From Microcaldota archaeon (GTDB lineage Archaea > Micrarchaeota > Micrarchaeia > Micrarchaeales > CABMGC01), in assembly GCA_028867135.1 (NCBI GenBank), contig JAGWGW010000002.1, forward strand, positions 1-64,000: DNA of 64,000 bases. Reading direction: 5' to 3'. The notes below the pieces were generated by a model, which worked only from the letters and a program-made list of their open reading frames with translations, did not search any database and had not been told where the DNA came from. Shown here one piece after another: positions 1-64,000 of the stretch. The position numbers and the translations under genes are program-made. The first letter of the stretch is position 1. The number at the start of each line of letters is the position of its first letter.

Positions 1-21
1 GTGGTCCTGTGCTTATTAGCC

Positions 22-1410
22 TTAAGCATAAGACGTTAAAATGACCGGCTCTATTTTTTTAAGTTCTAGGAGAAGTTTATAGGCCCTAGAGTATGTGTTG
101 TCGAATCTCCTGTGGCATAGAAATCCGCTTATGATGTCGGTGACCACTAAGCTTTTTACGGTACTGCCTTGCAATTCATCCTCTATAGTCTTCGAAATGT
201 CCTCGATGTGCTCCTCCTCTGTTATAGGTAAGAATATTATGGCGCCATTCGTAGGTGAGCCCACGTTTCCTGAAAGGCTATATTTGTTGGATATTTTGCC
301 ATATCCAATCTCTTCTTTTAGAAACTTATATCTGTTTTCTTGTATCGCCTTATAATACACGTTGGATATTACTATCATTCCAAGGTAGCTCATTTTCAGG
401 TTCGTCATTGAGATGGTGGACCGTTTTATTATTTCTCTATCGACCAACGCTCGATATGTATAACGCGACGTTCCTTTGCCTAGCGCATATTTTTCGTCTA
501 TGCTAGTGAAATTTCTTATGCTCTGATTGTTTAGCTCCTTTAATAGTATGAATTCCCTGTATCTTAGTTGGTTTTTGTCCGGTCGGGGTTCTTCTCTTGT
601 CCTATGCCAAACCCTGTCCTTAAGTATGTTTTCTATAAAAGATTCAGTTAACGGCATGAATGAATACGCTGGTGCAAAATAGGTTAACGTCCAATGCGCC
701 CTATAATTGTTTATGGGGCTTTTAGACCTAAGTTTCACAAGGTTATCGTGCGCTTTAAGGGGATTCTCGTCTATCACATAAACCACAACATCATACTCTC
801 CCTTTGTAGTGGCCACGAATTGGATTCTCGGCTCGTTTGCTATGGTTCTTCTTAATTCTTCGGTCGTAGGTATAGTATCGTCGAACTTTATTAGGATGAG
901 GTATTGTATATAGCCTAGTTTCTCCACGTCTATTTCAAGTAGGTACTTTATGCCTAGTCTCTTTTCCAATGCCTCGACTCTGGAATGCGCGGTCTGCTCG
1001 TTTATCCCAGCGATCTCCGCTAGTCTTGCCATGGGTAACCTTGCATTCATGCTTAATGCAGTCAAGAGTTTAAGATCAACATCTGCAACGGTCGTTTCGT
1101 GCATCTGCGGCTCCTTGCTCTCTCCTTTTTCATACCATATTATCTTGCCGCCATACTCGGCAATCAATGCCTTTGCATTTTCCAAGTCATCTTTGGCAGA
1201 CGAAGTTTTCTTTATATATAATCCTTCATCAGTTATCTTTCCTAGATATTCGGAGATTATCTTTGTTTTGTGTTTATCCTTTAGCCAAATGCCGTGATCT
1301 TTGTAGACGTAATACTTTTCGCTTATCCTCTTAAGAACTACTCGTGCTGGATGATATTCTTTTTTAACCTGTTCAAATACTACTGCAATTTTCTGAGGTA
1401 CATTAACCAT
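22..1410 (-). CDS. Lrp/AsnC-like transcriptional regulator with two winged helices
   Basis: 462 residues, much longer than ordinary Lrp regulators (about 150). Residues 1-105 match nothing I recognise. An Lrp-type winged helix follows at about 110-165 (VDLKLLTALSMNARLPMARL, then a second helix with QTAHSRVEALEKR), then an RAM-like beta-alpha region to about 235. A second HTH-like stretch lies near 283-330 (REFILLKELNNQSI, TSRYTYRALVDREIIKR). It probably binds DNA as a regulator; the ligand is unknown. The ATG at 1410 sits about 30-40 bases downstream of a strong minus-strand TATA. The gene is visibly more AT-rich than the pyr genes and may have been transferred. Family assignment is good; function is inference. 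Confidence 0.75.
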   Translation of the reverse strand: MVNVPQKIAVVFEQVKKEYHPARVVLKRISEKYYVYKDHGIWLKDKHKTKIISEYLGKITDEGLYIKKTSSAKDDLENAKALIAEYGGKIIWYEKGESKEPQMHETTVADVDLKLLTALSMNARLPMARLAEIAGINEQTAHSRVEALEKRLGIKYLLEIDVEKLGYIQYLILIKFDDTIPTTEELRRTIANEPRIQFVATTKGEYDVVVYVIDENPLKAHDNLVKLRSKSPINNYRAHWTLTYFAPAYSFMPLTESFIENILKDRVWHRTREEPRPDKNQLRYREFILLKELNNQSIRNFTSIDEKYALGKGTSRYTYRALVDREIIKRSTISMTNLKMSYLGMIVISNVYYKAIQENRYKFLKEEIGYGKISNKYSLSGNVGSPTNGAIIFLPITEEEHIEDISKTIEDELQGSTVKSLVVTDIISGFLCHRRFDNTYSRAYKLLLELKKIEPVILTSYA

Positions 1411-1440
1411 GCATCATACCTAACCTATTTAGTATAAGTT

Positions 1441-1453
1441 ATAATATATAAAT
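1441..1453 (-). promoter_or_regulatory. TATA box for the Lrp-like regulator
   Basis: On the minus strand the sequence around 1453-1441 reads TTTATATATTAT, a typical archaeal TATA element. It lies about 30-40 bases upstream of the ATG at 1410, which fits transcription starting a few bases before the start codon. Confidence 0.55.
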
Positions 1454-1561
1454 CTTATGTTAATATTCTCCTCGTGTTAACCTAAGAAAATATGGGATGA
1501 ATTATAGAAGATATAGATATTCGGCTAATTTGATAGCAAGGATTGAGTTCCATAGAGCTAT

Positions 1562-1573
1562 CTTTAAATAAAA
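1562..1573 (+). promoter_or_regulatory. TATA box upstream of the small zinc-finger gene
   Basis: CTTTAAATAAAA resembles the archaeal BRE/TATA consensus. With the usual spacing of about 26 bases, transcription would begin near 1592-1597, about 10-15 bases before the ATG at 1607. Confidence 0.5.
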
Positions 1574-1606
1574 GGTTTATCATATACTTACTTCGGATGG
1601 ATTGGA

Positions 1607-1798
1607 ATGGAATCAACTAACCGAACCCAACTTTCTCTTTCTGCTCGCATGCCCAGGTTCATTCCATCATCCAAGCGTATGGTTCCCAACAACCCAACCG
1701 GCCATACGCGCCCTTATACTTGCTTCATCTGCAAAGAGATGTCATACAGCGATCCTGTGGAATTTCTTTGGCACATACAGGACTGCAAAGCGGAATAA
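1607..1798 (+). CDS. small C2HC zinc-finger protein
   Basis: 63 residues. The C-terminal half contains YTCFICKEMSYSDP followed by EFLWHIQDC. This spaces as C-x2-C-x13-H-x3-C, a single classical-type zinc finger. Such one-finger proteins are common in archaea and may bind nucleic acid or protein. The N-terminal 37 residues are basic and probably disordered. A TATA element at 1562-1573 supports transcription and the ATG at 1607. An overlapping frame from 1602 lacks any motif and was not chosen. No function can be named; the gene lies upstream of another tiny gene and pyrG on the same strand. Confidence 0.55.
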   Translation: MESTNRTQLSLSARMPRFIPSSKRMVPNNPTGHTRPYTCFICKEMSYSDPVEFLWHIQDCKAE

Positions 1799-1893
1799 AC
1801 AAACGTTAATTGGGATGGAAGAATGAAGGGGAAAAACAATAGAGGTACTGTAAAGAAGGCAAGCTGCACAGGCTTTTCTTCATCAGACCTGAA

Positions 1894-2115
1894 GTGAAAG
1901 ACGATGTAGAGGATGCTGTAGACGAGCTCTTGGAACTGCAGGATATCAAGGAGGTACTGATTTCTGAAGGGGATTATGGCCTGATAGTTAGAGCCTATCC
2001 TACACAGGGTGAGGACCGTCTTAAAGATTACCTCTCTAAGAACTTCAAGGGTAGATTTAATGAGGCTGTCTGCTATTACGCATATAGCAGACGATCGATT
2101 CCGCTCCAAAGATAG
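1894..2115 (+). CDS. small Lrp ligand-domain-like protein (start uncertain)
   Basis: 73 residues from the GTG at 1894. The sequence alternates helix and strand (DELLELQDIKEVLISEGDYG, then LIVRAYPTQGEDRL) like the RAM/ligand domain of Lrp regulators without the DNA-binding part. The frame stays open upstream to a stop at 1840, and the upstream codons read HRLFFIRPE, which looks like the first beta strand of the same fold, so the real start may be earlier. There is no in-frame ATG, GTG or TTG in that extension, only a CTG at 1864. A nearby ATG at 1823 is in another frame. The gene lies 65 bases upstream of pyrG. Family is tentative. Confidence 0.5.
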   Translation: MKDDVEDAVDELLELQDIKEVLISEGDYGLIVRAYPTQGEDRLKDYLSKNFKGRFNEAVCYYAYSRRSIPLQR

Positions 2116-2180
2116 GATCGCATATCCAGGTCACTGCAGACAATGTAAGCGAATTTAAACCTTTTCTAGCCAGTATTAGT

Positions 2181-3785
2181 ATGCCCACGAAATATGTGGT
2201 AATCCTTGGATCGCTGATGAGCGGCCTCGGCAAGGGCGTAGTCACTTCCTCCATACTCAGGATACTCGATTTCTACAACTGCAAGGTAATACCAGTAAAG
2301 TTCGACGGATATCTCAATTACGACTGCGGAACTATGAACCCGTACAGGCACGGCGAGGTCTTTGTCCTTGATGACAAGAGCGAGGTGGACATGGACTTCG
2401 GCATATACGAGAGATTTCTCAACAAGAGCCTCAAGGGCGATTATTCGATAACTGGAGGAAAGCTATTCTCGGTCCTGCTCTCCAAGGAGAGGAAGGGCGA
2501 CTACCTGGGAGAGGACATACAGATAATACCGCACATGACAGACGAGATAATAAAGAGGATGGAGGGCATCGCTAAAAGGGAGAAGCCTGATGTGATAGTC
2601 GTGGAGGTAGGAGGTACTGTAGGAGACATAGAGAACAGCTACTTCATAGAGGCGATGAGGCAGCTGTCCCTTGACCATGACGTGACGTTCATAAACCTTA
2701 CATACATTCCCAGCATAGACGTGGTGGGAGAGCAGAAGACGAAGCCCGCACAGATAGGCTTCAGGCTGCTGCTACAGTCCGGGATAAGGGCAGACTATGT
2801 GATATGCAGGACATCAAACAAGCTCCTTGAAAAGACGAAGGAGAAGCTCGCCCTATTCGCGCACCTCGGCAAGGACAAGATAATCGACGATTCGACCCAG
2901 GAGTCGCTCTACAACCTTCCATTGCATTTCATGGATCAGGGCTTTCACAAGGAGCTGATGAAGGACCTGGGGCTTGCATCGCGCAAGATCAGCCAGAAGA
3001 AGGTGGAGGAATGGAAGGAGCGCGTGGGGAGGATATTGAAGCCCAGCAAGAAGGTTACCATAGGCATAATAGGCAAGTACACCGAGCTCAAGGATTCCTA
3101 TGCGAGCGTCAAGGAGGCGCTGATACATGCGGGATCAGAAAACGACGCAAGGGTGGACATAAGATGGATAGAGTCTGAAACGCTTGAATCTGGGGACATG
3201 TCGAAGGCATTGGAGGGGGTCGACGGCGTGATAGTCACTGGAGGCTTCGGGAAGCGGGGCACAGAAGGCATGATCAACGGCATACAGTACGCTAGAGAGC
3301 ATGGGATCCCGTTCCTCGGCATATGCCTGGGAATGCAGCTGATGGTGGCAGAATATGCAAGGAACGTGTGCGGCATGAAGGATGCCAACTCGACAGAATT
3401 CGATCCTGGTACAAGGCACAACGTGATAGACATACTGCCTTCGCAGATAGGCATAAAGGACAAGGGCGGCACCATGAGGCTGGGAGCCTATGAGTGCGTA
3501 ATCCCGTCGAGCGATTCCACCGCTTACAAGGTGTACAACAGCCACAGGATAAGCGAGAGGCACAGGCACAGGTACGAGTTCAACAACAGGTACAGGAGGA
3601 TACTGTCGAAGAACGGGCTTGTGCTGAGCGGCTTCACCAAGGACAGGAAGCTTGTGGAATTCGCCGAGTGGAAAGGAAGCTTTGGGATAGGCACGCAGGC
3701 GCACCCCGAGCTCAAGTCCAGGCTTCAGAGCCCTGCGCCGCTTTTCGTCAGCCTTGTGAGGAGCGCGCTCTCAGCTAAAGAATGA
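2181..3785 (+). CDS. pyrG: CTP synthase (glutamine-hydrolysing)
   Basis: Converts UTP to CTP with ATP and glutamine, the last step of pyrimidine nucleotide synthesis. 534 residues, the usual family length. The N-terminal synthetase domain opens with KYVVILGSLMSGLGKGVV (P-loop) and contains the conserved EVGGTVGDIE. The C-terminal class I glutamine amidotransferase domain begins near 290; its nucleophile Cys lies in GICLGMQL near residue 382, and the HPE triad end is near 513. It heads a window segment that holds all later pyr genes except carAB. Its 3' end overlaps the convergent glycosyltransferase gene by 15 bases. Confidence 0.97.
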   Translation: MPTKYVVILGSLMSGLGKGVVTSSILRILDFYNCKVIPVKFDGYLNYDCGTMNPYRHGEVFVLDDKSEVDMDFGIYERFLNKSLKGDYSITGGKLFSVLLSKERKGDYLGEDIQIIPHMTDEIIKRMEGIAKREKPDVIVVEVGGTVGDIENSYFIEAMRQLSLDHDVTFINLTYIPSIDVVGEQKTKPAQIGFRLLLQSGIRADYVICRTSNKLLEKTKEKLALFAHLGKDKIIDDSTQESLYNLPLHFMDQGFHKELMKDLGLASRKISQKKVEEWKERVGRILKPSKKVTIGIIGKYTELKDSYASVKEALIHAGSENDARVDIRWIESETLESGDMSKALEGVDGVIVTGGFGKRGTEGMINGIQYAREHGIPFLGICLGMQLMVAEYARNVCGMKDANSTEFDPGTRHNVIDILPSQIGIKDKGGTMRLGAYECVIPSSDSTAYKVYNSHRISERHRHRYEFNNRYRRILSKNGLVLSGFTKDRKLVEFAEWKGSFGIGTQAHPELKSRLQSPAPLFVSLVRSALSAKE

Positions 3786-4475
3786 CTTGATGAGATGCAG
3801 CCCGTGCGAGATGCCGACCTTTGACTCGCCGTGCTTCCTTGACGTGAACGTGTACGGGACCTCAGCGATCCTAAGGCTGTCCCTTTTTGTGCACTTCAGG
3901 AAATCGAACAGGACCTTGTAGCCCTTGAGCACGAACCTGCGCCTGCTCTGCTCGTACGTCTCGATGAACTTCTTCTTCCTTATGCAGAAATATCCCGAGA
4001 AGATGTCGTTGCAAAGCTCCTTGCCCGTAATGAACAGCACGAAGTACCCGAAGAATATCATGAGTTTCGACACTATCCTTCTGTCTACCGGCCAGTCCTC
4101 CACCTTCCTCCTTACCGCAACAGCCAGGTCGCAGTTTCCCCTTATTTTCCTGTATAGCTCGCCCACGTGCCTGTACGGATGCTGGAAGTCCGCGTCCATG
4201 ACAAGGACATAGTCTGTTTTGCTCCTTCTTATGCCGTCTATGACGCTGGCAGTGAGCCCCTTGCCCAATGCCGCGTTCCTCCTGTCGAAAAGGCTTACGG
4301 TCTTGTACATCCTTGCCATCGCATCGACAACCCTTCTCGTGCCGTCGGTCGAGCCGTCATCAACGACTATTATGCGCACGCCATTGTAGCTGTCGCTCAG
4401 TTCCTCTATCAAAGAGCCCACGTTGGCCTCCTCGTTGAGCGTCGGCAGCACTATTGTAAGGTCGTTGTATCTCAT
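3771..4475 (-). CDS. GT2 glycosyltransferase, dolichol-phosphate mannose synthase-like
   Basis: 234 residues with a GT-A fold. The N-terminus LTIVLPTLNEEANVGSLIEE, the DDGSTDGT nucleotide-binding loop and the metal-binding DADFQHPY are those of DPM1-type enzymes, which move a sugar from a nucleotide sugar to a polyprenyl phosphate on the cytoplasmic face. There is no C-terminal GtrA-like membrane domain; one hydrophobic stretch (KLMIFFGYFVLFITG) may dip into the membrane. The upstream flippase gene ends 4 bases before its start, so the two are probably one transcript for making and moving lipid-linked sugars. The sugar is not known. Confidence 0.85.
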   Translation of the reverse strand: MRYNDLTIVLPTLNEEANVGSLIEELSDSYNGVRIIVVDDGSTDGTRRVVDAMARMYKTVSLFDRRNAALGKGLTASVIDGIRRSKTDYVLVMDADFQHPYRHVGELYRKIRGNCDLAVAVRRKVEDWPVDRRIVSKLMIFFGYFVLFITGKELCNDIFSGYFCIRKKKFIETYEQSRRRFVLKGYKVLFDFLKCTKRDSLRIAEVPYTFTSRKHGESKVGISHGLHLIKSFFS

Positions 4476-4479
4476 CCTG

Positions 4480-6072
4480 TCATCTCGTGCCTGCGAAGAA
4501 GCTCGAATAGTCTAGGAACATGCCGACCGGCTTTTCCAGAAGGCGTATCCTCCTTATCGCCTTGCGCATAGCCTCTATGTCGTCCCTGCCCATCGCCCCA
4601 AGCCTTGTCAGCAGTATTGGATATGCGAGCAGTGCCACGACTGCGCCGATGACAAGCTCGGTTATGAATCCGCTTGCAAAAACGAGGCACAGGTACAGCA
4701 GCAATGCAACGACCGCGTTGCTTATGAAGATGCCCGCTAGCTTCCCGTATTCGAGGGAGAGCCCCAGCACCCTCTTTACCCCTATTATGAAGGTCGCGTC
4801 GTCCACTATGCCGCCTATTATGAATATTGCTATTATTCCGCCGATGACAGGCCCGTCGGTCCCTGGGACCATGCCGTACGGAACCAGGATCAGCATGGAT
4901 GCTATCTGGAATACCATGGAGATGAACGCGTACTTCAGTATCTTGCTGGTCCTCTCGTTCGCTATCATGAGCCCGGACAGGTAGAGCCCTATGGAGTTTA
5001 TCGTCACGCCCAGCGCTATCAGCGACAGGAATAGCGGAGCGTATGCATACTTCGTTGAGAGCACTGTGAACAGGAGCGGCTTTGCGAACACTCCGACGTA
5101 GACGAAGATTGGCACGGTCAGCAGCAGCGAGTAGTTGATTATCCTGTTGTACAGGGGATTCACGGTGCCGTCCTTGACCGTGGATCTTGCAGTCGTGAAT
5201 GCCTGTATCATGGTCATCGACATCGCAGAATAGAACACTGTCATGAACGCGAGGCCCTTGAGCGCTATTCCGTAGCTGCCAAGCATGCTGTTTGCGACAT
5301 ATGCGCCGATGAACAGCACTGAGAAGTTGTTCGCGCCGGTGTTTAGCAGGTTGTTGAAGCCTATGGGGCCTGAGAAACGGAGCGTCTTGCGCATCTCCTC
5401 CATCGTGGGCATTATGAACCTCGGCTTGCCGTACAGGCCCAGGCACTTTACCACGTAGTACAGGCCCAGGATGAACCCCAGCACATATCCTATCAGCATG
5501 CCGTCCACCGCGCCTATCACGCCGTAGCCAGCCTTTATCAGCACTATGCTTGCAGCAAGCTGCACTACTGTCGTCACTACCAGTACGATGGCCGAGAGGT
5601 CCCCCCTGCCGAATCCCACGAGAGCAGTCTCCGATGTCGACTTTATCACGAAGAAGAACGTGGCTACGGATGCGAGCATTATCGCGGCTGTGGCTGCAGG
5701 CTGCTTTAGCATGTAGGTTGCTGCAAACTGGCTGAGCGCGAAGCCTATCAGAAGGAGCGCCAATGCAACAGCAGACACCAGCACGTAGCCGCTTGATACG
5801 GTCTTGAGCATCATGTCGAAATCCTTCCTGTCGACATGGTCTGTCAGGAACTTATTGAAGTAGTGGCTCACGCCGAATGCGCTGAACGCGGCTACAACCA
5901 GCGAACCGAACCCGAATGCGAAGGTATACACTCCGAAGCTTGCGGCTGTCAGTCCGTTAGCGACATAGATGAACAGAACAAGGGTTATGAGGACGCTCAG
6001 GAGCCTGCCGACAGAGAGCGAGTAGAACATCTTCGCTGCCCTGTTCCCAATGCCAGGCCTAGGTTCCTCCAT
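4480..6072 (-). CDS. polysaccharide flippase family membrane protein
   Basis: 530 residues with 12 or more hydrophobic segments spread along the chain, in the arrangement of the MOP/Wzx oligosaccharide flippases (N-terminus YSLSVGRLLSVLITLVLFIY). It would move lipid-linked glycans outward. An upstream in-frame ATG at 6156 exists, but it lies beyond the AT-rich promoter near 6100-6113 and encodes a non-conserved tail, so I chose the ATG at 6072 (MEEPRPGIGNR). It is followed directly by the GT2 gene. The substrate is unknown. Confidence 0.82.
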   Translation of the reverse strand: MEEPRPGIGNRAAKMFYSLSVGRLLSVLITLVLFIYVANGLTAASFGVYTFAFGFGSLVVAAFSAFGVSHYFNKFLTDHVDRKDFDMMLKTVSSGYVLVSAVALALLLIGFALSQFAATYMLKQPAATAAIMLASVATFFFVIKSTSETALVGFGRGDLSAIVLVVTTVVQLAASIVLIKAGYGVIGAVDGMLIGYVLGFILGLYYVVKCLGLYGKPRFIMPTMEEMRKTLRFSGPIGFNNLLNTGANNFSVLFIGAYVANSMLGSYGIALKGLAFMTVFYSAMSMTMIQAFTTARSTVKDGTVNPLYNRIINYSLLLTVPIFVYVGVFAKPLLFTVLSTKYAYAPLFLSLIALGVTINSIGLYLSGLMIANERTSKILKYAFISMVFQIASMLILVPYGMVPGTDGPVIGGIIAIFIIGGIVDDATFIIGVKRVLGLSLEYGKLAGIFISNAVVALLLYLCLVFASGFITELVIGAVVALLAYPILLTRLGAMGRDDIEAMRKAIRRIRLLEKPVGMFLDYSSFFAGTR

Positions 6073-6121
6073 GATTTGCCCCACTATCCCTTCTATATCG
6101 ATACCTATAAATAAAAATTGA

Positions 6122-6135
6122 TGCCCGCGCGGGCA
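6122..6135. repeat. perfect GC palindrome between flippase and pyrF
   Basis: TGCCCGCGCGGGCA is a perfect 14-base palindrome in the divergent intergenic region, about 10 bases upstream of the pyrF TATA element. Its place and symmetry fit an operator, but no regulator can be assigned. Confidence 0.5.
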
Positions 6136-6142
6136 CCATAAG

Positions 6143-6180
6143 GGATATAATAGCAATTATCCAATAATCTCTCTGGAGGT
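6143..6180 (+). promoter_or_regulatory. pyrF promoter and ribosome-binding site
   Basis: GGATATAATAG at 6143-6153 is a TATA element. CTGGAGGTAGA near 6173-6183 contains a strong Shine-Dalgarno GGAGGT ending 3 bases before the ATG at 6184. A strong SD here fixes the start of pyrF and suggests a leadered mRNA. Confidence 0.6.
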
Positions 6181-6183
6181 AGA

Positions 6184-6900
6184 ATGGGGTCAGTTGTAAA
6201 GTACAAGAGGAGCATAGTCCCTGCGGCCGATTTCGACACTGTGAGGAAGCTGAGGAAGCTTGTGCAGGAGACCCATGACGTCAAGGGCATAGGCGCGTAC
6301 AAGCTAGGCGCAGAGCTTGCGGTAGGCCACGGCCTAAAGAAGCTTGTAGAAACCGTTCGCGAGTTCACGGGAATACCAATTGTTTACGACCACCAGAAGG
6401 GCATGACCGATATTCCAGACACCGGAGAGGGATTCCTCACCATGGTCAAGGAATCGGGAGTCGATGCGTTCATAGGCTTTCCGCTGTCAGGCCCAGCAAC
6501 GCAGGAGGAGTGGATAAGGCAGGCGCAGGACATCGGACTCAAGATAATAATGGGCGGCGAGATGACGCATCCGAAGTTCAAGAGCAGCGAAGGCGGCTAC
6601 ATTGCGGATGACAAGCTCGACGAGATGTACCTTTTATCTGCAAGGCTGGGCGTTCTTGACTTCGTCGTTCCTGGAAACAGGAAGGAGAGAGTGGCCCATT
6701 ACCATGAGATACTTGAGCCGATAGTCGGAGACGAGCTGACCTTCTGGGCTCCGGGCTTCGTGGCCCAGGGAGGAGTGCTATCCGACGCTGCGAAGGCAGC
6801 GGGAGATTCGTTCCACGCAATTGTCGGCAGGGGCATATACGCCGCGAAGGACATGAGGAAGGCTGCAGAGGAGATGGCAGCGCAGCTGCCTGGTGAATGA
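6184..6900 (+). CDS. pyrF: orotidine 5'-phosphate decarboxylase (variant active-site loop)
   Basis: Decarboxylates OMP to UMP. 238 residues with a TIM-barrel pattern. The usual DxKxxDI active-site signature appears as YDHQKGMTDIPDTG, with one extra residue between Lys and the following Asp; the phosphate-binding end is AIVGRGIYAA. I believe this DHQK variant occurs in a divergent archaeal/HUMPS-like branch, so assignment as OMP decarboxylase rests partly on context: it abuts an orotate phosphoribosyltransferase-like gene with no gap and dihydroorotate dehydrogenase follows. A strong SD precedes the ATG. Confidence 0.88.
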   Translation: MGSVVKYKRSIVPAADFDTVRKLRKLVQETHDVKGIGAYKLGAELAVGHGLKKLVETVREFTGIPIVYDHQKGMTDIPDTGEGFLTMVKESGVDAFIGFPLSGPATQEEWIRQAQDIGLKIIMGGEMTHPKFKSSEGGYIADDKLDEMYLLSARLGVLDFVVPGNRKERVAHYHEILEPIVGDELTFWAPGFVAQGGVLSDAAKAAGDSFHAIVGRGIYAAKDMRKAAEEMAAQLPGE

Positions 6901-7662
6901 ATGGCGGACAAGGAAGCAATCGGCAGGCAGATCATGGAGGGCCTGTACAGGGACAAGATGATACTCACATGGTATAGGGACAGGCCTGAGGGATGGACCC
7001 TTGCTAGCGGCCTATGGAGCCCGTTCTACCTGAACCTGAGACTGATATCAGGGGCGGATCCGAAGCTGTACAAGCTTGCAGGTAGAGGCATGGGAATGCT
7101 GCTTGACGAGATAGGCTTCAGTGCGGACGGAAAGCACAGGGTCGTGGGCATAGCAATGGCAGGCATACCGTTCGCGAACGCGATAACGCTCCAGAAGGGC
7201 ATACCGTCGCTGTATACCAGGAAGCTTCCTGAGGAGATCAAGACCCCTGAGGAGCTTGACAGCTACATAAAGGCGCACGGGCAGAAGGCGCTCGTGGAGG
7301 GCGAGATGAAGGACGGGGATACGATCGCAATAATCGACGACCTTGTGACAAGGTTCGACAGCAAGCTGCTTGCAATCAGCCAGGTGAGGCAGGAGGCATC
7401 GAAGAGGGGAGTCAGCATCTCCATGAAGGATGTCATCGTGCTTGTTGACAGGGAGCAGGGAGGATCGGAGAAGGCGAGGGCTGCAGGCTTCAATCTCCAT
7501 GCGCTGATACCTTTCTCGTCGAAGGGCATAGGCTGGCTGAAGGGTAAATTCTCGGAAGAGGAGTACAATACGATAACGGACTATCTGAAGGACCCGCAGA
7601 AGTACCAGGACAAGGATATGCAGGAGAGGCTCAAGAATGCGGCGCTCAAAGGACGCGGATGA
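6901..7662 (+). CDS. pyrE: orotate phosphoribosyltransferase (divergent PRPP loop)
   Basis: Adds PRPP to orotate to form OMP. 253 residues. The early motif WTLASGLWSPFYLNLRLI matches the orotate-binding start of OPRTs (LxSGxxSPxYxDxR). The PRPP motif is AIIDDLVTRFDSK where most OPRTs have VVxDDVITTGTS, so the flexible phosphate loop differs. The C-terminus is about 30 residues longer than usual. The ATG directly follows the pyrF stop, and pyrD starts 2 bases after its own stop, a tight operon. The orotate role is supported mainly by motif plus neighbours. Confidence 0.88.
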   Translation: MADKEAIGRQIMEGLYRDKMILTWYRDRPEGWTLASGLWSPFYLNLRLISGADPKLYKLAGRGMGMLLDEIGFSADGKHRVVGIAMAGIPFANAITLQKGIPSLYTRKLPEEIKTPEELDSYIKAHGQKALVEGEMKDGDTIAIIDDLVTRFDSKLLAISQVRQEASKRGVSISMKDVIVLVDREQGGSEKARAAGFNLHALIPFSSKGIGWLKGKFSEEEYNTITDYLKDPQKYQDKDMQERLKNAALKGRG

Positions 7663-7663
7663 G

Positions 7664-8842
7664 ATGGAGAAGGCGCACCGGAAGGGCCTGGGGCTCATTG
7701 CGAAGGTGAACCTGGCACGGTCGGTCTTCAGCACCGCTCTTTTCAAGAACTCGGTAAGGCCTGAGCTTTACAGGATTGCGAACCACGATCCTGAGGTAGT
7801 GCACGAGATAGTCCTGAACGAGATAAGGAACAGCAAGGCTGCTGTGCGCATTTTGTCCTCATTGTTCAAGGCCGATAAGGAGCTGATGGTAAAGGTGAAT
7901 GGAAGGGAGGTAGTGCCGTTCGGAAACGCTGCGGGCTTCGACAAGGACGGCGACGCCCTTGAGCCTCTGTCAAACTTCTTCGGCTTCCTTGAGCCTGGCA
8001 CCGTTGTCCTGAATCCAAGGCCCGGAAACGACAGGCCGAGAATTGCTGTTGATGAGCAGAACCTTGAGATGTGGAACGCACAGGGTTTCCCAAGCAGGGG
8101 CTTGGAATACTTCATGAAGAACCTGATCGCGTACAAGGAATCCGGAGGAAAGAAGCCCGTATATGTAAGCGTTTGCGGGCTCCCGGTTTCAGAAAGCAAT
8201 GCGGTTGAGGTCGCGATGCGCGAGATGGAGACCCTGCTGAAAAGGATGGCACCTTATGCAGACGGCTTTGTCTGGAATCCGGCTTCGCCGAACACTGCTG
8301 CTCTGAAGCTGCTGAGGACCCCGGAGGTGTTCAGGCAGACTGCAGAGCTGATGAAACGGATCGCCCCTGACAAGCTTATTCTAGTGAAGATGTGGCCATA
8401 TGAGGATGCGGAGAAGCACCAATTCATGGGCTTTGTAAAGGGCTTTGTCGAGGGGGGAGGAGACGGAGCGGTTGTGACAAACACGAAGATGTTCCCTAAG
8501 GAGAGCATACATGCAAAGGAATGGGGATATCCTTCCGGAGGAAGGAGCGGAAAGTTTCTCAAACATTACATGCTAAGGGCCGTAAGGGATATGAGAATCG
8601 CTTTCCCTGGCATTACGATAGTGGCTACTGGCGGCATACACACGGGAAAGGACGCGTACGAAGCTTTCAGCAACGGGGCCAACATGGTCGAGGGGTACAC
8701 GCCCTACACATTCTACGGGCTCGGATTGCTGATGGAGATAGAAAAAGGGGTAATGGCGAGCATGAAAAGGGACGGATTCGGTAGCATGGAGGAGCTGCAG
8801 GCAAGGGCGAGTGAAAACGCCGCTGCAGGCAAACTGGGCTGA
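7664..8842 (+). CDS. pyrD: dihydroorotate dehydrogenase, class 2-like
   Basis: Oxidises dihydroorotate to orotate using FMN. 392 residues. The fold signature NAAGFDKDG, the NPRPGNDRPRI segment and the substrate loop NPASPNTAAL (compare NxSSPNT of class 2 enzymes) are present; the FMN phosphate site is ATGGIHTGKDAYEAFSNGAN. No pyrK electron-transfer subunit is adjacent, which fits a class 2, quinone-linked enzyme. The ATG at 7664 lies 2 bases after the pyrE stop; an alternative ATG at 7637 would overlap pyrE by 26 bases. The short N-terminal part may act as the membrane-associating region. Confidence 0.9.
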   Translation: MEKAHRKGLGLIAKVNLARSVFSTALFKNSVRPELYRIANHDPEVVHEIVLNEIRNSKAAVRILSSLFKADKELMVKVNGREVVPFGNAAGFDKDGDALEPLSNFFGFLEPGTVVLNPRPGNDRPRIAVDEQNLEMWNAQGFPSRGLEYFMKNLIAYKESGGKKPVYVSVCGLPVSESNAVEVAMREMETLLKRMAPYADGFVWNPASPNTAALKLLRTPEVFRQTAELMKRIAPDKLILVKMWPYEDAEKHQFMGFVKGFVEGGGDGAVVTNTKMFPKESIHAKEWGYPSGGRSGKFLKHYMLRAVRDMRIAFPGITIVATGGIHTGKDAYEAFSNGANMVEGYTPYTFYGLGLLMEIEKGVMASMKRDGFGSMEELQARASENAAAGKLG

Positions 8843-8843
8843 C

Positions 8844-9812
8844 TCATTCTGTCACTCGGGTGAATCTTTTCTTGATGTTGTTGTACGTGAGATCCTCTAT
8901 CTGCGCGTTCGTAAAACCGTCCTTCAGCAACCCGCCTATGAATTTTGAGTAAGAGGCAAGGCTTGGTATGCCAGACATGAAGGTTCCGTTGCCCGGATAT
9001 GATTTTTCTTCGGCGCTGTGCGGGGCATGGTCCGTCTCTATCCAGTCTATCTTCCCCCCCATCAGCAGCTCCTTCATCCTCATGGCCGTTTTGCGATCCC
9101 TAAGCGGAGGGTTTACCTTGAATGAGACGCCGTCGTTTCCGCTCATGTCATCAGTTGAAAGCGAAATGTGGTGCGGCGTCACTCCGCAAGTAATGCTCAT
9201 GCCTTTTCTCTCCCCATCGACCAGCAATACGGCTTCTGGGGTCGTTATGTGAGGGATATGGAGCGTGCCCTTGAATCCGCTCCTCTTTGCGAGCGCTATC
9301 TGGTCCTTTACGGATTCGAGTTCCATTTCGGCGGGCCTCGCCAGGCTCCACGTGGATGGCCTTTTCGGCTCCCAAAGCTCCATCCTTGCAAGGCTGTCCT
9401 TCTCGCAGTGCACAGCGAGCACTCCGCTGTAATCGCAGCTTGCAAGGGTCTCGTACACCGTCCTCTGCTGCTCGATGCCTGATATCTGGAGCTCTCCTGT
9501 CGACCTGCCTGCGAACATCTTGAAGCCTATCACCTTTCCGTTGCTGTTGTAGGTTTCAACAGCCTCCTTTATCTGCCCGGGCATGCTTGTCACTCCCATG
9601 TATAGGTAATAGCCGTCAAGGCAATTCTCGGACTGCGCCGTCTTGAGCCTCCTTTCCACGAGCGCACTCGTAAGGATTGGCGGCTCGGTGTTCGGCATGT
9701 CGAATATAGCGACAACGCCCTGGCTTCTTGCAAGCTCCATGGTCGATTTTATGGTTGCCTTGTAGGATTGGCTCCAGTCCCTACAGTGCGCGTGGGGATC
9801 TATGTGCTTCAT
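8844..9812 (-). CDS. pyrC: dihydroorotase
   Basis: Closes carbamoyl aspartate to dihydroorotate. 322 residues, a short form of the amidohydrolase family. The metal-binding DPHAHCRD (HxH) is at the N-terminus and IETDHAPHS near 255 supplies the catalytic Asp. It is the last gene of pyrB-pyrI-pyrC, its ATG abutting the pyrI stop codon. It converges on pyrD with a single base between the two stop codons. Confidence 0.93.
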   Translation of the reverse strand: MKHIDPHAHCRDWSQSYKATIKSTMELARSQGVVAIFDMPNTEPPILTSALVERRLKTAQSENCLDGYYLYMGVTSMPGQIKEAVETYNSNGKVIGFKMFAGRSTGELQISGIEQQRTVYETLASCDYSGVLAVHCEKDSLARMELWEPKRPSTWSLARPAEMELESVKDQIALAKRSGFKGTLHIPHITTPEAVLLVDGERKGMSITCGVTPHHISLSTDDMSGNDGVSFKVNPPLRDRKTAMRMKELLMGGKIDWIETDHAPHSAEEKSYPGNGTFMSGIPSLASYSKFIGGLLKDGFTNAQIEDLTYNNIKKRFTRVTE

Positions 9813-10280
9813 TTATTCTCCTGAAACCTGCTTCAACGCTTCTGATTCGTCTATGGATACGTTGCAGTAGCCGCATCTCATTTCAAGAGGGCTCTTTGTC
9901 ACAAGGTCGAAGACCGTGAGCGCCTCAGGGTCGTGGTTCGTTATGCAGTGGCCGTTCGGGCACTTGAGAAGCCCTTCTATCCTCTGCGGGATCACTGCGC
10001 TCTTCTTCTCCGCGACCTTGTAGTCCTTTATCATGTTGATCGTCGCTCCCGGGGCTATTAGCGAGAGCATGTTCACTTCGCTGTCCTTGAGTATCCTGTT
10101 CTCTATCTTCACTATGTCCTTCCTGTCCATCAGCCTGCTCTTCGCATTTACCAGTATCGCTATCGTGTCCTTGCCTTCGGTCAGCCTAAGGATCCTGGGT
10201 ATCATGAGCGCCTTCCTTACGGGGATGTGGTCTATGACGGTGCCGTGCCTTATCTTGTTTATCATTATCGTGTCGTCCAT
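9813..10280 (-). CDS. pyrI: aspartate carbamoyltransferase regulatory subunit
   Basis: Binds nucleotide effectors and the catalytic PyrB trimers. 155 residues, standard length. The N-terminal allosteric domain (GTVIDHIPVRKAL) is followed by a C-terminal zinc domain with four cysteines, CPNGHC and MRCGYC. The start codon follows the pyrB stop directly, so both subunits are made from one message. Confidence 0.95.
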   Translation of the reverse strand: MDDTIMINKIRHGTVIDHIPVRKALMIPRILRLTEGKDTIAILVNAKSRLMDRKDIVKIENRILKDSEVNMLSLIAPGATINMIKDYKVAEKKSAVIPQRIEGLLKCPNGHCITNHDPEALTVFDLVTKSPLEMRCGYCNVSIDESEALKQVSGE

Positions 10281-11174
10281 CTACCCACCCAGAATCTTGC
10301 TGTACAGCGCCATGCGTATCGGCACCCCGTTGCCAGCCTGCTCGAAGTACTTTGCCTTCTCGGTAGCGTCAACATCCCTGCTTATCTCCGTGACCCTTGG
10401 AAGCGGGTGCAGTATTATCGCCTTATCCTTCATCCTGCTCACAATGTCCCTGTCTATCCTGTAGCTCTCCTTTACCTTGTTGTATTCTATCTCGTCGGGA
10501 AACCTTTCCTTCTGTATCCTTGTGGCGTACAGCACATCGACATCGCCGATGACGCTCTCGAGCCTTTCGGTCTCGCCGTAAGGGTAGTTCAGGCCTTTCA
10601 GGAAGCCCTTGGGCATCTCCAGCTGTCGTGGCGATATGAGATGGACGTGCCTGGGCTTGAACGTCGTCAGCATGCTGAGAAGGCTGTGGACGGCCCTCCC
10701 GTACTTCAGGTCCCCGACTATGCCGTACCTCAGGCCGTCTATCTTTCCGAATGAGTTAAGTACCGTGTAAAGGTCTATGAGCGACTGCGTTGGATGCTCC
10801 CTTTTGCCGTCCCCTGCGTTTATTATAGGTCTGTTCGTTATCTGCGATGCGAATTTGGCAGCTCCGTCGAACTTGTGCCTTATCACCAAACAGTCGGCAT
10901 ACGAGGAGAGCATGCGTATCGTGTCTGCAAAGGTCTCCTCCTTGGCAACGGATGTTTCGTGCTCGGACCTGAATCCTGTCGTCTGGAGCCCGAGCCTTTT
11001 GGCAGCAACGTCGAAGCTTGTGAATGTCCTTGTACTGGGTTCGAAGAAGGCAAGGGCCACGACCTTGTCCCTTATCGCCTTTACCTTTTTCCCCTTCTTT
11101 ATAGAACTGGCGAGGCTGAATATCTCCTCTATCTCCTTCCTGCCGAGATCGGTTGAGGAAATAATATTCTTCAC
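10281..11174 (-). CDS. pyrB: aspartate carbamoyltransferase catalytic subunit
   Basis: Joins carbamoyl phosphate and aspartate, the first committed step of pyrimidine synthesis. 297 residues. The carbamoyl-phosphate loop EPSTRTFTSFD, the HPTQSLIDLY segment and HPLPRVTEI are all intact. The start is a GTG at 11174 preceded by a GGGGGT Shine-Dalgarno-like run. A TATA shared with the opposite gene lies at about 11204-11215. No carbamoyl phosphate synthetase is present in the window, so the source of carbamoyl phosphate is not visible here. Confidence 0.96.
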   Translation of the reverse strand: MKNIISSTDLGRKEIEEIFSLASSIKKGKKVKAIRDKVVALAFFEPSTRTFTSFDVAAKRLGLQTTGFRSEHETSVAKEETFADTIRMLSSYADCLVIRHKFDGAAKFASQITNRPIINAGDGKREHPTQSLIDLYTVLNSFGKIDGLRYGIVGDLKYGRAVHSLLSMLTTFKPRHVHLISPRQLEMPKGFLKGLNYPYGETERLESVIGDVDVLYATRIQKERFPDEIEYNKVKESYRIDRDIVSRMKDKAIILHPLPRVTEISRDVDATEKAKYFEQAGNGVPIRMALYSKILGG

Positions 11175-11203
11175 TCTACCCCCACACGTCTATTGGTGTG
11201 TAT

Positions 11204-11215
11204 AGGTATATAAAT
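11204..11215. promoter_or_regulatory. shared bidirectional TATA region, pyrB / GT-C gene
   Basis: AGGTATATAAATTG contains a near-symmetric TATATAAA that can serve both strands. It is about 30 bases from the pyrB GTG on the minus strand and 50 bases from the ATG at 11265 on the plus strand. Confidence 0.5.
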
Positions 11216-11264
11216 TGTGATTTGCATTATCAATAGTTCCCAGCGATTACTGCGTGATAGTAGC

Positions 11265-13646
11265 ATGGAAGAGACCAATATTGAGCCTCAGGTGCAGGCA
11301 GACAATACTGCGGAGACATCGCAACATGTGGAGATACCGAAGCCTGCAGAGAGCACGGAGAAGCCCAAGGCAGGGGGCATCCGGCATATCGGCCACCACG
11401 TAAAGAAAAACAAGACTTACCTCATCGCGTTCGGGCTTTACCTTCTGATAGCGCTGGTCATGTTCTGGCAGGTGACCCTGAATGCAACATCAAGGATAGT
11501 CAACGCAACGGCTGATGGATACCAGAGCCTCTTCAACCTCTGGTGGGTCCCTTATTCGATATTCACGCTGCACCAATCGCCGTACTTCACCAACCTTCTC
11601 TACTATCCGATTGGCGCGAACTTCATCACGCAGACGATGACGCCGATCGCAGGGATCCTGGCATGGCCGTTATGGCAGTTGAGCAGCGCGCTCGCATACA
11701 ACGCGCTTTTCTTCTCGAGCTTCGCCCTGTCCGGCATATTCATGTTCATGCTCTCTGAGCATTTCATAAAGAACAGGCACGCGGCATTCCTTGCCGGGCT
11801 CATATACGCATTCAGCCCCATTCACATCGCACATTCGTACGCACATCTTGACTGGACCTTGGTGGAATGGATACCGTTGTACATCCTGCTGCTGTTCAAG
11901 ACGGTTGAGGAAAAGAGGATAGTGTACCCTGTGCTTGCAGGGCTCTCCTTCGTCCTCGTGGGCTTCATGGGGGACCTCCAGCAGGGCATACTGGTCCTGT
12001 TCTTCACCATAACCACGCTGATGATAATGCTGGCGATCAAGCATTACAGGGAGATGCTGCTCAACCTCCAGACCCTGCTGAGGCTTGCAGTGGTCCCTGT
12101 ATCGATACTGGCCATCGGCTCCCCTTTTTTCATTTTCATCCTGCCAAACGCAGGCTCGCAGCTGAGCGCGGCGCAGCAGGGCACGTCGCAGCTTACAAGC
12201 ATGCTGTGGAGCAACGACATAGCCTCATTCTTCCTGCCAGGATACTACAACGGCATATTCCACGGGATAAGCGCATCGTACCTCAACAAGATATACAGCC
12301 TGACCATAGCTGGAACATCGTCGCTCCCGGACATAGCCGAGAGGACATCGTACATAGGGTATTCGGTCCTCGCACTGATAATACTCGGCATATACTACGA
12401 CTACAAGCAGCACAGGCTGAGGAATTCCGCCCTTTGGATAGCGACCCTTGCGCTCTATGCGCTGCTGTCCCTCGGACCTTACCTGCAGTTCTATTCCAAT
12501 GCCACCACCATACCAAGCATATACGCGCTCTATTCGCACGTACCGATATTGAACATAATAAGGGAGCCTGGAAGATTCGACTTCATCGCGACCGTTGCCC
12601 TGGCCGTGCTAGCGGCAATCGGCTTCTCGCACATATCGAAGAACAGGAGCAAGGGCGATTCGCTCAAGTACATGGCGATATTCGCGATAATGATACTGAT
12701 AGAGTACAACGGCATGCCGCTCTCCTCGTCGTTTGCGAACTCGCTTACAATGACGACTGCGATACCCAAGGCCTACGGCGAGATGGCGCAGGTTCCAGGC
12801 AACTTCTCTGTGCTTGTGCTGCCGATACTGCATAACCAGAACTCGTCCACTCCGGAGCTGTACCCGGGCATTGCGACATACTATGAAACTGCACTCAAGA
12901 AGCCGATCATAGGAGGATACGCCACAAGGGTGAACGCGTCGCAGCAGCTGTCCGTGCAGTACATACCGTTGGCAGTTTCGGCCCTATATCTGCAGTACGG
13001 GCAGGGCCTTGCCTATCCGTCACCGATAAGCCAGAACGTAACAAATGCCACTCTCTTCTGGATGCTGACAGACAGGATAGCGTACGTATCGATAATCAGG
13101 AACGCGTACACCCTGTCTGAGCAGCAGGAGCTGTACGCATACCTTTACGGCGTCTTCAGCTCTCCGGTGTACCAGGACAACTCAACGTTTGTCTTCCAGA
13201 CCAGCGGAGCGGTAGGCGCAGATGCTGGCAAATCCATAGTGGCCTATCCTCTTGGCAACTGGCAGCCTGGATTCACGATCTGCCAGGCGCTCTACTGCAA
13301 CGTCGACACGGAAACGATGTGGTTCGGCAGCGGCTACAGGGGCATGATAGTCTATGCTCCGAACGTCACAAAAACCAGAATAAACTTCCAAGCGGCTTCG
13401 TACCTGGGCACTGCGCAGATGAGCATCTACCTGCAGAACCAGCCCGTCGCAACCGTGCAGCTAACCAACAGGAGCAAGGACTATTCGGTCAGCGTGGTCA
13501 TGCCCCAGGGATACAACCAGATCTCGTTCCTCGTCAACAACGGCACGATACTCGGAGGGGCGAACCAGAGCGGCGTGTATGCGTACTTTACATTTGGGAT
13601 GAGGAACATAAGCATACAGCGCAACGCCACGTTCAGGAGCCAGTGA
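11265..13646 (+). CDS. GT-C-like multi-pass membrane glycosyltransferase (putative)
   Basis: 793 residues. An acidic, Pro-rich cytoplasmic tail (1-45) precedes about ten membrane segments from residue 60 (YLIAFGLYLLIALVMFWQV) to about 500, then a 290-residue extracytoplasmic domain rich in N-x-S/T sites. The first external loop carries ATADGYQSLFNLWWVPYS, an acidic residue followed by aromatic residues as in GT-C enzymes that use polyprenyl-phosphate sugars. I infer a role in surface glycosylation; the substrate is unknown. An in-frame GTG at 11217 falls inside the promoter, so ATG 11265 is the better start. Confidence 0.65.
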   Translation: MEETNIEPQVQADNTAETSQHVEIPKPAESTEKPKAGGIRHIGHHVKKNKTYLIAFGLYLLIALVMFWQVTLNATSRIVNATADGYQSLFNLWWVPYSIFTLHQSPYFTNLLYYPIGANFITQTMTPIAGILAWPLWQLSSALAYNALFFSSFALSGIFMFMLSEHFIKNRHAAFLAGLIYAFSPIHIAHSYAHLDWTLVEWIPLYILLLFKTVEEKRIVYPVLAGLSFVLVGFMGDLQQGILVLFFTITTLMIMLAIKHYREMLLNLQTLLRLAVVPVSILAIGSPFFIFILPNAGSQLSAAQQGTSQLTSMLWSNDIASFFLPGYYNGIFHGISASYLNKIYSLTIAGTSSLPDIAERTSYIGYSVLALIILGIYYDYKQHRLRNSALWIATLALYALLSLGPYLQFYSNATTIPSIYALYSHVPILNIIREPGRFDFIATVALAVLAAIGFSHISKNRSKGDSLKYMAIFAIMILIEYNGMPLSSSFANSLTMTTAIPKAYGEMAQVPGNFSVLVLPILHNQNSSTPELYPGIATYYETALKKPIIGGYATRVNASQQLSVQYIPLAVSALYLQYGQGLAYPSPISQNVTNATLFWMLTDRIAYVSIIRNAYTLSEQQELYAYLYGVFSSPVYQDNSTFVFQTSGAVGADAGKSIVAYPLGNWQPGFTICQALYCNVDTETMWFGSGYRGMIVYAPNVTKTRINFQAASYLGTAQMSIYLQNQPVATVQLTNRSKDYSVSVVMPQGYNQISFLVNNGTILGGANQSGVYAYFTFGMRNISIQRNATFRSQ

Positions 13647-13651
13647 CGTGC

Positions 13652-13669
13652 CTGCAGAATAGCTTTAAA
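13652..13669 (+). promoter_or_regulatory. promoter element CTGCAGAATAGCTTTAAA (copy 1)
   Basis: This 18-base sequence ends in a TATA-like CTTTAAA and lies 66 bases upstream of the TRAM-protein ATG. The identical 18-mer occurs on the minus strand at 17709-17726 upstream of the TPR-like gene. A second TATA-like TTTTTAAT follows at about 13673. Confidence 0.5.
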
Positions 13670-13734
13670 TAGCTTTTTAATCACTTTATCATTTGGGCAT
13701 AAGGGCATTGGGTAAATGCTATAAGGTGTGAGAA

Positions 13735-13971
13735 ATGGGAATGGATGAACTCGTAGAAGGCGAAATGTACGACCTGAAGATATCGGCGAAGAATCCGCAC
13801 GGGGAGGGAATAGGCAGGATAAACAACATCGTTGTCTTTGTGAGAAACGCAAAGTCAAGGATAGGAAAGACGTACAAGGTAAGGATAACGAAGACCCACG
13901 AGGCTTTCGCGTACGCTGAGCCTTCAGACAACAGCAAGCCTTTTATAGGTAATGGTACTCTATTAGTATAA
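13735..13971 (+). CDS. TRAM-domain RNA-binding protein
   Basis: 78 residues, almost entirely one TRAM domain (beta-barrel RNA binder): EGEMYDLKISAKNPHGEGIG, then a strand-rich core VFVRNAKSRIGKTYKVRIT ending AFAYAEP. Stand-alone TRAM proteins are abundant in archaea and act as RNA chaperones, like bacterial cold-shock proteins. The gene has its own promoter region carrying an 18-mer shared with another promoter, and ends in a T-rich tract. Confidence 0.85.
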   Translation: MGMDELVEGEMYDLKISAKNPHGEGIGRINNIVVFVRNAKSRIGKTYKVRITKTHEAFAYAEPSDNSKPFIGNGTLLV

Positions 13972-13974
13972 CAG

Positions 13975-14003
13975 TTATTTTTATTTTTCATTTTCTATTT
14001 CAT
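13975..14003 (+). terminator. T-rich terminator after the TRAM gene
   Basis: Runs of T (TTATTTTTATTTTTCATTTT) directly follow the stop codon, the usual form of intrinsic termination in archaea. Confidence 0.55.
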
Positions 14004-14013
14004 GGTGTCTTAA

Positions 14014-14655
14014 ATGGTTGATAGGGAACACTACGAAGCAATAAAGAAGGGCACAACGACGATAGGAATCGTCTGCAGCGACGGAGTCGTGATGGGCGCA
14101 GATGCAAGGGCAACGATGGATACATTCATATCAAGCTCTGAAGCGATAAAGATATACAAGATAAACGACGGGCTCGCTATGACGATCGCAGGAGGAGTCG
14201 GCGATGCCGAATACCTTGTCAAGCTGCTCAAGATGCACGACGAGATGTACAGGATGAACGAGGGAAGGCCCCTGTCTCCGACATCAGCTACGTCACTGCT
14301 CTCGCTCATACTCCAGGAGAACAAGATGTATCCCTTCTTCGTAGGGCTCGTGATAGGAGGCCTGAACAAGGGTACCCAGGAGGTCTTCAACATAGACATG
14401 GTTGGAGGCTATACAAGGGAATCCAAATTCACTGCAACAGGCAGCGGCTCGCCGATGGCGCTTGGTTACATCGAGAGCATATACAGCAGCGAACTGACTG
14501 CGCAGGAAGCCGTGAAGCATGTGGTGAAGGCGCTGAAGATAGCGATGAAGCGCGATTCGGCGACTGGGGACGGGACAAGGATAGTCTCGATAACCAAGAA
14601 AGGGTTCAAGGAGTACACGAAGGACGAGCTGGAGAAGCTAAATAGTGCAAAGTAA
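14014..14655 (+). CDS. psmB: 20S proteasome beta subunit
   Basis: Catalytic subunit of the archaeal proteasome. 213 residues. A 13-residue propeptide ends in KKG, and cleavage exposes TTTIGIV. Counting from that Thr1, Asp17 (GADARATM) and Lys33 (SEAIKIYK) are in place, so the Ntn-hydrolase site is complete. Gly motifs such as TIAGGVGDAEY fit the family. The alpha subunit is not in the window. The unfoldase could be the double AAA+ protein at 22266-25076, but no link is shown by the sequence. Confidence 0.96.
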   Translation: MVDREHYEAIKKGTTTIGIVCSDGVVMGADARATMDTFISSSEAIKIYKINDGLAMTIAGGVGDAEYLVKLLKMHDEMYRMNEGRPLSPTSATSLLSLILQENKMYPFFVGLVIGGLNKGTQEVFNIDMVGGYTRESKFTATGSGSPMALGYIESIYSSELTAQEAVKHVVKALKIAMKRDSATGDGTRIVSITKKGFKEYTKDELEKLNSAK

Positions 14656-14727
14656 TAAGACGGTCCTGTGTTTTTAACAATCCTAAAACGTTGCTAAACA
14701 AGATGCCAAAGCATATTCTGTGATCAA

Positions 14728-16671
14728 GTGGGCGAGGAAGAGTACAACAAAGAGATTCTGGAGAAGGTAAAGAGCCTGATGCCGGGCGATGCCGGCTCGA
14801 TAGACGTGGAGTTCGAGGGGCCCGACGTAGCGGTCTATGTGGAGAACGTGGCTGCGGTATACCGCGACGAGAACACGATAAGGAACATATCCGTGGCGGT
14901 GAAGAAAAGGCTGATCGTAAGGTCCAAGGCGAACAAGCTGATGGATCCCGAGGATGCGAGGAAGAAGATAAAGGAGCTGCTTCCCGAGGATGCGGGCGTG
15001 ATTGAAGAGGGGATAAGGTTCTCCCCTGAGTTCTGCGAGGTCTACATAGAGGCAATGAAGCCGGGCCTCGTCATAGGAAAGCAGGGCTCCACCCTTGTCA
15101 AGATAATAACAGAGACTGGATGGATCCCGAAGGTGCTGAGGATACCGACGATGAACAGCGACGTCATAAAGGGAGTGAGGCAGCTGATGTTCAAGGAGAG
15201 TCCCTTCAGGAAGAAGTTCCTCACAACCATAGGCAAGAAGATCAACAGGGTGATAGTCAAGAACGAGTGGATAAAGGCAACAGCCCTGGGCGGCTTCAAG
15301 GAGGTTGGGAGATCCTGCCTGCTTATCGAGACGAACCACTCAAGGATACTTGTGGACTGCGGAATAAGCCCTGAGCCAGGGATAAAGGGGGCGGATGCCA
15401 ACGCGGGCAACGGCGAGAACAAGGCGTACCCGTATCTCAGCAACGTCAATCTCACCATGAACGACCTCGACGCGGTCATACTCACGCACGGCCACATGGA
15501 CCATATAGGTTTTGTCCCGTACCTGTACAAGTTCGGATATACCGGTCCGGTATACTGCACCCCTCCGACTAGGGACATAGCGGCTCTCCTGCTTTACGAC
15601 TACGTGAGGCTGGTCAACAAGACGGGCAGCACTCCCCTATACGGCGAGAAGGACGTCAAGACGATGCTCATGCATACCATCACAAGGGATTACGGAGAGG
15701 TAACGAACGTAACGGATGAGATAAAGCTGACGTACCACAACGCAGGGCACATACTCGGAAGCGGGACTGTCCATCTGCACATAGGCGATGGGCTGTACAA
15801 CATAGTCAGCACGGGGGACATGAAGTACGGCTTCACCAGGCTGCTCGACGAGGCGGACACAAGGTATCCGAGGATAGACGCGCTGTTCATGGAGAGCACC
15901 TACGGAGGGCCCAACGACATAACGCCGAACAGGAAGAGCGCCGAGATAGAGCTGCTCGAGGCCATAAAGGGCACGATAACGAACGGTGGCAAGGTCCTGA
16001 TACCGCTGTTCGCGGTCGGGAGGAGCCAGGAGCTGCAGCTGGTCCTCGAAAGCTACATGACAAACAATCCCAAGTACAAGATAGACGCGCCGATATATCT
16101 CGATGGAATGATACTCGAGGCGAGCGCGATCCATACCGCTTACCCGGAGTACCTGAAGATGGGCATACAGCAGAGGATACTCAACAACAACTCTCCTTTC
16201 GAGAGCGAGATATTCCAGATTGCAAAGGGCGAGAAGAGCGAGATACTGGACAAGGGCCCGTCTGTAATACTCGCAAGCGGCGGAATGCTGAACGGCGGCG
16301 CAAGCCTTGAATACCTCAAGAGCATCGCTGACGACCCCAAGAACATGATAATATTCGTGGGCTTCAACAGCGCAAACTCTCTCGGGAGAAGGATACAGAA
16401 CAGGCTCAAGGAGGTGGCACTGCCTGGAGAGGACGGGAAAATGACGCAGTTCAAGATAAACATGCAGGTAAGGACAGTAGAGGGGTTCTCTGGGCACAGC
16501 GACAGGGCGCAGCTCATAGACTTCGTGAGGAACCTGAGGCCCTATGCGAAGAAGGTATTTACGATGCACGGGGAGGAATCGAAGTGCGAGGATCTCGCAA
16601 GGGCCGTAGGCAACATGATGAGGGTGGAGTCAAGGGCCCCCATGAACCTCGATTCGATGCGGTTCAAGTGA
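14728..16671 (+). CDS. aCPSF1 / FttA: KH-domain metallo-beta-lactamase RNase, transcription termination factor
   Basis: Endo- and exoribonuclease that cleaves the 3' ends of nascent RNA and terminates transcription in archaea. 647 residues. Two KH-like domains fill residues 1-150 (GLVIGKQGSTLVKI), then the metallo-beta-lactamase core begins at ALGGFKEVGRSCLLIE with the metal motif HGHMDHIG near 254. A beta-CASP domain spans about 380-560 and the chain ends with GFSGHSDRAQL. The start is a GTG at 14728. It lies 72 bases after psmB on the same strand, an arrangement of housekeeping genes. Confidence 0.95.
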   Translation: MGEEEYNKEILEKVKSLMPGDAGSIDVEFEGPDVAVYVENVAAVYRDENTIRNISVAVKKRLIVRSKANKLMDPEDARKKIKELLPEDAGVIEEGIRFSPEFCEVYIEAMKPGLVIGKQGSTLVKIITETGWIPKVLRIPTMNSDVIKGVRQLMFKESPFRKKFLTTIGKKINRVIVKNEWIKATALGGFKEVGRSCLLIETNHSRILVDCGISPEPGIKGADANAGNGENKAYPYLSNVNLTMNDLDAVILTHGHMDHIGFVPYLYKFGYTGPVYCTPPTRDIAALLLYDYVRLVNKTGSTPLYGEKDVKTMLMHTITRDYGEVTNVTDEIKLTYHNAGHILGSGTVHLHIGDGLYNIVSTGDMKYGFTRLLDEADTRYPRIDALFMESTYGGPNDITPNRKSAEIELLEAIKGTITNGGKVLIPLFAVGRSQELQLVLESYMTNNPKYKIDAPIYLDGMILEASAIHTAYPEYLKMGIQQRILNNNSPFESEIFQIAKGEKSEILDKGPSVILASGGMLNGGASLEYLKSIADDPKNMIIFVGFNSANSLGRRIQNRLKEVALPGEDGKMTQFKINMQVRTVEGFSGHSDRAQLIDFVRNLRPYAKKVFTMHGEESKCEDLARAVGNMMRVESRAPMNLDSMRFK

Positions 16672-16676
16672 GGGAA

Positions 16677-17648
16677 TCAGGCAGCTTCAAGCATCTCTTT
16701 CTTTTTATCTTCCATGCCCCTGACCATGTCCTTGTACGCCTTAGTCAGGTCGCCGTATCTCGGTAGGAAGCGGCTTGCAATGTCGTCTCTTCCAGCTCTT
16801 CGCGCCAGCTCTATCGCCTTTCCGTACGTTATGGAACCTTCAGCGGACCTGTCCTGGGCATAGTACAGCGCGCCCTCGGCGCCGAGGTTCACAGCAAGCC
16901 TCTCCAGGAATTCCTTCGGTACTTCAAGGCCGATCTTGTCAGCGATTGCAATAGCCCTCAGTCCGTAGGCGTTGGACGTTACTATCGAGCTTTCGCCTTC
17001 AGAAAGAGACTTGTAGATCTCTTGCGCCTTGAACATTAGGCTGAATGTGCCGATCTTGCTATCCGCTGAGATCATCTGCATCCCGAATTCCCTTGCCAGC
17101 TCTGCTATTCTTGCGTTGCTTTTGCCGCCGTTGGCCTTTATCTCGTAGTCTATAGAGCTGAGGAACAGCTTCTCGGCTTCATCGCTCCTTCCTGCGTTAA
17201 GCATCGCGTCCCCGGCATTCTTGCACAGGTCTGCAGCTGCGTGATACTCCCCCTTTTCGCTCTCTGCGTACGCCTTGGCCCCTAGGGTGAGCCCATGATC
17301 GGCCATGTTTTTCATTGCCAGTTTCTTCTGCACAGTGGCAACAGCACTGTTTCCCAGCTGACTGTAGATCTCGGATGCGTTACCCCTCTGTATCGATGCC
17401 TGCTCTGACAAACCTTCCTTCTCAAGCCTCTTCGCAAGCCTAATGTAATCCCTTGCCGCAGCCACGAGCTGCTTGGTGCTGGCGTCCTGGTTTCCGTTTA
17501 TCTGGTGGTCCAGCGCGCTGCGCTCGCGCAACGCCGCGGCTATCATCAGCGACCCTCCGTTGCGCTCCAGCGTTCCGGGGTTCGCAGAGCCGTTGAGCTT
17601 TACGTCTACCCTTCCCACTCCTCTAACATCAAGTGTTATGGTGCTCAT
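16677..17648 (-). CDS. TPR-like alpha-helical repeat protein, function unknown
   Basis: 323 residues. After a short strand-rich N-terminus (TITLDVRGVGRVDVKLNG), the remainder is helix pairs resembling tetratricopeptide/SNAP-like repeats: ARDYIRLAKRLEKEGLSEQA, GEYHAAADLCKNAGDAMLNA, GRDDIASRFLPRYGDLTKAY. Such proteins scaffold complexes. An ATG at 17657 is three codons upstream. The promoter carries the 18-mer shared with the TRAM gene. It converges on aCPSF1 with 5 bases between. I do not recognise a specific family. Confidence 0.65.
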   Translation of the reverse strand: MSTITLDVRGVGRVDVKLNGSANPGTLERNGGSLMIAAALRERSALDHQINGNQDASTKQLVAAARDYIRLAKRLEKEGLSEQASIQRGNASEIYSQLGNSAVATVQKKLAMKNMADHGLTLGAKAYAESEKGEYHAAADLCKNAGDAMLNAGRSDEAEKLFLSSIDYEIKANGGKSNARIAELAREFGMQMISADSKIGTFSLMFKAQEIYKSLSEGESSIVTSNAYGLRAIAIADKIGLEVPKEFLERLAVNLGAEGALYYAQDRSAEGSITYGKAIELARRAGRDDIASRFLPRYGDLTKAYKDMVRGMEDKKKEMLEAA

Positions 17649-17708
17649 TCTTTCCATTCCTCACATAATCCCATGTCGCCATGAATCTCTCTTAACACCG
17701 AATACGTT

Positions 17709-17726
17709 TTTAAAGCTATTCTGCAG
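17709..17726 (-). promoter_or_regulatory. promoter element CTGCAGAATAGCTTTAAA (copy 2)
   Basis: Identical in all 18 bases to 13652-13669 and placed in the same orientation relative to its gene, 52 bases upstream of the ATG at 17657. The CTTTAAA part is the TATA box. Confidence 0.5.
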
Positions 17727-17812
17727 AAACGTCAATGATGCAGCGATTCCGAAGGTTAATATACCTGAATCGAAAAAGAGTTATCCCGTTCCAATGCGAC
17801 TTCTGGCCCTGA

Positions 17813-17831
17813 TATAAAAAACAAAAGAAAA
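17813..17831 (-). terminator. T-rich terminator after the alpha/beta hydrolase
   Basis: Minus-strand sequence downstream of the stop reads GATTTTTCTTTTGTTTTTT, a typical archaeal T-tract terminator. Confidence 0.55.
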
Positions 17832-17832
17832 A

Positions 17833-18384
17833 TCAGCCCTGCAGTATCATCTTCAGTAGCTCATTCAATGAGACATGCAGCTCCTTGACGTTGAAGTGGC
17901 CCATGCTGTGCTCTATTATCTGTTTTGCGCCGAGCTTCTCCTTGAGCTCGTTGCCGTATTTCAAATCGACGTACGGATCGTTGTCTGAGGAGATAATCGT
18001 AAAGCTGCCGCATGCCTTCCTTATCCTTTCCCATTCTATCGGAGTTGCGTAGAAATTGCTAAGCTGCCTGATTCCCAGATCGTCTGTAAATCCGGCGACA
18101 AGGACAGCGCCGCCAATGACCTGCCCGTCTTCAAGGTTTTCTAAGTATCTCAGCACGGTTATGCAACCGAGGCTGTGGCCTATGAGATAGCATTCCCCGT
18201 CAGGCTTGCCCACGGCCTTGTCCAGCGTTGCGAGCCATGCTGCCATGTCAGGATGCGCAGGATCTGGAAAGCGCGGCACGTGCACCTCTATGTTCCTGCT
18301 TTCCAGCCTCTCCTTGAGCCACGGGAACCAGTTCCCCTCAGGATTGCCTTCCCACCCGTGCAATATGAATACCCTGATTGCCAT
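17833..18384 (-). CDS. RBBP9/YdeN-family alpha/beta hydrolase
   Basis: 183 residues, the usual size of this compact serine hydrolase family. The N-terminus VFILHGWEGNPEGNWFPWL is diagnostic. The nucleophile Ser is in LIGHSLGC, the Asp in SSDNDPYVD and the His in HSMGHFN, so the triad is complete. The substrate is unknown; family members are esterase-like. It has its own T-tract terminator and is separated from the upstream dehydrogenase by a GC hairpin. Confidence 0.88.
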   Translation of the reverse strand: MAIRVFILHGWEGNPEGNWFPWLKERLESRNIEVHVPRFPDPAHPDMAAWLATLDKAVGKPDGECYLIGHSLGCITVLRYLENLEDGQVIGGAVLVAGFTDDLGIRQLSNFYATPIEWERIRKACGSFTIISSDNDPYVDLKYGNELKEKLGAKQIIEHSMGHFNVKELHVSLNELLKMILQG

Positions 18385-18468
18385 TGCAACTACCGCATGA
18401 TGCTGCCTTTCGATATCAATACGCGCAGACCAGGGTTTTAAGCTTTCTTTTATCCATGCCCGAATCAG

Positions 18469-18490
18469 GGCGGGCGGCGATGAGCCCGCC
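18469..18490. repeat. GC-rich hairpin between two minus-strand genes
   Basis: GGCGGGC at 18469-18475 pairs perfectly with GCCCGCC at 18484-18490 around an 8-base loop. It begins just past the stop codon of the 2-hydroxyacid dehydrogenase. There is no strong T-run after it, so it may be an RNA 3'-end stabiliser or protein site and not a bacterial-type terminator. Confidence 0.5.
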
Positions 18491-18499
18491 TTCGCATGG

Positions 18500-19564
18500 T
18501 CATTCTATGAAGTGATACTCCAGCCTATCGACAAAGTCTCCGTTGTCCGCAGGGTAGACAGGCCTTTTTAGCTCCTTTATCGCTTCAACAAGATTCGGTA
18601 TCATTATCTCTGCGACCCTTCCCTGCGCCTCGTTGGTCTGGGCGCCTATGTGCGGCGTTATCAGCACGTTGTCCTTTGCTATTATCTCGAGTTCTTTTGG
18701 GTCCTTTGGAGGCTCGTTCCACAGGACGTCGGATGCGTAGAAGCCGAGCTTGCCGCTCGCCAGGCTCCTTTGCAGCGCGTGCATGTCAACTGCAGCTGCC
18801 CTGACCGTATTTATCAGTATGGCCCCGTCCTTCATCATCGCGAACGAGGAGCCATCTATCACCGGCTTGGTGTTCGCCTCCATGTTTACGTGCAGGCTTA
18901 TTATGTCGGATCTCGCGAGGAGTTCGTTCATCCCTACGAATTCTGCGCCCAGCTCCTTCACCCTTCCGTTCATCTTAGCTATGTCGTTGACGATTACATT
19001 GACGTTGAAAGGCCTCAGCACCTCCGCGAACCTGGAGCCTATCCTCCCGAACCCTATTATGCCTACGGTCTTACCTGCCAGCTCTACTCCGGAGTTCTTG
19101 AAGAACTCCCCGTTCTTCAGCATTGCGGAGCCGTTGTACACCCCTCTCAATGCCATGAACGTAAGCGTCAGCGCCAGCTCCGCCACAGACTCTGTAGCTG
19201 CCCCAGGGGCGTTTATCACCTTGACGCCATTCCTCTCCGCAGCTGCGAAGTCTATGTTGTCGGTTCCGACCGCTGCACGCCCCACTATCCTGAGGTTCGT
19301 CCCCTTTTCCAGGATCTCCTTGTCGACAGGCATCCTGGTCCTTCCGATCAATATGTGGTACTGCCCTATCTCCCCAAGGAGCTCGCCGCGGCTCATGCCG
19401 GGGGAATCCTTCACATCGACTCCGTGCCTGCGCAGCTCCTTTATTATCTTCGCGTCTATCTTGTCTATGACAATCGCTCGCAGGGCGCTGCCGTCATGGC
19501 CGTTTACTGCGATGTTCCCATTGGCGGCGGTTGGCGATTTATCTAGGGGTTTTATAGTTTGCAT
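18500..19564 (-). CDS. D-isomer 2-hydroxyacid dehydrogenase, phosphoglycerate dehydrogenase-like
   Basis: 354 residues. The NAD-binding fold carries VGIIGFGRIGSRFAEVLRPF, and the catalytic residues appear as NTVRAAAVD (Arg), SDVLWNEPP (Glu) and ITPHIGAQT (His). The substrate entry VGRAAVGTDNID matches 3-phosphoglycerate dehydrogenases (SerA). It lacks the C-terminal ACT domain of long SerA and has an unusual polar 28-residue N-terminal extension. It could begin serine synthesis, but other 2-hydroxyacids are possible; no serB or serC is adjacent. Confidence 0.82.
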   Translation of the reverse strand: MQTIKPLDKSPTAANGNIAVNGHDGSALRAIVIDKIDAKIIKELRRHGVDVKDSPGMSRGELLGEIGQYHILIGRTRMPVDKEILEKGTNLRIVGRAAVGTDNIDFAAAERNGVKVINAPGAATESVAELALTLTFMALRGVYNGSAMLKNGEFFKNSGVELAGKTVGIIGFGRIGSRFAEVLRPFNVNVIVNDIAKMNGRVKELGAEFVGMNELLARSDIISLHVNMEANTKPVIDGSSFAMMKDGAILINTVRAAAVDMHALQRSLASGKLGFYASDVLWNEPPKDPKELEIIAKDNVLITPHIGAQTNEAQGRVAEIMIPNLVEAIKELKRPVYPADNGDFVDRLEYHFIE

Positions 19565-19719
19565 AAAGGCACCTTAAAAATTATCGAGCTTTATGCAACT
19601 AGCATGAAGCTGAGCTTCCTGAGGATGACGAAGAGCCAGAGATAACACTAATGCTTGCACAGGACAGATAGCTCAAGTTTCCTGCTTCCATGTTATCCTT
19701 AAGATGGACTTGCACGATA

Positions 19720-19732
19720 TAATATATAAAGC
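19720..19732 (+). promoter_or_regulatory. TATA box upstream of the cupin-like gene
   Basis: TAATATATAAAGC is a strong TATA match. Transcription would start near 19750, leaving a leader of about 30-35 bases before the ATG at 19785. The rest of 19565-19719 shows nothing I can support as a gene. Confidence 0.55.
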
Positions 19733-19784
19733 TTGCGCAGCGGCATTTAACGGAGTTATAAGGATTTGCGGCTGAATACTGCAC

Positions 19785-20339
19785 ATGGATGGTAAAAGGC
19801 AGAGGTATTTCTTTGCGTCGCATGCAAAGCGCAGCGATACGATCTCATTGGGAGCTGCGCCCTCATTCTCGTCTCAGAAGGAGTACTCAAGGCTGATAAA
19901 GAGCATATTGTCCATGGCAAGAAAAAGCAATGCAAAGAACTCCTCCCTTTATGGAAAGGAGATACGGGACATACAAAAAGGAAAGCCGCTTACTGAAAGG
20001 GCCGCTTGGGGCGGAGTGGCACTGAAGAATGTTGATGTCGAGAAGAATAGCATAAGAAAACTGCTTGTGATAAGGAAGCTCGGAGTGCTCGGATTCGAGT
20101 ACCATAGGAAAAAGCACGAGCATCTCAGAGTCGTGGAAGGCCTGTGCCTGATATTCCATTCGAATCACAGGACAAGGAACTGGAGGAGGGGCATGCTTGA
20201 GTGGAGGATCGCGAAACCTGGAGACCGTTTTTATTTCAGGCCCTTTGACGAGCACGGTATGGTGGCATTCTCGAATACGGTGATAGAGGAGAGATCGACA
20301 AACAACCTCGATGACCTGGTGTTTGTATACAAGCTCTGA
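19785..20339 (+). CDS. hypothetical protein with cupin-like C-terminus
   Basis: 184 residues. The first 80 are basic and Ser-rich with no motif. From about residue 85 a beta-rich region (LGVLGFEYHRKKHEHLRVVE, LEWRIAKPGDRFYFRPFDEH, then a strand ending VFVYKL) resembles a cupin barrel: His residues in HRKKHEH, a G-D turn, and a late His in FDEHGM. If it is a cupin it might bind metal, possibly as a sugar-phosphate-related enzyme. It has its own strong TATA and converges on the alcohol dehydrogenase. Fold assignment is tentative. Confidence 0.6.
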   Translation: MDGKRQRYFFASHAKRSDTISLGAAPSFSSQKEYSRLIKSILSMARKSNAKNSSLYGKEIRDIQKGKPLTERAAWGGVALKNVDVEKNSIRKLLVIRKLGVLGFEYHRKKHEHLRVVEGLCLIFHSNHRTRNWRRGMLEWRIAKPGDRFYFRPFDEHGMVAFSNTVIEERSTNNLDDLVFVYKL

Positions 20340-20340
20340 G

Positions 20341-21420
20341 TCAGCGGCTCTTCTGCAGCGACTTCATGTCTATTACGAACCTGTACTTTACGTCTCCCTT
20401 GACTATCCTGTCGTACGCCTGATTGACCTTCTGTATCGGGATTAATTCTATGTCAGCTGCAATCATGCGCCTTGCGCAGTAATCGAGCATCTCCTGCGTT
20501 TCCTTTATTCCGCCCAGGCCAGATCCTGCGAGGACCTTGTGCCCGTTTACAAGGGAGAATGCGTCTATTTTGAGCGGATTGCTCGGCAGGCCCACGAGCA
20601 CCATCTTTCCATCGGGCTTCAGCAGCTGCAGAAGGCCGTTCAGGTCGTGATCGGCGGATACTGTATCGATTATGAGATTGAAGCTGTTCATGTATTTCCG
20701 CATCTGCGCCCTGTTGCTTGTCAGTAACGCCTCGTCTGCGCCAAGTCTTAGCGCATCCCTGACCTTCCCCTTTGACGATGTGAGGACTATGACCTTCGCG
20801 CCCATAGAGCGGGCAATCTTCACTGCAACATGCCCGAGTCCGCCCAGGCCGAGCACTCCGACTGTCTGGCCGGGGCCCGCCTTCCAGTATCTTAGTGGGG
20901 TATATGTTGTTGTCCCGGCGCACATCAGCGGTGCAGTCGCTGCAAGGTCAACATTCTTTGGTATCCTCAGCACAAAATCCTGATCAACGACTATGTTGTT
21001 CGAGTATCCTCCGTAGGTATGCCCGCCGATGCGCCTTTCCTCAGAGCCGTAGGTCCATGTGGGCCCTCCTTCTGCGCAGTCGTATTCGTGGCCCGCTTTG
21101 CATGATGCGCATCTTCCGCACGAGCCGACCATGCAGCCTACTCCGACAATATCCCCTGCCTTGAACTTCCTGACAGATGAACCTGTATTTGCAACCTTTC
21201 CGACAATCTCGTGTCCAGGCACAACCGGATACATAGAACCCCTCCATTCGGATCTGGCTGAATGTATGTCGGAATGGCATATCCCGCAATATAGTATGTC
21301 TATGAGTACGTCCTTGGGACCTAATGGCCTGCGCTCGAAGCTGAATGGTTTAAGCTTGCTGTGCGCGCTATTTGCCGCATATCCTATTGATCTTATCCTG
21401 TTCCCGTTTTGTTTTGGCAT
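20341..21420 (-). CDS. zinc-dependent alcohol dehydrogenase, CAD/YahK type
   Basis: 359 residues, medium-chain dehydrogenase. Catalytic zinc ligands lie in CGICHSDIH and GHEIVGKV plus a late Cys; the structural zinc lobe is CGRCASCKAGHEYDC. The coenzyme site reads VGVLGLGGLGHVAVKIARSM, followed by VLTSSKGK, which suggests NADP(H). Cinnamyl-alcohol-type reductases of this sort reduce aldehydes. The ATG at 21420 is preferred to one three codons upstream. The gene begins about 60 bases downstream of tRNA-Asp on the same strand. Confidence 0.9.
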   Translation of the reverse strand: MPKQNGNRIRSIGYAANSAHSKLKPFSFERRPLGPKDVLIDILYCGICHSDIHSARSEWRGSMYPVVPGHEIVGKVANTGSSVRKFKAGDIVGVGCMVGSCGRCASCKAGHEYDCAEGGPTWTYGSEERRIGGHTYGGYSNNIVVDQDFVLRIPKNVDLAATAPLMCAGTTTYTPLRYWKAGPGQTVGVLGLGGLGHVAVKIARSMGAKVIVLTSSKGKVRDALRLGADEALLTSNRAQMRKYMNSFNLIIDTVSADHDLNGLLQLLKPDGKMVLVGLPSNPLKIDAFSLVNGHKVLAGSGLGGIKETQEMLDYCARRMIAADIELIPIQKVNQAYDRIVKGDVKYRFVIDMKSLQKSR

Positions 21421-21479
21421 CCGGATCATCTCCCCAATGATTTGACGGATTGGAAATTGATATATGTTTGTAATATCAC

Positions 21480-21609
21480 GCTCTGGCCGGGATTCGGACC
21501 CGGGTTTCTTGGTCTTTTAGAACTTTAGGCTCTAAAAAACTCGCAAGCGACCTGCCACACATTTGCGTGTGTTGACAGGCTCGCATCCTAACCACTAGAC
21601 GACCAGAGC
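21480..21609 (-). tRNA. tRNA-Asp(GTC) with two introns (37/38 and variable loop)
   Basis: Acceptor GCTCTGG/CCAGAGC, D-arm TAGTGGTTA, anticodon stem CGAGC/GCTTG, T-arm CCGGG-TCCGAAT-CCCGG and discriminator G73 are clear. Intron 1 (21550-21572, 23 nt) is at 37/38; splicing gives loop CUGUCAC. Its bulge-helix-bulge has central helix CTGT/GCAG and intron helix CACAC/GTGTG. A second insertion of 36 nt (21506-21541) lies in the variable loop; it forms central helix CTTG/CAAG, 3-nt bulges CGA and AAA and a 10-bp helix. Removing both leaves a 72-nt tRNA with variable loop CGAC. CCA is not encoded. Confidence 0.9.
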
Positions 21610-21643
21610 ATGTGAATATAGTTTGGATATACTGTTTAAAATA

Positions 21644-22093
21644 TTAATCGGTCAGCAATTCCTGCAGCGCCTTAAGCTCATCGTCTTTCGCTTTGGGCCC
21701 CATGAGCGTTGTGACGTATCCTGGATACGCGTCGAAATAGACATTCTCCTTCGCTATGTGCTCCTTGAATGCCTTCTCTGTGCTTATCGCAGGATAGAGC
21801 TTCGCGTGGAGATGGTTGACGCCAGTTCCTTCGAGAACCATGTGCACCCTTCCCACGTTGAGCTTCTTCTCTATCAGCTTCGATACCCTCTTTGCAGCTA
21901 TCATGAACTCCTTCAGTTCATCGTCGTCGATGTCGAACGCGTAGCTGTCATAGTGCTTCTTTGGGATCACGAGCGTCTGCCCTTTTATGTTGGGGAATAT
22001 GTCAAGGAATGCCATGTGCTCCTTGTCCTCGTATATCCTGTACGATGGAACCTTTCCGCTTGCTATGTTGCAGAACAGGCAGTCCTTTTGCAT
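21644..22093 (-). CDS. HIT-family nucleotide-binding protein
   Basis: 149 residues. The N-terminal zinc-like CLFCNIASGKVPSYRIYED and the core FPNIKGQTLVIPKKHYDS are typical of HIT hydrolases acting on nucleotide phosphoramidates or dinucleoside polyphosphates. The signature reads NHLHAKLYP: the middle nucleophile His is kept, but the third His of HxHxH is Lys, a variant known in some HIT branches. The ATG at 22093 begins MQKDCLFC; an upstream in-frame ATG falls inside tRNA-Tyr. The gene begins 20 bases after the 3' end of tRNA-Tyr and is probably co-transcribed with it. Confidence 0.9.
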   Translation of the reverse strand: MQKDCLFCNIASGKVPSYRIYEDKEHMAFLDIFPNIKGQTLVIPKKHYDSYAFDIDDDELKEFMIAAKRVSKLIEKKLNVGRVHMVLEGTGVNHLHAKLYPAISTEKAFKEHIAKENVYFDAYPGYVTTLMGPKAKDDELKALQELLTD

Positions 22094-22113
22094 CTTCGTT
22101 CCCCTGATTGAAT

Positions 22114-22208
22114 CCCGTTGGGGTGAGTCGAACACCCAACCTGCCGCTTTCTAACCTTTGGTTAGCGCAGACTACAGGCGGCCGCTCTAGCCATTGAGCT
22201 ACAACGGG
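22114..22208 (-). tRNA. tRNA-Tyr(GTA) with one intron
   Basis: Acceptor CCCGTTG/CAACGGG has the C1-G72 pair of archaeal tRNA-Tyr; D stem GCTC/GAGC, anticodon stem GCCGC/GCGGC, T-arm GGGTG-TTCGACT-CACCC, discriminator A. A 23-nt intron (22149-22171) at 37/38 interrupts the loop CUGUAG|A. Inside it CTAACC/GGTTAG forms a hairpin; the central BHB helix is weak, so the splice motif is relaxed. The mature tRNA is 72 nt. Confidence 0.92.
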
Positions 22209-22265
22209 ATTAGCATCTATAGATTGTATAATATTATTTATATATGCAATCGCTAAGATATCCAT

Positions 22266-25076
22266 ATGCCTGCTAGGATTGCTGAGGGTAGAAGGGATAC
22301 TTCGAAACAAAAGGTGCCTAACTTCTTCTCCGGGGAGGAAATGAGTGCAGGCTCGATACCTGATGAGGAGGAGGCAGCGCCAAAACGGCAGAGGTCCACC
22401 TACCTGCCACTGTCGTTCTTCTGGCTCAAGGACGTCTTCAGGCAGTTCGTTAGCCATTCAAACTTTCCAGATGCCCTTGCCATCGTGTTCTCCGCTTCAA
22501 GCATAGCGATAGCGTTCCCCTTTTTCCCTTACGTTATCCTTGTGCCGCTGTTGATAGTCACGTTCATTCTTGCGATACTCTCGCCGCTGATAGGGCTCAT
22601 GGCGCTGCTCTTCGAAACGCTGCTGATGATCATATACCAGGCGCCGCTGCTTGCATGGATACTGACGCTATTCGTGAGCATATCGCTGTTCCTGGGATAC
22701 AGGCATTACAGGAGCATAACGTTCGTATACACGCTTTCGATGCTGCCGATGTCGTTCATAGGCGCTTACCTTGAGGTGCCGGCTTTCATAATCGGCATAC
22801 TGTACATAGGATACAAGAGGGCCATGATCTCTGTTGTCGCCATAATGATAATGCTCAGCCTGATGTCGGGCGTCACAGGCATAGCGCTGTCCGGCCCGTT
22901 CGCATACAACAACACCGCGGCGCACATCGCCATCGCATCCAATCCTGCGATACCGTTCATGACCCCTTCCGAGAGCATTGCGACGCTCTCCTCGTTCCCG
23001 GGTTCGCTCTCAAAGGCGTTCGGCAGCATGTTCAGCACCGAGGTGTCGGGCAACATCTACAACGGATTCGACGCTGTCATCTCCGCGATACTGTTCAGTT
23101 TCCCGATAAGGATGCTGGAGATGGCGGTGTGGCTTGTCGTCGTTTCCGCAATGACCATGTACGTGATAAACAGCAGGTCAGCGTACAAGGGCACAATGGC
23201 AAGCCTCTTCTCCGTTATACTGCTTGCGAACTACGCCGTGCTTTCTTACATCACCAATACATCGTTTAACTATGCGGTGCTCCTAGGATTCATCATTGCA
23301 CCGATAGTCATTTTCGCGCTGGAGTTCAACAACATAGGGGTCGTCAAGGCGCTGGAGGTCATGAAGAAGGACTTTCTTGGGAAGTTCGGCGAGGCGTTTG
23401 AGGACCTTACCAGCGGCACCAAGGAAACGCTCGATGACGTTGCGGACTACGAGGAAACCAAGAAGGAACTGAGGGAGGCGATACTTGCGCCGATAGAGCA
23501 CAGGGAGATATCGGGAGCTTACAACATAAAGCCGGCGAAGGGCATACTTCTGTTCGGTCCTCCAGGAACGGGAAAGACCATGCTGATGAGGGCGATTGCA
23601 AACGAGCTGCGCGCCAGGTTCTTCTATGTCAAGACGTCGTCCCTACTTTCGCCGTATATGGGGGAGAGCTCGCAGACCCTTTCGAAGATATTCGCCACTG
23701 CGAAGAAGCATGCCCCGGCAGTCCTTTTCTTCGACGAGATAGATGGGATAGCCGGGAACAGGGAGGCGCAGTCGGCCTCCAGCGACAGGCAGCTGCTTTC
23801 CACGCTGCTCAGCGAGATGGACGGCTTCCAGAAGATAGAGGGGGTGGTGATAGTCGGCTCCACCAACGTGCCCAACCTGCTGGACCCGAGCATACTGAGG
23901 CCAGGAAGGTTTGATAAGATAATATACATGGAGCTGCCGGACAAGGACGGGCGCGAGAAAATATTCAGGCATTACATGAAGAACCTGCCGATCAGCAAGT
24001 CCATGGACTATGACAAGCTCGCATCGATGACGAACAGGTACACTGGAGCGGACATAAGGAACGTTTGCGAAGAGGCCGCAAGGAAGGTTGCGGACGAGGC
24101 CGTAAAGGAGGCGAAGGTGCTGCAGATGAACATGGCCGACATGGTCAACGTGATAAAGGCGACCAAGCCTTCCACATCGTTGTCAAGGATAGACCAGTAC
24201 AACACCTTCAAGATGGATTATGAGAGGAGGACCCATCCTGAAGTAATGGACAGGAGAGAGGATACGATAAGGATAAGCGACGTGGTAGGCCTAGAACCGG
24301 CGAAGAAGGCGCTGTACGAGGCGGTAGAGGTGCCGATACTGCATCCGAGCCTTGTCAAGAAATACGACGTGCCTCAGACCAAGGGCATACTTCTGTTCGG
24401 CCCTCCAGGAACGGGAAAGACCATGCTGATGAGGGCGATTGCAAACGAGCTTGGCGATGTGCACATGGTGATACTGTCAGGAGCCGATATCAGCAGGCTG
24501 GGCCTTGAGAGGGCAGTATTCACGATAAAGGAGACGTTCAACAGGGCCAAGGAGAACTCGCCTGCAATAATATTCATAGACGAGATAGACGCGCTGCTGC
24601 CAGGCAGGGATAGCGCAAGCGAGCTCGGCGTTGGGATCGTTGGCGAGTTCCTACAGGAGTTCGACGGCATAAAGCCGAGCTCCGGCATAGTGGTGATCGG
24701 GGTGACGAACAGGCCAGACCAGCTTGATTCGGCAATGCTGAGGGGTGGCAGGTTCGACAGGATGATATTCGTGCCTCCGCCTGGCAAGGACGACAGGGAG
24801 CAGCTGTTCAGGCATTACCTCAGGAAGGTTGCAATATCTGACGACGTCGATTTCGAGAGGCTTGCGGCCATGACAGCTGGGTACACAGGTGCTGACATAG
24901 CAAATGTCTGCAGGCAGTGCAAGATGAACGCGCTTGAGAAGGACCTGTCCACGGCCCAGGAATCGAGGATATCGATGAAGGACCTGCTGAAGGCGCTTGA
25001 CGGCATAAGGCCTTCGGCGCCCGAGCCTGTAATGGGCAGGTACATAAACTTCCTCGCTCTTCACGGTGGTAAATGA
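22266..25076 (+). CDS. membrane-anchored tandem AAA+ ATPase (CDC48-like D1-D2)
   Basis: 936 residues. Residues about 60-370 contain some eight or more hydrophobic segments in place of the CDC48 N-domain. Two AAA+ modules follow: D1 with Walker A GPPGTGKT near 431, Walker B VLFFDEID near 487 and arginine finger region ILRPGRFDKII; D2 with GPPGTGKT near 711, IIFIDEID near 769 and MLRGGRFDRMI. Both keep sensor and second-region motifs (YTGADIRNVCEEA, YTGADIANVCRQC). It is likely a membrane-bound unfoldase or protein extractor. It overlaps the NuoM-like gene by 4 bases. D1 and D2 share a nearly identical 71-base segment. Confidence 0.88.
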   Translation: MPARIAEGRRDTSKQKVPNFFSGEEMSAGSIPDEEEAAPKRQRSTYLPLSFFWLKDVFRQFVSHSNFPDALAIVFSASSIAIAFPFFPYVILVPLLIVTFILAILSPLIGLMALLFETLLMIIYQAPLLAWILTLFVSISLFLGYRHYRSITFVYTLSMLPMSFIGAYLEVPAFIIGILYIGYKRAMISVVAIMIMLSLMSGVTGIALSGPFAYNNTAAHIAIASNPAIPFMTPSESIATLSSFPGSLSKAFGSMFSTEVSGNIYNGFDAVISAILFSFPIRMLEMAVWLVVVSAMTMYVINSRSAYKGTMASLFSVILLANYAVLSYITNTSFNYAVLLGFIIAPIVIFALEFNNIGVVKALEVMKKDFLGKFGEAFEDLTSGTKETLDDVADYEETKKELREAILAPIEHREISGAYNIKPAKGILLFGPPGTGKTMLMRAIANELRARFFYVKTSSLLSPYMGESSQTLSKIFATAKKHAPAVLFFDEIDGIAGNREAQSASSDRQLLSTLLSEMDGFQKIEGVVIVGSTNVPNLLDPSILRPGRFDKIIYMELPDKDGREKIFRHYMKNLPISKSMDYDKLASMTNRYTGADIRNVCEEAARKVADEAVKEAKVLQMNMADMVNVIKATKPSTSLSRIDQYNTFKMDYERRTHPEVMDRREDTIRISDVVGLEPAKKALYEAVEVPILHPSLVKKYDVPQTKGILLFGPPGTGKTMLMRAIANELGDVHMVILSGADISRLGLERAVFTIKETFNRAKENSPAIIFIDEIDALLPGRDSASELGVGIVGEFLQEFDGIKPSSGIVVIGVTNRPDQLDSAMLRGGRFDRMIFVPPPGKDDREQLFRHYLRKVAISDDVDFERLAAMTAGYTGADIANVCRQCKMNALEKDLSTAQESRISMKDLLKALDGIRPSAPEPVMGRYINFLALHGGK

Positions 25077-26479
25077 TGCTGCCGCTGCTGCCGCTGATAG
25101 TCATCGTGCCGCTGGCCGCGATAATACCGATGCTGCTTCTTGAAAAGAGGCACGCTCATGCTGTCTCTCTCGCCGCATCTGTAGCGTCTTTCATACTGGT
25201 CGTTGCCGCTGTGTACATCTCCCATTCATACGGCATGAGCTCGCTCTCGTTCAGCGCGCTCTACATAAAGGAGCTGGGCATAGGGCTTGAGTTCGACCTG
25301 ACCGATGCGGGATTGATACTCGCTGTCATGACAAGCATAGTCTTCCTTGCAAGCTCTGTTGTAGGCAAGTATTTCATAGGGGAGCGCGAGCGCATCTACA
25401 ACCTCATATTCCTGGTTGCTGAGGGATCGTCGCTGGGGGTCTTCCTTTCCGGGAACCTCTTCCTTTTCTACGTATTCTGGGAGATCAGCGAGGTGATGAT
25501 GTTCTTCATAATATTCCTTTACGGAGGCTTCAACAGGAGGTACGCCTCGCTAAAGTTCATACTCTATTCGATAGTGTCGAGCCTTTTGCTGCTGGTAGCG
25601 ATAATGCTGCTGTACACCAGTTCTGTTGTCCATACCTTCAACATCGCCGACCTGAGGACGTATTCGTTCGGGCTGCCTATAGGCGCCCAGTTCATGCTAG
25701 TTGCGCTCTTCCTGGGCTCCTTCCTGATCAAGATGCCAGTGTTTCCGCTGCACACGTGGCTGCCTGACGCGCACACCGAGGCCCCGACAACAGGCAGCAT
25801 GATTCTCGCTGGGGTGCTCCTGAAATTCGGAGGCTACGGCCTGTTCCTGATGTTCGTGCTCGTGCCGCTGGCGCACAACTACGCATTCTACATGGCGCTG
25901 CTCTTCATCTTCTCCTCGACATACGCCGCCATTGTCACGCTCAGGCAGACGAACATAAAGAGGATGATAGCCTACACGAGCATAACGGACATGGGCATAG
26001 TCGCGATGGGGATCGTCTCAGGGAACCCGTTGGCCATCTCCGGCAGCCTCTACCTCATGCTCGCGCACGGGATCGCGGTCTCGCTGCTGTTCCTTATAGC
26101 CGGAACCTTAGACGAGCTCTACGGCACGATGGAGATAAAGAAGATAAGCGGGGTGGTAAGGCACTTCCCCGGGCTGACGTACCTGTTCATCATGGCCTCG
26201 TTCATGCTTATCGGGCTTCCGCTCACGTCGGGGTTCGTAGGCGACATACTGGTGTTCATAGGCTCCTTCAGCTCCTTCAGGCTCGTTTCCCTGCTGCCGA
26301 TCCTGGGCATCATAGTTGTAGGCGCGACCCTCTTTTGGGTGTCTGAGATCACGTTCTTCGGCGCCTCGAGGACCACCGAGCCCTACAACGTCGTAGAAAG
26401 GGAGGTGATGGTGGGCGCCCTGATCCTCGTTGCCGCATCCGTCGTCCTTGGAGTGCTGCCCTTCCTGCTCCTTGGCTAG
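25073..26479 (+). CDS. NuoM/MrpD-like proton-translocating membrane subunit (orphan)
   Basis: 468 residues, about 14 membrane segments. The family core is clear: FYVFWEISEVMMFF (the conserved membrane Glu), FLIKMPVFPLHTWLPDAHTE (membrane Lys and the HTWLPDAH signature), LAGVLLKFGGYGLF (second Lys). These are the ion-channel residues of complex I subunit M and of Mrp/Hyc/Ech antiporter-like subunits. No other complex I, hydrogenase or Mrp gene is in the window. The start overlaps the AAA+ gene by 4 bases, implying translational coupling. Whether it belongs to a complex encoded elsewhere cannot be told. Confidence 0.88.
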   Translation: MMLPLLPLIVIVPLAAIIPMLLLEKRHAHAVSLAASVASFILVVAAVYISHSYGMSSLSFSALYIKELGIGLEFDLTDAGLILAVMTSIVFLASSVVGKYFIGERERIYNLIFLVAEGSSLGVFLSGNLFLFYVFWEISEVMMFFIIFLYGGFNRRYASLKFILYSIVSSLLLLVAIMLLYTSSVVHTFNIADLRTYSFGLPIGAQFMLVALFLGSFLIKMPVFPLHTWLPDAHTEAPTTGSMILAGVLLKFGGYGLFLMFVLVPLAHNYAFYMALLFIFSSTYAAIVTLRQTNIKRMIAYTSITDMGIVAMGIVSGNPLAISGSLYLMLAHGIAVSLLFLIAGTLDELYGTMEIKKISGVVRHFPGLTYLFIMASFMLIGLPLTSGFVGDILVFIGSFSSFRLVSLLPILGIIVVGATLFWVSEITFFGASRTTEPYNVVEREVMVGALILVAASVVLGVLPFLLLG

Positions 26480-27417
26480 TATGCGAGGCCGGTGTGCCTT
26501 GCGATAAGTATTATGACGACTAGTATGAACGCCACTGTGAAGTTGTCGTCCATCCTCACATCGAGGCCCTCGGAGAAAGCTGCTATCAGGGACAGCGGCA
26601 GCGAATACGCGCCTATGAACGGGTACGAGAGCGCCAGGGTGGTCGCAAAGTAGGCAAGGGAGCCGGATACGCTTTTCTTCCTGTTGTACGGGAGCCTCGG
26701 CCCCTTGAGCCTCAGGCCCACGAAGGTGGCTATAGGGTCTCCTATGAATATTGCGATGAGCGTTGCTATGACGAAGGGCCCCGAAAGGAACGATGCAACC
26801 AACATGGAGCCCAGGGCGAGCCAGACGGCCCCATGGCCCAGTATGCTGCCCCGCCTCTCAAAGCTGTAGACAAACATCGAGAAGGCGCTCTTTTTGTATA
26901 CTTCTGAGAGCACTATGGCGTATATCGTGAAGATGACAAGGAGCATGAGGATCAGCGAGGCTGTGCTCTCCCTGAATGCGAAGAATATCGATATCAGCAA
27001 TATGCCCACAAAGAAATGGAGGACATCGCGCTTCTCCTCCTTCTGCTTTTCGACAAACCCGGTCCTTGTCGACTCCTTGTATATTACTGAGCTCATTATG
27101 CCGAAGAGGACCGATTGCAGGAGGAAGTTGGTGTACGAGAGGATGTTTGCCAGCACGTACAGCGTGCCTATTGCAAGGTAGAAGAGCCTGTGGGACGGCG
27201 AATCCGAGCCCAGCACGCAGTTGAATATGAGGATCCCCACGGCAAGCATCGCCATGTACTGCACAGAAAGCCCCTCCCCGAAGAATATGACGATGCCTAG
27301 CAGCACGAAGAAAAGCAGCGACGTGAGCTGCTTCCCGTTGTAGCTACGCATCCTGTTCAGCGAGAGCAAGGCTGCGGAGACGTAGAATGCGAGAGTTGCA
27401 AATGCCATCGGTTCCAT
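26476..27417 (-). CDS. dolichol kinase / SEC59-like membrane protein
   Basis: 313 residues with about nine membrane segments. The C-terminal part has IGDPIATFVGLRLKGPRLPY followed by KKSVSGSLAYF, the CTP-binding signature shared by dolichol kinase, phytol kinase and CDP-lipid enzymes. It would phosphorylate a polyprenol with CTP to make a glycan carrier. ATG 27417 (MEPMAFATL) is 2 bases past the DUF2070 stop, so it is the third gene of UppS-DUF2070-kinase. A longer in-frame start upstream lies inside DUF2070. Its end overlaps the NuoM-like gene by 4 bases. Confidence 0.75.
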   Translation of the reverse strand: MEPMAFATLAFYVSAALLSLNRMRSYNGKQLTSLLFFVLLGIVIFFGEGLSVQYMAMLAVGILIFNCVLGSDSPSHRLFYLAIGTLYVLANILSYTNFLLQSVLFGIMSSVIYKESTRTGFVEKQKEEKRDVLHFFVGILLISIFFAFRESTASLILMLLVIFTIYAIVLSEVYKKSAFSMFVYSFERRGSILGHGAVWLALGSMLVASFLSGPFVIATLIAIFIGDPIATFVGLRLKGPRLPYNRKKSVSGSLAYFATTLALSYPFIGAYSLPLSLIAAFSEGLDVRMDDNFTVAFILVVIILIARHTGLAY

Positions 27418-27419
27418 GT

Positions 27420-29303
27420 TCACACTATGTATATTATCCATGCTGCTACTATGAAGCCCAGTACCACAAGGAACGGCACGTAGCGCTTGCTCATCCTTAT
27501 TACGTCCATGCCGACCCTGGTTACCAGCGCCTCGGAGCCCGTCCCCCACGTCTTGAAGCCCTTGATCGTCGTGGTTGTATGCGAGCTCCTTACGGGCCCC
27601 ACGTCCTTAAGGGCCTCGTCTATCATCCCGTCGAGTATCGGCATCACCTCGCTTGCCTTGGTATATCTGCCCAGCGAGTTGCTTGCTGACAGCGCAAGCG
27701 AGTTGACCGAATGGGTATCGGTCGTGTATATCTCAGCCTCGAGCCCGAACCTTTTCCTTATGTGCTCCACCATGGACTCGCGGAACGCAGGAAGCATATT
27801 GTTCGCATCGAAATACACCATGCAGAACCTCCTTCCGCTTGCAGAGAAGATCCCGACGCTGCTGTACCCTATCCCCAAGTCCCTTGCGTTGATGAGCATT
27901 GATGACAGCCTTCTTGTGGAGGATCCGAAGAGCATCCTCGAGGAGCCTGTCCTCCTCGCTGCGCTCCTTATCGCGTTCTCGTATCTCCTGACGTATGGGC
28001 TCCCGTCGTATATGCCCCTGAGGTCGTCCGAAGGGGCCGACTCGAACCTTGAATTGTGCGCGTCTATCAGTATGGTCCTCGAGGCGCCGTTGAGGCTTGC
28101 AGACCTCTCCATCCTGAGCCCCATGTCCCTTGAGATGTCCTCGGTGACCGATGGAGCCTTAGTCAGCGTCAGCAGGTTTGTAGAGTTTATCCTTATGTTT
28201 ATCGACCTGCACTGCCCGTCCCTGCCCATGCCTATGCTGCCGACCGACGGCACGAAGCTCTTGTCCTTCATCGCATCTATGCGCTCTATGATATGCCTGT
28301 TGAGGCTCTCGACCTGCGATGTGCTTATCGGGTTGTCGTCTATGTTGACGGCGCCGTGAACTATGAACGGGCTGGCCTTGTAGTTCGAGATTATGCGTCT
28401 GCCCAGCTGCTCCGTTATCACGCTGCCGCCTATGTTCGCGAACGGGCCATAATGCAGGTCTGGCTTGACGAATACGGCCTTGTATCTGTTCTTGCGCTTC
28501 AGGACCAGTATGTCGACGTTTACGTCGCGCTTGACCCCTCCGCTTCCAAGTATTTTCGTATCCTTGGTGAATTCGAAGAGCAGCTGCCCCACCATGGACC
28601 CGAAGAGCGCCACCCCGCTTATCTCCAGCTCCCTTTTCGCCGGCCTGTCTATTATGTATATTACAAGGTAGCCTATCGCCAGGAACACCAGCATGCCAGA
28701 ATAGAGCTTGATCAGGATCGCTTCTATCGGGACGTTGAAGTCCAGTATGTACCTGCCGAATGGTATGTAGAATAGAACGTTGAGCAGCGGCTGTATCGAA
28801 GCCGTTATCGCAGCGCTCTTCTTCTGGCCCACAGCGAGCTTGTTTATGAAGAACCAGTAGCCGTACACGCCCGCGTTTCCGAGGAGGAGGAGGAGGTAAG
28901 CTGCGAACGTGCTGTTGGACAGCATGTAGAGAAGGTCCCCGAGGAGCAGGAATATGGAGTATATCGTGGATATCGCCAGCACAGCGAACATCGCGTGCTT
29001 TATCCTCATGCTCCTTTTCATCCCCTTTATCGTTATCACTGTAAGTATCGCGGGCATGCTTATGACGAATATGCCGGAGCTGAGGCCGTAAAGCGCAAGC
29101 TTGAAGACGCCGTCAAGGCTCCTCATGTGTATTATGAAGACAGCGAGGATGCCCACGACCGCGCCGAGCGCCAGCAGGATAGCCAGCTGCGCAAGTATGC
29201 CCGGCACTGACATGTTGAAATAAGTGGCATACTTTGTTAGATCGCCCTTGCGAGCAGGCATTCGAAAAACCTTATCTCCCGAAACGCCTTTCCCTTTTGC
29301 CAT
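27420..29303 (-). CDS. DUF2070 membrane protein
   Basis: 627 residues, an archaea-specific family of unknown function. About seven membrane segments fill residues 20-220, a soluble region of about 370 residues follows (conserved-looking PDLHYGPFANIGGSVITEQL, GAVNIDD, TILIDAHNS, YTTDTHSVNSLAL), and one membrane segment ends the chain. Repeated D/H pairs in the soluble part suggest a metal site, an inference only. The ATG at 29303 (MAKGKGVSG) overlaps the end of uppS by 32 bases. Its position between a cis-prenyltransferase and a polyprenol kinase suggests a job in carrier-lipid metabolism. Confidence 0.85.
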   Translation of the reverse strand: MAKGKGVSGDKVFRMPARKGDLTKYATYFNMSVPGILAQLAILLALGAVVGILAVFIIHMRSLDGVFKLALYGLSSGIFVISMPAILTVITIKGMKRSMRIKHAMFAVLAISTIYSIFLLLGDLLYMLSNSTFAAYLLLLLGNAGVYGYWFFINKLAVGQKKSAAITASIQPLLNVLFYIPFGRYILDFNVPIEAILIKLYSGMLVFLAIGYLVIYIIDRPAKRELEISGVALFGSMVGQLLFEFTKDTKILGSGGVKRDVNVDILVLKRKNRYKAVFVKPDLHYGPFANIGGSVITEQLGRRIISNYKASPFIVHGAVNIDDNPISTSQVESLNRHIIERIDAMKDKSFVPSVGSIGMGRDGQCRSINIRINSTNLLTLTKAPSVTEDISRDMGLRMERSASLNGASRTILIDAHNSRFESAPSDDLRGIYDGSPYVRRYENAIRSAARRTGSSRMLFGSSTRRLSSMLINARDLGIGYSSVGIFSASGRRFCMVYFDANNMLPAFRESMVEHIRKRFGLEAEIYTTDTHSVNSLALSASNSLGRYTKASEVMPILDGMIDEALKDVGPVRSSHTTTTIKGFKTWGTGSEALVTRVGMDVIRMSKRYVPFLVVLGFIVAAWIIYIV

Positions 29304-29970
29304 ATTCCAGGAGCGCAAGGTTGAGGTCGCGTTTCGTGAAGTCGGGCCAGAGCTTGTTCGAGAAATACAGCTCTGAATAGTAGGACTGCCACGGCATGAA
29401 GCCTGACAGCCTCCTCTCTCCGGAAGTCCTTATTATAAGGTCGAGGTCTGGAACAGCGGATGAGAGCAGCTCGGACTTGAATCTTTCCACAGTTGCGCCG
29501 AAACCTTTCTTGACGTCGTTCGCAAAGTTCCTTGCAGCATGGAATATGTCCTCCCTTCCGCCGTAGCCTATGAGCAGGTTCATCGTCCTGCCCCTGTAGT
29601 GCGCAGTTTCCAGCTCGAGCTGGTGGAGCGCCTTGTATAGGTCCTTCGGAAGGAGCGAGCTTTTCCCTATTATGTTGACCCTCGCCCTGTTGTCATGGAT
29701 CATGTCAAGCATCTTCCTGTCATTGGCGACCTTCTTGTATATGGTGAAGAGCGCCCTTACCTCGTTGCGGTTTCTCTTGAGGTTCTCTGGCGAGAGGGCC
29801 CATACGCTGACGTTGTTGATCCCGTAGTCCATGCACCACCTGCTGAAGTCTATGAACTTCCCGACGCCGAGTTCGTATCCGTTGAAGACAGACATTTTAT
29901 GCTGGTGCGCCCACCTCCTGTTCCCGTCCGGTATAAGAGCTATGGTCTCGGGTAAAAATTCAAAAGCCAT
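29272..29970 (-). CDS. uppS: cis-prenyltransferase (undecaprenyl/dolichyl diphosphate synthase)
   Basis: Extends farnesyl or geranylgeranyl diphosphate with isopentenyl units in Z configuration to make the polyprenyl carrier of surface glycans. 232 residues. The catalytic loop ALIPDGNRRWA is intact, and the isopentenyl-binding end reads LIIRTSGERRLSGFMPWQSY followed by SELYFSN. ATG at 29970 (MAFEFLPE) is preferred; another ATG lies three codons upstream. A TATA (ATGTATATAAAC on the minus strand near 30000) precedes it. First gene of a three-gene lipid-carrier operon. Confidence 0.93.
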   Translation of the reverse strand: MAFEFLPETIALIPDGNRRWAHQHKMSVFNGYELGVGKFIDFSRWCMDYGINNVSVWALSPENLKRNRNEVRALFTIYKKVANDRKMLDMIHDNRARVNIIGKSSLLPKDLYKALHQLELETAHYRGRTMNLLIGYGGREDIFHAARNFANDVKKGFGATVERFKSELLSSAVPDLDLIIRTSGERRLSGFMPWQSYYSELYFSNKLWPDFTKRDLNLALLEYGKRERRFGR

Positions 29971-29993
29971 CGAATTCACTTAGATAGCGTTTG

Positions 29994-30052
29994 AAATGTA
30001 TATAAACATTTATGTTGAGAGCGACGGATTTCAATAGCGTTATAAATTAGCT
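29994..30052. promoter_or_regulatory. divergent promoters of uppS and apt
   Basis: Two TATA-like elements face apart: TGTATATAAACATTTA near 29997-30012 suits the minus-strand uppS, and GCGTTATAAATTAG near 30037-30050 suits apt, whose ATG is at 30068. Confidence 0.5.
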
Positions 30053-30067
30053 GAGCAAATCCCTATC

Positions 30068-30595
30068 ATGAATAACGTGGAAGACACGCTGAAGGGGAAG
30101 ATACGGGACATTCCCGATTATCCGAAGAAGGGCATACTCTTCAGGGACATAACGCCTTTGCTGAAGGACGGCAGCTCGTTTGCGTTGTGCGTCGACGAGC
30201 TCGCGAAGAGGGTTTCGGACATCGACTTTGATTACGTTGTTGGCATAGAGGCGAGAGGATTCATAATAGGCGCTGCGCTCGCGTACAAGATGAAGAAGGG
30301 GTTCATACCGATAAGAAAACTTGGGAAGCTTCCCTACAGGAGGATAAGCAAGGAGTACGCTCTCGAATACGGCACCGCGACGATAGAGATGCACCATGAC
30401 GCGCTCGCAGGCGGGCAGGAGGCCCTTCTTGTCGACGATCTTCTTGCGACAGGCGGAACTGCCAAGGCCGCGGCTGAGCTGGTAGAGTCGGTAGGAGGGA
30501 AGGTCGCGGGCTTCGCCTTCGTGATAGAGCTTGCCGGGCTGAACGGCAGGAGCATGCTCGGAAAGAGCAGGATAGACACGCTGATGAAATATTGA
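30068..30595 (+). CDS. apt: adenine phosphoribosyltransferase
   Basis: Salvages adenine to AMP with PRPP. 175 residues. Typical Apt order: IPDYPKKGILFRDITPLL at the N-terminus, YVVGIEARGFIIGAALAYK, and the PRPP motif ALLVDDLLATGGTAKAA. All family motifs are conserved. Its stop overlaps the dedA start by 4 bases, so the two are one transcript. Confidence 0.95.
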   Translation: MNNVEDTLKGKIRDIPDYPKKGILFRDITPLLKDGSSFALCVDELAKRVSDIDFDYVVGIEARGFIIGAALAYKMKKGFIPIRKLGKLPYRRISKEYALEYGTATIEMHHDALAGGQEALLVDDLLATGGTAKAAAELVESVGGKVAGFAFVIELAGLNGRSMLGKSRIDTLMKY

Positions 30596-31230
30596 TGCTT
30601 ATGCTATTTGCCTTCTCGATAATACAGGCGATCATTTCGCTGCTCGCAGGCGCGTCTGGCGCGATAAACGCGATAATATCGCAGTACGGCTACATAGGCA
30701 TATTCGTATTGATGACGCTCGAGTCCGCGTCGATGCCGATACCCAGCGAGGTGGTGCTTCCTGCAGTCGGCCATTTCGTATACACGGGGCAGCTGAACAT
30801 CTACATAGCCGTCATTGACGTGCTGCTTGCAAGCCTGGCAGGCTACATGATAGACTACGCCATAGCTTATTACGTAGGAAAGGAGGTGGTGTACAAGCAC
30901 CTGGGACTTTTCCGCATAAAGAAGGAGAGCATAGATGCTTTTGACAGGTGGTTCCTGAGGAACGGCCCCTTTGCGGTCTTCGTCGCAAGACTGCTTCCAG
31001 GGGCAAGAGGACTGATAAACTTTCCTGCTGGTTTCGCGGAGATGCCGCTGAAGAAATTCATATTCTATTCAATGGTAGGCGCATTTATATGGGAGGTGGC
31101 GCTCATAGGCTTCGGGTACTACGCGCTATCCACAGGAAGCCTGACCATAACTGCTGTGGCGATAGCGCTCTTCCTGATAGCGCTGTACCTAATCTACGAC
31201 TATGCGCTGAAGAGGATAAGGAAGGGATAG
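30592..31230 (+). CDS. DedA/SNARE-associated family membrane protein
   Basis: 212 residues with five or six hydrophobic segments. The family signature is present: ESASMPIPSEVVLPAVGHF, then FLRNGPFAVFVARLLPGARG, which carries the Arg/Pro motif of DedA flippases thought to recycle polyprenyl phosphate or phospholipids. It overlaps apt by 4 bases and ends next to the convergent TBP-like gene. A role in returning the polyprenyl carrier would fit with uppS nearby, but that is inference. Confidence 0.88.
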   Translation: MMLMLFAFSIIQAIISLLAGASGAINAIISQYGYIGIFVLMTLESASMPIPSEVVLPAVGHFVYTGQLNIYIAVIDVLLASLAGYMIDYAIAYYVGKEVVYKHLGLFRIKKESIDAFDRWFLRNGPFAVFVARLLPGARGLINFPAGFAEMPLKKFIFYSMVGAFIWEVALIGFGYYALSTGSLTITAVAIALFLIALYLIYDYALKRIRKG

Positions 31231-31557
31231 TCACTTGGTTTCAGGCTCCCTTTTCTCTATTATGTAGTTCTTTACTATCTTTATTACCTGGTCTATCGCC
31301 CTCTTTATGTCAGCCTCTGTCTTCGCACCTGTGCAGATTATCTTGCCGTTCTTGAAAAGAAGCAACGCTGTCTTGGGATCGTGTATCTTGCATATGGCTC
31401 CAGGGAACTGCTCAGGCTCGTAGTCGACGTCGGGCGATGCCTTGGCGATGCCGTAAAGGTCGAGCTCTACCCCCAGATCGGCGCTGGCCACTATATTCTC
31501 GATCTTGAAGACCGGGTGGAGCTCTACCCTTTTTCCGGATTTAGCGTGCTTTGGCAT
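31231..31557 (-). CDS. single-repeat TATA-binding protein (half TBP)
   Basis: 108 residues. After a basic head (MPKHAKSGKRVELHP) the chain is one TBP repeat: FKIENIVASADLGVELDLYG, YEPEQFPGAICKIHDPKTAL, LLFKNGKIICTGAKTEADIK. Ordinary archaeal TBP has two such repeats in about 180 residues; here the stop codon abuts the end of dedA, leaving no room for the second. Both DNA-intercalating Phe positions of a repeat (EQFPG and LLLF) are kept. It could form a homodimer resembling the normal saddle, or be a paralogue beside a normal TBP elsewhere. Start ATG 31557 is chosen because the longer frame runs through the promoter. Confidence 0.9.
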   Translation of the reverse strand: MPKHAKSGKRVELHPVFKIENIVASADLGVELDLYGIAKASPDVDYEPEQFPGAICKIHDPKTALLLFKNGKIICTGAKTEADIKRAIDQVIKIVKNYIIEKREPETK

Positions 31558-31587
31558 TCGAATCACACTACTATTAAAAAGCAAGTG

Positions 31588-31606
31588 TTTATAAAGGTTT
31601 ATAAAG
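31588..31606. promoter_or_regulatory. paired TATA boxes between half-TBP and eL21
   Basis: TTTATAAAG occurs twice, at 31588-31596 and 31598-31606, in the 89-base gap between the divergent half-TBP (start 31557) and eL21 (start 31647). TTTATAAA is self-complementary, so each box can work either way. Distances of 31-50 bases to both starts fit archaeal spacing. Confidence 0.6.
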
Positions 31607-31646
31607 CAAAGAATAAGTGTTTCTATTTTGGTTAGAGGTAGTAGGC

Positions 31647-31934
31647 ATGACTGGAAGGTCGCACGGTCTTTTTGTAGGCAGGACAAGGCAGCTAGCCAGG
31701 CATAACCCTCCTTCAAGGCTGGGGATAAGCAAGCTTCTCAAGAGCTTCGCGATAGGCTCCAGGGTGCTGATAATGCCCAAGGGCAACTTCAACAACATAC
31801 CCCACCCTAGGTACAGGGGAAGAGTAGGCACGGTTGTTGAGAAGAGGGGTGGCGCATACGTAGTTGAAGTGCACACGTCGAAGTCGACCATCAGGAAGCT
31901 TGTTGTCCCGCAGATGCATCTCGACAAGGCATGA
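31647..31934 (+). CDS. rpl21e: large ribosomal subunit protein eL21
   Basis: 95 residues, the normal archaeal length. The signature HPRYRGRVGTVVEKRGGAYVVEV is nearly invariant in eL21, preceded by a basic N-terminus (GRSHGLFVGRTRQLARHNPP). ATG 31647 is chosen; an in-frame upstream ATG at 31617 lies in the promoter/leader. In many archaea eL21 neighbours rpoF and DUF655, which occur 1-2 kb downstream here on the other strand. Confidence 0.95.
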   Translation: MTGRSHGLFVGRTRQLARHNPPSRLGISKLLKSFAIGSRVLIMPKGNFNNIPHPRYRGRVGTVVEKRGGAYVVEVHTSKSTIRKLVVPQMHLDKA

Positions 31935-31987
31935 TCTTTTTCTGAACCGGCAATAAGTATAAATACCAGAATCAGGTCCATCTCAGT

Positions 31988-32668
31988 ATGGCCGGTCTTG
32001 ATTCTTATAAGTCGAAGCCTAACAGCGCGCAGGCAAGGTTCCGCGGCAAGGGAGGCATAGACCAGGAGAAGGTAAGGGTTGCAGTAGAGAGGAGCAGGCC
32101 GTATTTTGAGCTTGTGAGGAGGGTTGAGGGCGAGTTCGGGAACCTGCGCGACAGCTATGAGGGCCTTCCGAAGGAGCTGAAGGCTTTGTGGGTTAGCAGG
32201 AGGATATACGTCGAGAGCGAGCTGCTGAATGGGGTTGTTATATCGTCCGTTGTTGGCATACAGCCTGCGCTAGACGTAGGAAGCAGGACATACAAAAGAG
32301 TGCTGAAGAACCGTTACGGCGTGATCTTGGACAATAGGGAAGCGAGAAGGGTTGCTGCGTTAAGGGAGGCGCAGAGGCAGAGCGATAGGGAATTTGAGGA
32401 AAGTTATGCATCATCAAGAGGCAATGGCAATGCAAGGGCCAGGCTTAACGGAGCAGCAAGGGGAGGAAGGAAATCCAGGATAACCGACGAGCAGATCAGG
32501 GCTGCGCACAGCGACAAGAAGACGGCCGCGGAAATGGCTAAGGAATTCGGCATCGGCAGGAATCAGGTATACGTGCGTCTGAGGGCATTGAGGCTTAAGC
32601 CCAACGGCAGGATTAGACAGGGCCAGGGTTCTGCGCTCACACATCATGATGGAAGGACGGCCTTGTGA
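31988..32668 (+). CDS. HTH-domain protein of unknown function
   Basis: 226 residues. The C-terminal part (about 160-205) is a homeodomain-like helix-turn-helix: ITDEQIRAAHSDKKTAAEMA, then GIGRNQVYVRLRALRLK, as in resolvase or Fis-type HTHs. The N-terminal 120 residues are charged and helical with no motif I recognise, and 120-155 is an Arg/Gly/Asn-rich linker. Probably DNA-binding. A TATA-like TATAAATAC lies just upstream near 31959. Its end overlaps the convergent DUF655 gene by 32 bases. Confidence 0.65.
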   Translation: MAGLDSYKSKPNSAQARFRGKGGIDQEKVRVAVERSRPYFELVRRVEGEFGNLRDSYEGLPKELKALWVSRRIYVESELLNGVVISSVVGIQPALDVGSRTYKRVLKNRYGVILDNREARRVAALREAQRQSDREFEESYASSRGNGNARARLNGAARGGRKSRITDEQIRAAHSDKKTAAEMAKEFGIGRNQVYVRLRALRLKPNGRIRQGQGSALTHHDGRTAL

Positions 32669-33215
32669 GAATGTAGAACCTGCTGTCCCCTTTCAGCTCG
32701 ATGATTACCCGCTCTGCAAGCAGCTTGACCGGGTCCTGTAGCAGCGACACCCTCTTTGTTATGTCCTCGAAGCTCTCGAAGGACTTGTCCTCCCTTGCGT
32801 CTAGGATCGCGGCCAGGTGCTTCTTGCCTATCCCCGGAAGCAGCTCCAGAGAATGCATGCGTATGTTGAGCGGCGATGCCGTGTTGAACAGCTCCACGAA
32901 GTGCTTCTCGTTCTGCTTTATTATCGCATAGATCGCTGGCATGAGCTCGTTCTTTGCCCCTTCGGTAAGCTCGCTGTACGAGAGCCTGCCCTTTATGAGC
33001 GATATCTTGTCCCTCTCCCCTTTTCCTATGTAGACCCTTGTGCCTGTCCTGATGTCGCTGTCCTTCGCCACGGCCTCGAGGAGCGTGAACCTCTGCTCTC
33101 CGAGCAGCTGCACCAGCGGCTCAGACTTTATCGACGATGACCTTCCGGTGGGAAGATAGTCTAGCACCACTGCGTACTCTTCCAGACCCTCCCGTTTCTG
33201 CTCCATCTCCTGCAT
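32637..33215 (-). CDS. DUF655 putative RNA-binding protein
   Basis: 192 residues, archaeal DUF655 family. An OB-like N-terminal region (EYAVVLDYLPTGRSS, VYIGKGERDKI) is followed by a helix-hairpin-helix (LELLPGIGKKHLAAILDARE) and a C-terminal segment. It follows rpoF by 18 bases on the same strand, the arrangement typical of many archaea, where these genes sit with eL21 and ksgA. A role in rRNA or tRNA handling is generally supposed but not proven. Confidence 0.9.
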   Translation of the reverse strand: MQEMEQKREGLEEYAVVLDYLPTGRSSSIKSEPLVQLLGEQRFTLLEAVAKDSDIRTGTRVYIGKGERDKISLIKGRLSYSELTEGAKNELMPAIYAIIKQNEKHFVELFNTASPLNIRMHSLELLPGIGKKHLAAILDAREDKSFESFEDITKRVSLLQDPVKLLAERVIIELKGDSRFYILTRPSFHHDV

Positions 33216-33233
33216 GCTCTCCCCTGTGCAGCC

Positions 33234-33575
33234 TTATTGCTTTCCCCTATAGCTTTCGACTATACCCATAAGCTTCTTGCAGGCTTCGTCGTCGGGGGTG
33301 AGCCTGTCCATGACCAGTATCAGCTTCAGCTGCGTGATGTCGACCGGCATTATCTCCACCGTCTTCAGCGCCGTCTTCTCCAGCATGCCGTTTTCCATCA
33401 GCTCGGCCTTCATCTTCTCGGCTTCCTTCTTGCTCAGCTTTGAGAACTTCTTCGCGTGCTCGTACTCTATCTGCTGCTCATATCCGAGCTCGCCGTCCTT
33501 CTTCCTCTCTTCCAATATGTCAAGTACGTCTGCTATCGAGACCATCCTTGAGGAAGCCTGCTTCTTTCCAATCAT
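33234..33575 (-). CDS. rpoF: RNA polymerase subunit Rpb4 (RpoF)
   Basis: 113 residues. Forms the stalk of archaeal RNA polymerase with Rpb7 (RpoE). The Rpb4 pattern is clear: SIADVLDILEERKK, a long helix, then ALKTVEIMPVDITQLKLILV. First gene of rpoF-DUF655. Divergent from the MoxR gene, with an AT-rich promoter in the 70-base gap. Confidence 0.9.
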   Translation of the reverse strand: MIGKKQASSRMVSIADVLDILEERKKDGELGYEQQIEYEHAKKFSKLSKKEAEKMKAELMENGMLEKTALKTVEIMPVDITQLKLILVMDRLTPDDEACKKLMGIVESYRGKQ

Positions 33576-33648
33576 AAGTACCCCGTAGATAAGTATAGCG
33601 AATGCCTTAATTTAAATGTTTTGTTTAGTATAGAGTATTGGTGACTGG

Positions 33649-34557
33649 ATGGATGCCCGCGACGCGTATCAGAAGGTAAAGGCCGAGATGAAGAAGCACA
33701 TAGCGGGCAAGGACGAGACCATAGAGCTGCTCTTCATAACGCTGGTCGCGAACGGCCACGCGCTCCTTGAGGGGGTTCCTGGAGTTGCAAAGACGACCAT
33801 GTCCAAGGCGCTTGCGGACTGCATACAGGCAGACTTCAAGAGGATACAGGGCTCGCCGGACCTTGTGCCCAGCGACATCCTCGGCGAGTCGTATCTGGAC
33901 AAGGACAACGAGACGCAGTTCAAGAAGGGTCCGATCTTCACTAACATACTTCTTGTAGACGAGCTCAACAGGAGCCCGCCGAAGACCATGGCAGCTTTCC
34001 TCGAGACGCTTGAGGAGAGGATGGTGACCATTGGCGGGGTGAACATACCGCTTCCGAGGCCTTTCACAGCCCTCGCGACGCAGAACCCGCTGAGGATAGA
34101 GGGAACAGAGCAGCTGCCCAAGGTTCTTGCTGACAGGTTCATAATGAAGATAGACGTTGACTACCCGTCGATGGAGGAGGAGGTCAGCATGCTTAGGATT
34201 AAGGAGGCCGAGGAGAAGATAATAACCAGCAAGGTGATAAGCATCGAGGATATCCTCGACTTCCAGGAGAAGGTCAAGGCGGTGAAGATGCCTGACGATG
34301 TTGCCAGGTTCATAGCGTCGATAGTCTCTGAGAGCAGGAAGGAGATACACGTAGTCATGGGCGCGAGCCCGAGAGCCGATATAGCGTTCATGCAGTGCTC
34401 CAAGGCAAGGGCGCTTATAAGCGGAAGAACAGAGACGACGAAGGACGACATAAGGTTCCTTGCAAAGCCGATACTCAGCCACAGGATGACGGTCAGGTCA
34501 ACCGGAGGGATAGGAATCCACGGAATCATCGACGGTATAATCGCTTCAGTAACCTGA
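33649..34557 (+). CDS. MoxR-family AAA+ ATPase
   Basis: 302 residues. Walker A is LEGVPGVAKTTMSKALA, Walker B LLVDELNRSPPKTMAAFLE, with the sensor-1 region FTALATQNPLRIEGTEQLP typical of MoxR. These ATPases act as chaperones that fit cofactors or activate partners, usually beside DUF58 and VWA genes; no such partner is adjacent here. The start is ATG 33649. It converges on the ACT-domain gene with stop codons side by side. Confidence 0.93.
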   Translation: MDARDAYQKVKAEMKKHIAGKDETIELLFITLVANGHALLEGVPGVAKTTMSKALADCIQADFKRIQGSPDLVPSDILGESYLDKDNETQFKKGPIFTNILLVDELNRSPPKTMAAFLETLEERMVTIGGVNIPLPRPFTALATQNPLRIEGTEQLPKVLADRFIMKIDVDYPSMEEEVSMLRIKEAEEKIITSKVISIEDILDFQEKVKAVKMPDDVARFIASIVSESRKEIHVVMGASPRADIAFMQCSKARALISGRTETTKDDIRFLAKPILSHRMTVRSTGGIGIHGIIDGIIASVT

Positions 34558-35160
34558 TCATCTTATTATCTCTGATAGCGCCTCGTAGCTCCTGAGCGCG
34601 TCCTCCTTGCTTACTATGAGCATCGTCTCGGTGTAGCAGGATATGAACTCTATGACATTTATGTTCCTCTCCGCAAGCAATGAGGTCACGAAAGCGAGGA
34701 CTCCTGATACGTTCTCCAGCTTCTCCTCCGAGTATATTATTATGGCGGAGCAGTTCTCGTGCACCTTTATCAGCGACTCCTTCTGCTTCCTTGTCATCGA
34801 CTTGAACGCGCTCTTGTCCGTGAGGTATACATAATACGAATCCACCTTGACCTCCGCCTTGTTCTCGATCTCCAACCTTTTGTCTGATATGGCAACGTAT
34901 ATGCCGTCGAGCAGCGTTATCCTGTTCTCCTTCAGCACATCGAGGGCCCTTTTCTCTATCGTGTTCTTTATGCTGCCTATGTGCTCAGCATGCCTTCTCA
35001 CAGCAGCCTTGACGGCCTGGTAGCTCTTTATGCTGAGCTCCTTCTGTATGAGCCTTGACAGGGAGCTGAAGTTCACTATCCCGCTCTCGAGGGCTTCCAT
35101 AGTGTACGGCTTGTTCTTCAGGTACGTCCTTACAAGGTCTGCTATCTTTGTCCCGACCAT
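34558..35160 (-). CDS. putative regulator with C-terminal ACT-like domain
   Basis: 200 residues. The N-terminal part looks like a helical HTH (IADLVRTYLKNKPYTMEALE, SSLSRLIQKELSIKSYQAVK), and the C-terminal 60 residues form an ACT-like beta-alpha pattern (ENVSGVLAFVTSLLAERNIN, then VIEFISCYTETMLIV). HTH-ACT proteins sense amino acids or related ligands. It is divergent from the amidinohydrolase-argGH genes, so it is a candidate regulator of that cluster; this is inference. Ligand unknown. Confidence 0.72.
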   Translation of the reverse strand: MVGTKIADLVRTYLKNKPYTMEALESGIVNFSSLSRLIQKELSIKSYQAVKAAVRRHAEHIGSIKNTIEKRALDVLKENRITLLDGIYVAISDKRLEIENKAEVKVDSYYVYLTDKSAFKSMTRKQKESLIKVHENCSAIIIYSEEKLENVSGVLAFVTSLLAERNINVIEFISCYTETMLIVSKEDALRSYEALSEIIR

Positions 35161-35213
35161 TTTGTCCCATTTGATACATTTTAGGCTTGATTTGCATCAA
35201 ATATGTCGCAAGC

Positions 35214-35227
35214 TTAATATATATAAT
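35214..35227. promoter_or_regulatory. TATA region between the ACT regulator and the DDAH-like gene
   Basis: TTAATATATATAAT is a long alternating A/T element in the 80-base divergent gap. About 27 bases downstream on the plus strand lies the TTG/GTG start pair (35242, 35254), so the plus-strand message may be nearly leaderless. Confidence 0.55.
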
Positions 35228-35253
35228 TAGCGCCTATCTCTTTGGTAATCTTA

Positions 35254-36120
35254 GTGAACGCTACTGTTGCAAAGGGGCAGAAACTCGAGCTTGTTACGAA
35301 GGTGCTTGTGCGGGCGGATGTTCCAAGCACGATGAATAAGGGAATAAGGAGCAGCGGCAGGACGGAGGCCGTTGATTTGGGTATGGCAAGCCAGGAACAT
35401 GCATTGTACAAGCAGGCAATACGCAATGCGGGAGGGAAGGTCATCGAGATGCCTGTGAGCAGGCATCCCGACAGCCTTTACGTGCAGGATACGGCCTACA
35501 TAGTGGCCGGCCCGGGAAGCGATTGGAAACCGGTAGCGATCATTGCAAACCCGGGAAACCCTGAGAGGCGCAAGGAGGTTGGCGAGATAAAGGAGTTCAT
35601 ATCCTCGCTGAACATAGAGATAAAGGAGATAAAGGGCAAGAATGCGTTCATCGAGTTCGGCGACGTGGAAAAGGTGGATGGCGTCAACGGAGGGCTTATG
35701 GTAATAGGATTATCCGAGAGGACCAACTGGAAGGGAGCAAGCAAGTTCATAGACATCGTGCGTGAGATAGAGCCCATGGCGTTCCAATTGCAGGACATCA
35801 AGGGGGTACTGCACCTGACCACGGGCATGACGCCAGTGCACCCCGAGCTCTTCCTTAAGAGCCCCTATCTCGTCGCTCCGATAATGCTTCCGAACTGGAT
35901 AGAGGTCGTCGAGCTCGGTGAGAAGGACGCTTACGCAGCAAATGTCCTGCGCATCAACGGCGGCATAGTCGTGCCTGAAGGCTTCAAGACCGTGAAGGAC
36001 ATCGCCTTGAAGCATTACGACGCTGAAAAGGTCCAGGAGGTGCCGACAAGTCAGACGCAGATACTCAACGGCAGCCTTACCTGCGCATCGATAGTCTGGC
36101 AGGAGCTGGCAAGGGAATAG
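35254..36120 (+). CDS. DDAH/arginine-deiminase-fold amidinohydrolase
   Basis: 288 residues from GTG 35254 (TTG 35242 would add four). Beta/alpha propeller guanidine hydrolase: YVQDTAYIVAGPG (substrate Asp region; most DDAHs have VED), catalytic His in VLHLTTGMTPVHP and nucleophile Cys in LNGSLTCASIVW. Family members hydrolyse dimethylarginine, arginine or related guanidines and release citrulline. argG and argH, which turn citrulline into arginine, follow on the same strand after one small gene. A citrulline-forming role fits but the substrate is not proven. Confidence 0.85.
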   Translation: MNATVAKGQKLELVTKVLVRADVPSTMNKGIRSSGRTEAVDLGMASQEHALYKQAIRNAGGKVIEMPVSRHPDSLYVQDTAYIVAGPGSDWKPVAIIANPGNPERRKEVGEIKEFISSLNIEIKEIKGKNAFIEFGDVEKVDGVNGGLMVIGLSERTNWKGASKFIDIVREIEPMAFQLQDIKGVLHLTTGMTPVHPELFLKSPYLVAPIMLPNWIEVVELGEKDAYAANVLRINGGIVVPEGFKTVKDIALKHYDAEKVQEVPTSQTQILNGSLTCASIVWQELARE

Positions 36121-36133
36121 CCGCGATGGTTTG

Positions 36134-36673
36134 ATGACGATTTACCAGGCTGCGGGGCTTGAAAAACAGCTTGCAGCTGCGAAGAGCGCTTCAATAAGCG
36201 AGAGGGCAGAGAAGGAGCTCATGCGGAGCGGCTCGGCCGGCATACTGCTGGCCTTGGCCGGGAACCCGAAGCTTTCCAGCGGGACATCGTGGGAGCTGCT
36301 CAACAAGGGCAGGGTTGAGCTGAAGAAGACAGGCGCATCAGCAGTTCTGGTTGCGCTTGCGAAGGGCACCAGCTGGCCGGCCGTCCAGGAGGAGCTGCTC
36401 CTGATAGCGAGGACGCAGAAGGTCGGAGGAATCTGGAAGGGCCTTGCATCAAACGCGGGAAAGTCCCCAAGGATAGAACTTGAGCTCGCGAAGAGGGGTA
36501 CGTCCGCAACAAAGGCCATGCTTGCGATGGATGCAGGGATATCGAAGGAGGCCTGCCTGGCCATATGGGACCAGGGAGTTTCCGACGCATCCTTCATGCT
36601 TGCAGCCAATCCCACAGCAATAGGATACATGCATAATGGCATAAAGGAGTTTCTTGCGAAAGTTAATCGATAA
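36134..36673 (+). CDS. helical-repeat protein of unknown function
   Basis: 179 residues, almost all short amphipathic helices. Loose repeats of about 24-30 residues can be seen (SGSAGILLALAGNPKLSSGT, TGASAVLVALAKGTSWPAVQ, RGTSATKAMLAMDAGISKEA, VSDASFMLAANP), recalling leucine-rich-variant or HEAT-like solenoids. Start ATG 36134; a TTG one codon upstream is also possible. It lies between the DDAH-like gene (13 bases after) and argG (18 bases before), so it is in the arginine operon. It may be a scaffold; no function can be named. Confidence 0.65.
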   Translation: MTIYQAAGLEKQLAAAKSASISERAEKELMRSGSAGILLALAGNPKLSSGTSWELLNKGRVELKKTGASAVLVALAKGTSWPAVQEELLLIARTQKVGGIWKGLASNAGKSPRIELELAKRGTSATKAMLAMDAGISKEACLAIWDQGVSDASFMLAANPTAIGYMHNGIKEFLAKVNR

Positions 36674-36691
36674 TGATAAATAGATGAGAAA

Positions 36692-37954
36692 ATGGCAAAG
36701 GAAAAAGTTGTATTGGCATACAGCGGCGGGCTGGACACGTCGGTTATCCTGAAGTGGCTTGCGAATAGGGGGCTTGAGGTCATCTGCTTCGTAGGGGACA
36801 TAGGGCAGCACGAGGACTTCGATGCCATAAAGAAGAAGGCGCTGGCCACAGGGGCCTCGAAGGTTTACGTTGTGGACTTGAAGAAGGAGTTCGTCACGGA
36901 TTTCATCTTCCCCGCACTGAAATGCAACGCATTGTATGAAGGAAGGTATCTTTTGGGAACATCCCTTGCAAGGCCGCTGCTCTCGAAGGCGCAGATAGCG
37001 GTAGCGAGCAAAGAAGGCGCGAAGTACGTGTCGCACGGCTCTACTGGAAAGGGCAATGACCAGGTGAGGTTCGAGCTCTCATACTTTGCGCTTGACCCGA
37101 AGATAAAGGTCATAGCGCCTTGGAAGGACAAGGACTTCCTGAACCAGTTCAAGGGAAGGGATGACCTCATCGCGTTTGCGAAGAAGTACGGAATACCTGT
37201 CAAGGCGTCGGTATCGAAACCTTATAGCGAGGACGAGAACCTCATGCACATAAGTCACGAGGCTGGAATACTGGAGGATCCGTTGCTGAGACCTGCGGAG
37301 GATGTCTTCAGCAGGACGACATCGCTGCAGAAGGCGCCTGACAAGGAGACCATGCTTGAGATATACTTCAAGGACGGCATACCGATAAAGGTAGTTGACA
37401 AGACCAACAAGGTCACGAAGACAGACCCTCTCGGGCTCTTCATGCACCTCAACAAGGTCGGAAGCGAGAACGGAATAGGCAGGCTGGACATGGTCGAGAA
37501 CAGGTACATAGGCATAAAGTCGAGGGGAGTGTACGAGACCCCTGGGGCGACGATACTGTGGACAGCGCACAGGGACCTTGAAGGCCTTGCAATGGACCGT
37601 GAGGTGATGCACATACGTGACATGCTCACGCAGAAGTTCTCAGAGCTGGTCTACAACGGCTTCTGGTTCTCGCCTGAGATGGACTTCCTGATGAATGCGT
37701 TCGACAAGAGCCAGGAGGCGATCGACGGCATGGTCAAGGTCGCGCTGTACAAGGGCAATGTCATGACCGTTGGCAGGGAGAGCGACAGGAAGCTCTACGA
37801 CCAGAAGTTCTCGAGCATGCACGAGGAAGGAGGATTCAACACGGAGGACTCTAAAGGCTTCATAAGCGTCAGCGCTATAAGGCTTAAGGCCCATTATGTA
37901 GCATTGGGAGAGAAAGACCCGTATGCGTGGCGCAGCAAGAAGGCCAAGAAGTGA
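36692..37954 (+). CDS. argG: argininosuccinate synthase
   Basis: Joins citrulline and aspartate with ATP. 420 residues, normal length. The PP-loop [17 protein letters not shown] opens the protein; further family motifs are [25 protein letters not shown] and [15 protein letters not shown] near the C-terminus. Followed after 6 bases by argH. With the upstream amidinohydrolase it could rebuild arginine from citrulline. Confidence 0.96.
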
Positions 37955-37960
37955 AATGAG

Positions 37961-39136
37961 ATGAAGCTCTGGGACAAAGGCTATGGCATAGACAGGGGCA
38001 TCGAGGAGTTCACCACGGGCAATGACTACATCCTCGACAGGAAGCTCCTGAAATACGACTGCAAGGCCAGCATAGCCCATGCTAAGATGCTAGGAAAGAT
38101 AGGTGTGCTGAGCGATGCAGAGGTCAAGAAACTGGTATCGGGGCTGAACCAGATAATCGAGCTCGACAAGAAGGGCAAGTTCGAGATTAAAAAAGAGGAC
38201 GAGGACTGCCACACTGCGATAGAGAACTATCTTACCAGCAAGCTCGGCGCAGTGGGCAAGAAGATACATACGGCACGTTCGAGGAACGACCAGGTTGCCG
38301 TTGCCCTCCGCCTCTACTACAAGGACGAGCTCAAGACGTGCCAGACGCTTGCAAGCGCGTTCATCAAGTCGCTCAAGGCATTCAGCAAGAAGTACGGAAA
38401 CATCGTCATGCCTGGATATACGCACACGCGCAAGGCGATGCCATCCTCCGCAGGCATGTGGACAGCCGCATTCATTGAATCGATGGAGGATAACGTCAAG
38501 CAGCTGAAGGACGTTTATTCCCTGATAGATCAGTCGCCGCTGGGCACAGGTGCAGGATACGGTGTCCCGATGAAGGTCGACAGGCAGTTCACAGCAAAGG
38601 AGCTGGGGTTCGCCAAGGTGCAGGAGAGCCCGATATACGTGCAGAACAGCAGGGGCAAGTTCGAGGCAGCGATAGTCCATGCATTGTCGATGCTGATGCT
38701 CGACCTGAACAAGATGTCGCAGGATCTCATAATGTTCAGCATGCCTGAGTTCGGCTACTTCATCATGCCCAAGGAATTCACCACTGGCAGTTCCATGATG
38801 CCGCACAAGAGGAATCCTGATGCGCTTGAGCTGCTGCGTGCGAGCTACCATGTGGTCAATTCGTACGAATTCCAGATAAAGGGCATTGTGTCGAACCTCA
38901 TCTCGGGATACAACAAGGACTTCCAGCTGACCAAGGAGCCTACGATGAAGAGCTTCGAGATTGCTGAGCAGTCAATGGTAATCGCAAGCACTTTGATGAA
39001 CGGCATAAAGGTGGACAAGGAGGCATGCAAGAAGGCGATGACGGAGGAGCTCTTCGCTACTCAACAGGCATACCTGCTTGTTAAGAAAGGAGTCCCTTTC
39101 CGTGACGCTTACAAGAAAGTCGGGAAGAAGTACTAG
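37961..39136 (+). CDS. argH: argininosuccinate lyase (short form)
   Basis: Splits argininosuccinate to arginine and fumarate. 391 residues, against about 460 in most enzymes: the C-terminal domain is largely missing. The active-site segments remain: HTARSRNDQVAVALRLY, GYTHTRKAMPSS, SPLGTGAGYGVPM and the signature loop GSSMMPHKRNPDALEL (usual GSSxMPQKKNPD, so Gln to His). Short forms occur in some bacteria, so activity is likely. It follows argG by 6 bases. Confidence 0.93.
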   Translation: MKLWDKGYGIDRGIEEFTTGNDYILDRKLLKYDCKASIAHAKMLGKIGVLSDAEVKKLVSGLNQIIELDKKGKFEIKKEDEDCHTAIENYLTSKLGAVGKKIHTARSRNDQVAVALRLYYKDELKTCQTLASAFIKSLKAFSKKYGNIVMPGYTHTRKAMPSSAGMWTAAFIESMEDNVKQLKDVYSLIDQSPLGTGAGYGVPMKVDRQFTAKELGFAKVQESPIYVQNSRGKFEAAIVHALSMLMLDLNKMSQDLIMFSMPEFGYFIMPKEFTTGSSMMPHKRNPDALELLRASYHVVNSYEFQIKGIVSNLISGYNKDFQLTKEPTMKSFEIAEQSMVIASTLMNGIKVDKEACKKAMTEELFATQQAYLLVKKGVPFRDAYKKVGKKY

Positions 39137-39144
39137 GAGTGCGC

Positions 39145-39468
39145 ATGGTAGTCGAGCAGAGGCCAATCATAATAGCAACTGAGAAGAGGATATTCGCGAT
39201 ACTGAGACCTCCTGCGTCCTTCGAGGAGCGCGTGGATAGGCACAGGAAGCTGCTTGCTGAGCAGTACCCTCGGGCTTCGCCCAAGGTTGTCGACATGTCT
39301 GCGAAGAACCTTGCGCGCCTTGACGAAAGAATCTCTAAGCTTGAGAACGCAGGAGGGCATGTGGCCGACGCAGACAGAAACCTCTGGTGCGAATATACGG
39401 CTGCTGTTGCTGAGAGCCATCGCAGCAGCGTGGAAGGCGATGTGCGTCATCTGCTAAGGATTGTCTGA
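39145..39468 (+). CDS. small hypothetical protein in the arginine cluster
   Basis: 107 residues, helical and charged (SFEERVDRHRKLLAEQYPRA, DMSAKNLARLDERISKLENA). No family recognised and no membrane segment. ATG 39145 is used; a GTG two codons upstream overlaps nothing. It follows argH by 8 bases and precedes the acetyltransferase by 12, so it is probably co-transcribed. Coding status rests on spacing, length and codon style. Confidence 0.55.
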   Translation: MVVEQRPIIIATEKRIFAILRPPASFEERVDRHRKLLAEQYPRASPKVVDMSAKNLARLDERISKLENAGGHVADADRNLWCEYTAAVAESHRSSVEGDVRHLLRIV

Positions 39469-39480
39469 TTTGGGGAGCGG

Positions 39481-39894
39481 ATGAGGATAAGGAGGATGTG
39501 CAATAGGGACTTCAGTTCCATGTTCAGGGTATGGAAGAGGGCAGGTCTCGATCTAAGCAGCATTGCGGTCGAGAGGTACGAGACTAAGGAGATGCTGAGG
39601 ATAAACACGAAGACATGCTTCGTTGCAGTGAACGGGAAGGTCGTGGGCACGGTCTTCGGAGTGTACAATGGAAGAAGGGCATGGATACATCACCTTGCTG
39701 TGGATCCTGACTATCAGGGTAACGGGGTTGGCAGCGCACTTCTGGGGAAGGCGGAGGTTGCGCTCAAAGGAGTCGGGGCGAGGAAGGTCCTTCTCTTCGT
39801 CAATCACACGAACAAGAGGGTGAAAGCGTTTTATCGTAAGCAGGGATACACGGAGCCGAACGAGGCGGTCTGGATGAGGAAGGTGCTGAAGTAA
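39481..39894 (+). CDS. GNAT-family N-acetyltransferase
   Basis: 137 residues. The acetyl-CoA site is HLAVDPDYQGNGVGSALLGK (the Q/RxxGxG/A motif), followed by VLLFVNHTNKRVKAFYRKQGY, the typical motif B. Substrate unknown; RimI-like protein acetylation is one option, amino-acid or polyamine acetylation another. Last gene of the amidinohydrolase-argGH string, ending about 40 bases before tRNA-Arg. Confidence 0.88.
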   Translation: MRIRRMCNRDFSSMFRVWKRAGLDLSSIAVERYETKEMLRINTKTCFVAVNGKVVGTVFGVYNGRRAWIHHLAVDPDYQGNGVGSALLGKAEVALKGVGARKVLLFVNHTNKRVKAFYRKQGYTEPNEAVWMRKVLK

Positions 39895-39934
39895 AGAACT
39901 GTTTTTAATTGCTTGCATACCAATATTCTAACAC

Positions 39935-40070
39935 GGGTCCGTAGCTCAGCTTGGATAGAGCAGCACCGTCCTAATCCGAAAGGATTAAGGTGATGGTCAC
40001 GGGTTCAAAATAAATCCTTACCCTTATTAATCTGGATGGTAAGGTATTTATGAAATTCCCGTCGGACCCG
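39935..40070 (+). tRNA. tRNA-Arg(CCT) with two introns (37/38 and T-loop 59/60)
   Basis: Acceptor GGGTCCG/CGGACCC, D stem GCTC/GAGC, anticodon stem GCACC/GGTGA (27:43 is G-A), variable TGGTC and discriminator G. A 14-nt intron (39974-39987) at 37/38 gives spliced loop GUCCUAA; its bulge-helix has GTCC/GGAT as central pairs but no intron helix. A 47-nt intron (40010-40056) splits the T-loop: T stem ACGGG/CCCGT, central helix TTCA/TGAA, bulges AAA and ATT, then TAAAT..ATTTA and CCTTACC/GGTAAGG helices. Splicing at 59/60 restores TTCAAAT exactly. The mature length is 75 nt. Confidence 0.88.
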
Positions 40071-40084
40071 TTCATTGTGATTTG

Positions 40085-41134
40085 ATGGCGAGCAAGAAGG
40101 ACAAGATAGACATCGATGAGCCAAGCATAATAGTCAAACCGTTGTCGAAGTTCGGCGGCCTTGACAACATACACGTAGCATTGCTTGGATTGGTTGTCAT
40201 ACTCATACTGCTTCTTCTTGTCGTCTCGTACAACAAGCAGGTGCTCGTAAAGAACGTATCGTCAAATTCGACATGCGTATACGGCGCTGTAAACGGGACG
40301 TGCGTAACCCCGCATTACAATTCCAGCCAGATCAAGGGTATAACCGAAAGGCTGCTCGCGAGCTACGCGAACCTCAATACATCACTGTCGCTGATACCGT
40401 ACATAACCAATGTGAGCGCCATAGAGGCGCAGTACATGCCGAGCGCAAAGGAGTGGTACGTGTCTGTCAGGGCCAACAATCCGCTGCAGAACAGGAGCTT
40501 CAACCTGTCTGCTGTGATAAGCGATACGGACGGCTCCGTGGTAATGACCTTCATTGAAACGATAAACCCGACTCCTCTGTCATCCAATTATGTTGCATCG
40601 GCAGGCATAGTCAGGCTTTACGGGAAGGTCCCGTGCCTGCAGGGCAACGGGGCGGTTCCAGTGTACTGGTTCATAGACCCATACGCCCCTGGAGCGCTGC
40701 AGAGCCTCCAGAACTATACCCAGCTGCAGAGAAGCTTCGGAAGCAAGGTCAACATGAGCCTGGAGATACTCTACAGCCAGTATTCGCAGAACATAGGAAA
40801 GGCGGACGGCCAGGACAACACGCAGCAGCTCGGCAAGTACCTGTTCTGCGCATCGGCGCAGCGGAACTTCGCGAACTTCTCCGGGAGCCTGTCTTCATTC
40901 CAGGGATACATATCGCCAGGGACGCTCTCTAGCATGGCTAACATATCCAAGCTGGACATCGCTCAGCTCAACTCGTGCCTGGCATCCTCGCAGTCCACAA
41001 TAAATGCGCAGGCAATACTTGCACAGTATTACAACATCACGACAACTCCTGTTGCGGTTGCCGACTGCCAATATATGGCTATACCGCAGACAGCAAGAAG
41101 CGCGATATGCTATTCTCGGAACGGTTTATGCTGA
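40085..41134 (+). CDS. membrane-anchored thioredoxin-like protein without CxxC
   Basis: 349 residues. A cytoplasmic head, one membrane anchor (about 32-52, VALLGLVVILILLLLVVSY), then an extracytoplasmic domain with many N-x-S/T sites. Near 197-210 VPVYWFIDPYAPGALQSLQN aligns with the DsbA/thioredoxin start FxDPYCPGC, but both cysteines are Ala. Near the C-terminus TTTPVAVADCQ matches the cis-Pro loop (TTPTxVxxC). So the fold is probably thioredoxin-like while redox activity by CxxC is lost; several other cysteines remain. Start is ATG 40085. The next gene starts 2 bases after the stop. Confidence 0.68.
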   Translation: MASKKDKIDIDEPSIIVKPLSKFGGLDNIHVALLGLVVILILLLLVVSYNKQVLVKNVSSNSTCVYGAVNGTCVTPHYNSSQIKGITERLLASYANLNTSLSLIPYITNVSAIEAQYMPSAKEWYVSVRANNPLQNRSFNLSAVISDTDGSVVMTFIETINPTPLSSNYVASAGIVRLYGKVPCLQGNGAVPVYWFIDPYAPGALQSLQNYTQLQRSFGSKVNMSLEILYSQYSQNIGKADGQDNTQQLGKYLFCASAQRNFANFSGSLSSFQGYISPGTLSSMANISKLDIAQLNSCLASSQSTINAQAILAQYYNITTTPVAVADCQYMAIPQTARSAICYSRNGLC

Positions 41135-41135
41135 T

Positions 41136-41630
41136 ATGCCCATGAAATATACGATAATAGGGATAGATTCGGGGAAGACGGTCGCGGTAGTGTCGATGAG
41201 CCTCGATAGGGAGGTCATAGGCATCGATACCGGGAGATTTGCAGGGCTTGATTGGTTCGTGGACAGGATAAGGGAGAAGGGAATGCCTGTTGTTATCGCG
41301 AGCGACAAGAAGGATGCGCAATCCCTTGTGCGCAGGCTGGCTGCGATATTCAACTCGGTCATATTCACGCCCAACGCGGACATAAACGTTGAGAGGAAGC
41401 AGGAGCTGGCGCAGGGCTACAAAGTAGGGAACCTTCATGAGAGGGACGCGCTTTCGGCCGCAATAGTCGCCTACAACTCATACGTTAGCAAGCTGAAGCA
41501 GGCGGAGAGGGCAGCAAGGGAGCAGAACTTCGGGGATGTTGACAGGATGAAGATGCTTGTGATAAAGAGATACTCGATACATGAGGCTCTGAAGGAGGAA
41601 AAGAAGGTACATAGATTTGTAAGGGGTTAA
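41136..41630 (+). CDS. DUF460-like RNase H-fold protein
   Basis: 164 residues. The N-terminus YTIIGIDSGKTVAVVSMSLD has the first-strand Asp of RNase H/RuvC-like folds, VVIASDKKDAQSLVRRLAA follows, and HERDALSAAIVAYNSYVSK resembles the final D-A motif of the archaeal DUF460 family. It covers the N-terminal nuclease-like part only; full DUF460 proteins are much longer. ATG 41136 is used (41142 also possible). A role in nucleic-acid processing is plausible but unproven. Confidence 0.65.
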   Translation: MPMKYTIIGIDSGKTVAVVSMSLDREVIGIDTGRFAGLDWFVDRIREKGMPVVIASDKKDAQSLVRRLAAIFNSVIFTPNADINVERKQELAQGYKVGNLHERDALSAAIVAYNSYVSKLKQAERAAREQNFGDVDRMKMLVIKRYSIHEALKEEKKVHRFVRG

Positions 41631-41732
41631 AGTTTGGTGCCAGCCCCATCATTACAGACGAAGGCTCAGCGGAGCATATATAAACCATATTGAAAGATTA
41701 TTTAATTAGGCACAGCAAGAAGAGATTTGCGC

Positions 41733-43484
41733 ATGAGGGTTTCAGGCTTAGCCGCACCGTTTCTGGTTCTTGTATTGTCACTCGGAATCTCGAACGCCTG
41801 GACCCTGCAACAGGGTTATTCCGTCCAGTATGCGCTCAATGTATCGGTGCCGTCAACGATAGCCATAGGCTACAATGTAAGCAACATTGCCGTTTTGTCA
41901 GTGATGTCATCATCGCAGTATGGCTCATACCTGAACGGGTCCAGCGTCTATCCATTATACAACAGCACCGTCTCCGGTCAGGACATCAAGACGATCAGCT
42001 TGCCAGCCGGTTCGTACTACGCTATCCTCGATGCCAAATACGCTACCATCAACTATTCGTACAGCGCATTTGCAGCCCCTGCCGGCAGCATTCAAAGCAT
42101 ACTTGTCAATACCAAATACAGTCTTCCCCTGGACCTGCAGAATTACAGCGATATAAACCTAAGCTTTGTCAGCGATCATCCGCTAAAAGTCTATCTTCCA
42201 GGCGGCTATAACTATACGATAAATGGGTCTGTTCTATATTGGAATTTCCACGAGAACAGGGGACAGAACTATATCAACTTTACCTCCCTGCAGGCGACAA
42301 GGGTGTTTTTATTACTGAACGCCACGCCTGCCATAATCGACCCCCTTAGATACAACATGACAAACTTTACAAATCCCCAGCCAATCGGGATCGCCAGCTA
42401 TGGACTCTACAACTACTCAGGACAATTCACCCCGTACCAGATAAACACCACGGAGATAGAAGGGACCGCTAACATTACCGAAATATCTGCTTATAACGCA
42501 ATGCCTCCGGTGAACGTATCGAAATACGGGGCCAGCCTGCAGTTGAACGCCTTGATGAACATCGAATCAAATGGAAAGAGGTACACTTATTGGCTGCAAA
42601 ACATCATGTCATTGAACACCAGCAACATGTCCTACTATATATACGACAACGTATGGAACTACAGCGGCAGCAGGGCCAACATTTCAAATTCGACTTTATC
42701 TGGCAACGGCTGGATCTCAAGCACTTCAGTAATAGACAACGGAGGAGCGGTCTATGAGCAGGAATTCTATGGTTCCCCAATTCATGCGCGTCTTTATACC
42801 TATCCGCTATATTTCTCGCCGATCATAAAGATAGGATATAAACTAGGCAATCCGATAGTGTCATTCGGCTACTACTCGGCACTGGGAACCTACTACTATG
42901 ACAATGTATCATTCAATATTCCGTCGGATAATGCCTACATCCTGATGACACCGTACTACGAAACCCCATCCGGGAACCTCTATGATATAGAATTCGTCTT
43001 CGGAGGGGAGAACAGTGGAGAGATTACCAATTTTGGGCAACTCAACGCAACAATCCAAGCCTATTACTATGACAACGGCACAATGAAACCTCTACAGTCT
43101 GTCTATACCTTCGGAAGCGATACTGCAGAAGCTGCCACGAACCTCAGAACTCTTCCGAGCCCTAGAGGTGCGCTCGTTACCACGGGCACGCCGAACTACA
43201 CCCGCATATTGTATTCCCAAAACAGAATTACGGTTTCCACCACAACAACAATGTCTAGCACGGTTCCCACAACCTCGTTGTCGGTGAACCAAACAACAGT
43301 GCCAACATACAGCACAACGACAATTCCACAGAACAATCCCTCTTCAAACGACCTGTTGATAGGAATCGTCGCCCTCGTCGTGATAGGCGGCTTTGCAATT
43401 GCCGTAATCTACCTGGTATTAAGGGGCATGATATCTGCTGCTAAAAAAGGAAAGGGCGGTAGAAGAGGCATGAAGATACAGTAA
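41733..43484 (+). CDS. secreted surface protein with Thr-rich stalk and C-terminal anchor
   Basis: 583 residues. A Sec-type signal peptide (VSGLAAPFLVLVLSLGISNA), a long beta-rich domain of about 480 residues with very many Asn, Ser, Tyr and N-x-S/T sites, a Thr/Ser/Pro stalk (about 500-540, TTTTMSSTVPTTSL) and a C-terminal membrane helix (LLIGIVALVVIGGFAIAVIYL) followed by basic residues. This is the layout of archaeal surface or S-layer-associated glycoproteins. It is less GC-rich than its neighbours. Start is ATG 41733; a TTG two codons upstream is less likely. No specific function. Confidence 0.75.
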   Translation: MRVSGLAAPFLVLVLSLGISNAWTLQQGYSVQYALNVSVPSTIAIGYNVSNIAVLSVMSSSQYGSYLNGSSVYPLYNSTVSGQDIKTISLPAGSYYAILDAKYATINYSYSAFAAPAGSIQSILVNTKYSLPLDLQNYSDINLSFVSDHPLKVYLPGGYNYTINGSVLYWNFHENRGQNYINFTSLQATRVFLLLNATPAIIDPLRYNMTNFTNPQPIGIASYGLYNYSGQFTPYQINTTEIEGTANITEISAYNAMPPVNVSKYGASLQLNALMNIESNGKRYTYWLQNIMSLNTSNMSYYIYDNVWNYSGSRANISNSTLSGNGWISSTSVIDNGGAVYEQEFYGSPIHARLYTYPLYFSPIIKIGYKLGNPIVSFGYYSALGTYYYDNVSFNIPSDNAYILMTPYYETPSGNLYDIEFVFGGENSGEITNFGQLNATIQAYYYDNGTMKPLQSVYTFGSDTAEAATNLRTLPSPRGALVTTGTPNYTRILYSQNRITVSTTTTMSSTVPTTSLSVNQTTVPTYSTTTIPQNNPSSNDLLIGIVALVVIGGFAIAVIYLVLRGMISAAKKGKGGRRGMKIQ

Positions 43485-43497
43485 GACTGGGAAATGC

Positions 43498-43571
43498 GGG
43501 CATGACGGGATTTGAACCCGCAACCAACGGCTCCGCAAGCCGACGTGCTATCCAAGTTGCACCACATGCCC
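43498..43571 (-). tRNA. tRNA-Arg(GCG), no intron
   Basis: 74 nt. Acceptor GGGCATG/CATGCCC, D stem GTGC/GCAC, anticodon stem TCGGC/GCCGT with T-T at 27:43, loop TTGCGGA giving anticodon GCG, T-arm GCGGG-TTCAAAT-CCCGT. Discriminator G, as for tRNA-Arg(CCT) in this window. CCA is not encoded. Confidence 0.93.
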
Positions 43572-43643
43572 AGCTACATATCTTTTTATATATTGTTATT
43601 TAATAGCTTAATACTTGTCATTGGTTTTAACAATAGTGAGCAT

Positions 43644-43811
43644 ATGGCAGATAACCCTGGAAAGATTTGCGTTTCATGCGGGAGGCTTACGAACCAGTAT
43701 GTGGAGTTCAGGTGCCCGAGCTGCAGCGAAGGCGACATGATAAGGTGCTACAGCTGCAGGGAGAAGCACACGAGGTACAGATGCACGAAGTGCGAGTTCG
43801 AGGGACCGTAA
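43644..43811 (+). CDS. small double zinc-ribbon protein (HVO_2753-like)
   Basis: 55 residues with four CxxC knuckles: CVSC, CPSC, CYSC and CTKC (RLTNQYVEFRCPSC, YRCTKCEFEGP). This matches the archaeal family of tiny zinc-finger putative RNA-binding proteins that commonly lies directly upstream of aEF1-beta. Its stop codon overlaps the aEF1-beta ATG by one base, so the two are translationally coupled. Confidence 0.88.
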   Translation: MADNPGKICVSCGRLTNQYVEFRCPSCSEGDMIRCYSCREKHTRYRCTKCEFEGP

Positions 43812-44050
43812 TGGGAATGGTCGCGACCGTCTTCAAGGTCTATTCTGACGATACGGAGGGCACTGCGAAGGCGATTAAGGAAAAGCTGTCTCCAAAGTCT
43901 CTGCAGTTGATGGAGATCGCGTTCGGGATCAAGGTCATAAAGGTCATGTTCGTCCACGAGGATTCTGAGGGCAGCAACATATTCGAGGACAGGCTCAGGA
44001 ACATAGAAGGGGTCAAGGAGGTCGAAGTCGAGGACGAAACCCTCCTGTAA
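43811..44050 (+). CDS. ef1b: elongation factor 1-beta (GDP/GTP exchange factor for aEF1A)
   Basis: 79 residues; archaeal forms are about 90. Ferredoxin-like alpha/beta fold: VATVFKVYSDDTEGTAKAIK, IAFGIKVIKVMFVHEDSEGS, NIEGVKEVEVEDETLL. Promotes nucleotide exchange on aEF1A during translation. Coupled to the preceding zinc-ribbon gene by a one-base overlap. Confidence 0.93.
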   Translation: MGMVATVFKVYSDDTEGTAKAIKEKLSPKSLQLMEIAFGIKVIKVMFVHEDSEGSNIFEDRLRNIEGVKEVEVEDETLL

Positions 44051-44109
44051 CTGCTCATCCTACAGAGGAATTATATTGTTTTTCAGGCATAGGATAGTGT
44101 TTCCTTTGC

Positions 44110-46419
44110 GTGATTAAAGTGATAAAATCCATAGAGCTTGTTAACTGGAAGACGCATGGCTCTACAAGGCTCAATTTCGCCAGGGGCACCAACCTCCTCA
44201 TAGGCCAGATGGGAGCGGGCAAGAGCTCCATAATGGATGCGATATCGTTCGCGCTCTTCGGCACGTTCCCGTCGATGAGCAGGGGCAGCGTCGGCGGCCT
44301 CATAAGGAACAAGCCGTCGCAGAAACGCGAGGCGAAGATAAGGCTGGAATTCACAAACGGTGACGATGAATACGCTGTCGAGAGAAGGCTGACGCTCGAC
44401 GGCCCATCCTCAGCTGAGCTCAAGAGGAACGGCTCGTACCTACAATCGCAGCCGAAAAGGGTTACCGAGGAGATAGAAAGGATACTGAGGATAGACTATG
44501 ACCTTTTCTCCAAGGCGATATACGCAGAACAGAACGGCCTAGATTATTTCCTCAACATAGACCCTAGGGAGAGGAAGAGGAAGATAGACGGGTTCCTTGG
44601 CTTGGACAGGTTCGTAAATGCATTGGAGAACACCAAGGCTACGATGAACGACCTGAACAGGACTGCCTCTTCTGACGAGCAGATCGCCGAGGGTTTCGAT
44701 GTCAAGCAGCTAAACGAGCAGCTAGGTGCAATTGCAGCTGAGCTTGAGGGGTACAGGAAGACGAACAGCGAGGCCAAGGAGAGGAAAAAGGACGTGGAGA
44801 AGGAAAAGGATGCTGTGGAGAGGGAGCTCAAGGCCTCCAAAGAGATGTACGACAAGAGGATGAAGCTCGACAAGCAGATACAGGAAATGGGAGGAAGGCT
44901 CTCCGCGCTTAAGCATGAGATAGGGGAGATAAAGAAGAAAGGGCTGATGGGTAAGGAGGAACTGGATGCTGGGATCAGGAAGGCTGAGAAGCAGTTGAAG
45001 GCATTGGTAGATGACGAGAAAGAGATGGGAGAAAGGCTGCTCAGTGCGCAAGGCGTAAAGGCAAAGCTGGAAGGAGACCTTGCAAGGGCCAGGAAGGACC
45101 TTTCGGAGATGGAACGCCTGAAGAAGGAGATACACGGAAAGGACATAGACGAGTTCAGGAAGAGGCATGAGGCACTTGCGAAGGAGATTGAAGAGGCTGT
45201 GAAGGAGTCTGCATCCTCGATGGCCATGAAGGAAGAGAAGGAGAGGGCGCTTGCGGAATTGAAGAAGCATATAAGCAAATGCCCCGTATGCGAGAGGGAT
45301 CTTGACGAAGGACTCAAGCAGAAGCTGACGCAGAAGAACATGAAGGAGATAGCGAGCATGAGGAAGAGGATCGACGAGCTCAAGAGCATGGACGGCTCCA
45401 AAAGGAAGGAGCGGGACTCGATTTCAGAACAATTGAAGAAAATGGAGATCTCGTCTGACAAGCTCAAGGACTATGAGGGTATAGAAGGTAGGCTGAAAGA
45501 GATAGAGGGCAGCATCACCAAGTCTGCGAAGGATTCCGAGTCTGCAAAGAGCGGGCATGAAGCGGCCAAGGAGCGCGTGCTTAAGGCCAGAGACAGCATA
45601 GCCTCGCTCAGGTCATCCAGGGAAACCGTTGAGAGGGGGGAGGCGTATGCGGCTGAGGCTAAACGCATTGATAAGGAGATATCCGACAGGAGGGCAGAGC
45701 AGCAGGGGATAGACGTCAGCCAGGAGAGGCTTGACGCGCTGCAGGCCGATTTCTCGGATAGGAGCTCGATGCTGAGCAAGATCAACGCGGAGATAGAGTC
45801 CAATTCGAGATACATGTCGGACAAGGAGAAGCAGATCGAGGGCAAGAGGGTTGAGATAGCGAAGGTCGAGAGGATATATGAGACCATAAAGAAGAAGAAA
45901 AGGATCGTGGAGGAGCTCGCGAAGTTCAGGAGTTCGCTTGAGGAGACGCAGGTCGTGCTCAGGAGCAGGCTTGTCGGCTCGGTCAACGAGATAATGCACG
46001 AGATATGGCCGCAGATATACCCTTATGGCGATTATACAAGCATAATGCTGGATGCTACTGACAACGATTACGTGCTCAAGCTGAGATCTGTAGTCGACAA
46101 TGAGGAGATATGGCAGGAGGTGGAGGCGATAGCCAGCGGCGGCGAGAGGAGCACCGCATGCCTTACCATGAGGATAGCGATAGCCCTGGTCCTTGTGCCA
46201 AACCTGAAGTGGCTGATCCTCGACGAACCGACCCACAACATCGACAGGGAGGGGATAGCAAAGTTCGTCGAGGTGCTCAACGATGCAATCCCTAAGATAA
46301 TCGACCAGACGTTCATAATAACGCATGACGAGGCGCTGAAGCAGGTCAGCAACGCCAAGATATACATGCTTAACAGGAACAAGGACGAGCATCAGGAGAC
46401 AGGCGTAATAGAGCTTTGA
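44110..46419 (+). CDS. rad50: DNA double-strand break repair ATPase Rad50
   Basis: 769 residues, somewhat short (archaeal Rad50 is about 850-900). Walker A is LLIGQMGAGKSSIMDAISFA, the Q-loop and head are followed by long charged coiled coils, and the zinc hook CPVC is at about residues 391-394. The C-terminal head has the ABC signature ASGGERSTACLTMRIA and Walker B WLILDEPTHNID. Shortened coiled coils explain the length. GTG start at 44110. mre11, herA and nurA, usual partners, are not adjacent. Confidence 0.95.
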   Translation: MIKVIKSIELVNWKTHGSTRLNFARGTNLLIGQMGAGKSSIMDAISFALFGTFPSMSRGSVGGLIRNKPSQKREAKIRLEFTNGDDEYAVERRLTLDGPSSAELKRNGSYLQSQPKRVTEEIERILRIDYDLFSKAIYAEQNGLDYFLNIDPRERKRKIDGFLGLDRFVNALENTKATMNDLNRTASSDEQIAEGFDVKQLNEQLGAIAAELEGYRKTNSEAKERKKDVEKEKDAVERELKASKEMYDKRMKLDKQIQEMGGRLSALKHEIGEIKKKGLMGKEELDAGIRKAEKQLKALVDDEKEMGERLLSAQGVKAKLEGDLARARKDLSEMERLKKEIHGKDIDEFRKRHEALAKEIEEAVKESASSMAMKEEKERALAELKKHISKCPVCERDLDEGLKQKLTQKNMKEIASMRKRIDELKSMDGSKRKERDSISEQLKKMEISSDKLKDYEGIEGRLKEIEGSITKSAKDSESAKSGHEAAKERVLKARDSIASLRSSRETVERGEAYAAEAKRIDKEISDRRAEQQGIDVSQERLDALQADFSDRSSMLSKINAEIESNSRYMSDKEKQIEGKRVEIAKVERIYETIKKKKRIVEELAKFRSSLEETQVVLRSRLVGSVNEIMHEIWPQIYPYGDYTSIMLDATDNDYVLKLRSVVDNEEIWQEVEAIASGGERSTACLTMRIAIALVLVPNLKWLILDEPTHNIDREGIAKFVEVLNDAIPKIIDQTFIITHDEALKQVSNAKIYMLNRNKDEHQETGVIEL

Positions 46420-46471
46420 CCATTGCGATGCGCCGTCTGAAGCCCCAGCCTTTGGCCGGATGAGGAGAAGA

Positions 46472-46702
46472 TCAACTTTGCTTTGACTTTCTTACAATAA
46501 AATAGGCTAAGCCGCTTGTTACCCAAGCAATCACAAGTCCGACTCCAACTCCTCGGAAGTATGCGTTTCCTGTGAGATGTCCTGCTAAAAGCATTATCAC
46601 GCTGACAATAAACTCTAATAGAATGAGCATTAGTATGAGAGACGCATAGGTCACGCTCCTCCGCCACATCTCCATACGACTTCTTTTATCCGTATTCTTC
46701 AA
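46472..46702 (-). CDS. small two-helix membrane protein
   Basis: 76 residues. A basic head (MKNTDKRSRMEMWRRS) is followed by two hydrophobic segments (YASLILMLILLEFIVSVIML and GVGVGLVIAWVTSGLAYFIV) and a basic tail KSKQS, so both ends are probably cytoplasmic. No family recognised. Lower GC than the neighbours. Lies between rad50 and ftsZ, convergent to rad50. Coding status is moderate. Confidence 0.5.
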   Translation of the reverse strand: MKNTDKRSRMEMWRRSVTYASLILMLILLEFIVSVIMLLAGHLTGNAYFRGVGVGLVIAWVTSGLAYFIVRKSKQS

Positions 46703-46747
46703 CTCTTAACCATGTTTTGAAATGCCCAGTTCTTTAGGATGAGTCCT

Positions 46748-47791
46748 TTATATCATTCCGAAGCCCAGATTGCTGCCCTGCGGCTCCTCTTCCTTGCCCA
46801 CTATCGACGATCCCTTTACCCCTGTGAATATAGCTATCACCTCTACCTTGCCTGCGTAATCCCTGTCGAGCCTTGCGCCCCAGATAACCTCGGCGTTCGG
46901 AGCCGAGCTTGCCGTGAGCTTCTCGCCTATCTGGTTCGCATCGCCTAATGTAAGGTCCGGTCCTCCTGTTATGTGAAGCAGCACCCCTTTCGCGTCGCTG
47001 TAATCAACATCGAGCAGCTTGTTCCTGAGCGTATCCTGCACAACCTCCTCTACCCTGTTTGATCCGTGCGCAGAGCCTACGCTTATCATTGCGAGCCCTC
47101 CCCTGTTCATGATGCTCCTTACGTCCGCGAAGTCGAGGTTGATCAGGCTGGGCTGCGTGATCGCCTCTGTTATGCCGCGTACGGCCTTTGCGGTTATCTC
47201 GTCGGCAATCGCAAACGTCTTCTCTATTGGAAGGTTTGGATACACCTGCACGAGCTTCTGGTTGTCTATTATTATGAGCGTGTCGACCTGCTCCCTCAGC
47301 CTCTTTATCCCCTTTCTTGCAGTCTCGAGCCTTACCCTCTCGAGCGAGAAAGGTATAGTTACCACGCCTATGACTATCGCGCCGTTCTCCCTAGCTATCC
47401 TTCCCACTATCGGCGCCGCGCCTGTTCCCGTTCCGCCTCCCATTCCTGCTGTGAGAAAGACCATGTTCAGGTCCTTTATCAGAATCTCTATCTCGTGGCT
47501 TGACATCTCAGCCGCTTTCTCCCCTATCTCCGGGTATCCGCCAGCGCCCAATCCGTGTGTCAGCGTCTTTCCCAGCATAAGCTTCGTTATGTTGGGAGGT
47601 ATCATGTTTATCTGCTTCGCATCTGTATTGAACGCAAAAAGGCTAGCCCCTCTTACGTCAAGTCTTCCCAGCCTCTCGACCGTGTTGTTTCCTCCTCCTC
47701 CGACTCCAACAACCCCTATCCTGGGTTTGAAGGCCTCAAAATCGCTTGCGTCAAAATTAGCGTTCTTTATCGTGTCGCCGTACATGCACAT
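46748..47791 (-). CDS. ftsZ: cell division GTPase FtsZ
   Basis: 347 residues. Tubulin-like GTPase that forms the division ring. GVVGVGGGGNNTVERLG, the tubulin signature MGGGTGTGAAPIVGRIA and the T7-loop region NLDFADVRSIMNRGG are conserved. The C-terminus is short, with a terminal QGSNLGFGMI. ATG 47791 (MCMYGDT) follows a GAGGG ribosome-binding-like run; ATG 47785 is an alternative. A minus-strand AT-rich box near 47816-47826 is shared with the divergent pilin-like gene. Confidence 0.95.
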   Translation of the reverse strand: MCMYGDTIKNANFDASDFEAFKPRIGVVGVGGGGNNTVERLGRLDVRGASLFAFNTDAKQINMIPPNITKLMLGKTLTHGLGAGGYPEIGEKAAEMSSHEIEILIKDLNMVFLTAGMGGGTGTGAAPIVGRIARENGAIVIGVVTIPFSLERVRLETARKGIKRLREQVDTLIIIDNQKLVQVYPNLPIEKTFAIADEITAKAVRGITEAITQPSLINLDFADVRSIMNRGGLAMISVGSAHGSNRVEEVVQDTLRNKLLDVDYSDAKGVLLHITGGPDLTLGDANQIGEKLTASSAPNAEVIWGARLDRDYAGKVEVIAIFTGVKGSSIVGKEEEPQGSNLGFGMI

Positions 47792-47858
47792 CCCTCTGAT
47801 TAATGACGCATGGCAATAATAAATATCTTTGCAAAAAAGCACATATAGTGGAAATGAC

Positions 47859-48713
47859 ATGGGAGAGCTGAAAAACGCAAAGTCGCAGTCTGCGATGGAG
47901 TACCTGATGACCTATGGATGGGCGATACTCGCAATCGCCATTGTGATGGTTTCGTTGTATTCGTTGGGTATCTTCAACCTGGGCAACTTGGCGCCTACTG
48001 CAACTCCGGGCTCCTGCCAGGTGATAAGGACCGCTGCGCAGACGAGCCTTGCAGGGCAATGCAACAACCTGATTCCGAAGTACGTCGGACAGTTCAACGG
48101 TGGCTACATTACAACAGGTGCAACGGGTTTTCCTAAGGGTAATGCCGATATATCCATGTTTGCATGGATAAATGAACGGCAAGCCACCTCTTATCCTAAT
48201 GTAGCCTATATAACTGGCTCTGGAACGAGTGCCCAGATAAATACGAATAATGCGACTTCATCGACACTTAACCCAAGAATGTGTACCGCTGGATATTGCT
48301 GGATAGATTCTAGGATATTTACAACGAACCAGTGGGCTATGCTAGGTTTCACCTATTCAGCTAGCACAGGCAATGTGATCATCTATTTAAATGGGGTTGG
48401 AGGGAGTCCCTTAACAGGTGGCGGGCAAAACTTCCAAACAACGTCATTTAGTATAGGCGCAGGTCCGCGTTTCTTCAATGGTTCAATCGCTAATGTCCAA
48501 GTTTACAATATCTCATTAGACAATGCCACTGTAAAGGCGCTCTACCGGGAAGGGATAGGCGGTGCGCCGATAGATCTCCAGCATATTGTCGGATGGTGGC
48601 CTCTCAACGGCAATGCCAATGACTACTCTGGCAACAATAATCAGGGAACAGTTACTAATCCTGTAGTCTGGAACGCGAACTGGCAGAGCGGATATACATC
48701 CCCTGCCTCCTGA
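47859..48713 (+). CDS. type IV pilin-like protein with LamG domain (copy A)
   Basis: 284 residues. The class III prepilin signal KSQSAMEYLMTYGWAILAIA gives a pilin-type first helix for membrane anchoring and assembly after PibD-like cleavage. A conserved segment to about 75 (SCQVIRTAAQTSLAGQC) leads into a LamG/concanavalin-like domain (DISMFAWINERQ, NVIIYLNGVGG, SIANVQVYNISLDNATVKAL), and the end reads VGWWPLNGNANDYSGNNNQG. Such proteins are surface adhesins. A homologue with the same ends and a different centre is at 63122. ATG 47859. Confidence 0.82.
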   Translation: MGELKNAKSQSAMEYLMTYGWAILAIAIVMVSLYSLGIFNLGNLAPTATPGSCQVIRTAAQTSLAGQCNNLIPKYVGQFNGGYITTGATGFPKGNADISMFAWINERQATSYPNVAYITGSGTSAQINTNNATSSTLNPRMCTAGYCWIDSRIFTTNQWAMLGFTYSASTGNVIIYLNGVGGSPLTGGGQNFQTTSFSIGAGPRFFNGSIANVQVYNISLDNATVKALYREGIGGAPIDLQHIVGWWPLNGNANDYSGNNNQGTVTNPVVWNANWQSGYTSPAS

Positions 48714-48755
48714 CGAAAAGACAAAATTTATCTATTCCTAACGCATACGTTTATC

Positions 48756-50480
48756 ATGATGAATTCGAAGATTGCAGAGATCTTTGAGGAAATCGCTGAC
48801 ATGCTCGAGCTTGACGAGGTTGACAGGAAATTCGAGGTCCTTGCTTATAGGAAGGCTGCACAGACAATCGAGGGATTGCAGGAGCCTGTGGAGGATGTAT
48901 ACGCCAGGGGAGGGTTGGAGGCGCTGCAGGAGCTGCCTGGAATAGGGAAGTCGACGAGCTCGCACATCGAGGAGTACATCAAAACCGGACGCATCAAGAA
49001 ATACGATGAGCTGAAGAAAAAGTTCCCGGTAGACTTCAACACCCTCACGAAGATTCCCGGATTGGGAGCCAAGAAAGCAGCAAAACTCTTCGTTACACTC
49101 AAGGTGAAGGATATTGATGATTTGAAGAAGGCACTTGAGAGGCACAAGATAAAGGACCTTGAAGGATTCGGGGAGAGGAGCGAGGAGGTCATACTGAAAG
49201 GGGTGCAGCAGTACGAATCAAGCAAGGGCAGGATGCTCCTCGGAAGGGCGCTGCCTGAGGCAGAAAGGATAATCAAGAAGATAAAGGACTCGGGGCTCGT
49301 GCACGAGGTTGTCATAGGAGGGTCGACAAGGAGAAGGAAGGAGACTGTTGGCGATCTGGACATATTGGTGACATCGGACAAGCCGGAGAAGGTCATGGAC
49401 TTCATCTCGAAGATGCATGAAGTCGAGAGCGTAGCGCTGAAAGGGCCCACCAAGACAACTGTAAGGCTGATGATAGGGCTGAGCTGCGATGTAAGGGTTG
49501 TCGAGGATGACAGCTTCGGCGCTGCGCTGCAGTACTTCACTGGAAACAAGGAGCACAACGTCAGGATGCGCGAGATTGCGATAGGCAAAGGTCTCAAACT
49601 AAACGAGTACGGACTGTTCGACAAGAAGGACAGGAACATATCGAAGGACGGTGAGGAGGATATCTACAAGAAGCTGGGGCTCGACTGGATGCCCCCCGAG
49701 ATGCGCGAGAATCGCGGGGAGATAGAGCTTGCGATGAAGCACAAGCTTCCCAAGCTTATAGAGCTTGATGAGATAAAAGGGGACCTGCACACGCACACCA
49801 TTGCAAGCGACGGCTCGTACAGCATAGTGGAGATGGCTACAGCGGCCAAGAAGCTGGGAAGGGAATACATAGGCATAAGCGACCACAGCAAGAGCGAGTA
49901 CATTGCGCGCGGGATGGACGACAGGAAGTTCGTGAAACACCTGTCTGATATAGACAAGGCGAACGATGCGGTGCAGGGAATAAGGATTCTGAAGGGCGCA
50001 GAGATCGACATACTCAAGGACGGCTCGCTTGACCTGTCTGGCAAGACCATGGAGCTGATGGACTACACGCTTGCAAGCATACACACAAACCTTTCGATGC
50101 CTAAGGAGGAGATGACGAAGAGGATAATAGCGGCTTTCGATTCAGGCTATGTCGACATATGGGCGCACCCGACAGACAGGCTGATAAACGCCAGGGGGCC
50201 GATAAGCGTGGACTTTGACAGGGTGTTCGAGGCTGCAGAGAGGAACAATGTTGTTATGGAGATCGACAGCTTTCCGGACAGGCTGGATCTCAGCGACGAG
50301 AACATATTCAAGGCCAGGAAGTACAAGCTCAGGTTCTGCATAGACACGGACTCGCATTCCACAGAGCATCTCTCGTTCATGAGATTCGGGATCGGCATCG
50401 CGAGGAGGGGATGGCTTACAAAGGAGGATGTCGTAAACACGATGAACGCCAAGGAGCTGCTATCGTTCCTAGGGAAATGA
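48756..50480 (+). CDS. polX: DNA polymerase X with PHP domain (PolX)
   Basis: 574 residues. Domain order: helical 8-kDa-like and HhH region (LPGIGKSTSSHIEEYIKTG; IPGLGAKKAAKLF), nucleotidyltransferase palm with GGSTRRRKETVGDLDILVTS (metal Asps), thumb, then PHP phosphoesterase domain from about 340 (GDLHTHTIASDGSYS, ISDHSKSEY, IDTDSHS). PolX acts in base-excision and gap repair; the PHP domain provides 3'-5' nuclease activity. Starts ATG-ATG, either usable. Its neighbour rad50 is also a repair gene but is separate. Confidence 0.95.
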   Translation: MMNSKIAEIFEEIADMLELDEVDRKFEVLAYRKAAQTIEGLQEPVEDVYARGGLEALQELPGIGKSTSSHIEEYIKTGRIKKYDELKKKFPVDFNTLTKIPGLGAKKAAKLFVTLKVKDIDDLKKALERHKIKDLEGFGERSEEVILKGVQQYESSKGRMLLGRALPEAERIIKKIKDSGLVHEVVIGGSTRRRKETVGDLDILVTSDKPEKVMDFISKMHEVESVALKGPTKTTVRLMIGLSCDVRVVEDDSFGAALQYFTGNKEHNVRMREIAIGKGLKLNEYGLFDKKDRNISKDGEEDIYKKLGLDWMPPEMRENRGEIELAMKHKLPKLIELDEIKGDLHTHTIASDGSYSIVEMATAAKKLGREYIGISDHSKSEYIARGMDDRKFVKHLSDIDKANDAVQGIRILKGAEIDILKDGSLDLSGKTMELMDYTLASIHTNLSMPKEEMTKRIIAAFDSGYVDIWAHPTDRLINARGPISVDFDRVFEAAERNNVVMEIDSFPDRLDLSDENIFKARKYKLRFCIDTDSHSTEHLSFMRFGIGIARRGWLTKEDVVNTMNAKELLSFLGK

Positions 50481-50525
50481 GGGCTCAGAACAAGGTATAT
50501 AAGCCTTGTCGCAAAATTCCTAATC

Positions 50526-50954
50526 ATGGACTTGAAGGGCATCGAGAGGAGGGCTGCACTTTTCTCCATCGTGGTATTCGTAGTCGCAGCTGCGGCATTG
50601 GCAGTAGGCTCGCAGTACATACTTTCCAATTACGGCACGGCGCAGCAGCAGCTGTATAGGGGCGGAGTCATAACAACATGGAGCACGACGGTATCGACAA
50701 CGCTCAGCAGCATCTCCACAAAGACCACGACGTTCACGACCACTACAAGGACTACAACGATAAATTGCGGCTCCGCATTCTGCTGGGGCAGCTCTGGCAC
50801 GCAGCCGAATTCCTCCTATTGCCCTAAGGGCTGCTCGCCGAGGCTTATAGGCACGTGCGGCAACGCGAACAAGTACCAGTGCTTCACAACAACCGCATCC
50901 ACGACATCGACTGCGACTACAAGCAGCGTCAAGACAACCGCAAAAGCGGCCTAG
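50526..50954 (+). CDS. small Thr-rich secreted or membrane-anchored protein
   Basis: 142 residues. One N-terminal membrane helix ([20 protein letters not shown]), then a Thr/Ser stretch ([20 protein letters not shown]), a Cys-rich knot of six cysteines in [11 protein letters not shown] ... [15 protein letters not shown] ... YQC, and a Thr-rich tail. The Cys pattern suggests disulfides outside the cell and the Thr runs suggest O-glycosylation. Function unknown. Its end overlaps the convergent gdh stop by 4 bases. Confidence 0.65.
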
Positions 50955-52213
50955 TACCAGCCCCTCAGCTTCATTGCCTTTGCAACCCTGTCCACGGCAA
51001 CGATGTATGCGGCCATCCTCGGGCTTATCTTCCTGCCCCTCTTCCTGTACGTCTCCTGCATGGCTATTACGTCGTTGTACGACCTGGTTATTATGTGGTC
51101 TAGCCTTGAATAGACGTCCTGCTCGCTCCAGTAGTAGTTCTGCGTATTCTGCGCCCATTCGAAGTACGACACTATCACTCCGCCAGAGTTGACGAGGAAG
51201 TCTGGCATGTCGACGATCCCCTTCTCAAACAGGATTTTGTCAGCCTCAGGGGTCACGGGCCCGTTCGCGAGTTCCAGGACCAGCCTCGCCTTTATCTTGT
51301 CGGCATTCTTCTTCGTTATCTGGTTCTCTATCGCTGCGGGTATGATTATATCGACATCAAGCTTGAAGAGCTCCTCGTTGGTTATCCTGTCGCCCCCCTT
51401 GTAGTCCTCAACTGTGCCCTTCTTCTTCGCTGCCTCGAGCTTCTCGTAGTCAAGGCCGTTGGGGTCGTAGACTCCGCCCTTTGAATCGGTTATCGCGACT
51501 ATCTTCGCGCCGAAGACCTTCTGCGAAAGCTCGTACGCGAACTTGCCGGCGTTGCCGAATCCCTGTATCGCAATCTTTGCCTTCTTGGGATCCAGGTTCA
51601 GCCTCTTGGCCGCTTCCCTAAGCACGTACATGCCCCCCATCGCAGTGGAATCGAACCTGCCCTCCGAGCCCCATACCTCCACCGGCTTTCCTGTTATGAC
51701 GCCGAATTCGTCGTAGCCGACTATCTTGCTGTACTCGTCCATCATCCACGCCATTATCTGCGGATTTGTGTACACGTCCGGGGCCGGAATGTCTGTCCTT
51801 GGACCTATGAACTTGCCTATCGCCCTTATGTATCCCCTCGACAGGTTCTCGAGCTCGGTCTCGTTCATTGATTTGGGGTCGCAGATCACGCCTCCCTTGG
51901 CACCTCCGTATGGTATGTTCGCAAGCGCGGTCTTCCACGTCATCCATGCTGCGAGCGCCTTGACTGTGTCCAGGTTCTCCGCAGGGTGGTACCTTATGCC
52001 GCCCTTGCCCGGCCCCCTAGCATCGTTGTACTGAACCCTGAAGCCGTTGAATATCTTCACCGAATGGTCCCGCATCTTAACTGGTATGTTGACAACGAGG
52101 GTGCGCATCGGCTCCCTGAGGATCTCGTGCGCTGTCTTGTCAAGCTTCATTATTTCTGCTGCTTCGTCCAGCTGCGACTGCGCTATCTTGAACGGATCAA
52201 GTTCTTCTACCAT
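50951..52213 (-). CDS. gdhA: glutamate dehydrogenase
   Basis: Interconverts glutamate and 2-oxoglutarate plus ammonium. 420 residues, hexameric class. [16 protein letters not shown], the catalytic Lys in [34 protein letters not shown] and the dinucleotide fold [18 protein letters not shown] are conserved. Would provide or consume ammonium and glutamate for amino-acid and nucleotide metabolism. A small HTH gene begins upstream on the same strand with 15 bases between and may regulate it. Confidence 0.96.
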
Positions 52214-52228
52214 ATATCACACCAACAA

Positions 52229-52534
52229 TCATGATTCTGCGAGCGCATTGCATAGCTCGTCTATCCTGAGCACTATCTTCTCTGAAGGCTCTCCCATCTC
52301 TATGCCGGCCACTATCGCGTTTGCAAGGCCCTTTCTCTCTATGCGCCCCTTTATCTTCGCAACCTCACTGGAATACCTTCCGTTGAGGTATTTGCTCACC
52401 GCGACCTGCACTATGCCGAGCTTCTCCGCTATCTCGCCCTGCCTGTAGCGCTTGGTCATGCTCATCTTCTCCGCTATCGACGCCCTTACAGCGGGCAGCA
52501 CATACCTTGTTATCTTTCCGCATTCAAGCTCCAT
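52229..52534 (-). CDS. small HTH transcriptional regulator (COG2522-like)
   Basis: 101 residues. LPAVRASIAEKMSMTKRYRQ then GEIAEKLGIVQVAVSKYLNG is the archaeal HTH type found in small predicted regulators of COG2522. A helical tail follows (EPSEKIVLRIDELCNALAES). Some relatives carry an Fe-S domain; here there is no cysteine cluster. ATG 52534 (MELECGK) is used, five codons inside the longest frame. It is 15 bases upstream of gdhA and 26 bases after the RpiB-like gene, all on the minus strand. Confidence 0.75.
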   Translation of the reverse strand: MELECGKITRYVLPAVRASIAEKMSMTKRYRQGEIAEKLGIVQVAVSKYLNGRYSSEVAKIKGRIERKGLANAIVAGIEMGEPSEKIVLRIDELCNALAES

Positions 52535-52560
52535 GAAGATCATTGTCAAACTGCATCCTT

Positions 52561-53172
52561 CTAGCTGTCGATTATGCCAAGCTCGTCCTTGAGCCTTCCC
52601 AGGATTCCTTTCCTGCGCACCTTGGGCTGCCTCTCAGCAGCTGGCTTATCCTGGACAGGCTCCTCACCACTCCTCTCAGGAAGCGTTACGAGCTTCTGCA
52701 GGTCAGGCATCTTGAACCTTGGAGCCTTGAAGAGGCCCTGGCGCTGTTGCTGGGGCTGCGGCTGCTGCTGCTGCGCCGGCTGCTGCCTTGCCTGCGGCCT
52801 TCTCATGGTCGCAGTTTCATGCCTGCTCATCAGGTAGCCCAGGATGCCCTGCATGTCTCTCGCACCGAGACTCTTGAATATTATGGCGTTGGCCTTGCTC
52901 GAGAGCGCCTCCTCTATATCGCTCTGGCTGCCGCATACAACCGCCCTTATGCCCTCGTACTTGTTCAGCGCTATGCCTGTACCCGACGGATTGTCAGGCA
53001 CGCACACTATGAGGTCGAATCCCTTCCTGTCCATGAGCCTTGACGCTGTCTCCGCAAGGCCCTCTGCGTCAGAGTCCACCTCCTTGGCGACTACGCTGAC
53101 CTCGTTCTCGTCGAGCGCGTCTATTATCCTGTCAGTGCCACCCTGGATGTTGCTTAACAGCAGTACCTTTAT
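52561..53172 (-). CDS. RpiB/LacA-like Rossmann protein, apparent AUA start
   Basis: 203 residues if translation begins at ATA 53172. The Rossmann-like part (KVLLLSNIQGGTDRII, DLIVCVPDNPSGTGIALNKY, GIRAVVCGSQSDIEEAL) resembles ribose-5-phosphate isomerase B, including the G-x-G-x-x-x-A-N-K stretch; a Gln/Pro-rich linker (about 125-155) and basic tail follow. The first in-frame ATG/GTG/TTG is GTG 53079, but 31 codons before it are clearly protein and begin (M)KVLLLSNIQGG. A TATA (ATGTATTTAAAC) lies about 35-40 bases upstream. Enzyme activity is uncertain because of the unusual tail. Confidence 0.68.
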   Translation of the reverse strand: MKVLLLSNIQGGTDRIIDALDENEVSVVAKEVDSDAEGLAETASRLMDRKGFDLIVCVPDNPSGTGIALNKYEGIRAVVCGSQSDIEEALSSKANAIIFKSLGARDMQGILGYLMSRHETATMRRPQARQQPAQQQQPQPQQQRQGLFKAPRFKMPDLQKLVTLPERSGEEPVQDKPAAERQPKVRRKGILGRLKDELGIIDS

Positions 53173-53244
53173 GGACTCACCAATACAGAGATATACAGTT
53201 AATGTTTAAATACATGAGCGGCGAAGACTAATCAAGGTGTTCAT

Positions 53245-53481
53245 TTGAGAGGACGAGAGCCACCAGTATCATGCAGCAGCTGCGGAAGGACTGTTCCAAG
53301 GAACAAGGCAGTGGTAGACGAGAGAGCGATAAGGTTCAGCACAGAGCAGAAGGAGGCCGAGGTCAGCTACTTCTCGACCAGGAAGGTATACTATTGCATA
53401 AGCTGTGCCAAGCACAGGGGAATTTTCCAGAAGAAGGCGGAGCAGGCTGCGAGGATGGCTGCCAGACGGCAGGGCATGTGA
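53245..53481 (+). CDS. rps26e: small ribosomal subunit protein eS26
   Basis: 78 residues. PVSCSSCGRTVPRNKAVVDE and KVYYCISCAKHRGIF carry the two CxxC zinc knuckles of eS26, followed by a basic tail (AEQAARMAARRQGM). eS26 is patchily present in archaea. The start appears to be TTG 53245, since no ATG or GTG is in frame before the conserved region. The next gene starts 8 bases after the stop. Confidence 0.88.
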   Translation: MRGREPPVSCSSCGRTVPRNKAVVDERAIRFSTEQKEAEVSYFSTRKVYYCISCAKHRGIFQKKAEQAARMAARRQGM

Positions 53482-53489
53482 GGCAGACC

Positions 53490-54284
53490 ATGGATTCGTC
53501 CGACCTTCTCATATTCAAGCTGCGAAAAGAGGGGGGCGAAACAGGGAAGGCAAAGGAGAAGGAGAAGCCAGCGCAAGCCCCGAAGACTGTTCCAAAACCA
53601 GAACCCAAGATAGAACCGAGAGCCGTGCCTAGGGCCGAGGAAAAGGTGATAAGGATGGCCCCGAAGCAGAACGACGTAAAGAACCTGAACTGCATAAGCC
53701 ATCCTTGGAGGCCCGCATACGCGATATGCTCTGTCTGCAACCTTCCGTTCTGCTATGCGGACATAATGACGCACAACGGCAAGTACTACTGCCTGGCTGA
53801 CATAGACAAGGCATCGATGGAGAAGGAGGTACAGGTCCAGAGGAATACCTTCAACTACGTGACAGCCTTCATATTCGCTGCGAACACCGTAGTCCTTTTC
53901 CTGTTCTTCAACCAGCAGGCATACTACATAATAGGCTACATAATGCAGTCAGGCATATCCAGCCTGATCCACACGTACAACTACAGCTACATGATAGCGC
54001 TCGCGGACACTGTGATGCTGCTGTGCAACGCTATCGCGGCGCTCGTGTCATTGTCCAGGTCCAACAGGGCATTCCTGTTCTCCAGCGTGGTCGTGGGCTT
54101 CTCGATGATGCTGCTTGTATACGAGTACCTAACAAGCGGCACCCAGAACCTGCTTCTCTCCGCAGTCATACTTCTCTTCGCGCTTATGATGCTGACATTC
54201 AGCAGGATGAGCTCGATAGGCAGCGTTGCTGACAGGATGAGCGTTGCCAATGTCGAATGGCCGCATCCCGGCGCATACCAGTAG
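53490..54284 (+). CDS. B-box zinc-finger membrane protein
   Basis: 264 residues. A Lys/Pro/Glu-rich linker (25-60), then a B-box-like zinc finger: CISHPWRPAYAICSVCNLPF and CYADIMTHNGKYYCLADID, with Cys/His ligands in B-box order. Four hydrophobic segments follow (TAFIFAANTVVLFLFF, MIALADTVMLLCNAIAALV, AFLFSSVVVGFSMMLLVYEY, LLSAVILLFALMMLTF). B-box plus membrane helices suggests a membrane-bound adaptor. It directly follows eS26 and precedes a GT-C-like gene. Function unknown. Confidence 0.72.
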   Translation: MDSSDLLIFKLRKEGGETGKAKEKEKPAQAPKTVPKPEPKIEPRAVPRAEEKVIRMAPKQNDVKNLNCISHPWRPAYAICSVCNLPFCYADIMTHNGKYYCLADIDKASMEKEVQVQRNTFNYVTAFIFAANTVVLFLFFNQQAYYIIGYIMQSGISSLIHTYNYSYMIALADTVMLLCNAIAALVSLSRSNRAFLFSSVVVGFSMMLLVYEYLTSGTQNLLLSAVILLFALMMLTFSRMSSIGSVADRMSVANVEWPHPGAYQ

Positions 54285-54320
54285 ATGGGCTAAGGTTTTT
54301 GCTTGGTTCGCATAGACAGC

Positions 54321-56108
54321 ATGTCCGCATATCTCTCGCTTGCGATAGCAGATCTTGGCTTATCGTACCTTCTGTTCACAAACCAGCAGTACTTCTCCGT
54401 GTACGGCTCGGTTGGCATATTCGCGCTCGCGGCAATGGCGCTCGCGCTTTTCATGCTCCCTTCAAGGCCCGGAAAGGGATCTCGATTGGAGGGCAGGCGG
54501 CTCGGCGTGTTTGCATCGCTTCTTGCTGCCTCAATTGTCTTCGCGCTCTACGAATTTGCCATTGACCTGCCTGCGCCGAACATCTTGCAGACAGTGTCGG
54601 TTCCTCTGCTGCTGGCCTCCACAGCAGCTGCAGCCTCGGTACTTGGACTGTACTATCTGAGAAGGTCCATACAGGGGCTTGGCGGATACAGAAAGAAGAT
54701 TGCGGCGCTCGTAGGCATAGCGGTAATGGCTGCTATCGCGTATTTCATAATGTACGCTTTCGTGCAGCTGAGCTGGCACGGGGTCGATGAGCTTGCGTTC
54801 AATTACTATGCATCATACCTTTTCATCCACGGCCAGAATCCGTACACTGCAAGCATGGAGTACATCACCACGAAGTTCCACATCTTTCCGACCGTGATGC
54901 TGAATGGAACATACGAATACGCATACGACTATCCTGCACTGAGCTTCCTTGCATTCCTCTTCATCCCGCTGCTCAACATAACATCCTTCATGAGCTACAT
55001 AGCGATAGTCATCTTCCTGAGCCTGCTTTCCGCATACATGGTGTACGAGAGGTCGAATGGAAACATGGCGATGCTGTTTCCAATAGCTGTATGGCTTGTC
55101 GCCACATACGGATTGGTAGGGGTGGTGGCGCCATATCTTGCAGTCGGCATCTTTGTGCTTCTTGCATACCTGGAGAGAAGGAGGGTCCTACTTGCCGGCG
55201 CGCTGCTAGGGCTTGGCGCAAGCACGACGCAGCTCGCGTGGTTCGCCCTTCCACTGCTCTATGTCCTCATACTCAAGGAGCATGGGATAGAAGGCATGTC
55301 CAAGGCCGTCGGGGCCTCTCTGCTTGCCTTCCTTCTCGTCAACGCATACTTCATTGCACTATCGCCGAGCGCGACGATAGGAAACATGTTTTCGCTGCTC
55401 GGAGCGACAAAGCTGCCTTTTTACGGCACAAACATAATGCAGTTCCTGGTGCCTTTCTATCCAGTCAGCTACTGGTACCCCACAGCCCTATCCATAATGG
55501 CAATTCTCTCGATGGTTGTCCTGTTCTATTTCCGCACAAACGAGATGATGCCCTTGATAGCCGTAATGCCCGCGATGATATTCTTCCTTTCGTGGAGGAA
55601 CATCTCGATATACGGGCTTTCGTTCATGCCTCTGCTTCTTGCGGTGTATTACGCGCGCGATAGGCATGAACGCCATGATGCCAATGCAGGGCTAAGGGCC
55701 TGGCATGTGACGCTGTTCCTCGTCTTGATAGCGGCATTGATGGCCGCCGTTGCCCACGATGAGCATGAGAGCAGCAGGCTGGTGGCCATTAACAGCATAA
55801 CGCCGGTGCTGTACCAGAGCAACGTGTACGGATACCAGAACGGCTATGCGCTAGGCGCTCTTAGCATAAACGTCTCAAGCGACTACGACAGCCAGCAGAA
55901 TGTCTCTTTCTACATAGTCAGCCGGAGCCCGAACCTGCAGGGGTACATACTCGCAATGCAGCTGCCCAAGCTGCCTGCCCACCAGTCAATAGTATACAAT
56001 GTGGACTACCGGCTACCCTTGGTAAACAATCATACGAAAATATTTGTAGTCGCGTTCAACGAACGGTACATGGCCTCGAAGGAGCTGGAACTGACGCAGC
56101 TGAGATGA
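54321..56108 (+). CDS. GT-C/GT87-like membrane glycosyltransferase (putative)
   Basis: 595 residues with about 13 membrane segments and a short C-terminal extracytoplasmic domain. The loop after the fourth segment reads WHGVDELAFNYYASYLFIHG followed by QNPYTASM, matching the catalytic-loop pattern D-E...Y...A......G-x-x-P-Y of GT-C/GT87 mannosyltransferases that use polyprenyl-phosphate donors. ATG 54321 is used (a TTG six codons upstream is possible). It could act with the DPM1-like enzyme at 3771-4475. Substrate unknown. Confidence 0.72.
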   Translation: MSAYLSLAIADLGLSYLLFTNQQYFSVYGSVGIFALAAMALALFMLPSRPGKGSRLEGRRLGVFASLLAASIVFALYEFAIDLPAPNILQTVSVPLLLASTAAAASVLGLYYLRRSIQGLGGYRKKIAALVGIAVMAAIAYFIMYAFVQLSWHGVDELAFNYYASYLFIHGQNPYTASMEYITTKFHIFPTVMLNGTYEYAYDYPALSFLAFLFIPLLNITSFMSYIAIVIFLSLLSAYMVYERSNGNMAMLFPIAVWLVATYGLVGVVAPYLAVGIFVLLAYLERRRVLLAGALLGLGASTTQLAWFALPLLYVLILKEHGIEGMSKAVGASLLAFLLVNAYFIALSPSATIGNMFSLLGATKLPFYGTNIMQFLVPFYPVSYWYPTALSIMAILSMVVLFYFRTNEMMPLIAVMPAMIFFLSWRNISIYGLSFMPLLLAVYYARDRHERHDANAGLRAWHVTLFLVLIAALMAAVAHDEHESSRLVAINSITPVLYQSNVYGYQNGYALGALSINVSSDYDSQQNVSFYIVSRSPNLQGYILAMQLPKLPAHQSIVYNVDYRLPLVNNHTKIFVVAFNERYMASKELELTQLR

Positions 56109-56121
56109 GGCGCGGGCATTT

Positions 56122-56634
56122 TCAGACAGTAGTGCTTACGGAAGTGGTTATCGAGACGCCTGACGTGACCTTGTCCAGCAGCTGGCCGTACACGACATGC
56201 GGTATGCCCGTCTGCGTCTCTGTGTAGTTCAGCTGCAGCGTGCCCCTGAACAGGGAGCCGATCTTGCCAGAGAACGCCGTTGTTCCGGAGTAGCACTGCG
56301 TCGATATTGCGGCGGTGCTGCCTCCCTGTATCACAAGGCTCTGGCTCTGCGTCACTATGCCGGTCTGGTTGCTGTTGCATCCTGAGGCGGTTATCTTTAT
56401 GGGATACGGGTTTGCATTCGCTATGCTCAGGTAGAGTATGCCGTTGCTCGAAAGGAGGGCCTGATTGCACTCAAGGTTTGCGGGAAGCGCGCATGAGACT
56501 ATCTGGCCGGAAGGATTCAGGATGCCAAGCGCAACGAATGTGGTGGTAGCGATTGCGATAAGGAGGAATGCCCAGGAGTAGGTTGTAAGATACTCCATTG
56601 CGGATTGCAGCATGCGCGCGTTTTTCCCCATCAT
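56122..56634 (-). CDS. type IV pilin-like protein
   Basis: 170 residues. The class III signal RMLQSAMEYLTTYSWAFLLI with a hydrophobic helix to about 35 marks an archaeal pilin. The rest is a small beta domain with four cysteines and a Thr/Ser/Val C-terminus (TSGVSITTSVSTTV). ATG 56634 or 56631 (MMGKNAR). A second gene of the same layout, ending STSTTI, lies 77 bases upstream on the same strand, suggesting a pair of minor pilins or pilin subunits. Confidence 0.82.
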   Translation of the reverse strand: MMGKNARMLQSAMEYLTTYSWAFLLIAIATTTFVALGILNPSGQIVSCALPANLECNQALLSSNGILYLSIANANPYPIKITASGCNSNQTGIVTQSQSLVIQGGSTAAISTQCYSGTTAFSGKIGSLFRGTLQLNYTETQTGIPHVVYGQLLDKVTSGVSITTSVSTTV

Positions 56635-56710
56635 AATTGCATCGTTTCTATTAGGCTGGATAACATATAAAACATGTTGGGGCATTACGCCCTTGCGGCT
56701 TCGCTGAGGC

Positions 56711-57247
56711 TCAGATTGTTGTGCTTGTCGAGGTGGTGAACGTGGTCTGGATTATCGCCCCGCTTACCACCTTCGTGTTTATGTTGCCGAACGTCGTTTT
56801 CTTCACTCTTGTGTACTGGTCCGTGTAGTTCAGTATGAGATAGCCCGTGAATGCAGAACCTATGTTCGCTGCGAACTTGTTCGTCCCGATATAGCACTGC
56901 ACTGTGAACGTCGACGATGATCCCGTAGGTATGTAGATCGAATTGTTCTGGGGGCCCGCTATCCTGACGATGTTGATAACGCTCTTGTTGGCGTTGCAGC
57001 CCAAGCCGCTAACGTAGACTGGGTATTGTCCCGTATTTACTAGATTGAATTGGAGCACGCCCGTGCTTCCGAGCTTGAGGTCCGAACAGCCGAATGCTCC
57101 TGAAAAGGAGCACGTGCCTATAACGTTGTTTTGTGGAGAATAGACGCCGAGGAGGTATAGGGCTGACGCGGCAGCTGCGATGATCAGCAAGGCCGTGCCG
57201 TAGATTGAAAGATATTCGAGTGCAGACTGTGTCTTTGCCCCGTCCAT
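56711..57247 (-). CDS. type IV pilin-like protein
   Basis: 178 residues. Signal and helix AKTQSALEYLSIYGTALLII, then a beta domain with C-S-F-S...C-S-D, GLGCNANKS and VQCYIGTNKF, strikingly parallel to the neighbouring pilin (GCNSNQTG; TQCYSGTTAF; FRGTLQLNYT versus FTGYLILNYT). The two are tandem paralogues. ATG 57247 (MDGAKTQ) is chosen; one five codons upstream precedes it. It starts 31 bases after the argS gene start region ends upstream. Confidence 0.82.
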   Translation of the reverse strand: MDGAKTQSALEYLSIYGTALLIIAAAASALYLLGVYSPQNNVIGTCSFSGAFGCSDLKLGSTGVLQFNLVNTGQYPVYVSGLGCNANKSVINIVRIAGPQNNSIYIPTGSSSTFTVQCYIGTNKFAANIGSAFTGYLILNYTDQYTRVKKTTFGNINTKVVSGAIIQTTFTTSTSTTI

Positions 57248-57277
57248 GAATTCAATCCTCAATTGATGTTTTTAAGA

Positions 57278-59167
57278 CTACATGCTGCTTACCGTTGCTA
57301 TGCCCAGCACCGTGAGCATCTCGTTAAGCACTTCCGCAGTTGAATCCACTATCATGAGCCTCAGTTCCCTCGCCGAGCCGCCCTTGAGCACCGGCATCGT
57401 CTCGTAGAACCTGCTGAATGCGGTGCATAGTTCTATGAGATAATCCGTTATGACGTTTGTCCTGTACTCGCTGCATGCCTTCTCCGTGACTTCGGGAGCG
57501 TTGCCAAGCAGCTTGACAAGCCCGAAGTCGTGTTTCCTTGTCATGCCATTGTAATCCTTGAGGGATTTCCTAATCTCCTGATTGCGGAGTATCTTTGTCG
57601 CCCTTGCGTACGTGTACATGCAGTACGGGCCGGTGTTGCCCTCGAAATTGAGAGCGCGCGCCCACGAGAAGGTTATGTTCTTCTCAGGGGCGATCTTCAG
57701 GAACTCGAACTTTATAGCGCCTATCGCGACGCTTCTTGCTATGGCCTTCGCGTTTTCCTTGTCGCTTATCTTTTCGCTGCTCTTGACTATCTCCAACACC
57801 TTCCTCTCTGTTTCCTCAAGCAGCGAATCCGCAGTGTAGCTCCTTCCGCTGCCCATCCATCCCCCTTCCCTTCCGCTCAGCGTGCCTCCTTCGACGTCGA
57901 CCTTTCCGTACGACAGGTGCATTATCTGCTCGGCGATGTCCTTCCTACCCATCAGCATGAACATTGATTTGAGGATCAGCTGCGGATACCTCTGCCTATT
58001 GTCTATCACGTTGACCGCCTTTTTTACATTGGCAAAGTCCATCCTCTCCCCGGATTGCGCTGTGGTGTAGAGCGGCTTTCCGTTCTGCTGCTTTCCTATG
58101 AAGATGCCGTAGTTGAATGTGTCGCTGAGCATTCCGAATTTCCACATGTGGAACGCTATGTCCTTTGCGACATATGTGGCTGTACCGTTGCTCCTTATCA
58201 GCACCTTGACGTCTTCGCTCGGGCTCTCGAAGTCCTTTGCCATCTGCCTTATCCTCTCAAGATCGACGATTATGCAGTCCTTGTATTCTCCGCTTGTCTC
58301 CTTCTTGACGATCCCGTTTTCAAGCAGTATTGAGAATGCCTTGTCCAGCAGCTTCGCCCTGACTATGTCGCTCTCCCACACAAGGACGTCGTGGTATACG
58401 GAATAGCCGCTTGCCGTCTGGTACTGCGCCTTTACGCACTCCTCTGAGAGCCTTCTAGCTTCATTCGACTCTTTTGAAGAGCCTTCCTCCATCTTCTCGA
58501 GCAGACTCTTGACCTGCTGTTCAACGCCCTTTTCCTTGAGCCTCTTGTTGACCTCTACGTACTGCTCGCCCAGCCACGTATCGAACTTCTTGTCAGGCTT
58601 GCTTCCCAGGTTCATGTATCCCCAGAAGCTCTCCGCAACCTGCATGCCTAGGTCGTCTATGTAATCTTCCCTCTCCACCTTGAAAGAGCATGCCTCCATC
58701 ATGTTCGATATGGCATCTCCCAGCAATGCGTTCCTAAGGTGGCCTATGTGCCACGGCTTGTTGGGGTTGACGCTCGGAGACTCGACTATCACCTTTGCGC
58801 CTCGTCCCATGTCGCTCCTTGCGTATTCTCCTTTGCCCCCTTCTATGCTCTCCAAAACATGCTTCGCGTACTCTCTCTCGTCTACAAACGCATTCACGTA
58901 ACCGTTGAGCGCCTCGATCCTAGTTATGAACCTGGCGCCCTTTGCGCCTGCAGCCAGTTTCTCCGCTATCTCCTTCGGGTTCTTTTTCGCGGCTTTTGCG
59001 ATCCTGAACGATATTGATGAGCTTATGTCCCCGTTATCGGGTTTGGGGATAGACAGCGACAGCAGTATTTCCTCTTCTGCTACATCGGATTCCTTGAAAT
59101 TCCTGGATACGGAGCCCTTTATTGCAGCTATGAATTCGTTCTTGAGGTCCTTGCCTGGAGCTGACAT
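57278..59167 (-). CDS. argS: arginyl-tRNA synthetase
   Basis: Charges tRNA-Arg. 629 residues. An Add-1 N-terminal domain, then the class I core with NPNKPWHIGHLRNALLGDAI (HIGH motif); the second class I motif is replaced by GTLSGREGGWMGSGRSY, as many ArgRS lack a canonical KMSKS. The C-terminal DALR anticodon-binding domain contains CSEYRTNVITDYLIELCTAF. Two tRNA-Arg genes lie elsewhere in the window. The upstream HD gene ends 1 base before its start. Confidence 0.95.
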   Translation of the reverse strand: MSAPGKDLKNEFIAAIKGSVSRNFKESDVAEEEILLSLSIPKPDNGDISSSISFRIAKAAKKNPKEIAEKLAAGAKGARFITRIEALNGYVNAFVDEREYAKHVLESIEGGKGEYARSDMGRGAKVIVESPSVNPNKPWHIGHLRNALLGDAISNMMEACSFKVEREDYIDDLGMQVAESFWGYMNLGSKPDKKFDTWLGEQYVEVNKRLKEKGVEQQVKSLLEKMEEGSSKESNEARRLSEECVKAQYQTASGYSVYHDVLVWESDIVRAKLLDKAFSILLENGIVKKETSGEYKDCIIVDLERIRQMAKDFESPSEDVKVLIRSNGTATYVAKDIAFHMWKFGMLSDTFNYGIFIGKQQNGKPLYTTAQSGERMDFANVKKAVNVIDNRQRYPQLILKSMFMLMGRKDIAEQIMHLSYGKVDVEGGTLSGREGGWMGSGRSYTADSLLEETERKVLEIVKSSEKISDKENAKAIARSVAIGAIKFEFLKIAPEKNITFSWARALNFEGNTGPYCMYTYARATKILRNQEIRKSLKDYNGMTRKHDFGLVKLLGNAPEVTEKACSEYRTNVITDYLIELCTAFSRFYETMPVLKGGSARELRLMIVDSTAEVLNEMLTVLGIATVSSM

Positions 59168-59168
59168 G

Positions 59169-60422
59169 CTACCATCCCTTCATTGCGCCGTGCAGTTTAT
59201 CTGCATACTCCTTCTTGGTGTACACCCTCGCGTCATACAGCGTCTTCTTGCCAACCATCCCCAGGATAAGTCCGCTGTTCTCGGACAGCGGCAAGGACCT
59301 GCCCATCTTGTTGGTGTATATCTTGCTGCCTTCGTCTAGCAGGCTCAATGGCCTCAGGTACACAGGGAAGACCCATTCCTCGTCTATCCCGGCCCTCTGC
59401 GCGAATGCCCCCTTGGACCTGTCGCTGCCCTCCATCTCCTTTATCTCCTGCGATGCCTTTGACAGCTTGCCCTTTTCCGATGGTTGCGGGTCCATGTATG
59501 CGGCAGCAAGCGGTTTTCTGAGAAGGAACATCTTTACCAGTTCCTTGAGGTGCTTACTCTTGCCATTTTTCATGTACGCGTACATTGCTGAATAGAACAT
59601 GTTGTCCGTATACGCGAGAACATCAAGTTCGCTTTCCCGCCTCAGCAGCTCGTCGGGGTGTAGTATGTACCCTTCCCTTATCAGCATCTCGAATATCTTA
59701 TCAGCCATCAACCCGAAGGAGACAGCCGTCTTGTGGTGATAGACGGACCTGAACATATGGTACCTTCCCAGCAGGAAGCTCTCGACAACGCTCTCGTCCT
59801 TGCTGAAGGTTATCCTGTCGCCATCGATGCTCATAGTGCGCATGAGTCTCTCCACGTTTATCCTTCCGTATACGACTCCAGTATGGTATGAGTCCCTGAG
59901 AAGGTAATCGCTCTTGTCAGCGTCGAAGGCGGAGGAGATCAATGCTGAGAACTTGTGCTTCCTCTTTTTTGTGAATATGTCGGTAATCTCGTTTGCCCCG
60001 TATGTGTCTAGCCTGCCAGCCAGGAATTTTTCCACGAGCATGGACCCGAACTGCTCGTGCCCCATGCCCTTGAGCCTTTGCACTATTCCGTTCTCTGTGG
60101 TGTGCGACATCGGATAGTGTCCTATGTCGTGCAGCAGCGCGGCCAGCCTCAGCTTCTGTATCTCGTCATCGTCTGTTGTCAGCAACTCGCCATGGCTCTT
60201 CACGTTGTCGAGGAACTGCTGCATCATGAACATCGAGCCTATGCAGTGCGCAAACCTGGTATGAGTCGCGCCTGGATAGACGTAGTATGCCGGGCCCATC
60301 TGGCTTATGTGCCTCAGCCTCTGGAATATCGGGGTGTCTATCACCCTTGTCTCCAACTCCGTAAGTTCTATGTATCCGTGAACATTGTCGTATACCTGCT
60401 TCTTGACCTTGAGCGCCATCAT
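59169..60422 (-). CDS. HD-domain phosphohydrolase (dNTPase-like)
   Basis: 417 residues. HD-superfamily metal ligands: HTRFAHCIGSMFMMQQF, AALLHDIGHYPMSHTTE (HD pair), and a late SAFDADKSDYLLRDSYHTG with Asp. This is the layout of archaeal/bacterial dGTPase-like and SAMHD1-like enzymes, which hydrolyse dNTPs or act on phosphate esters. Its ATG pair is at 60422/60419 and overlaps the stop of the upstream kinase by 4 bases, so nnrD, this gene and argS form one operon. Confidence 0.9.
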   Translation of the reverse strand: MMALKVKKQVYDNVHGYIELTELETRVIDTPIFQRLRHISQMGPAYYVYPGATHTRFAHCIGSMFMMQQFLDNVKSHGELLTTDDDEIQKLRLAALLHDIGHYPMSHTTENGIVQRLKGMGHEQFGSMLVEKFLAGRLDTYGANEITDIFTKKRKHKFSALISSAFDADKSDYLLRDSYHTGVVYGRINVERLMRTMSIDGDRITFSKDESVVESFLLGRYHMFRSVYHHKTAVSFGLMADKIFEMLIREGYILHPDELLRRESELDVLAYTDNMFYSAMYAYMKNGKSKHLKELVKMFLLRKPLAAAYMDPQPSEKGKLSKASQEIKEMEGSDRSKGAFAQRAGIDEEWVFPVYLRPLSLLDEGSKIYTNKMGRSLPLSENSGLILGMVGKKTLYDARVYTKKEYADKLHGAMKGW

Positions 60423-61330
60423 CTCCCTATTGTCTTATCGTATTTCTTTAGGACTGAAGGTATCATATCTATTACGTCAGATGCGATGACATGGTTTCCC
60501 TTCGCCTCGAACAGCAGGTCCCCTATCCTGCCATGAAGGTATGCTCCTGCGACAGCGGCCTCGTAGACGGGTGCTCCTGCAGAGGCGAAAGCCGCTATCA
60601 TCCCCGACAGCACGTCGCCGGTGCCCATCGTCGCCAGCGCAGCTGCCTTCGGTATGCTTACCTTGGCCCTTGTGCCGTCTGTTATTATTGTGTAATGGCC
60701 TTTTAGCAGGACGTTTGCGTTGAGCTTCCTTGACACCGTCATCGCTTTTGCAGCCCTGTCCTTTATATCGGTCTTTGATACAGTCAATCCTGAGAGCCTC
60801 AGGAATTCCTTCTCGTGGGGAGTTATAACGACGTCCTTCGAGAGCTTCCTGCCTTTCACGGACCCTATCGCATCCGCATCCACGATCATCTTCTTGCCTT
60901 TTGCCATTCCGTGCTTTATTATGCTATAAGCTGCCCTGAGCGCTGCGCTCTTCCTTCCTATCCCCATCCCTATGGCTATCGCGTCAGACTTCTCTATCTC
61001 CCTCTTTATGGCGCTGTTGAAGACTATCGACTTGCTGCCCAGCGCGTTGACGACCATGTTTGGCGAGAAGCCCCTCGTGAGCGCCAGTATGTCCCTTGGG
61101 ACATATGTCTTCGCATAGCCCGATGCAGTCCTCAGCGCGGCAAGGGAGTTGTATGCAGCTTTGGATGCGAGGACAGGAGCGCCGTAGAGCCTGTCGCTTC
61201 CGCCTATCACAAGCACAATGCCCCTCGTAGCCTTGTCTGAGAATACACTCCTTGGTGCAGATGCGAGCGAGAGATCCGCCTCGCTCGCAAGATCCACCTT
61301 TACCTCGCTGTTTTTAACGTCGTCAGGCAT
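60419..61330 (-). CDS. nnrD: ADP-dependent NAD(P)H-hydrate dehydratase
   Basis: Repairs hydrated NAD(P)H. 303 residues; only the C-terminal (YjeF-C, ribokinase-like) domain is present, the N-terminal epimerase domain of bifunctional enzymes is missing. RGIVLVIGGSDRLYGAPVLA, VITPHEKEFLRLSG and the anion-hole motif AALATMGTGDVLSGMIAAFA are intact. ATG 61330 (MPDDVKN) is used because the longer frame runs through the promoter (TATTAAAAGTG on the minus strand near 61345-61356). Confidence 0.9.
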   Translation of the reverse strand: MPDDVKNSEVKVDLASEADLSLASAPRSVFSDKATRGIVLVIGGSDRLYGAPVLASKAAYNSLAALRTASGYAKTYVPRDILALTRGFSPNMVVNALGSKSIVFNSAIKREIEKSDAIAIGMGIGRKSAALRAAYSIIKHGMAKGKKMIVDADAIGSVKGRKLSKDVVITPHEKEFLRLSGLTVSKTDIKDRAAKAMTVSRKLNANVLLKGHYTIITDGTRAKVSIPKAAALATMGTGDVLSGMIAAFASAGAPVYEAAVAGAYLHGRIGDLLFEAKGNHVIASDVIDMIPSVLKKYDKTIGR

Positions 61331-61369
61331 CTTACAAACACTTTTAATACTTTGATTTCTATATCTTAA

Positions 61370-61381
61370 CGCATATATTAA
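61370..61381 (+). promoter_or_regulatory. TATA box for the AbrB-like gene
   Basis: GCATATATTAAAAG is a strong TATA. The expected transcription start 25-28 bases downstream falls at about 61400-61403, which coincides with the proposed ATA start at 61402, so the mRNA would be leaderless. Confidence 0.55.
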
Positions 61382-61401
61382 AAGCTCCTGTCGGTGTTTC
61401 C

Positions 61402-62283
61402 ATATCAAAAATTTATAAGCAGAAGGACAAGCTGATCGTGTACCTGCCGTTCGAGGTAATAGGCGCTCTCAAGCTCAAGGAGAACGACGAGGTCGACTTC
61501 ATCAGGCTCAACCCGAACTCGTTCGCGTTTGCGAAGAAGTCGGACATAGCGACTTTGTTGGTAGGGGGAACGAGGGCCAGGCAGGAGGCTGCGCAGGAGC
61601 AGAGGCCCGAGGCAAGAGCTGCCACGCAGCAGGTAACTGTATCGGATGCGGAGCTTTCAGTGCTCAAGAAGCTCGATACGCTCAGGTACATGAACAGGAC
61701 CCCCGAGAACGTGGGCAGGATACTTAATGAGAACGAGAAGGCGACGCTGAAGCAGCTCCTGGACAAGAAAAGGGTCACGCTGTTCAAGACAAACAAGGGC
61801 GCGCAGCTGTACAGCATACCAAAGAGCATCTACGATTCGTTCCTCATGAGGAAGAAACAGCAGGCGAAGCCTGAAGAGAGCATGAAGGAGAGCAAGGTCG
61901 TGAAGCAGTACACCTACATGCTGAAGAAGAAGCCGGAGAGCGCGCAGGACCTGAACGTGAGGGCGCTGGAGCAGAACGGCTTCGTCGTGGTTCCGACCGA
62001 GGGAGAGGCATCGACCCTTTCGCTCGCATTGGAGGAGTCGATAAGGCAGGGCCTGGTGCTGGGCACAAGGGCCTTCAACAAGAAGTTCTACGTGGTGCTC
62101 AGGGCGTTTTTCGAAAGGTACAGCGGCCAGGTCATAAAGGAGCTCAGGGAAGGGTCGAGCAAGGTCAGCGAGATTGCTGACAACATGGGTTTGGACGAGG
62201 ATGGGGTAAGGGGCATACTGTACCTTTTGTCCGAGAACGGAGATGTCAGCGAGAAGAAGAGAGACACATTTACCCTTGCCTAG
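61402..62283 (+). CDS. AbrB-like N-terminal, winged-helix C-terminal protein, apparent AUA start
   Basis: 293 residues from ATA 61402; the first conventional start is GTG 61438. The extra residues complete an AbrB/SpoVT-like swapped-hairpin: (M)SKIYKQKDKLIVYLPFEV then LKLKENDEVDFIRL. A long charged middle follows, and the end is a winged helix (YSGQVIKELREGSSKVSEIA, DEDGVRGILYLLSENGDVSE). It is probably a DNA-binding regulator. With a TATA at 61370-61381 the ATA lies at the predicted transcription start. It ends 4 bases into the convergent Sec61-beta gene. Function unknown. Confidence 0.72.
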   Translation: MSKIYKQKDKLIVYLPFEVIGALKLKENDEVDFIRLNPNSFAFAKKSDIATLLVGGTRARQEAAQEQRPEARAATQQVTVSDAELSVLKKLDTLRYMNRTPENVGRILNENEKATLKQLLDKKRVTLFKTNKGAQLYSIPKSIYDSFLMRKKQQAKPEESMKESKVVKQYTYMLKKKPESAQDLNVRALEQNGFVVVPTEGEASTLSLALEESIRQGLVLGTRAFNKKFYVVLRAFFERYSGQVIKELREGSSKVSEIADNMGLDEDGVRGILYLLSENGDVSEKKRDTFTLA

Positions 62284-62429
62284 ACCACGAAGTGATTGAA
62301 GATTATCACAAGGACCGCAAAGATCACTACCGCTATCAGTACCACTCTCGGATTCAGCGACGGCCCTCTTTCGGGAGCGTCGTAGAAGCTCAGTATCCCT
62401 GCCTGCGACTGCGGCGTTGACAATGCCAT
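62280..62429 (-). CDS. preprotein translocase subunit Sec61-beta
   Basis: 49 residues, typical of archaeal Sec61-beta (SecG in older archaeal naming). MALSTPQSQAGILSFYDAPE then RGPSLNPRVVLIAVVIFAVL: a polar cytoplasmic head with the G-(I/L)-(M/L)-x-F/Y-(Y/F)-(E/D) motif, the conserved P-x-x-V before one C-terminal membrane helix, ending IIFNHFVV. It forms the SecYE-beta translocon. The gene is tiny and easily missed. It converges on the AbrB-like gene with a 4-base overlap and is divergent from the methyltransferase. Confidence 0.88.
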   Translation of the reverse strand: MALSTPQSQAGILSFYDAPERGPSLNPRVVLIAVVIFAVLVIIFNHFVV

Positions 62430-62476
62430 AATATCACTTCTGCATTAATTTATTTAACGTTTCCATATGGTATCGT

Positions 62477-63073
62477 ATGGGAAGGTATTATCTCAAAAAC
62501 GAGGAGGCCTTCGGGCCAATCACCGCAAGGCTCTATTCCATATTCACAAGGATGGGCAGGATAACCGATTTCTACAGGTTCGTCGTGAACGACATAAGGA
62601 AAAGCAGGGCAAAGAGGATACTTGACATAGGGACGGGCCCCGGAAGGATACCGATGCTGATATACGAAGCGAAGAAAAGGAGGGTTTATGCGATTGATCC
62701 CTCGCCTGCAATGGTAGGCATAGCAAAAAGGAATGCGATGAAGATGGGTTATGACATAGACGTAAGGCTTGGCTCGAGCAGGAGCATACCTTTCAGCTCG
62801 AAATTCGACCTGATAATCGCGACAATATCCTTCCACCATTGGGCCGAGAAAGCGACATCGATGGCACACATAAAGGAACATCTTGCGAAGAACGGTGAGT
62901 TCAGAATCTACGAATTCAAGATGCATGGAAGCTTTGCTCATAGGATACTCGTAGGCATGCATTCGCTGGACCCTGATGAACTGAAAGAGGCTGCAAAGAA
63001 TTCCGGAATGAAGGTGAAGGACATAAAGGAGAAGGACACAATGTTAAGGGTATCACTGGTGCGGGGCAATTAG
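62477..63073 (+). CDS. class I SAM-dependent methyltransferase
   Basis: 198 residues. Motif I is RILDIGTGPGRIPMLIYEAK, motif II has VYAIDPSPAMVGIAKRNAMK, and FDLIIATISFHHWAEKA is the UbiE/Methyltransf_11-type motif IV. Substrate unknown; possibilities include lipids and small molecules. Divergent from Sec61-beta with an AT-rich promoter (TTAATTTATTTAAC near 62444-62458), and followed after 48 bases by the second LamG pilin gene. Confidence 0.88.
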   Translation: MGRYYLKNEEAFGPITARLYSIFTRMGRITDFYRFVVNDIRKSRAKRILDIGTGPGRIPMLIYEAKKRRVYAIDPSPAMVGIAKRNAMKMGYDIDVRLGSSRSIPFSSKFDLIIATISFHHWAEKATSMAHIKEHLAKNGEFRIYEFKMHGSFAHRILVGMHSLDPDELKEAAKNSGMKVKDIKEKDTMLRVSLVRGN

Positions 63074-63121
63074 CAGATGCTGATTCAAAAGCAATAAATA
63101 GAGTTGACTTGTAATTGTCTT

Positions 63122-63901
63122 ATGCGTAAATCACAGTCCGCGATGGAGTACCTGATGACGTATGGATGGGCGATACTCGCAATCGCGATTGTCATGGTCT
63201 CCCTTTATAGTCTTGGAATATTTAATCTGGGAAACCTGAAACCTACAGCGTTGCCTGGCTCGTGCCAGGTGATAAGGACTGCTGCGCAGACGAGCCTCGC
63301 TGGCCAGTGCAGCAACATGATTCCCAAGTATGTTGCATACTTTACTGGCAGTACAGCCTATGTAAGCGTACCTTCCAATTCAAACTTGAATCTTAACTCT
63401 GCGACCTTTAGTTTCTGGCTTTATCCTATCATCATATCCGCGGCTGACATTATAGAAAGAGGTGTTGGATCTGGCGCTTTTCAGCAATATTACATTAGAT
63501 ATACCTCGTCTACGCAATTCCAATGCGTTCTCGACAACGGGGTGAGATTTTATAGCATTACGGCAACTGATGCAAGCTTAGGAATAACAGCCAATAGGTG
63601 GAATCATATAGCATGTGTCGTGAACGATACCGGAAACATGGCATACTTATACGTTAACGGTATCCTGAAGGCCAGTGCATCTCCAACGTCATCGTCAACT
63701 TCGAAAGGCAGTAGCCTTTTGTATATAGGTGGCTACTCATGGGACGGCTATTCAAAAGGATACATGGCAGATGCCCAGATCTACAATGCATCACTTGATA
63801 ACGTAACAGTAAATTTGCTTTATAAGGAGGGTATTGGGGGGGGCGCCGACCAATCTGCAGCACCTTGTAGGGTGGTGGCCATTGAATGGCGATGCGAATG
63901 A
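63122..63901 (+). CDS. type IV pilin-like LamG protein (copy B), frame broken at a G8 tract
   Basis: As written the frame gives 259 residues. RKSQSAMEYLMTYGWAILAI and the next 55 residues nearly match copy A at 47859; the LamG centre differs (ATFSFWLYPI, NHIACVVNDTGNMAYLYVNG, ADAQIYNASLDNVTVNLLYK). After KEGIGGG the frame runs off into ADQSAAPCRVVAIEWRCE. With one G fewer in the G8 run (63836-63843) it continues as GIGGAPTNLQHLVGWWPLNG and on to a stop at 63987-63989, restoring the copy A ending. This may be phase variation, a recent mutation or a sequencing error. ATG 63122 follows a TATA near 63090-63100. Confidence 0.8.
   Translation: MRKSQSAMEYLMTYGWAILAIAIVMVSLYSLGIFNLGNLKPTALPGSCQVIRTAAQTSLAGQCSNMIPKYVAYFTGSTAYVSVPSNSNLNLNSATFSFWLYPIIISAADIIERGVGSGAFQQYYIRYTSSTQFQCVLDNGVRFYSITATDASLGITANRWNHIACVVNDTGNMAYLYVNGILKASASPTSSSTSKGSSLLYIGGYSWDGYSKGYMADAQIYNASLDNVTVNLLYKEGIGGGADQSAAPCRVVAIEWRCE
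63836..63843 (+). repeat. G8 homopolymer inside the LamG pilin gene
   Basis: Eight consecutive G residues fall exactly where the reading frame departs from that of its paralogue. Seven (or four, or ten) would restore the conserved C-terminus. Confidence 0.85.
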
Positions 63902-63989
63902 TTATTCAGGAAACAACAACCAAGGAACAGCAACCAGCGTAATCTGGAACGCGAATTGGCAGGGCAACTACACTGCTCCAGCTTCGTAG
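63844..63989 (+). other. out-of-frame conserved C-terminal segment of the LamG pilin gene
   Basis: In the alternate frame this stretch encodes APTNLQHLVGWWPLNGDAND, then YSGNNNQGTATSVIWNANWQ and ends in NYTAPAS followed by TAG at 63987. It aligns with the end of copy A (VGWWPLNGNANDYSGNNNQG, NWQSGYTSPAS), so it was coding very recently. Confidence 0.85.
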
Positions 63990-64000
63990 CGGAGGGTCAG

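Follow-up and report, generated by a model that had tools for sequence, protein, structure and literature searches.

A TATA-binding protein of one repeat as the sole TBP match in a Micrarchaeota genome

Results

The TBP gene and its surroundings

The window, i.e. the whole analysed stretch of 64,000 nucleotides from assembly GCA_028867135.1, contains on the minus strand, from 31557 to 31231, a TBP gene of 108 codons, as follows from the ORF listing and translation. The first-pass annotation had given this frame exactly, although without the strand; the interval 31231-31557 read on the plus strand contains no TBP. The encoded protein is one complete TBP repeat and a full-length member of PF00352: residues 17-98 match positions 2-85 of the 85-position profile, which is thus covered once, as had been claimed (104.1 bits, cut-off 22.9, E 3.5e-30). 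Two tandem repeats in one chain, the hallmark of the canonical TBP, are not present, the 108 residues holding one. The NCBIfam TATA-box-binding models (182-194 positions) are covered over one half only, the best reaching 98/278 bits, far under the cut-off. When the window was scanned in six frames, a single TBP match was obtained (129.8 bits).

Residues F51 and F68, which we take to be the two DNA-intercalating phenylalanine positions of TBP, are both present, in agreement with the initial reading. The codon of F68 is at 31354..31356, and F51 lies within residues 46-53, YEPEQFPG, encoded at 31399..31422 (both minus strand). By sequence, E47 and E49 of the same stretch are the Glu pair that contacts TFB on the canonical C-terminal lobe; a passage of PMC7221094 ascribes the contact with TFB/TFIIB to the C-lobe glutamates C.L3.2 and C.L3.4.

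The stop codon of the TBP gene adjoins, as previously noted, that of a convergent dedA/VTT gene (30592..31230, plus strand), and on the other side there is a divergent gene of ribosomal protein L21e (31647..31934, plus strand, likely start at 31647); both were identified by ORF and profile match. We compared the locus with those of relatives, the best 80 of 119, which are Micrarchaeota (the labels Marsarchaeota, Mancarchaeum, bacterium or uncultured archaeon occur in a few cases); L21e adjoins the TBP gene in 73 of these 80. A wrong stop codon or assembly, which the first-pass annotation had named as a reason to abandon its claim, is unlikely, because the closest of these relatives (L038) aligns over residues 1-108 with 93% identity, and the codon differences from the same-genus genome G011 are mostly synonymous (69 codons identical, 31 synonymous differences, 8 residue changes).

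The gap between the TBP and L21e genes (31558-31646) contains a palindromic TATA-like box, TTTATAAA, at 31588..31595, inside a 16-base minus-strand motif site that begins 42 bases upstream of the TBP start codon (ATG) and scores 12.5 bits with the motif learned on G011 (top 0.022% of window 16-mers). A second TTTATAAA is found 10 bases further, at 31598..31605. This doubling was considered as a conserved feature and rejected, since only two of 70 gaps have it.

The genome assembly (961 kb, 33 contigs, 93.86% complete) yields only this one match in a PF00352 search at E<=0.001, and a B-type single-repeat paralogue (see below) used as the query for a second repeat recovers only the same gene at E<=10. 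Thus, the earlier statement that no second half is present holds for the whole assembly, and of its two alternatives, the only TBP of the cell or a paralogue, the sole TBP match agrees with the former, in a genome that is 94% complete. The protein has the attributes of a general TBP: there is no competing TBP, TFB is present, and TATA promoters are used, the promoters having been seen in the relatives G011, G015, G301 and G081.

Single-repeat TBPs in Micrarchaeota

PF00352 matches were found in at least 276 of 301 genomes of the phylum. In what follows, f and g are anonymous family and genus labels, the window genome belonging to family f1. The f1 genomes (n = 79) have one match in 41 cases, two in 34 and none in four; among the nearly complete ones (>=90%, n = 19) there are 11 with one match and eight with two. 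The frames listed for f1 are 62-168 aa long, and there is no fusion and no frame with two full repeats among them. Two matches may have different causes: in G012 a single reading frame is accompanied by an incomplete additional stretch where the contig ends, and G060 has two near-equal copies on two contigs. A single match per genome is observed in 30 of 32 genomes of four genera (g1, 2/2; g11, 8/8; g17, 11/12; g24, 9/10), the remaining two having none; G015 and G016, assembled into one to three contigs, have a single match each. The complete chromosome of Ca. Micrarchaeum A_DKE carries two single-repeat genes approximately 630 kb apart and no fused TBP.

In family f2 (45 genomes chosen), 44 genomes have a match, and in 43 all frames are single-repeat; these frames reach 274 aa, with one repeat in those translated (L119, L191). 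On a contig of 8.4 kb (C43, L032), the remaining genome, G254, additionally encodes a TBP of two repeats whose lobes are canonical. This Thermoplasmata-like fused protein in a micrarchaeal bin possibly represents contamination from the host. In the sampled genomes of families f14-f27, all frames are single-repeat, and each genome has one to three of these genes (three in G168 and G172). Two of the G172 genes are located approximately 1 kb apart (C62:704-2215, L226), and the third is on another contig. Divergent single-repeat TBP-like genes scoring 41-42 bits are seen in G174 (C12:19300-19539, L228) and G240 (C3:8789-9031).

A different pattern is observed in families f3, f4, f6, f8, f11 and f12 (n = 61), where 59 genomes have two adjacent repeats in one frame, the exceptions being G090 (at a contig edge) and G136 with a single match each. 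Ten further fused genomes came from a separate sampling of families. In G088 (f3), one repeat lies 137 kb into a contig, and the 3.2-kb locus retains no remnant of a second repeat. Thus, the single-repeat TBP, whose occurrence in related genomes the first-pass annotation had proposed to check, is common in f1, f2 and f14-f27; it is a lineage-wide feature and no local accident. The combination that would have spoken against the claim, a two-repeat TBP elsewhere and the gene absent from relatives, was seen neither in the genome nor in family f1.

The single repeats of f1 and f2 fall into two conserved types, which on the canonical signature positions are N-like (A) and C-like (B). The means on these positions are -24 and -28 for A, and +12 for B in f1. 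On a signature scale where canonical N lobes score -100 and canonical C lobes +79, the window protein scores -23 and is a mosaic, although its TFB-contact stretch is of the C type. There are no fixed differences between A sequences from genomes having A alone (n = 29) and those from genomes with both types (n = 10), compared to 15 between A and B.

The TFB-contact stretch and similarity of the repeats

In the alignment of single repeats (235 rows, 174 distinct), the TFB-contact stretch is YEPEQFPG in 231 rows, YEPDQFPG in two, YEPAQFPG in one, and missing in one, the divergent L228; phenylalanine occupies the F51 position in 234 rows and the F68 position in all 235. The canonical archaeal TBPs (n = 120) have YEPEQFPG in all C lobes and in one N lobe, that of M. 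jannaschii, and the identity between their repeats has a median of 0.47 and a maximum of 0.54. The fused TBPs of the lineage under study (n = 116; 99 database proteins, Diapherotrites-like ones included, and 17 locus proteins, one of which, L032, is canonical) carry the stretch in 115 N lobes, and the identity between the repeats is 0.65 in the median and up to 0.92. In a second Diapherotrites-like set, it is present in 118 of 118 N lobes, at a median identity of 0.57.

Several proteins deviate from these types. Four archaeal TBPs of 272-289 aa (P0122, P0123, P0124, P0242) have three TBP repeats, two of which are 93% identical in P0124. In the fused P0004 and P0007-P0011, the two repeats show few or no differences in the DNA-binding core but differ in the flanks, as expected from copying between repeats.

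TFB and promoters

The genome encodes one TFB with two cyclin repeats, which aligns with Pyrococcus TFB (1d3u_B) at 191 bits, the BRE helix region being matched; the helix region of the second cyclin repeat is nearly identical (TEVTIRNRYRELKKEL vs. TEVTVRNRYKELVEKL in Pyrococcus). By this alignment, the BRE-binding helix of TFB is intact.

Motifs were searched for in regions upstream of crude ORF calls, with shuffled controls. A motif of the AA-N2-TTTATATA type (BRE+TATA) approximately 43 bases before the start was obtained in G011 and G015, both with A alone, in A_DKE, and in the fused G081. The log-likelihoods were 206.5 for G011 (149 regions; six shuffles, 64.0-74.3), 133.3 for G015 (148 regions; 79.3-85.6), 138.3 for A_DKE (140 regions; 86.5-110.2) and 127.3 for G081 (115 regions; 86.1-95.0). 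Sites at -50..-33 number 65 of 88 in G011; the respective fractions are 48/75, 45/93 and 58/82. The positional peak exceeds that of the shuffles in three of the four genomes, the G015 peak (2.26) being inside the range of its shuffles (1.86-2.42). The window itself gives a similar motif, learned from 27 upstream regions only and without a shuffle control. Palindromic symmetry of the TATA box was rejected as a mark of a symmetric TBP, the values being 0.025-0.048 in single-repeat genomes (slightly more symmetric) vs. 0.081 in one fused genome, G081.

History of the repeats

The tree of 151 lobes comprises those of six canonical, 37 fused and 65 single-repeat proteins. A single clade (UFBoot 94), separate from the canonical N and C lobes, unites 136 lobes of the lineage; only L032 and L228 are placed outside it. 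Inside the clade, the N and C lobes of fused proteins pair by group rather than as all N vs. all C. Topology tests on 97 lobes reject a vertical descent of N and C lobes (log-likelihood lower by 220-227, AU p<=1.2e-5). They also reject a single N/C split common to the fused forms (172 lower, p 2e-12). The tree searches did not reach convergence, as the unconstrained tree (-8530) scored worse than two constrained ones (-8516); the rejected trees are 172-227 lower. Either several duplications or recurrent copying of one repeat onto the other would explain this history. The lineage may be sister to canonical C (AU p 0.42) or N (0.66), both trees being kept.

On the RpoB tree of 37 genomes, the state changes between fused and single at least four times (shuffled states: mean 12.1, minimum 8). 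The deep nodes of this tree are weak (21-77). It leaves out G161 and G173, whose genes are cut, and G088, where RpoB has no match; the states were set by family, G156, G159, G160 and G118 being confirmed as fused afterwards.

Structure models

The single repeat P0002 was modelled with pLDDT 87.6, and the model overlays half of human TBP (1cdw_A) at 0.8 A over 81 columns. P0003, encoded on one 1119-base metagenome contig, is a naturally occurring tandem whose two repeats are nearly identical; it was modelled as a full saddle (pLDDT 92.9, TM 0.87 to 1mp9). We use it as a single-chain proxy for the homodimer, although any tandem of TBP-like repeats should fold like TBP on family membership alone. 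The P0003 repeats (91-92% identical) group with the single-repeat L150 (UFBoot 99), and this protein looks like a recent re-fusion.

Discussion

We consider that the gene encodes the sole TBP repeat found in the genome, and that two copies of the protein likely pair as a symmetric saddle, with direction provided by TFB and the BRE; to this reading, in which dimerisation is the inferred step, we assign a probability of about 0.72. The single-repeat protein is most likely a functional symmetric TBP. Two copies would pair edge to edge, and the resulting saddle would bind and bend the TATA box like an ordinary two-repeat TBP. Each copy has both Phe positions and YEPEQFPG, so that TFB could in principle dock on either side of the dimer. 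Orientation would not be given by TBP; it would depend on which side of the TATA box carries the BRE that TFB reads. According to a passage of PMC7289017, the direction of initiation in archaea is set by TFB on the BRE; therefore, a symmetric TBP need not cost polarity. The first-pass annotation had suggested a symmetric homodimer, with which the data agree, and a loss of the polarity of TBP on the TATA box; initiation polarity need not be lost here, given the intact BRE helix of TFB and the BRE+TATA motifs in relatives.

This homodimer reading has to be weighed against three other ones. If an ordinary two-repeat TBP were encoded in the missing 6% of the genome, the gene at 31231-31557 would be a paralogue. 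The fragmentation into 33 contigs, the completeness of 93.86% and the four f1 genomes without any TBP match leave room for that; however, none of the 75 matching f1 genomes has a fused TBP, the complete A_DKE chromosome has single-repeat genes only, and the lone fused TBP of f2 (G254:C43) is canonical, Thermoplasmata-like and may be contamination. We regard such a gap as very unlikely. It is also very unlikely that a monomer suffices, one repeat and TFB holding half a TATA box. TFB can carry much of the work, as in Sulfolobus acidocaldarius, whose TBP, as described in a passage of PMC4041446, does not bend DNA without TFB and BRE. However, the TATA core of the relatives is a full eight bases long, the length expected with a complete saddle. 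In TBP, the first strand pairs across the dyad; the monomer model has this strand interrupted (22-27, 30-32), the tandem model unbroken (12-22). Finally, the place of the lost half could be taken by another protein that has escaped recognition and pairs with the repeat. Two single-repeat genes that have diverged from each other, into an N-like and a C-like type, do occur in many relatives, and an A:B dimer is plausible in genomes with paired genes. As this divergence is what a heterodimer predicts, the homodimer may be an exception within the order. Nevertheless, neither PF00352 nor the B-type query (E<=10) finds a second repeat in the window genome, and A is the same where B is missing. We argue that A, not visibly changed by the loss of B, can therefore act by itself, and regard another partner in this genome as improbable.

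The origin of the single repeat is a separate matter. It could have arisen by plain gene fission, a canonical TBP being cut into an N half (A) and a C half (B), with B then lost by the genus. In line with this, A is N-like and B is C-like, and the tree joining A with canonical N and B with canonical C passes at 5% (AU p 0.0625), the swapped tree being rejected (p 0.003). On the other hand, the best trees, which are better by 25.6 log units, unite A and B, 52 members of the order form a clade (UFBoot 94), and vertical N/C inheritance is rejected over the whole clade (221-227 log units, AU p<=1.2e-5). We consider plain fission doubtful; it concerns the origin and is compatible with a homodimer in this genome. 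We prefer an origin in which the TFB-contact stretch on both repeats would have allowed one repeat to do both jobs, after which the other was dropped; one repeat may have been able to do so because the fused TBPs of Micrarchaeota and Diapherotrites-like archaea have the stretch on both repeats. As there have been changes between the fused and the single form inside the phylum, the single-repeat state is most likely secondary, and its earlier description as resembling the supposed ancestral state is an analogy at best. We give little credence to the reverse possibility, that the Micrarchaeota/Diapherotrites lobe lineage branched before the canonical N/C duplication, the single repeats keeping the ancestral homodimer and the fused forms being later independent duplications. 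If true, these cells never had a classical two-repeat TBP.

TBP is regarded as an invariant two-repeat protein in all archaea and eukaryotes, one that arose in the distant past when a single repeat was duplicated. Here, a living lineage that includes a complete-genome strain, Ca. Micrarchaeum A_DKE, has its general TBP as single repeats, and sister families have it fused. Thus one may ask directly whether a symmetric TBP works, what the source of polarity is, and what the second repeat adds, and the old question of how TBP functioned before its halves were joined becomes testable. With its fused, paired, solitary and apparently re-fused states, the phylum offers several natural replicates in which to study the duplication.

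In the literature searched, no single-lobe TBP is described as the sole TBP of a lineage; overlap with Brindefalk et al. 2013 is possible. Single-lobe versions of TBP in archaea are mentioned by Ravarani et al. 2020 (PMC7221094), citing that study. There, likewise, one lobe is the whole protein, although the passages on them name no organisms and contain neither a copy-number analysis nor a claim of a sole TBP. The TBP-like domain of bacterial RNase HIII is also a single TBP-fold domain in one chain (a weak fold match to 2d0a/3asm, E 0.2-0.3); in contrast to the protein considered here, it is part of a nuclease, and, judging from a passage of PMC7221094, no TFB-contact stretch is expected in it. 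The top PDB sequence matches of the single-repeat TBP are canonical archaeal TBPs (Pyrococcus woesei, 1pcz/1d3u; Methanocaldococcus jannaschii, 2z8u; Sulfolobus acidocaldarius, 1mp9), which share with it the fold of the repeat, the two Phe positions and the stretch that contacts TFB; these consist of two fused repeats with the stretch placed asymmetrically, whereas here there is one repeat only. The TBPs of other Micrarchaeota families and the Diapherotrites-like ones belong to the same lobe lineage and have the stretch on both repeats, but they are still fused, in frames of 186-261 aa, whereas in the genome studied here the repeat is single.
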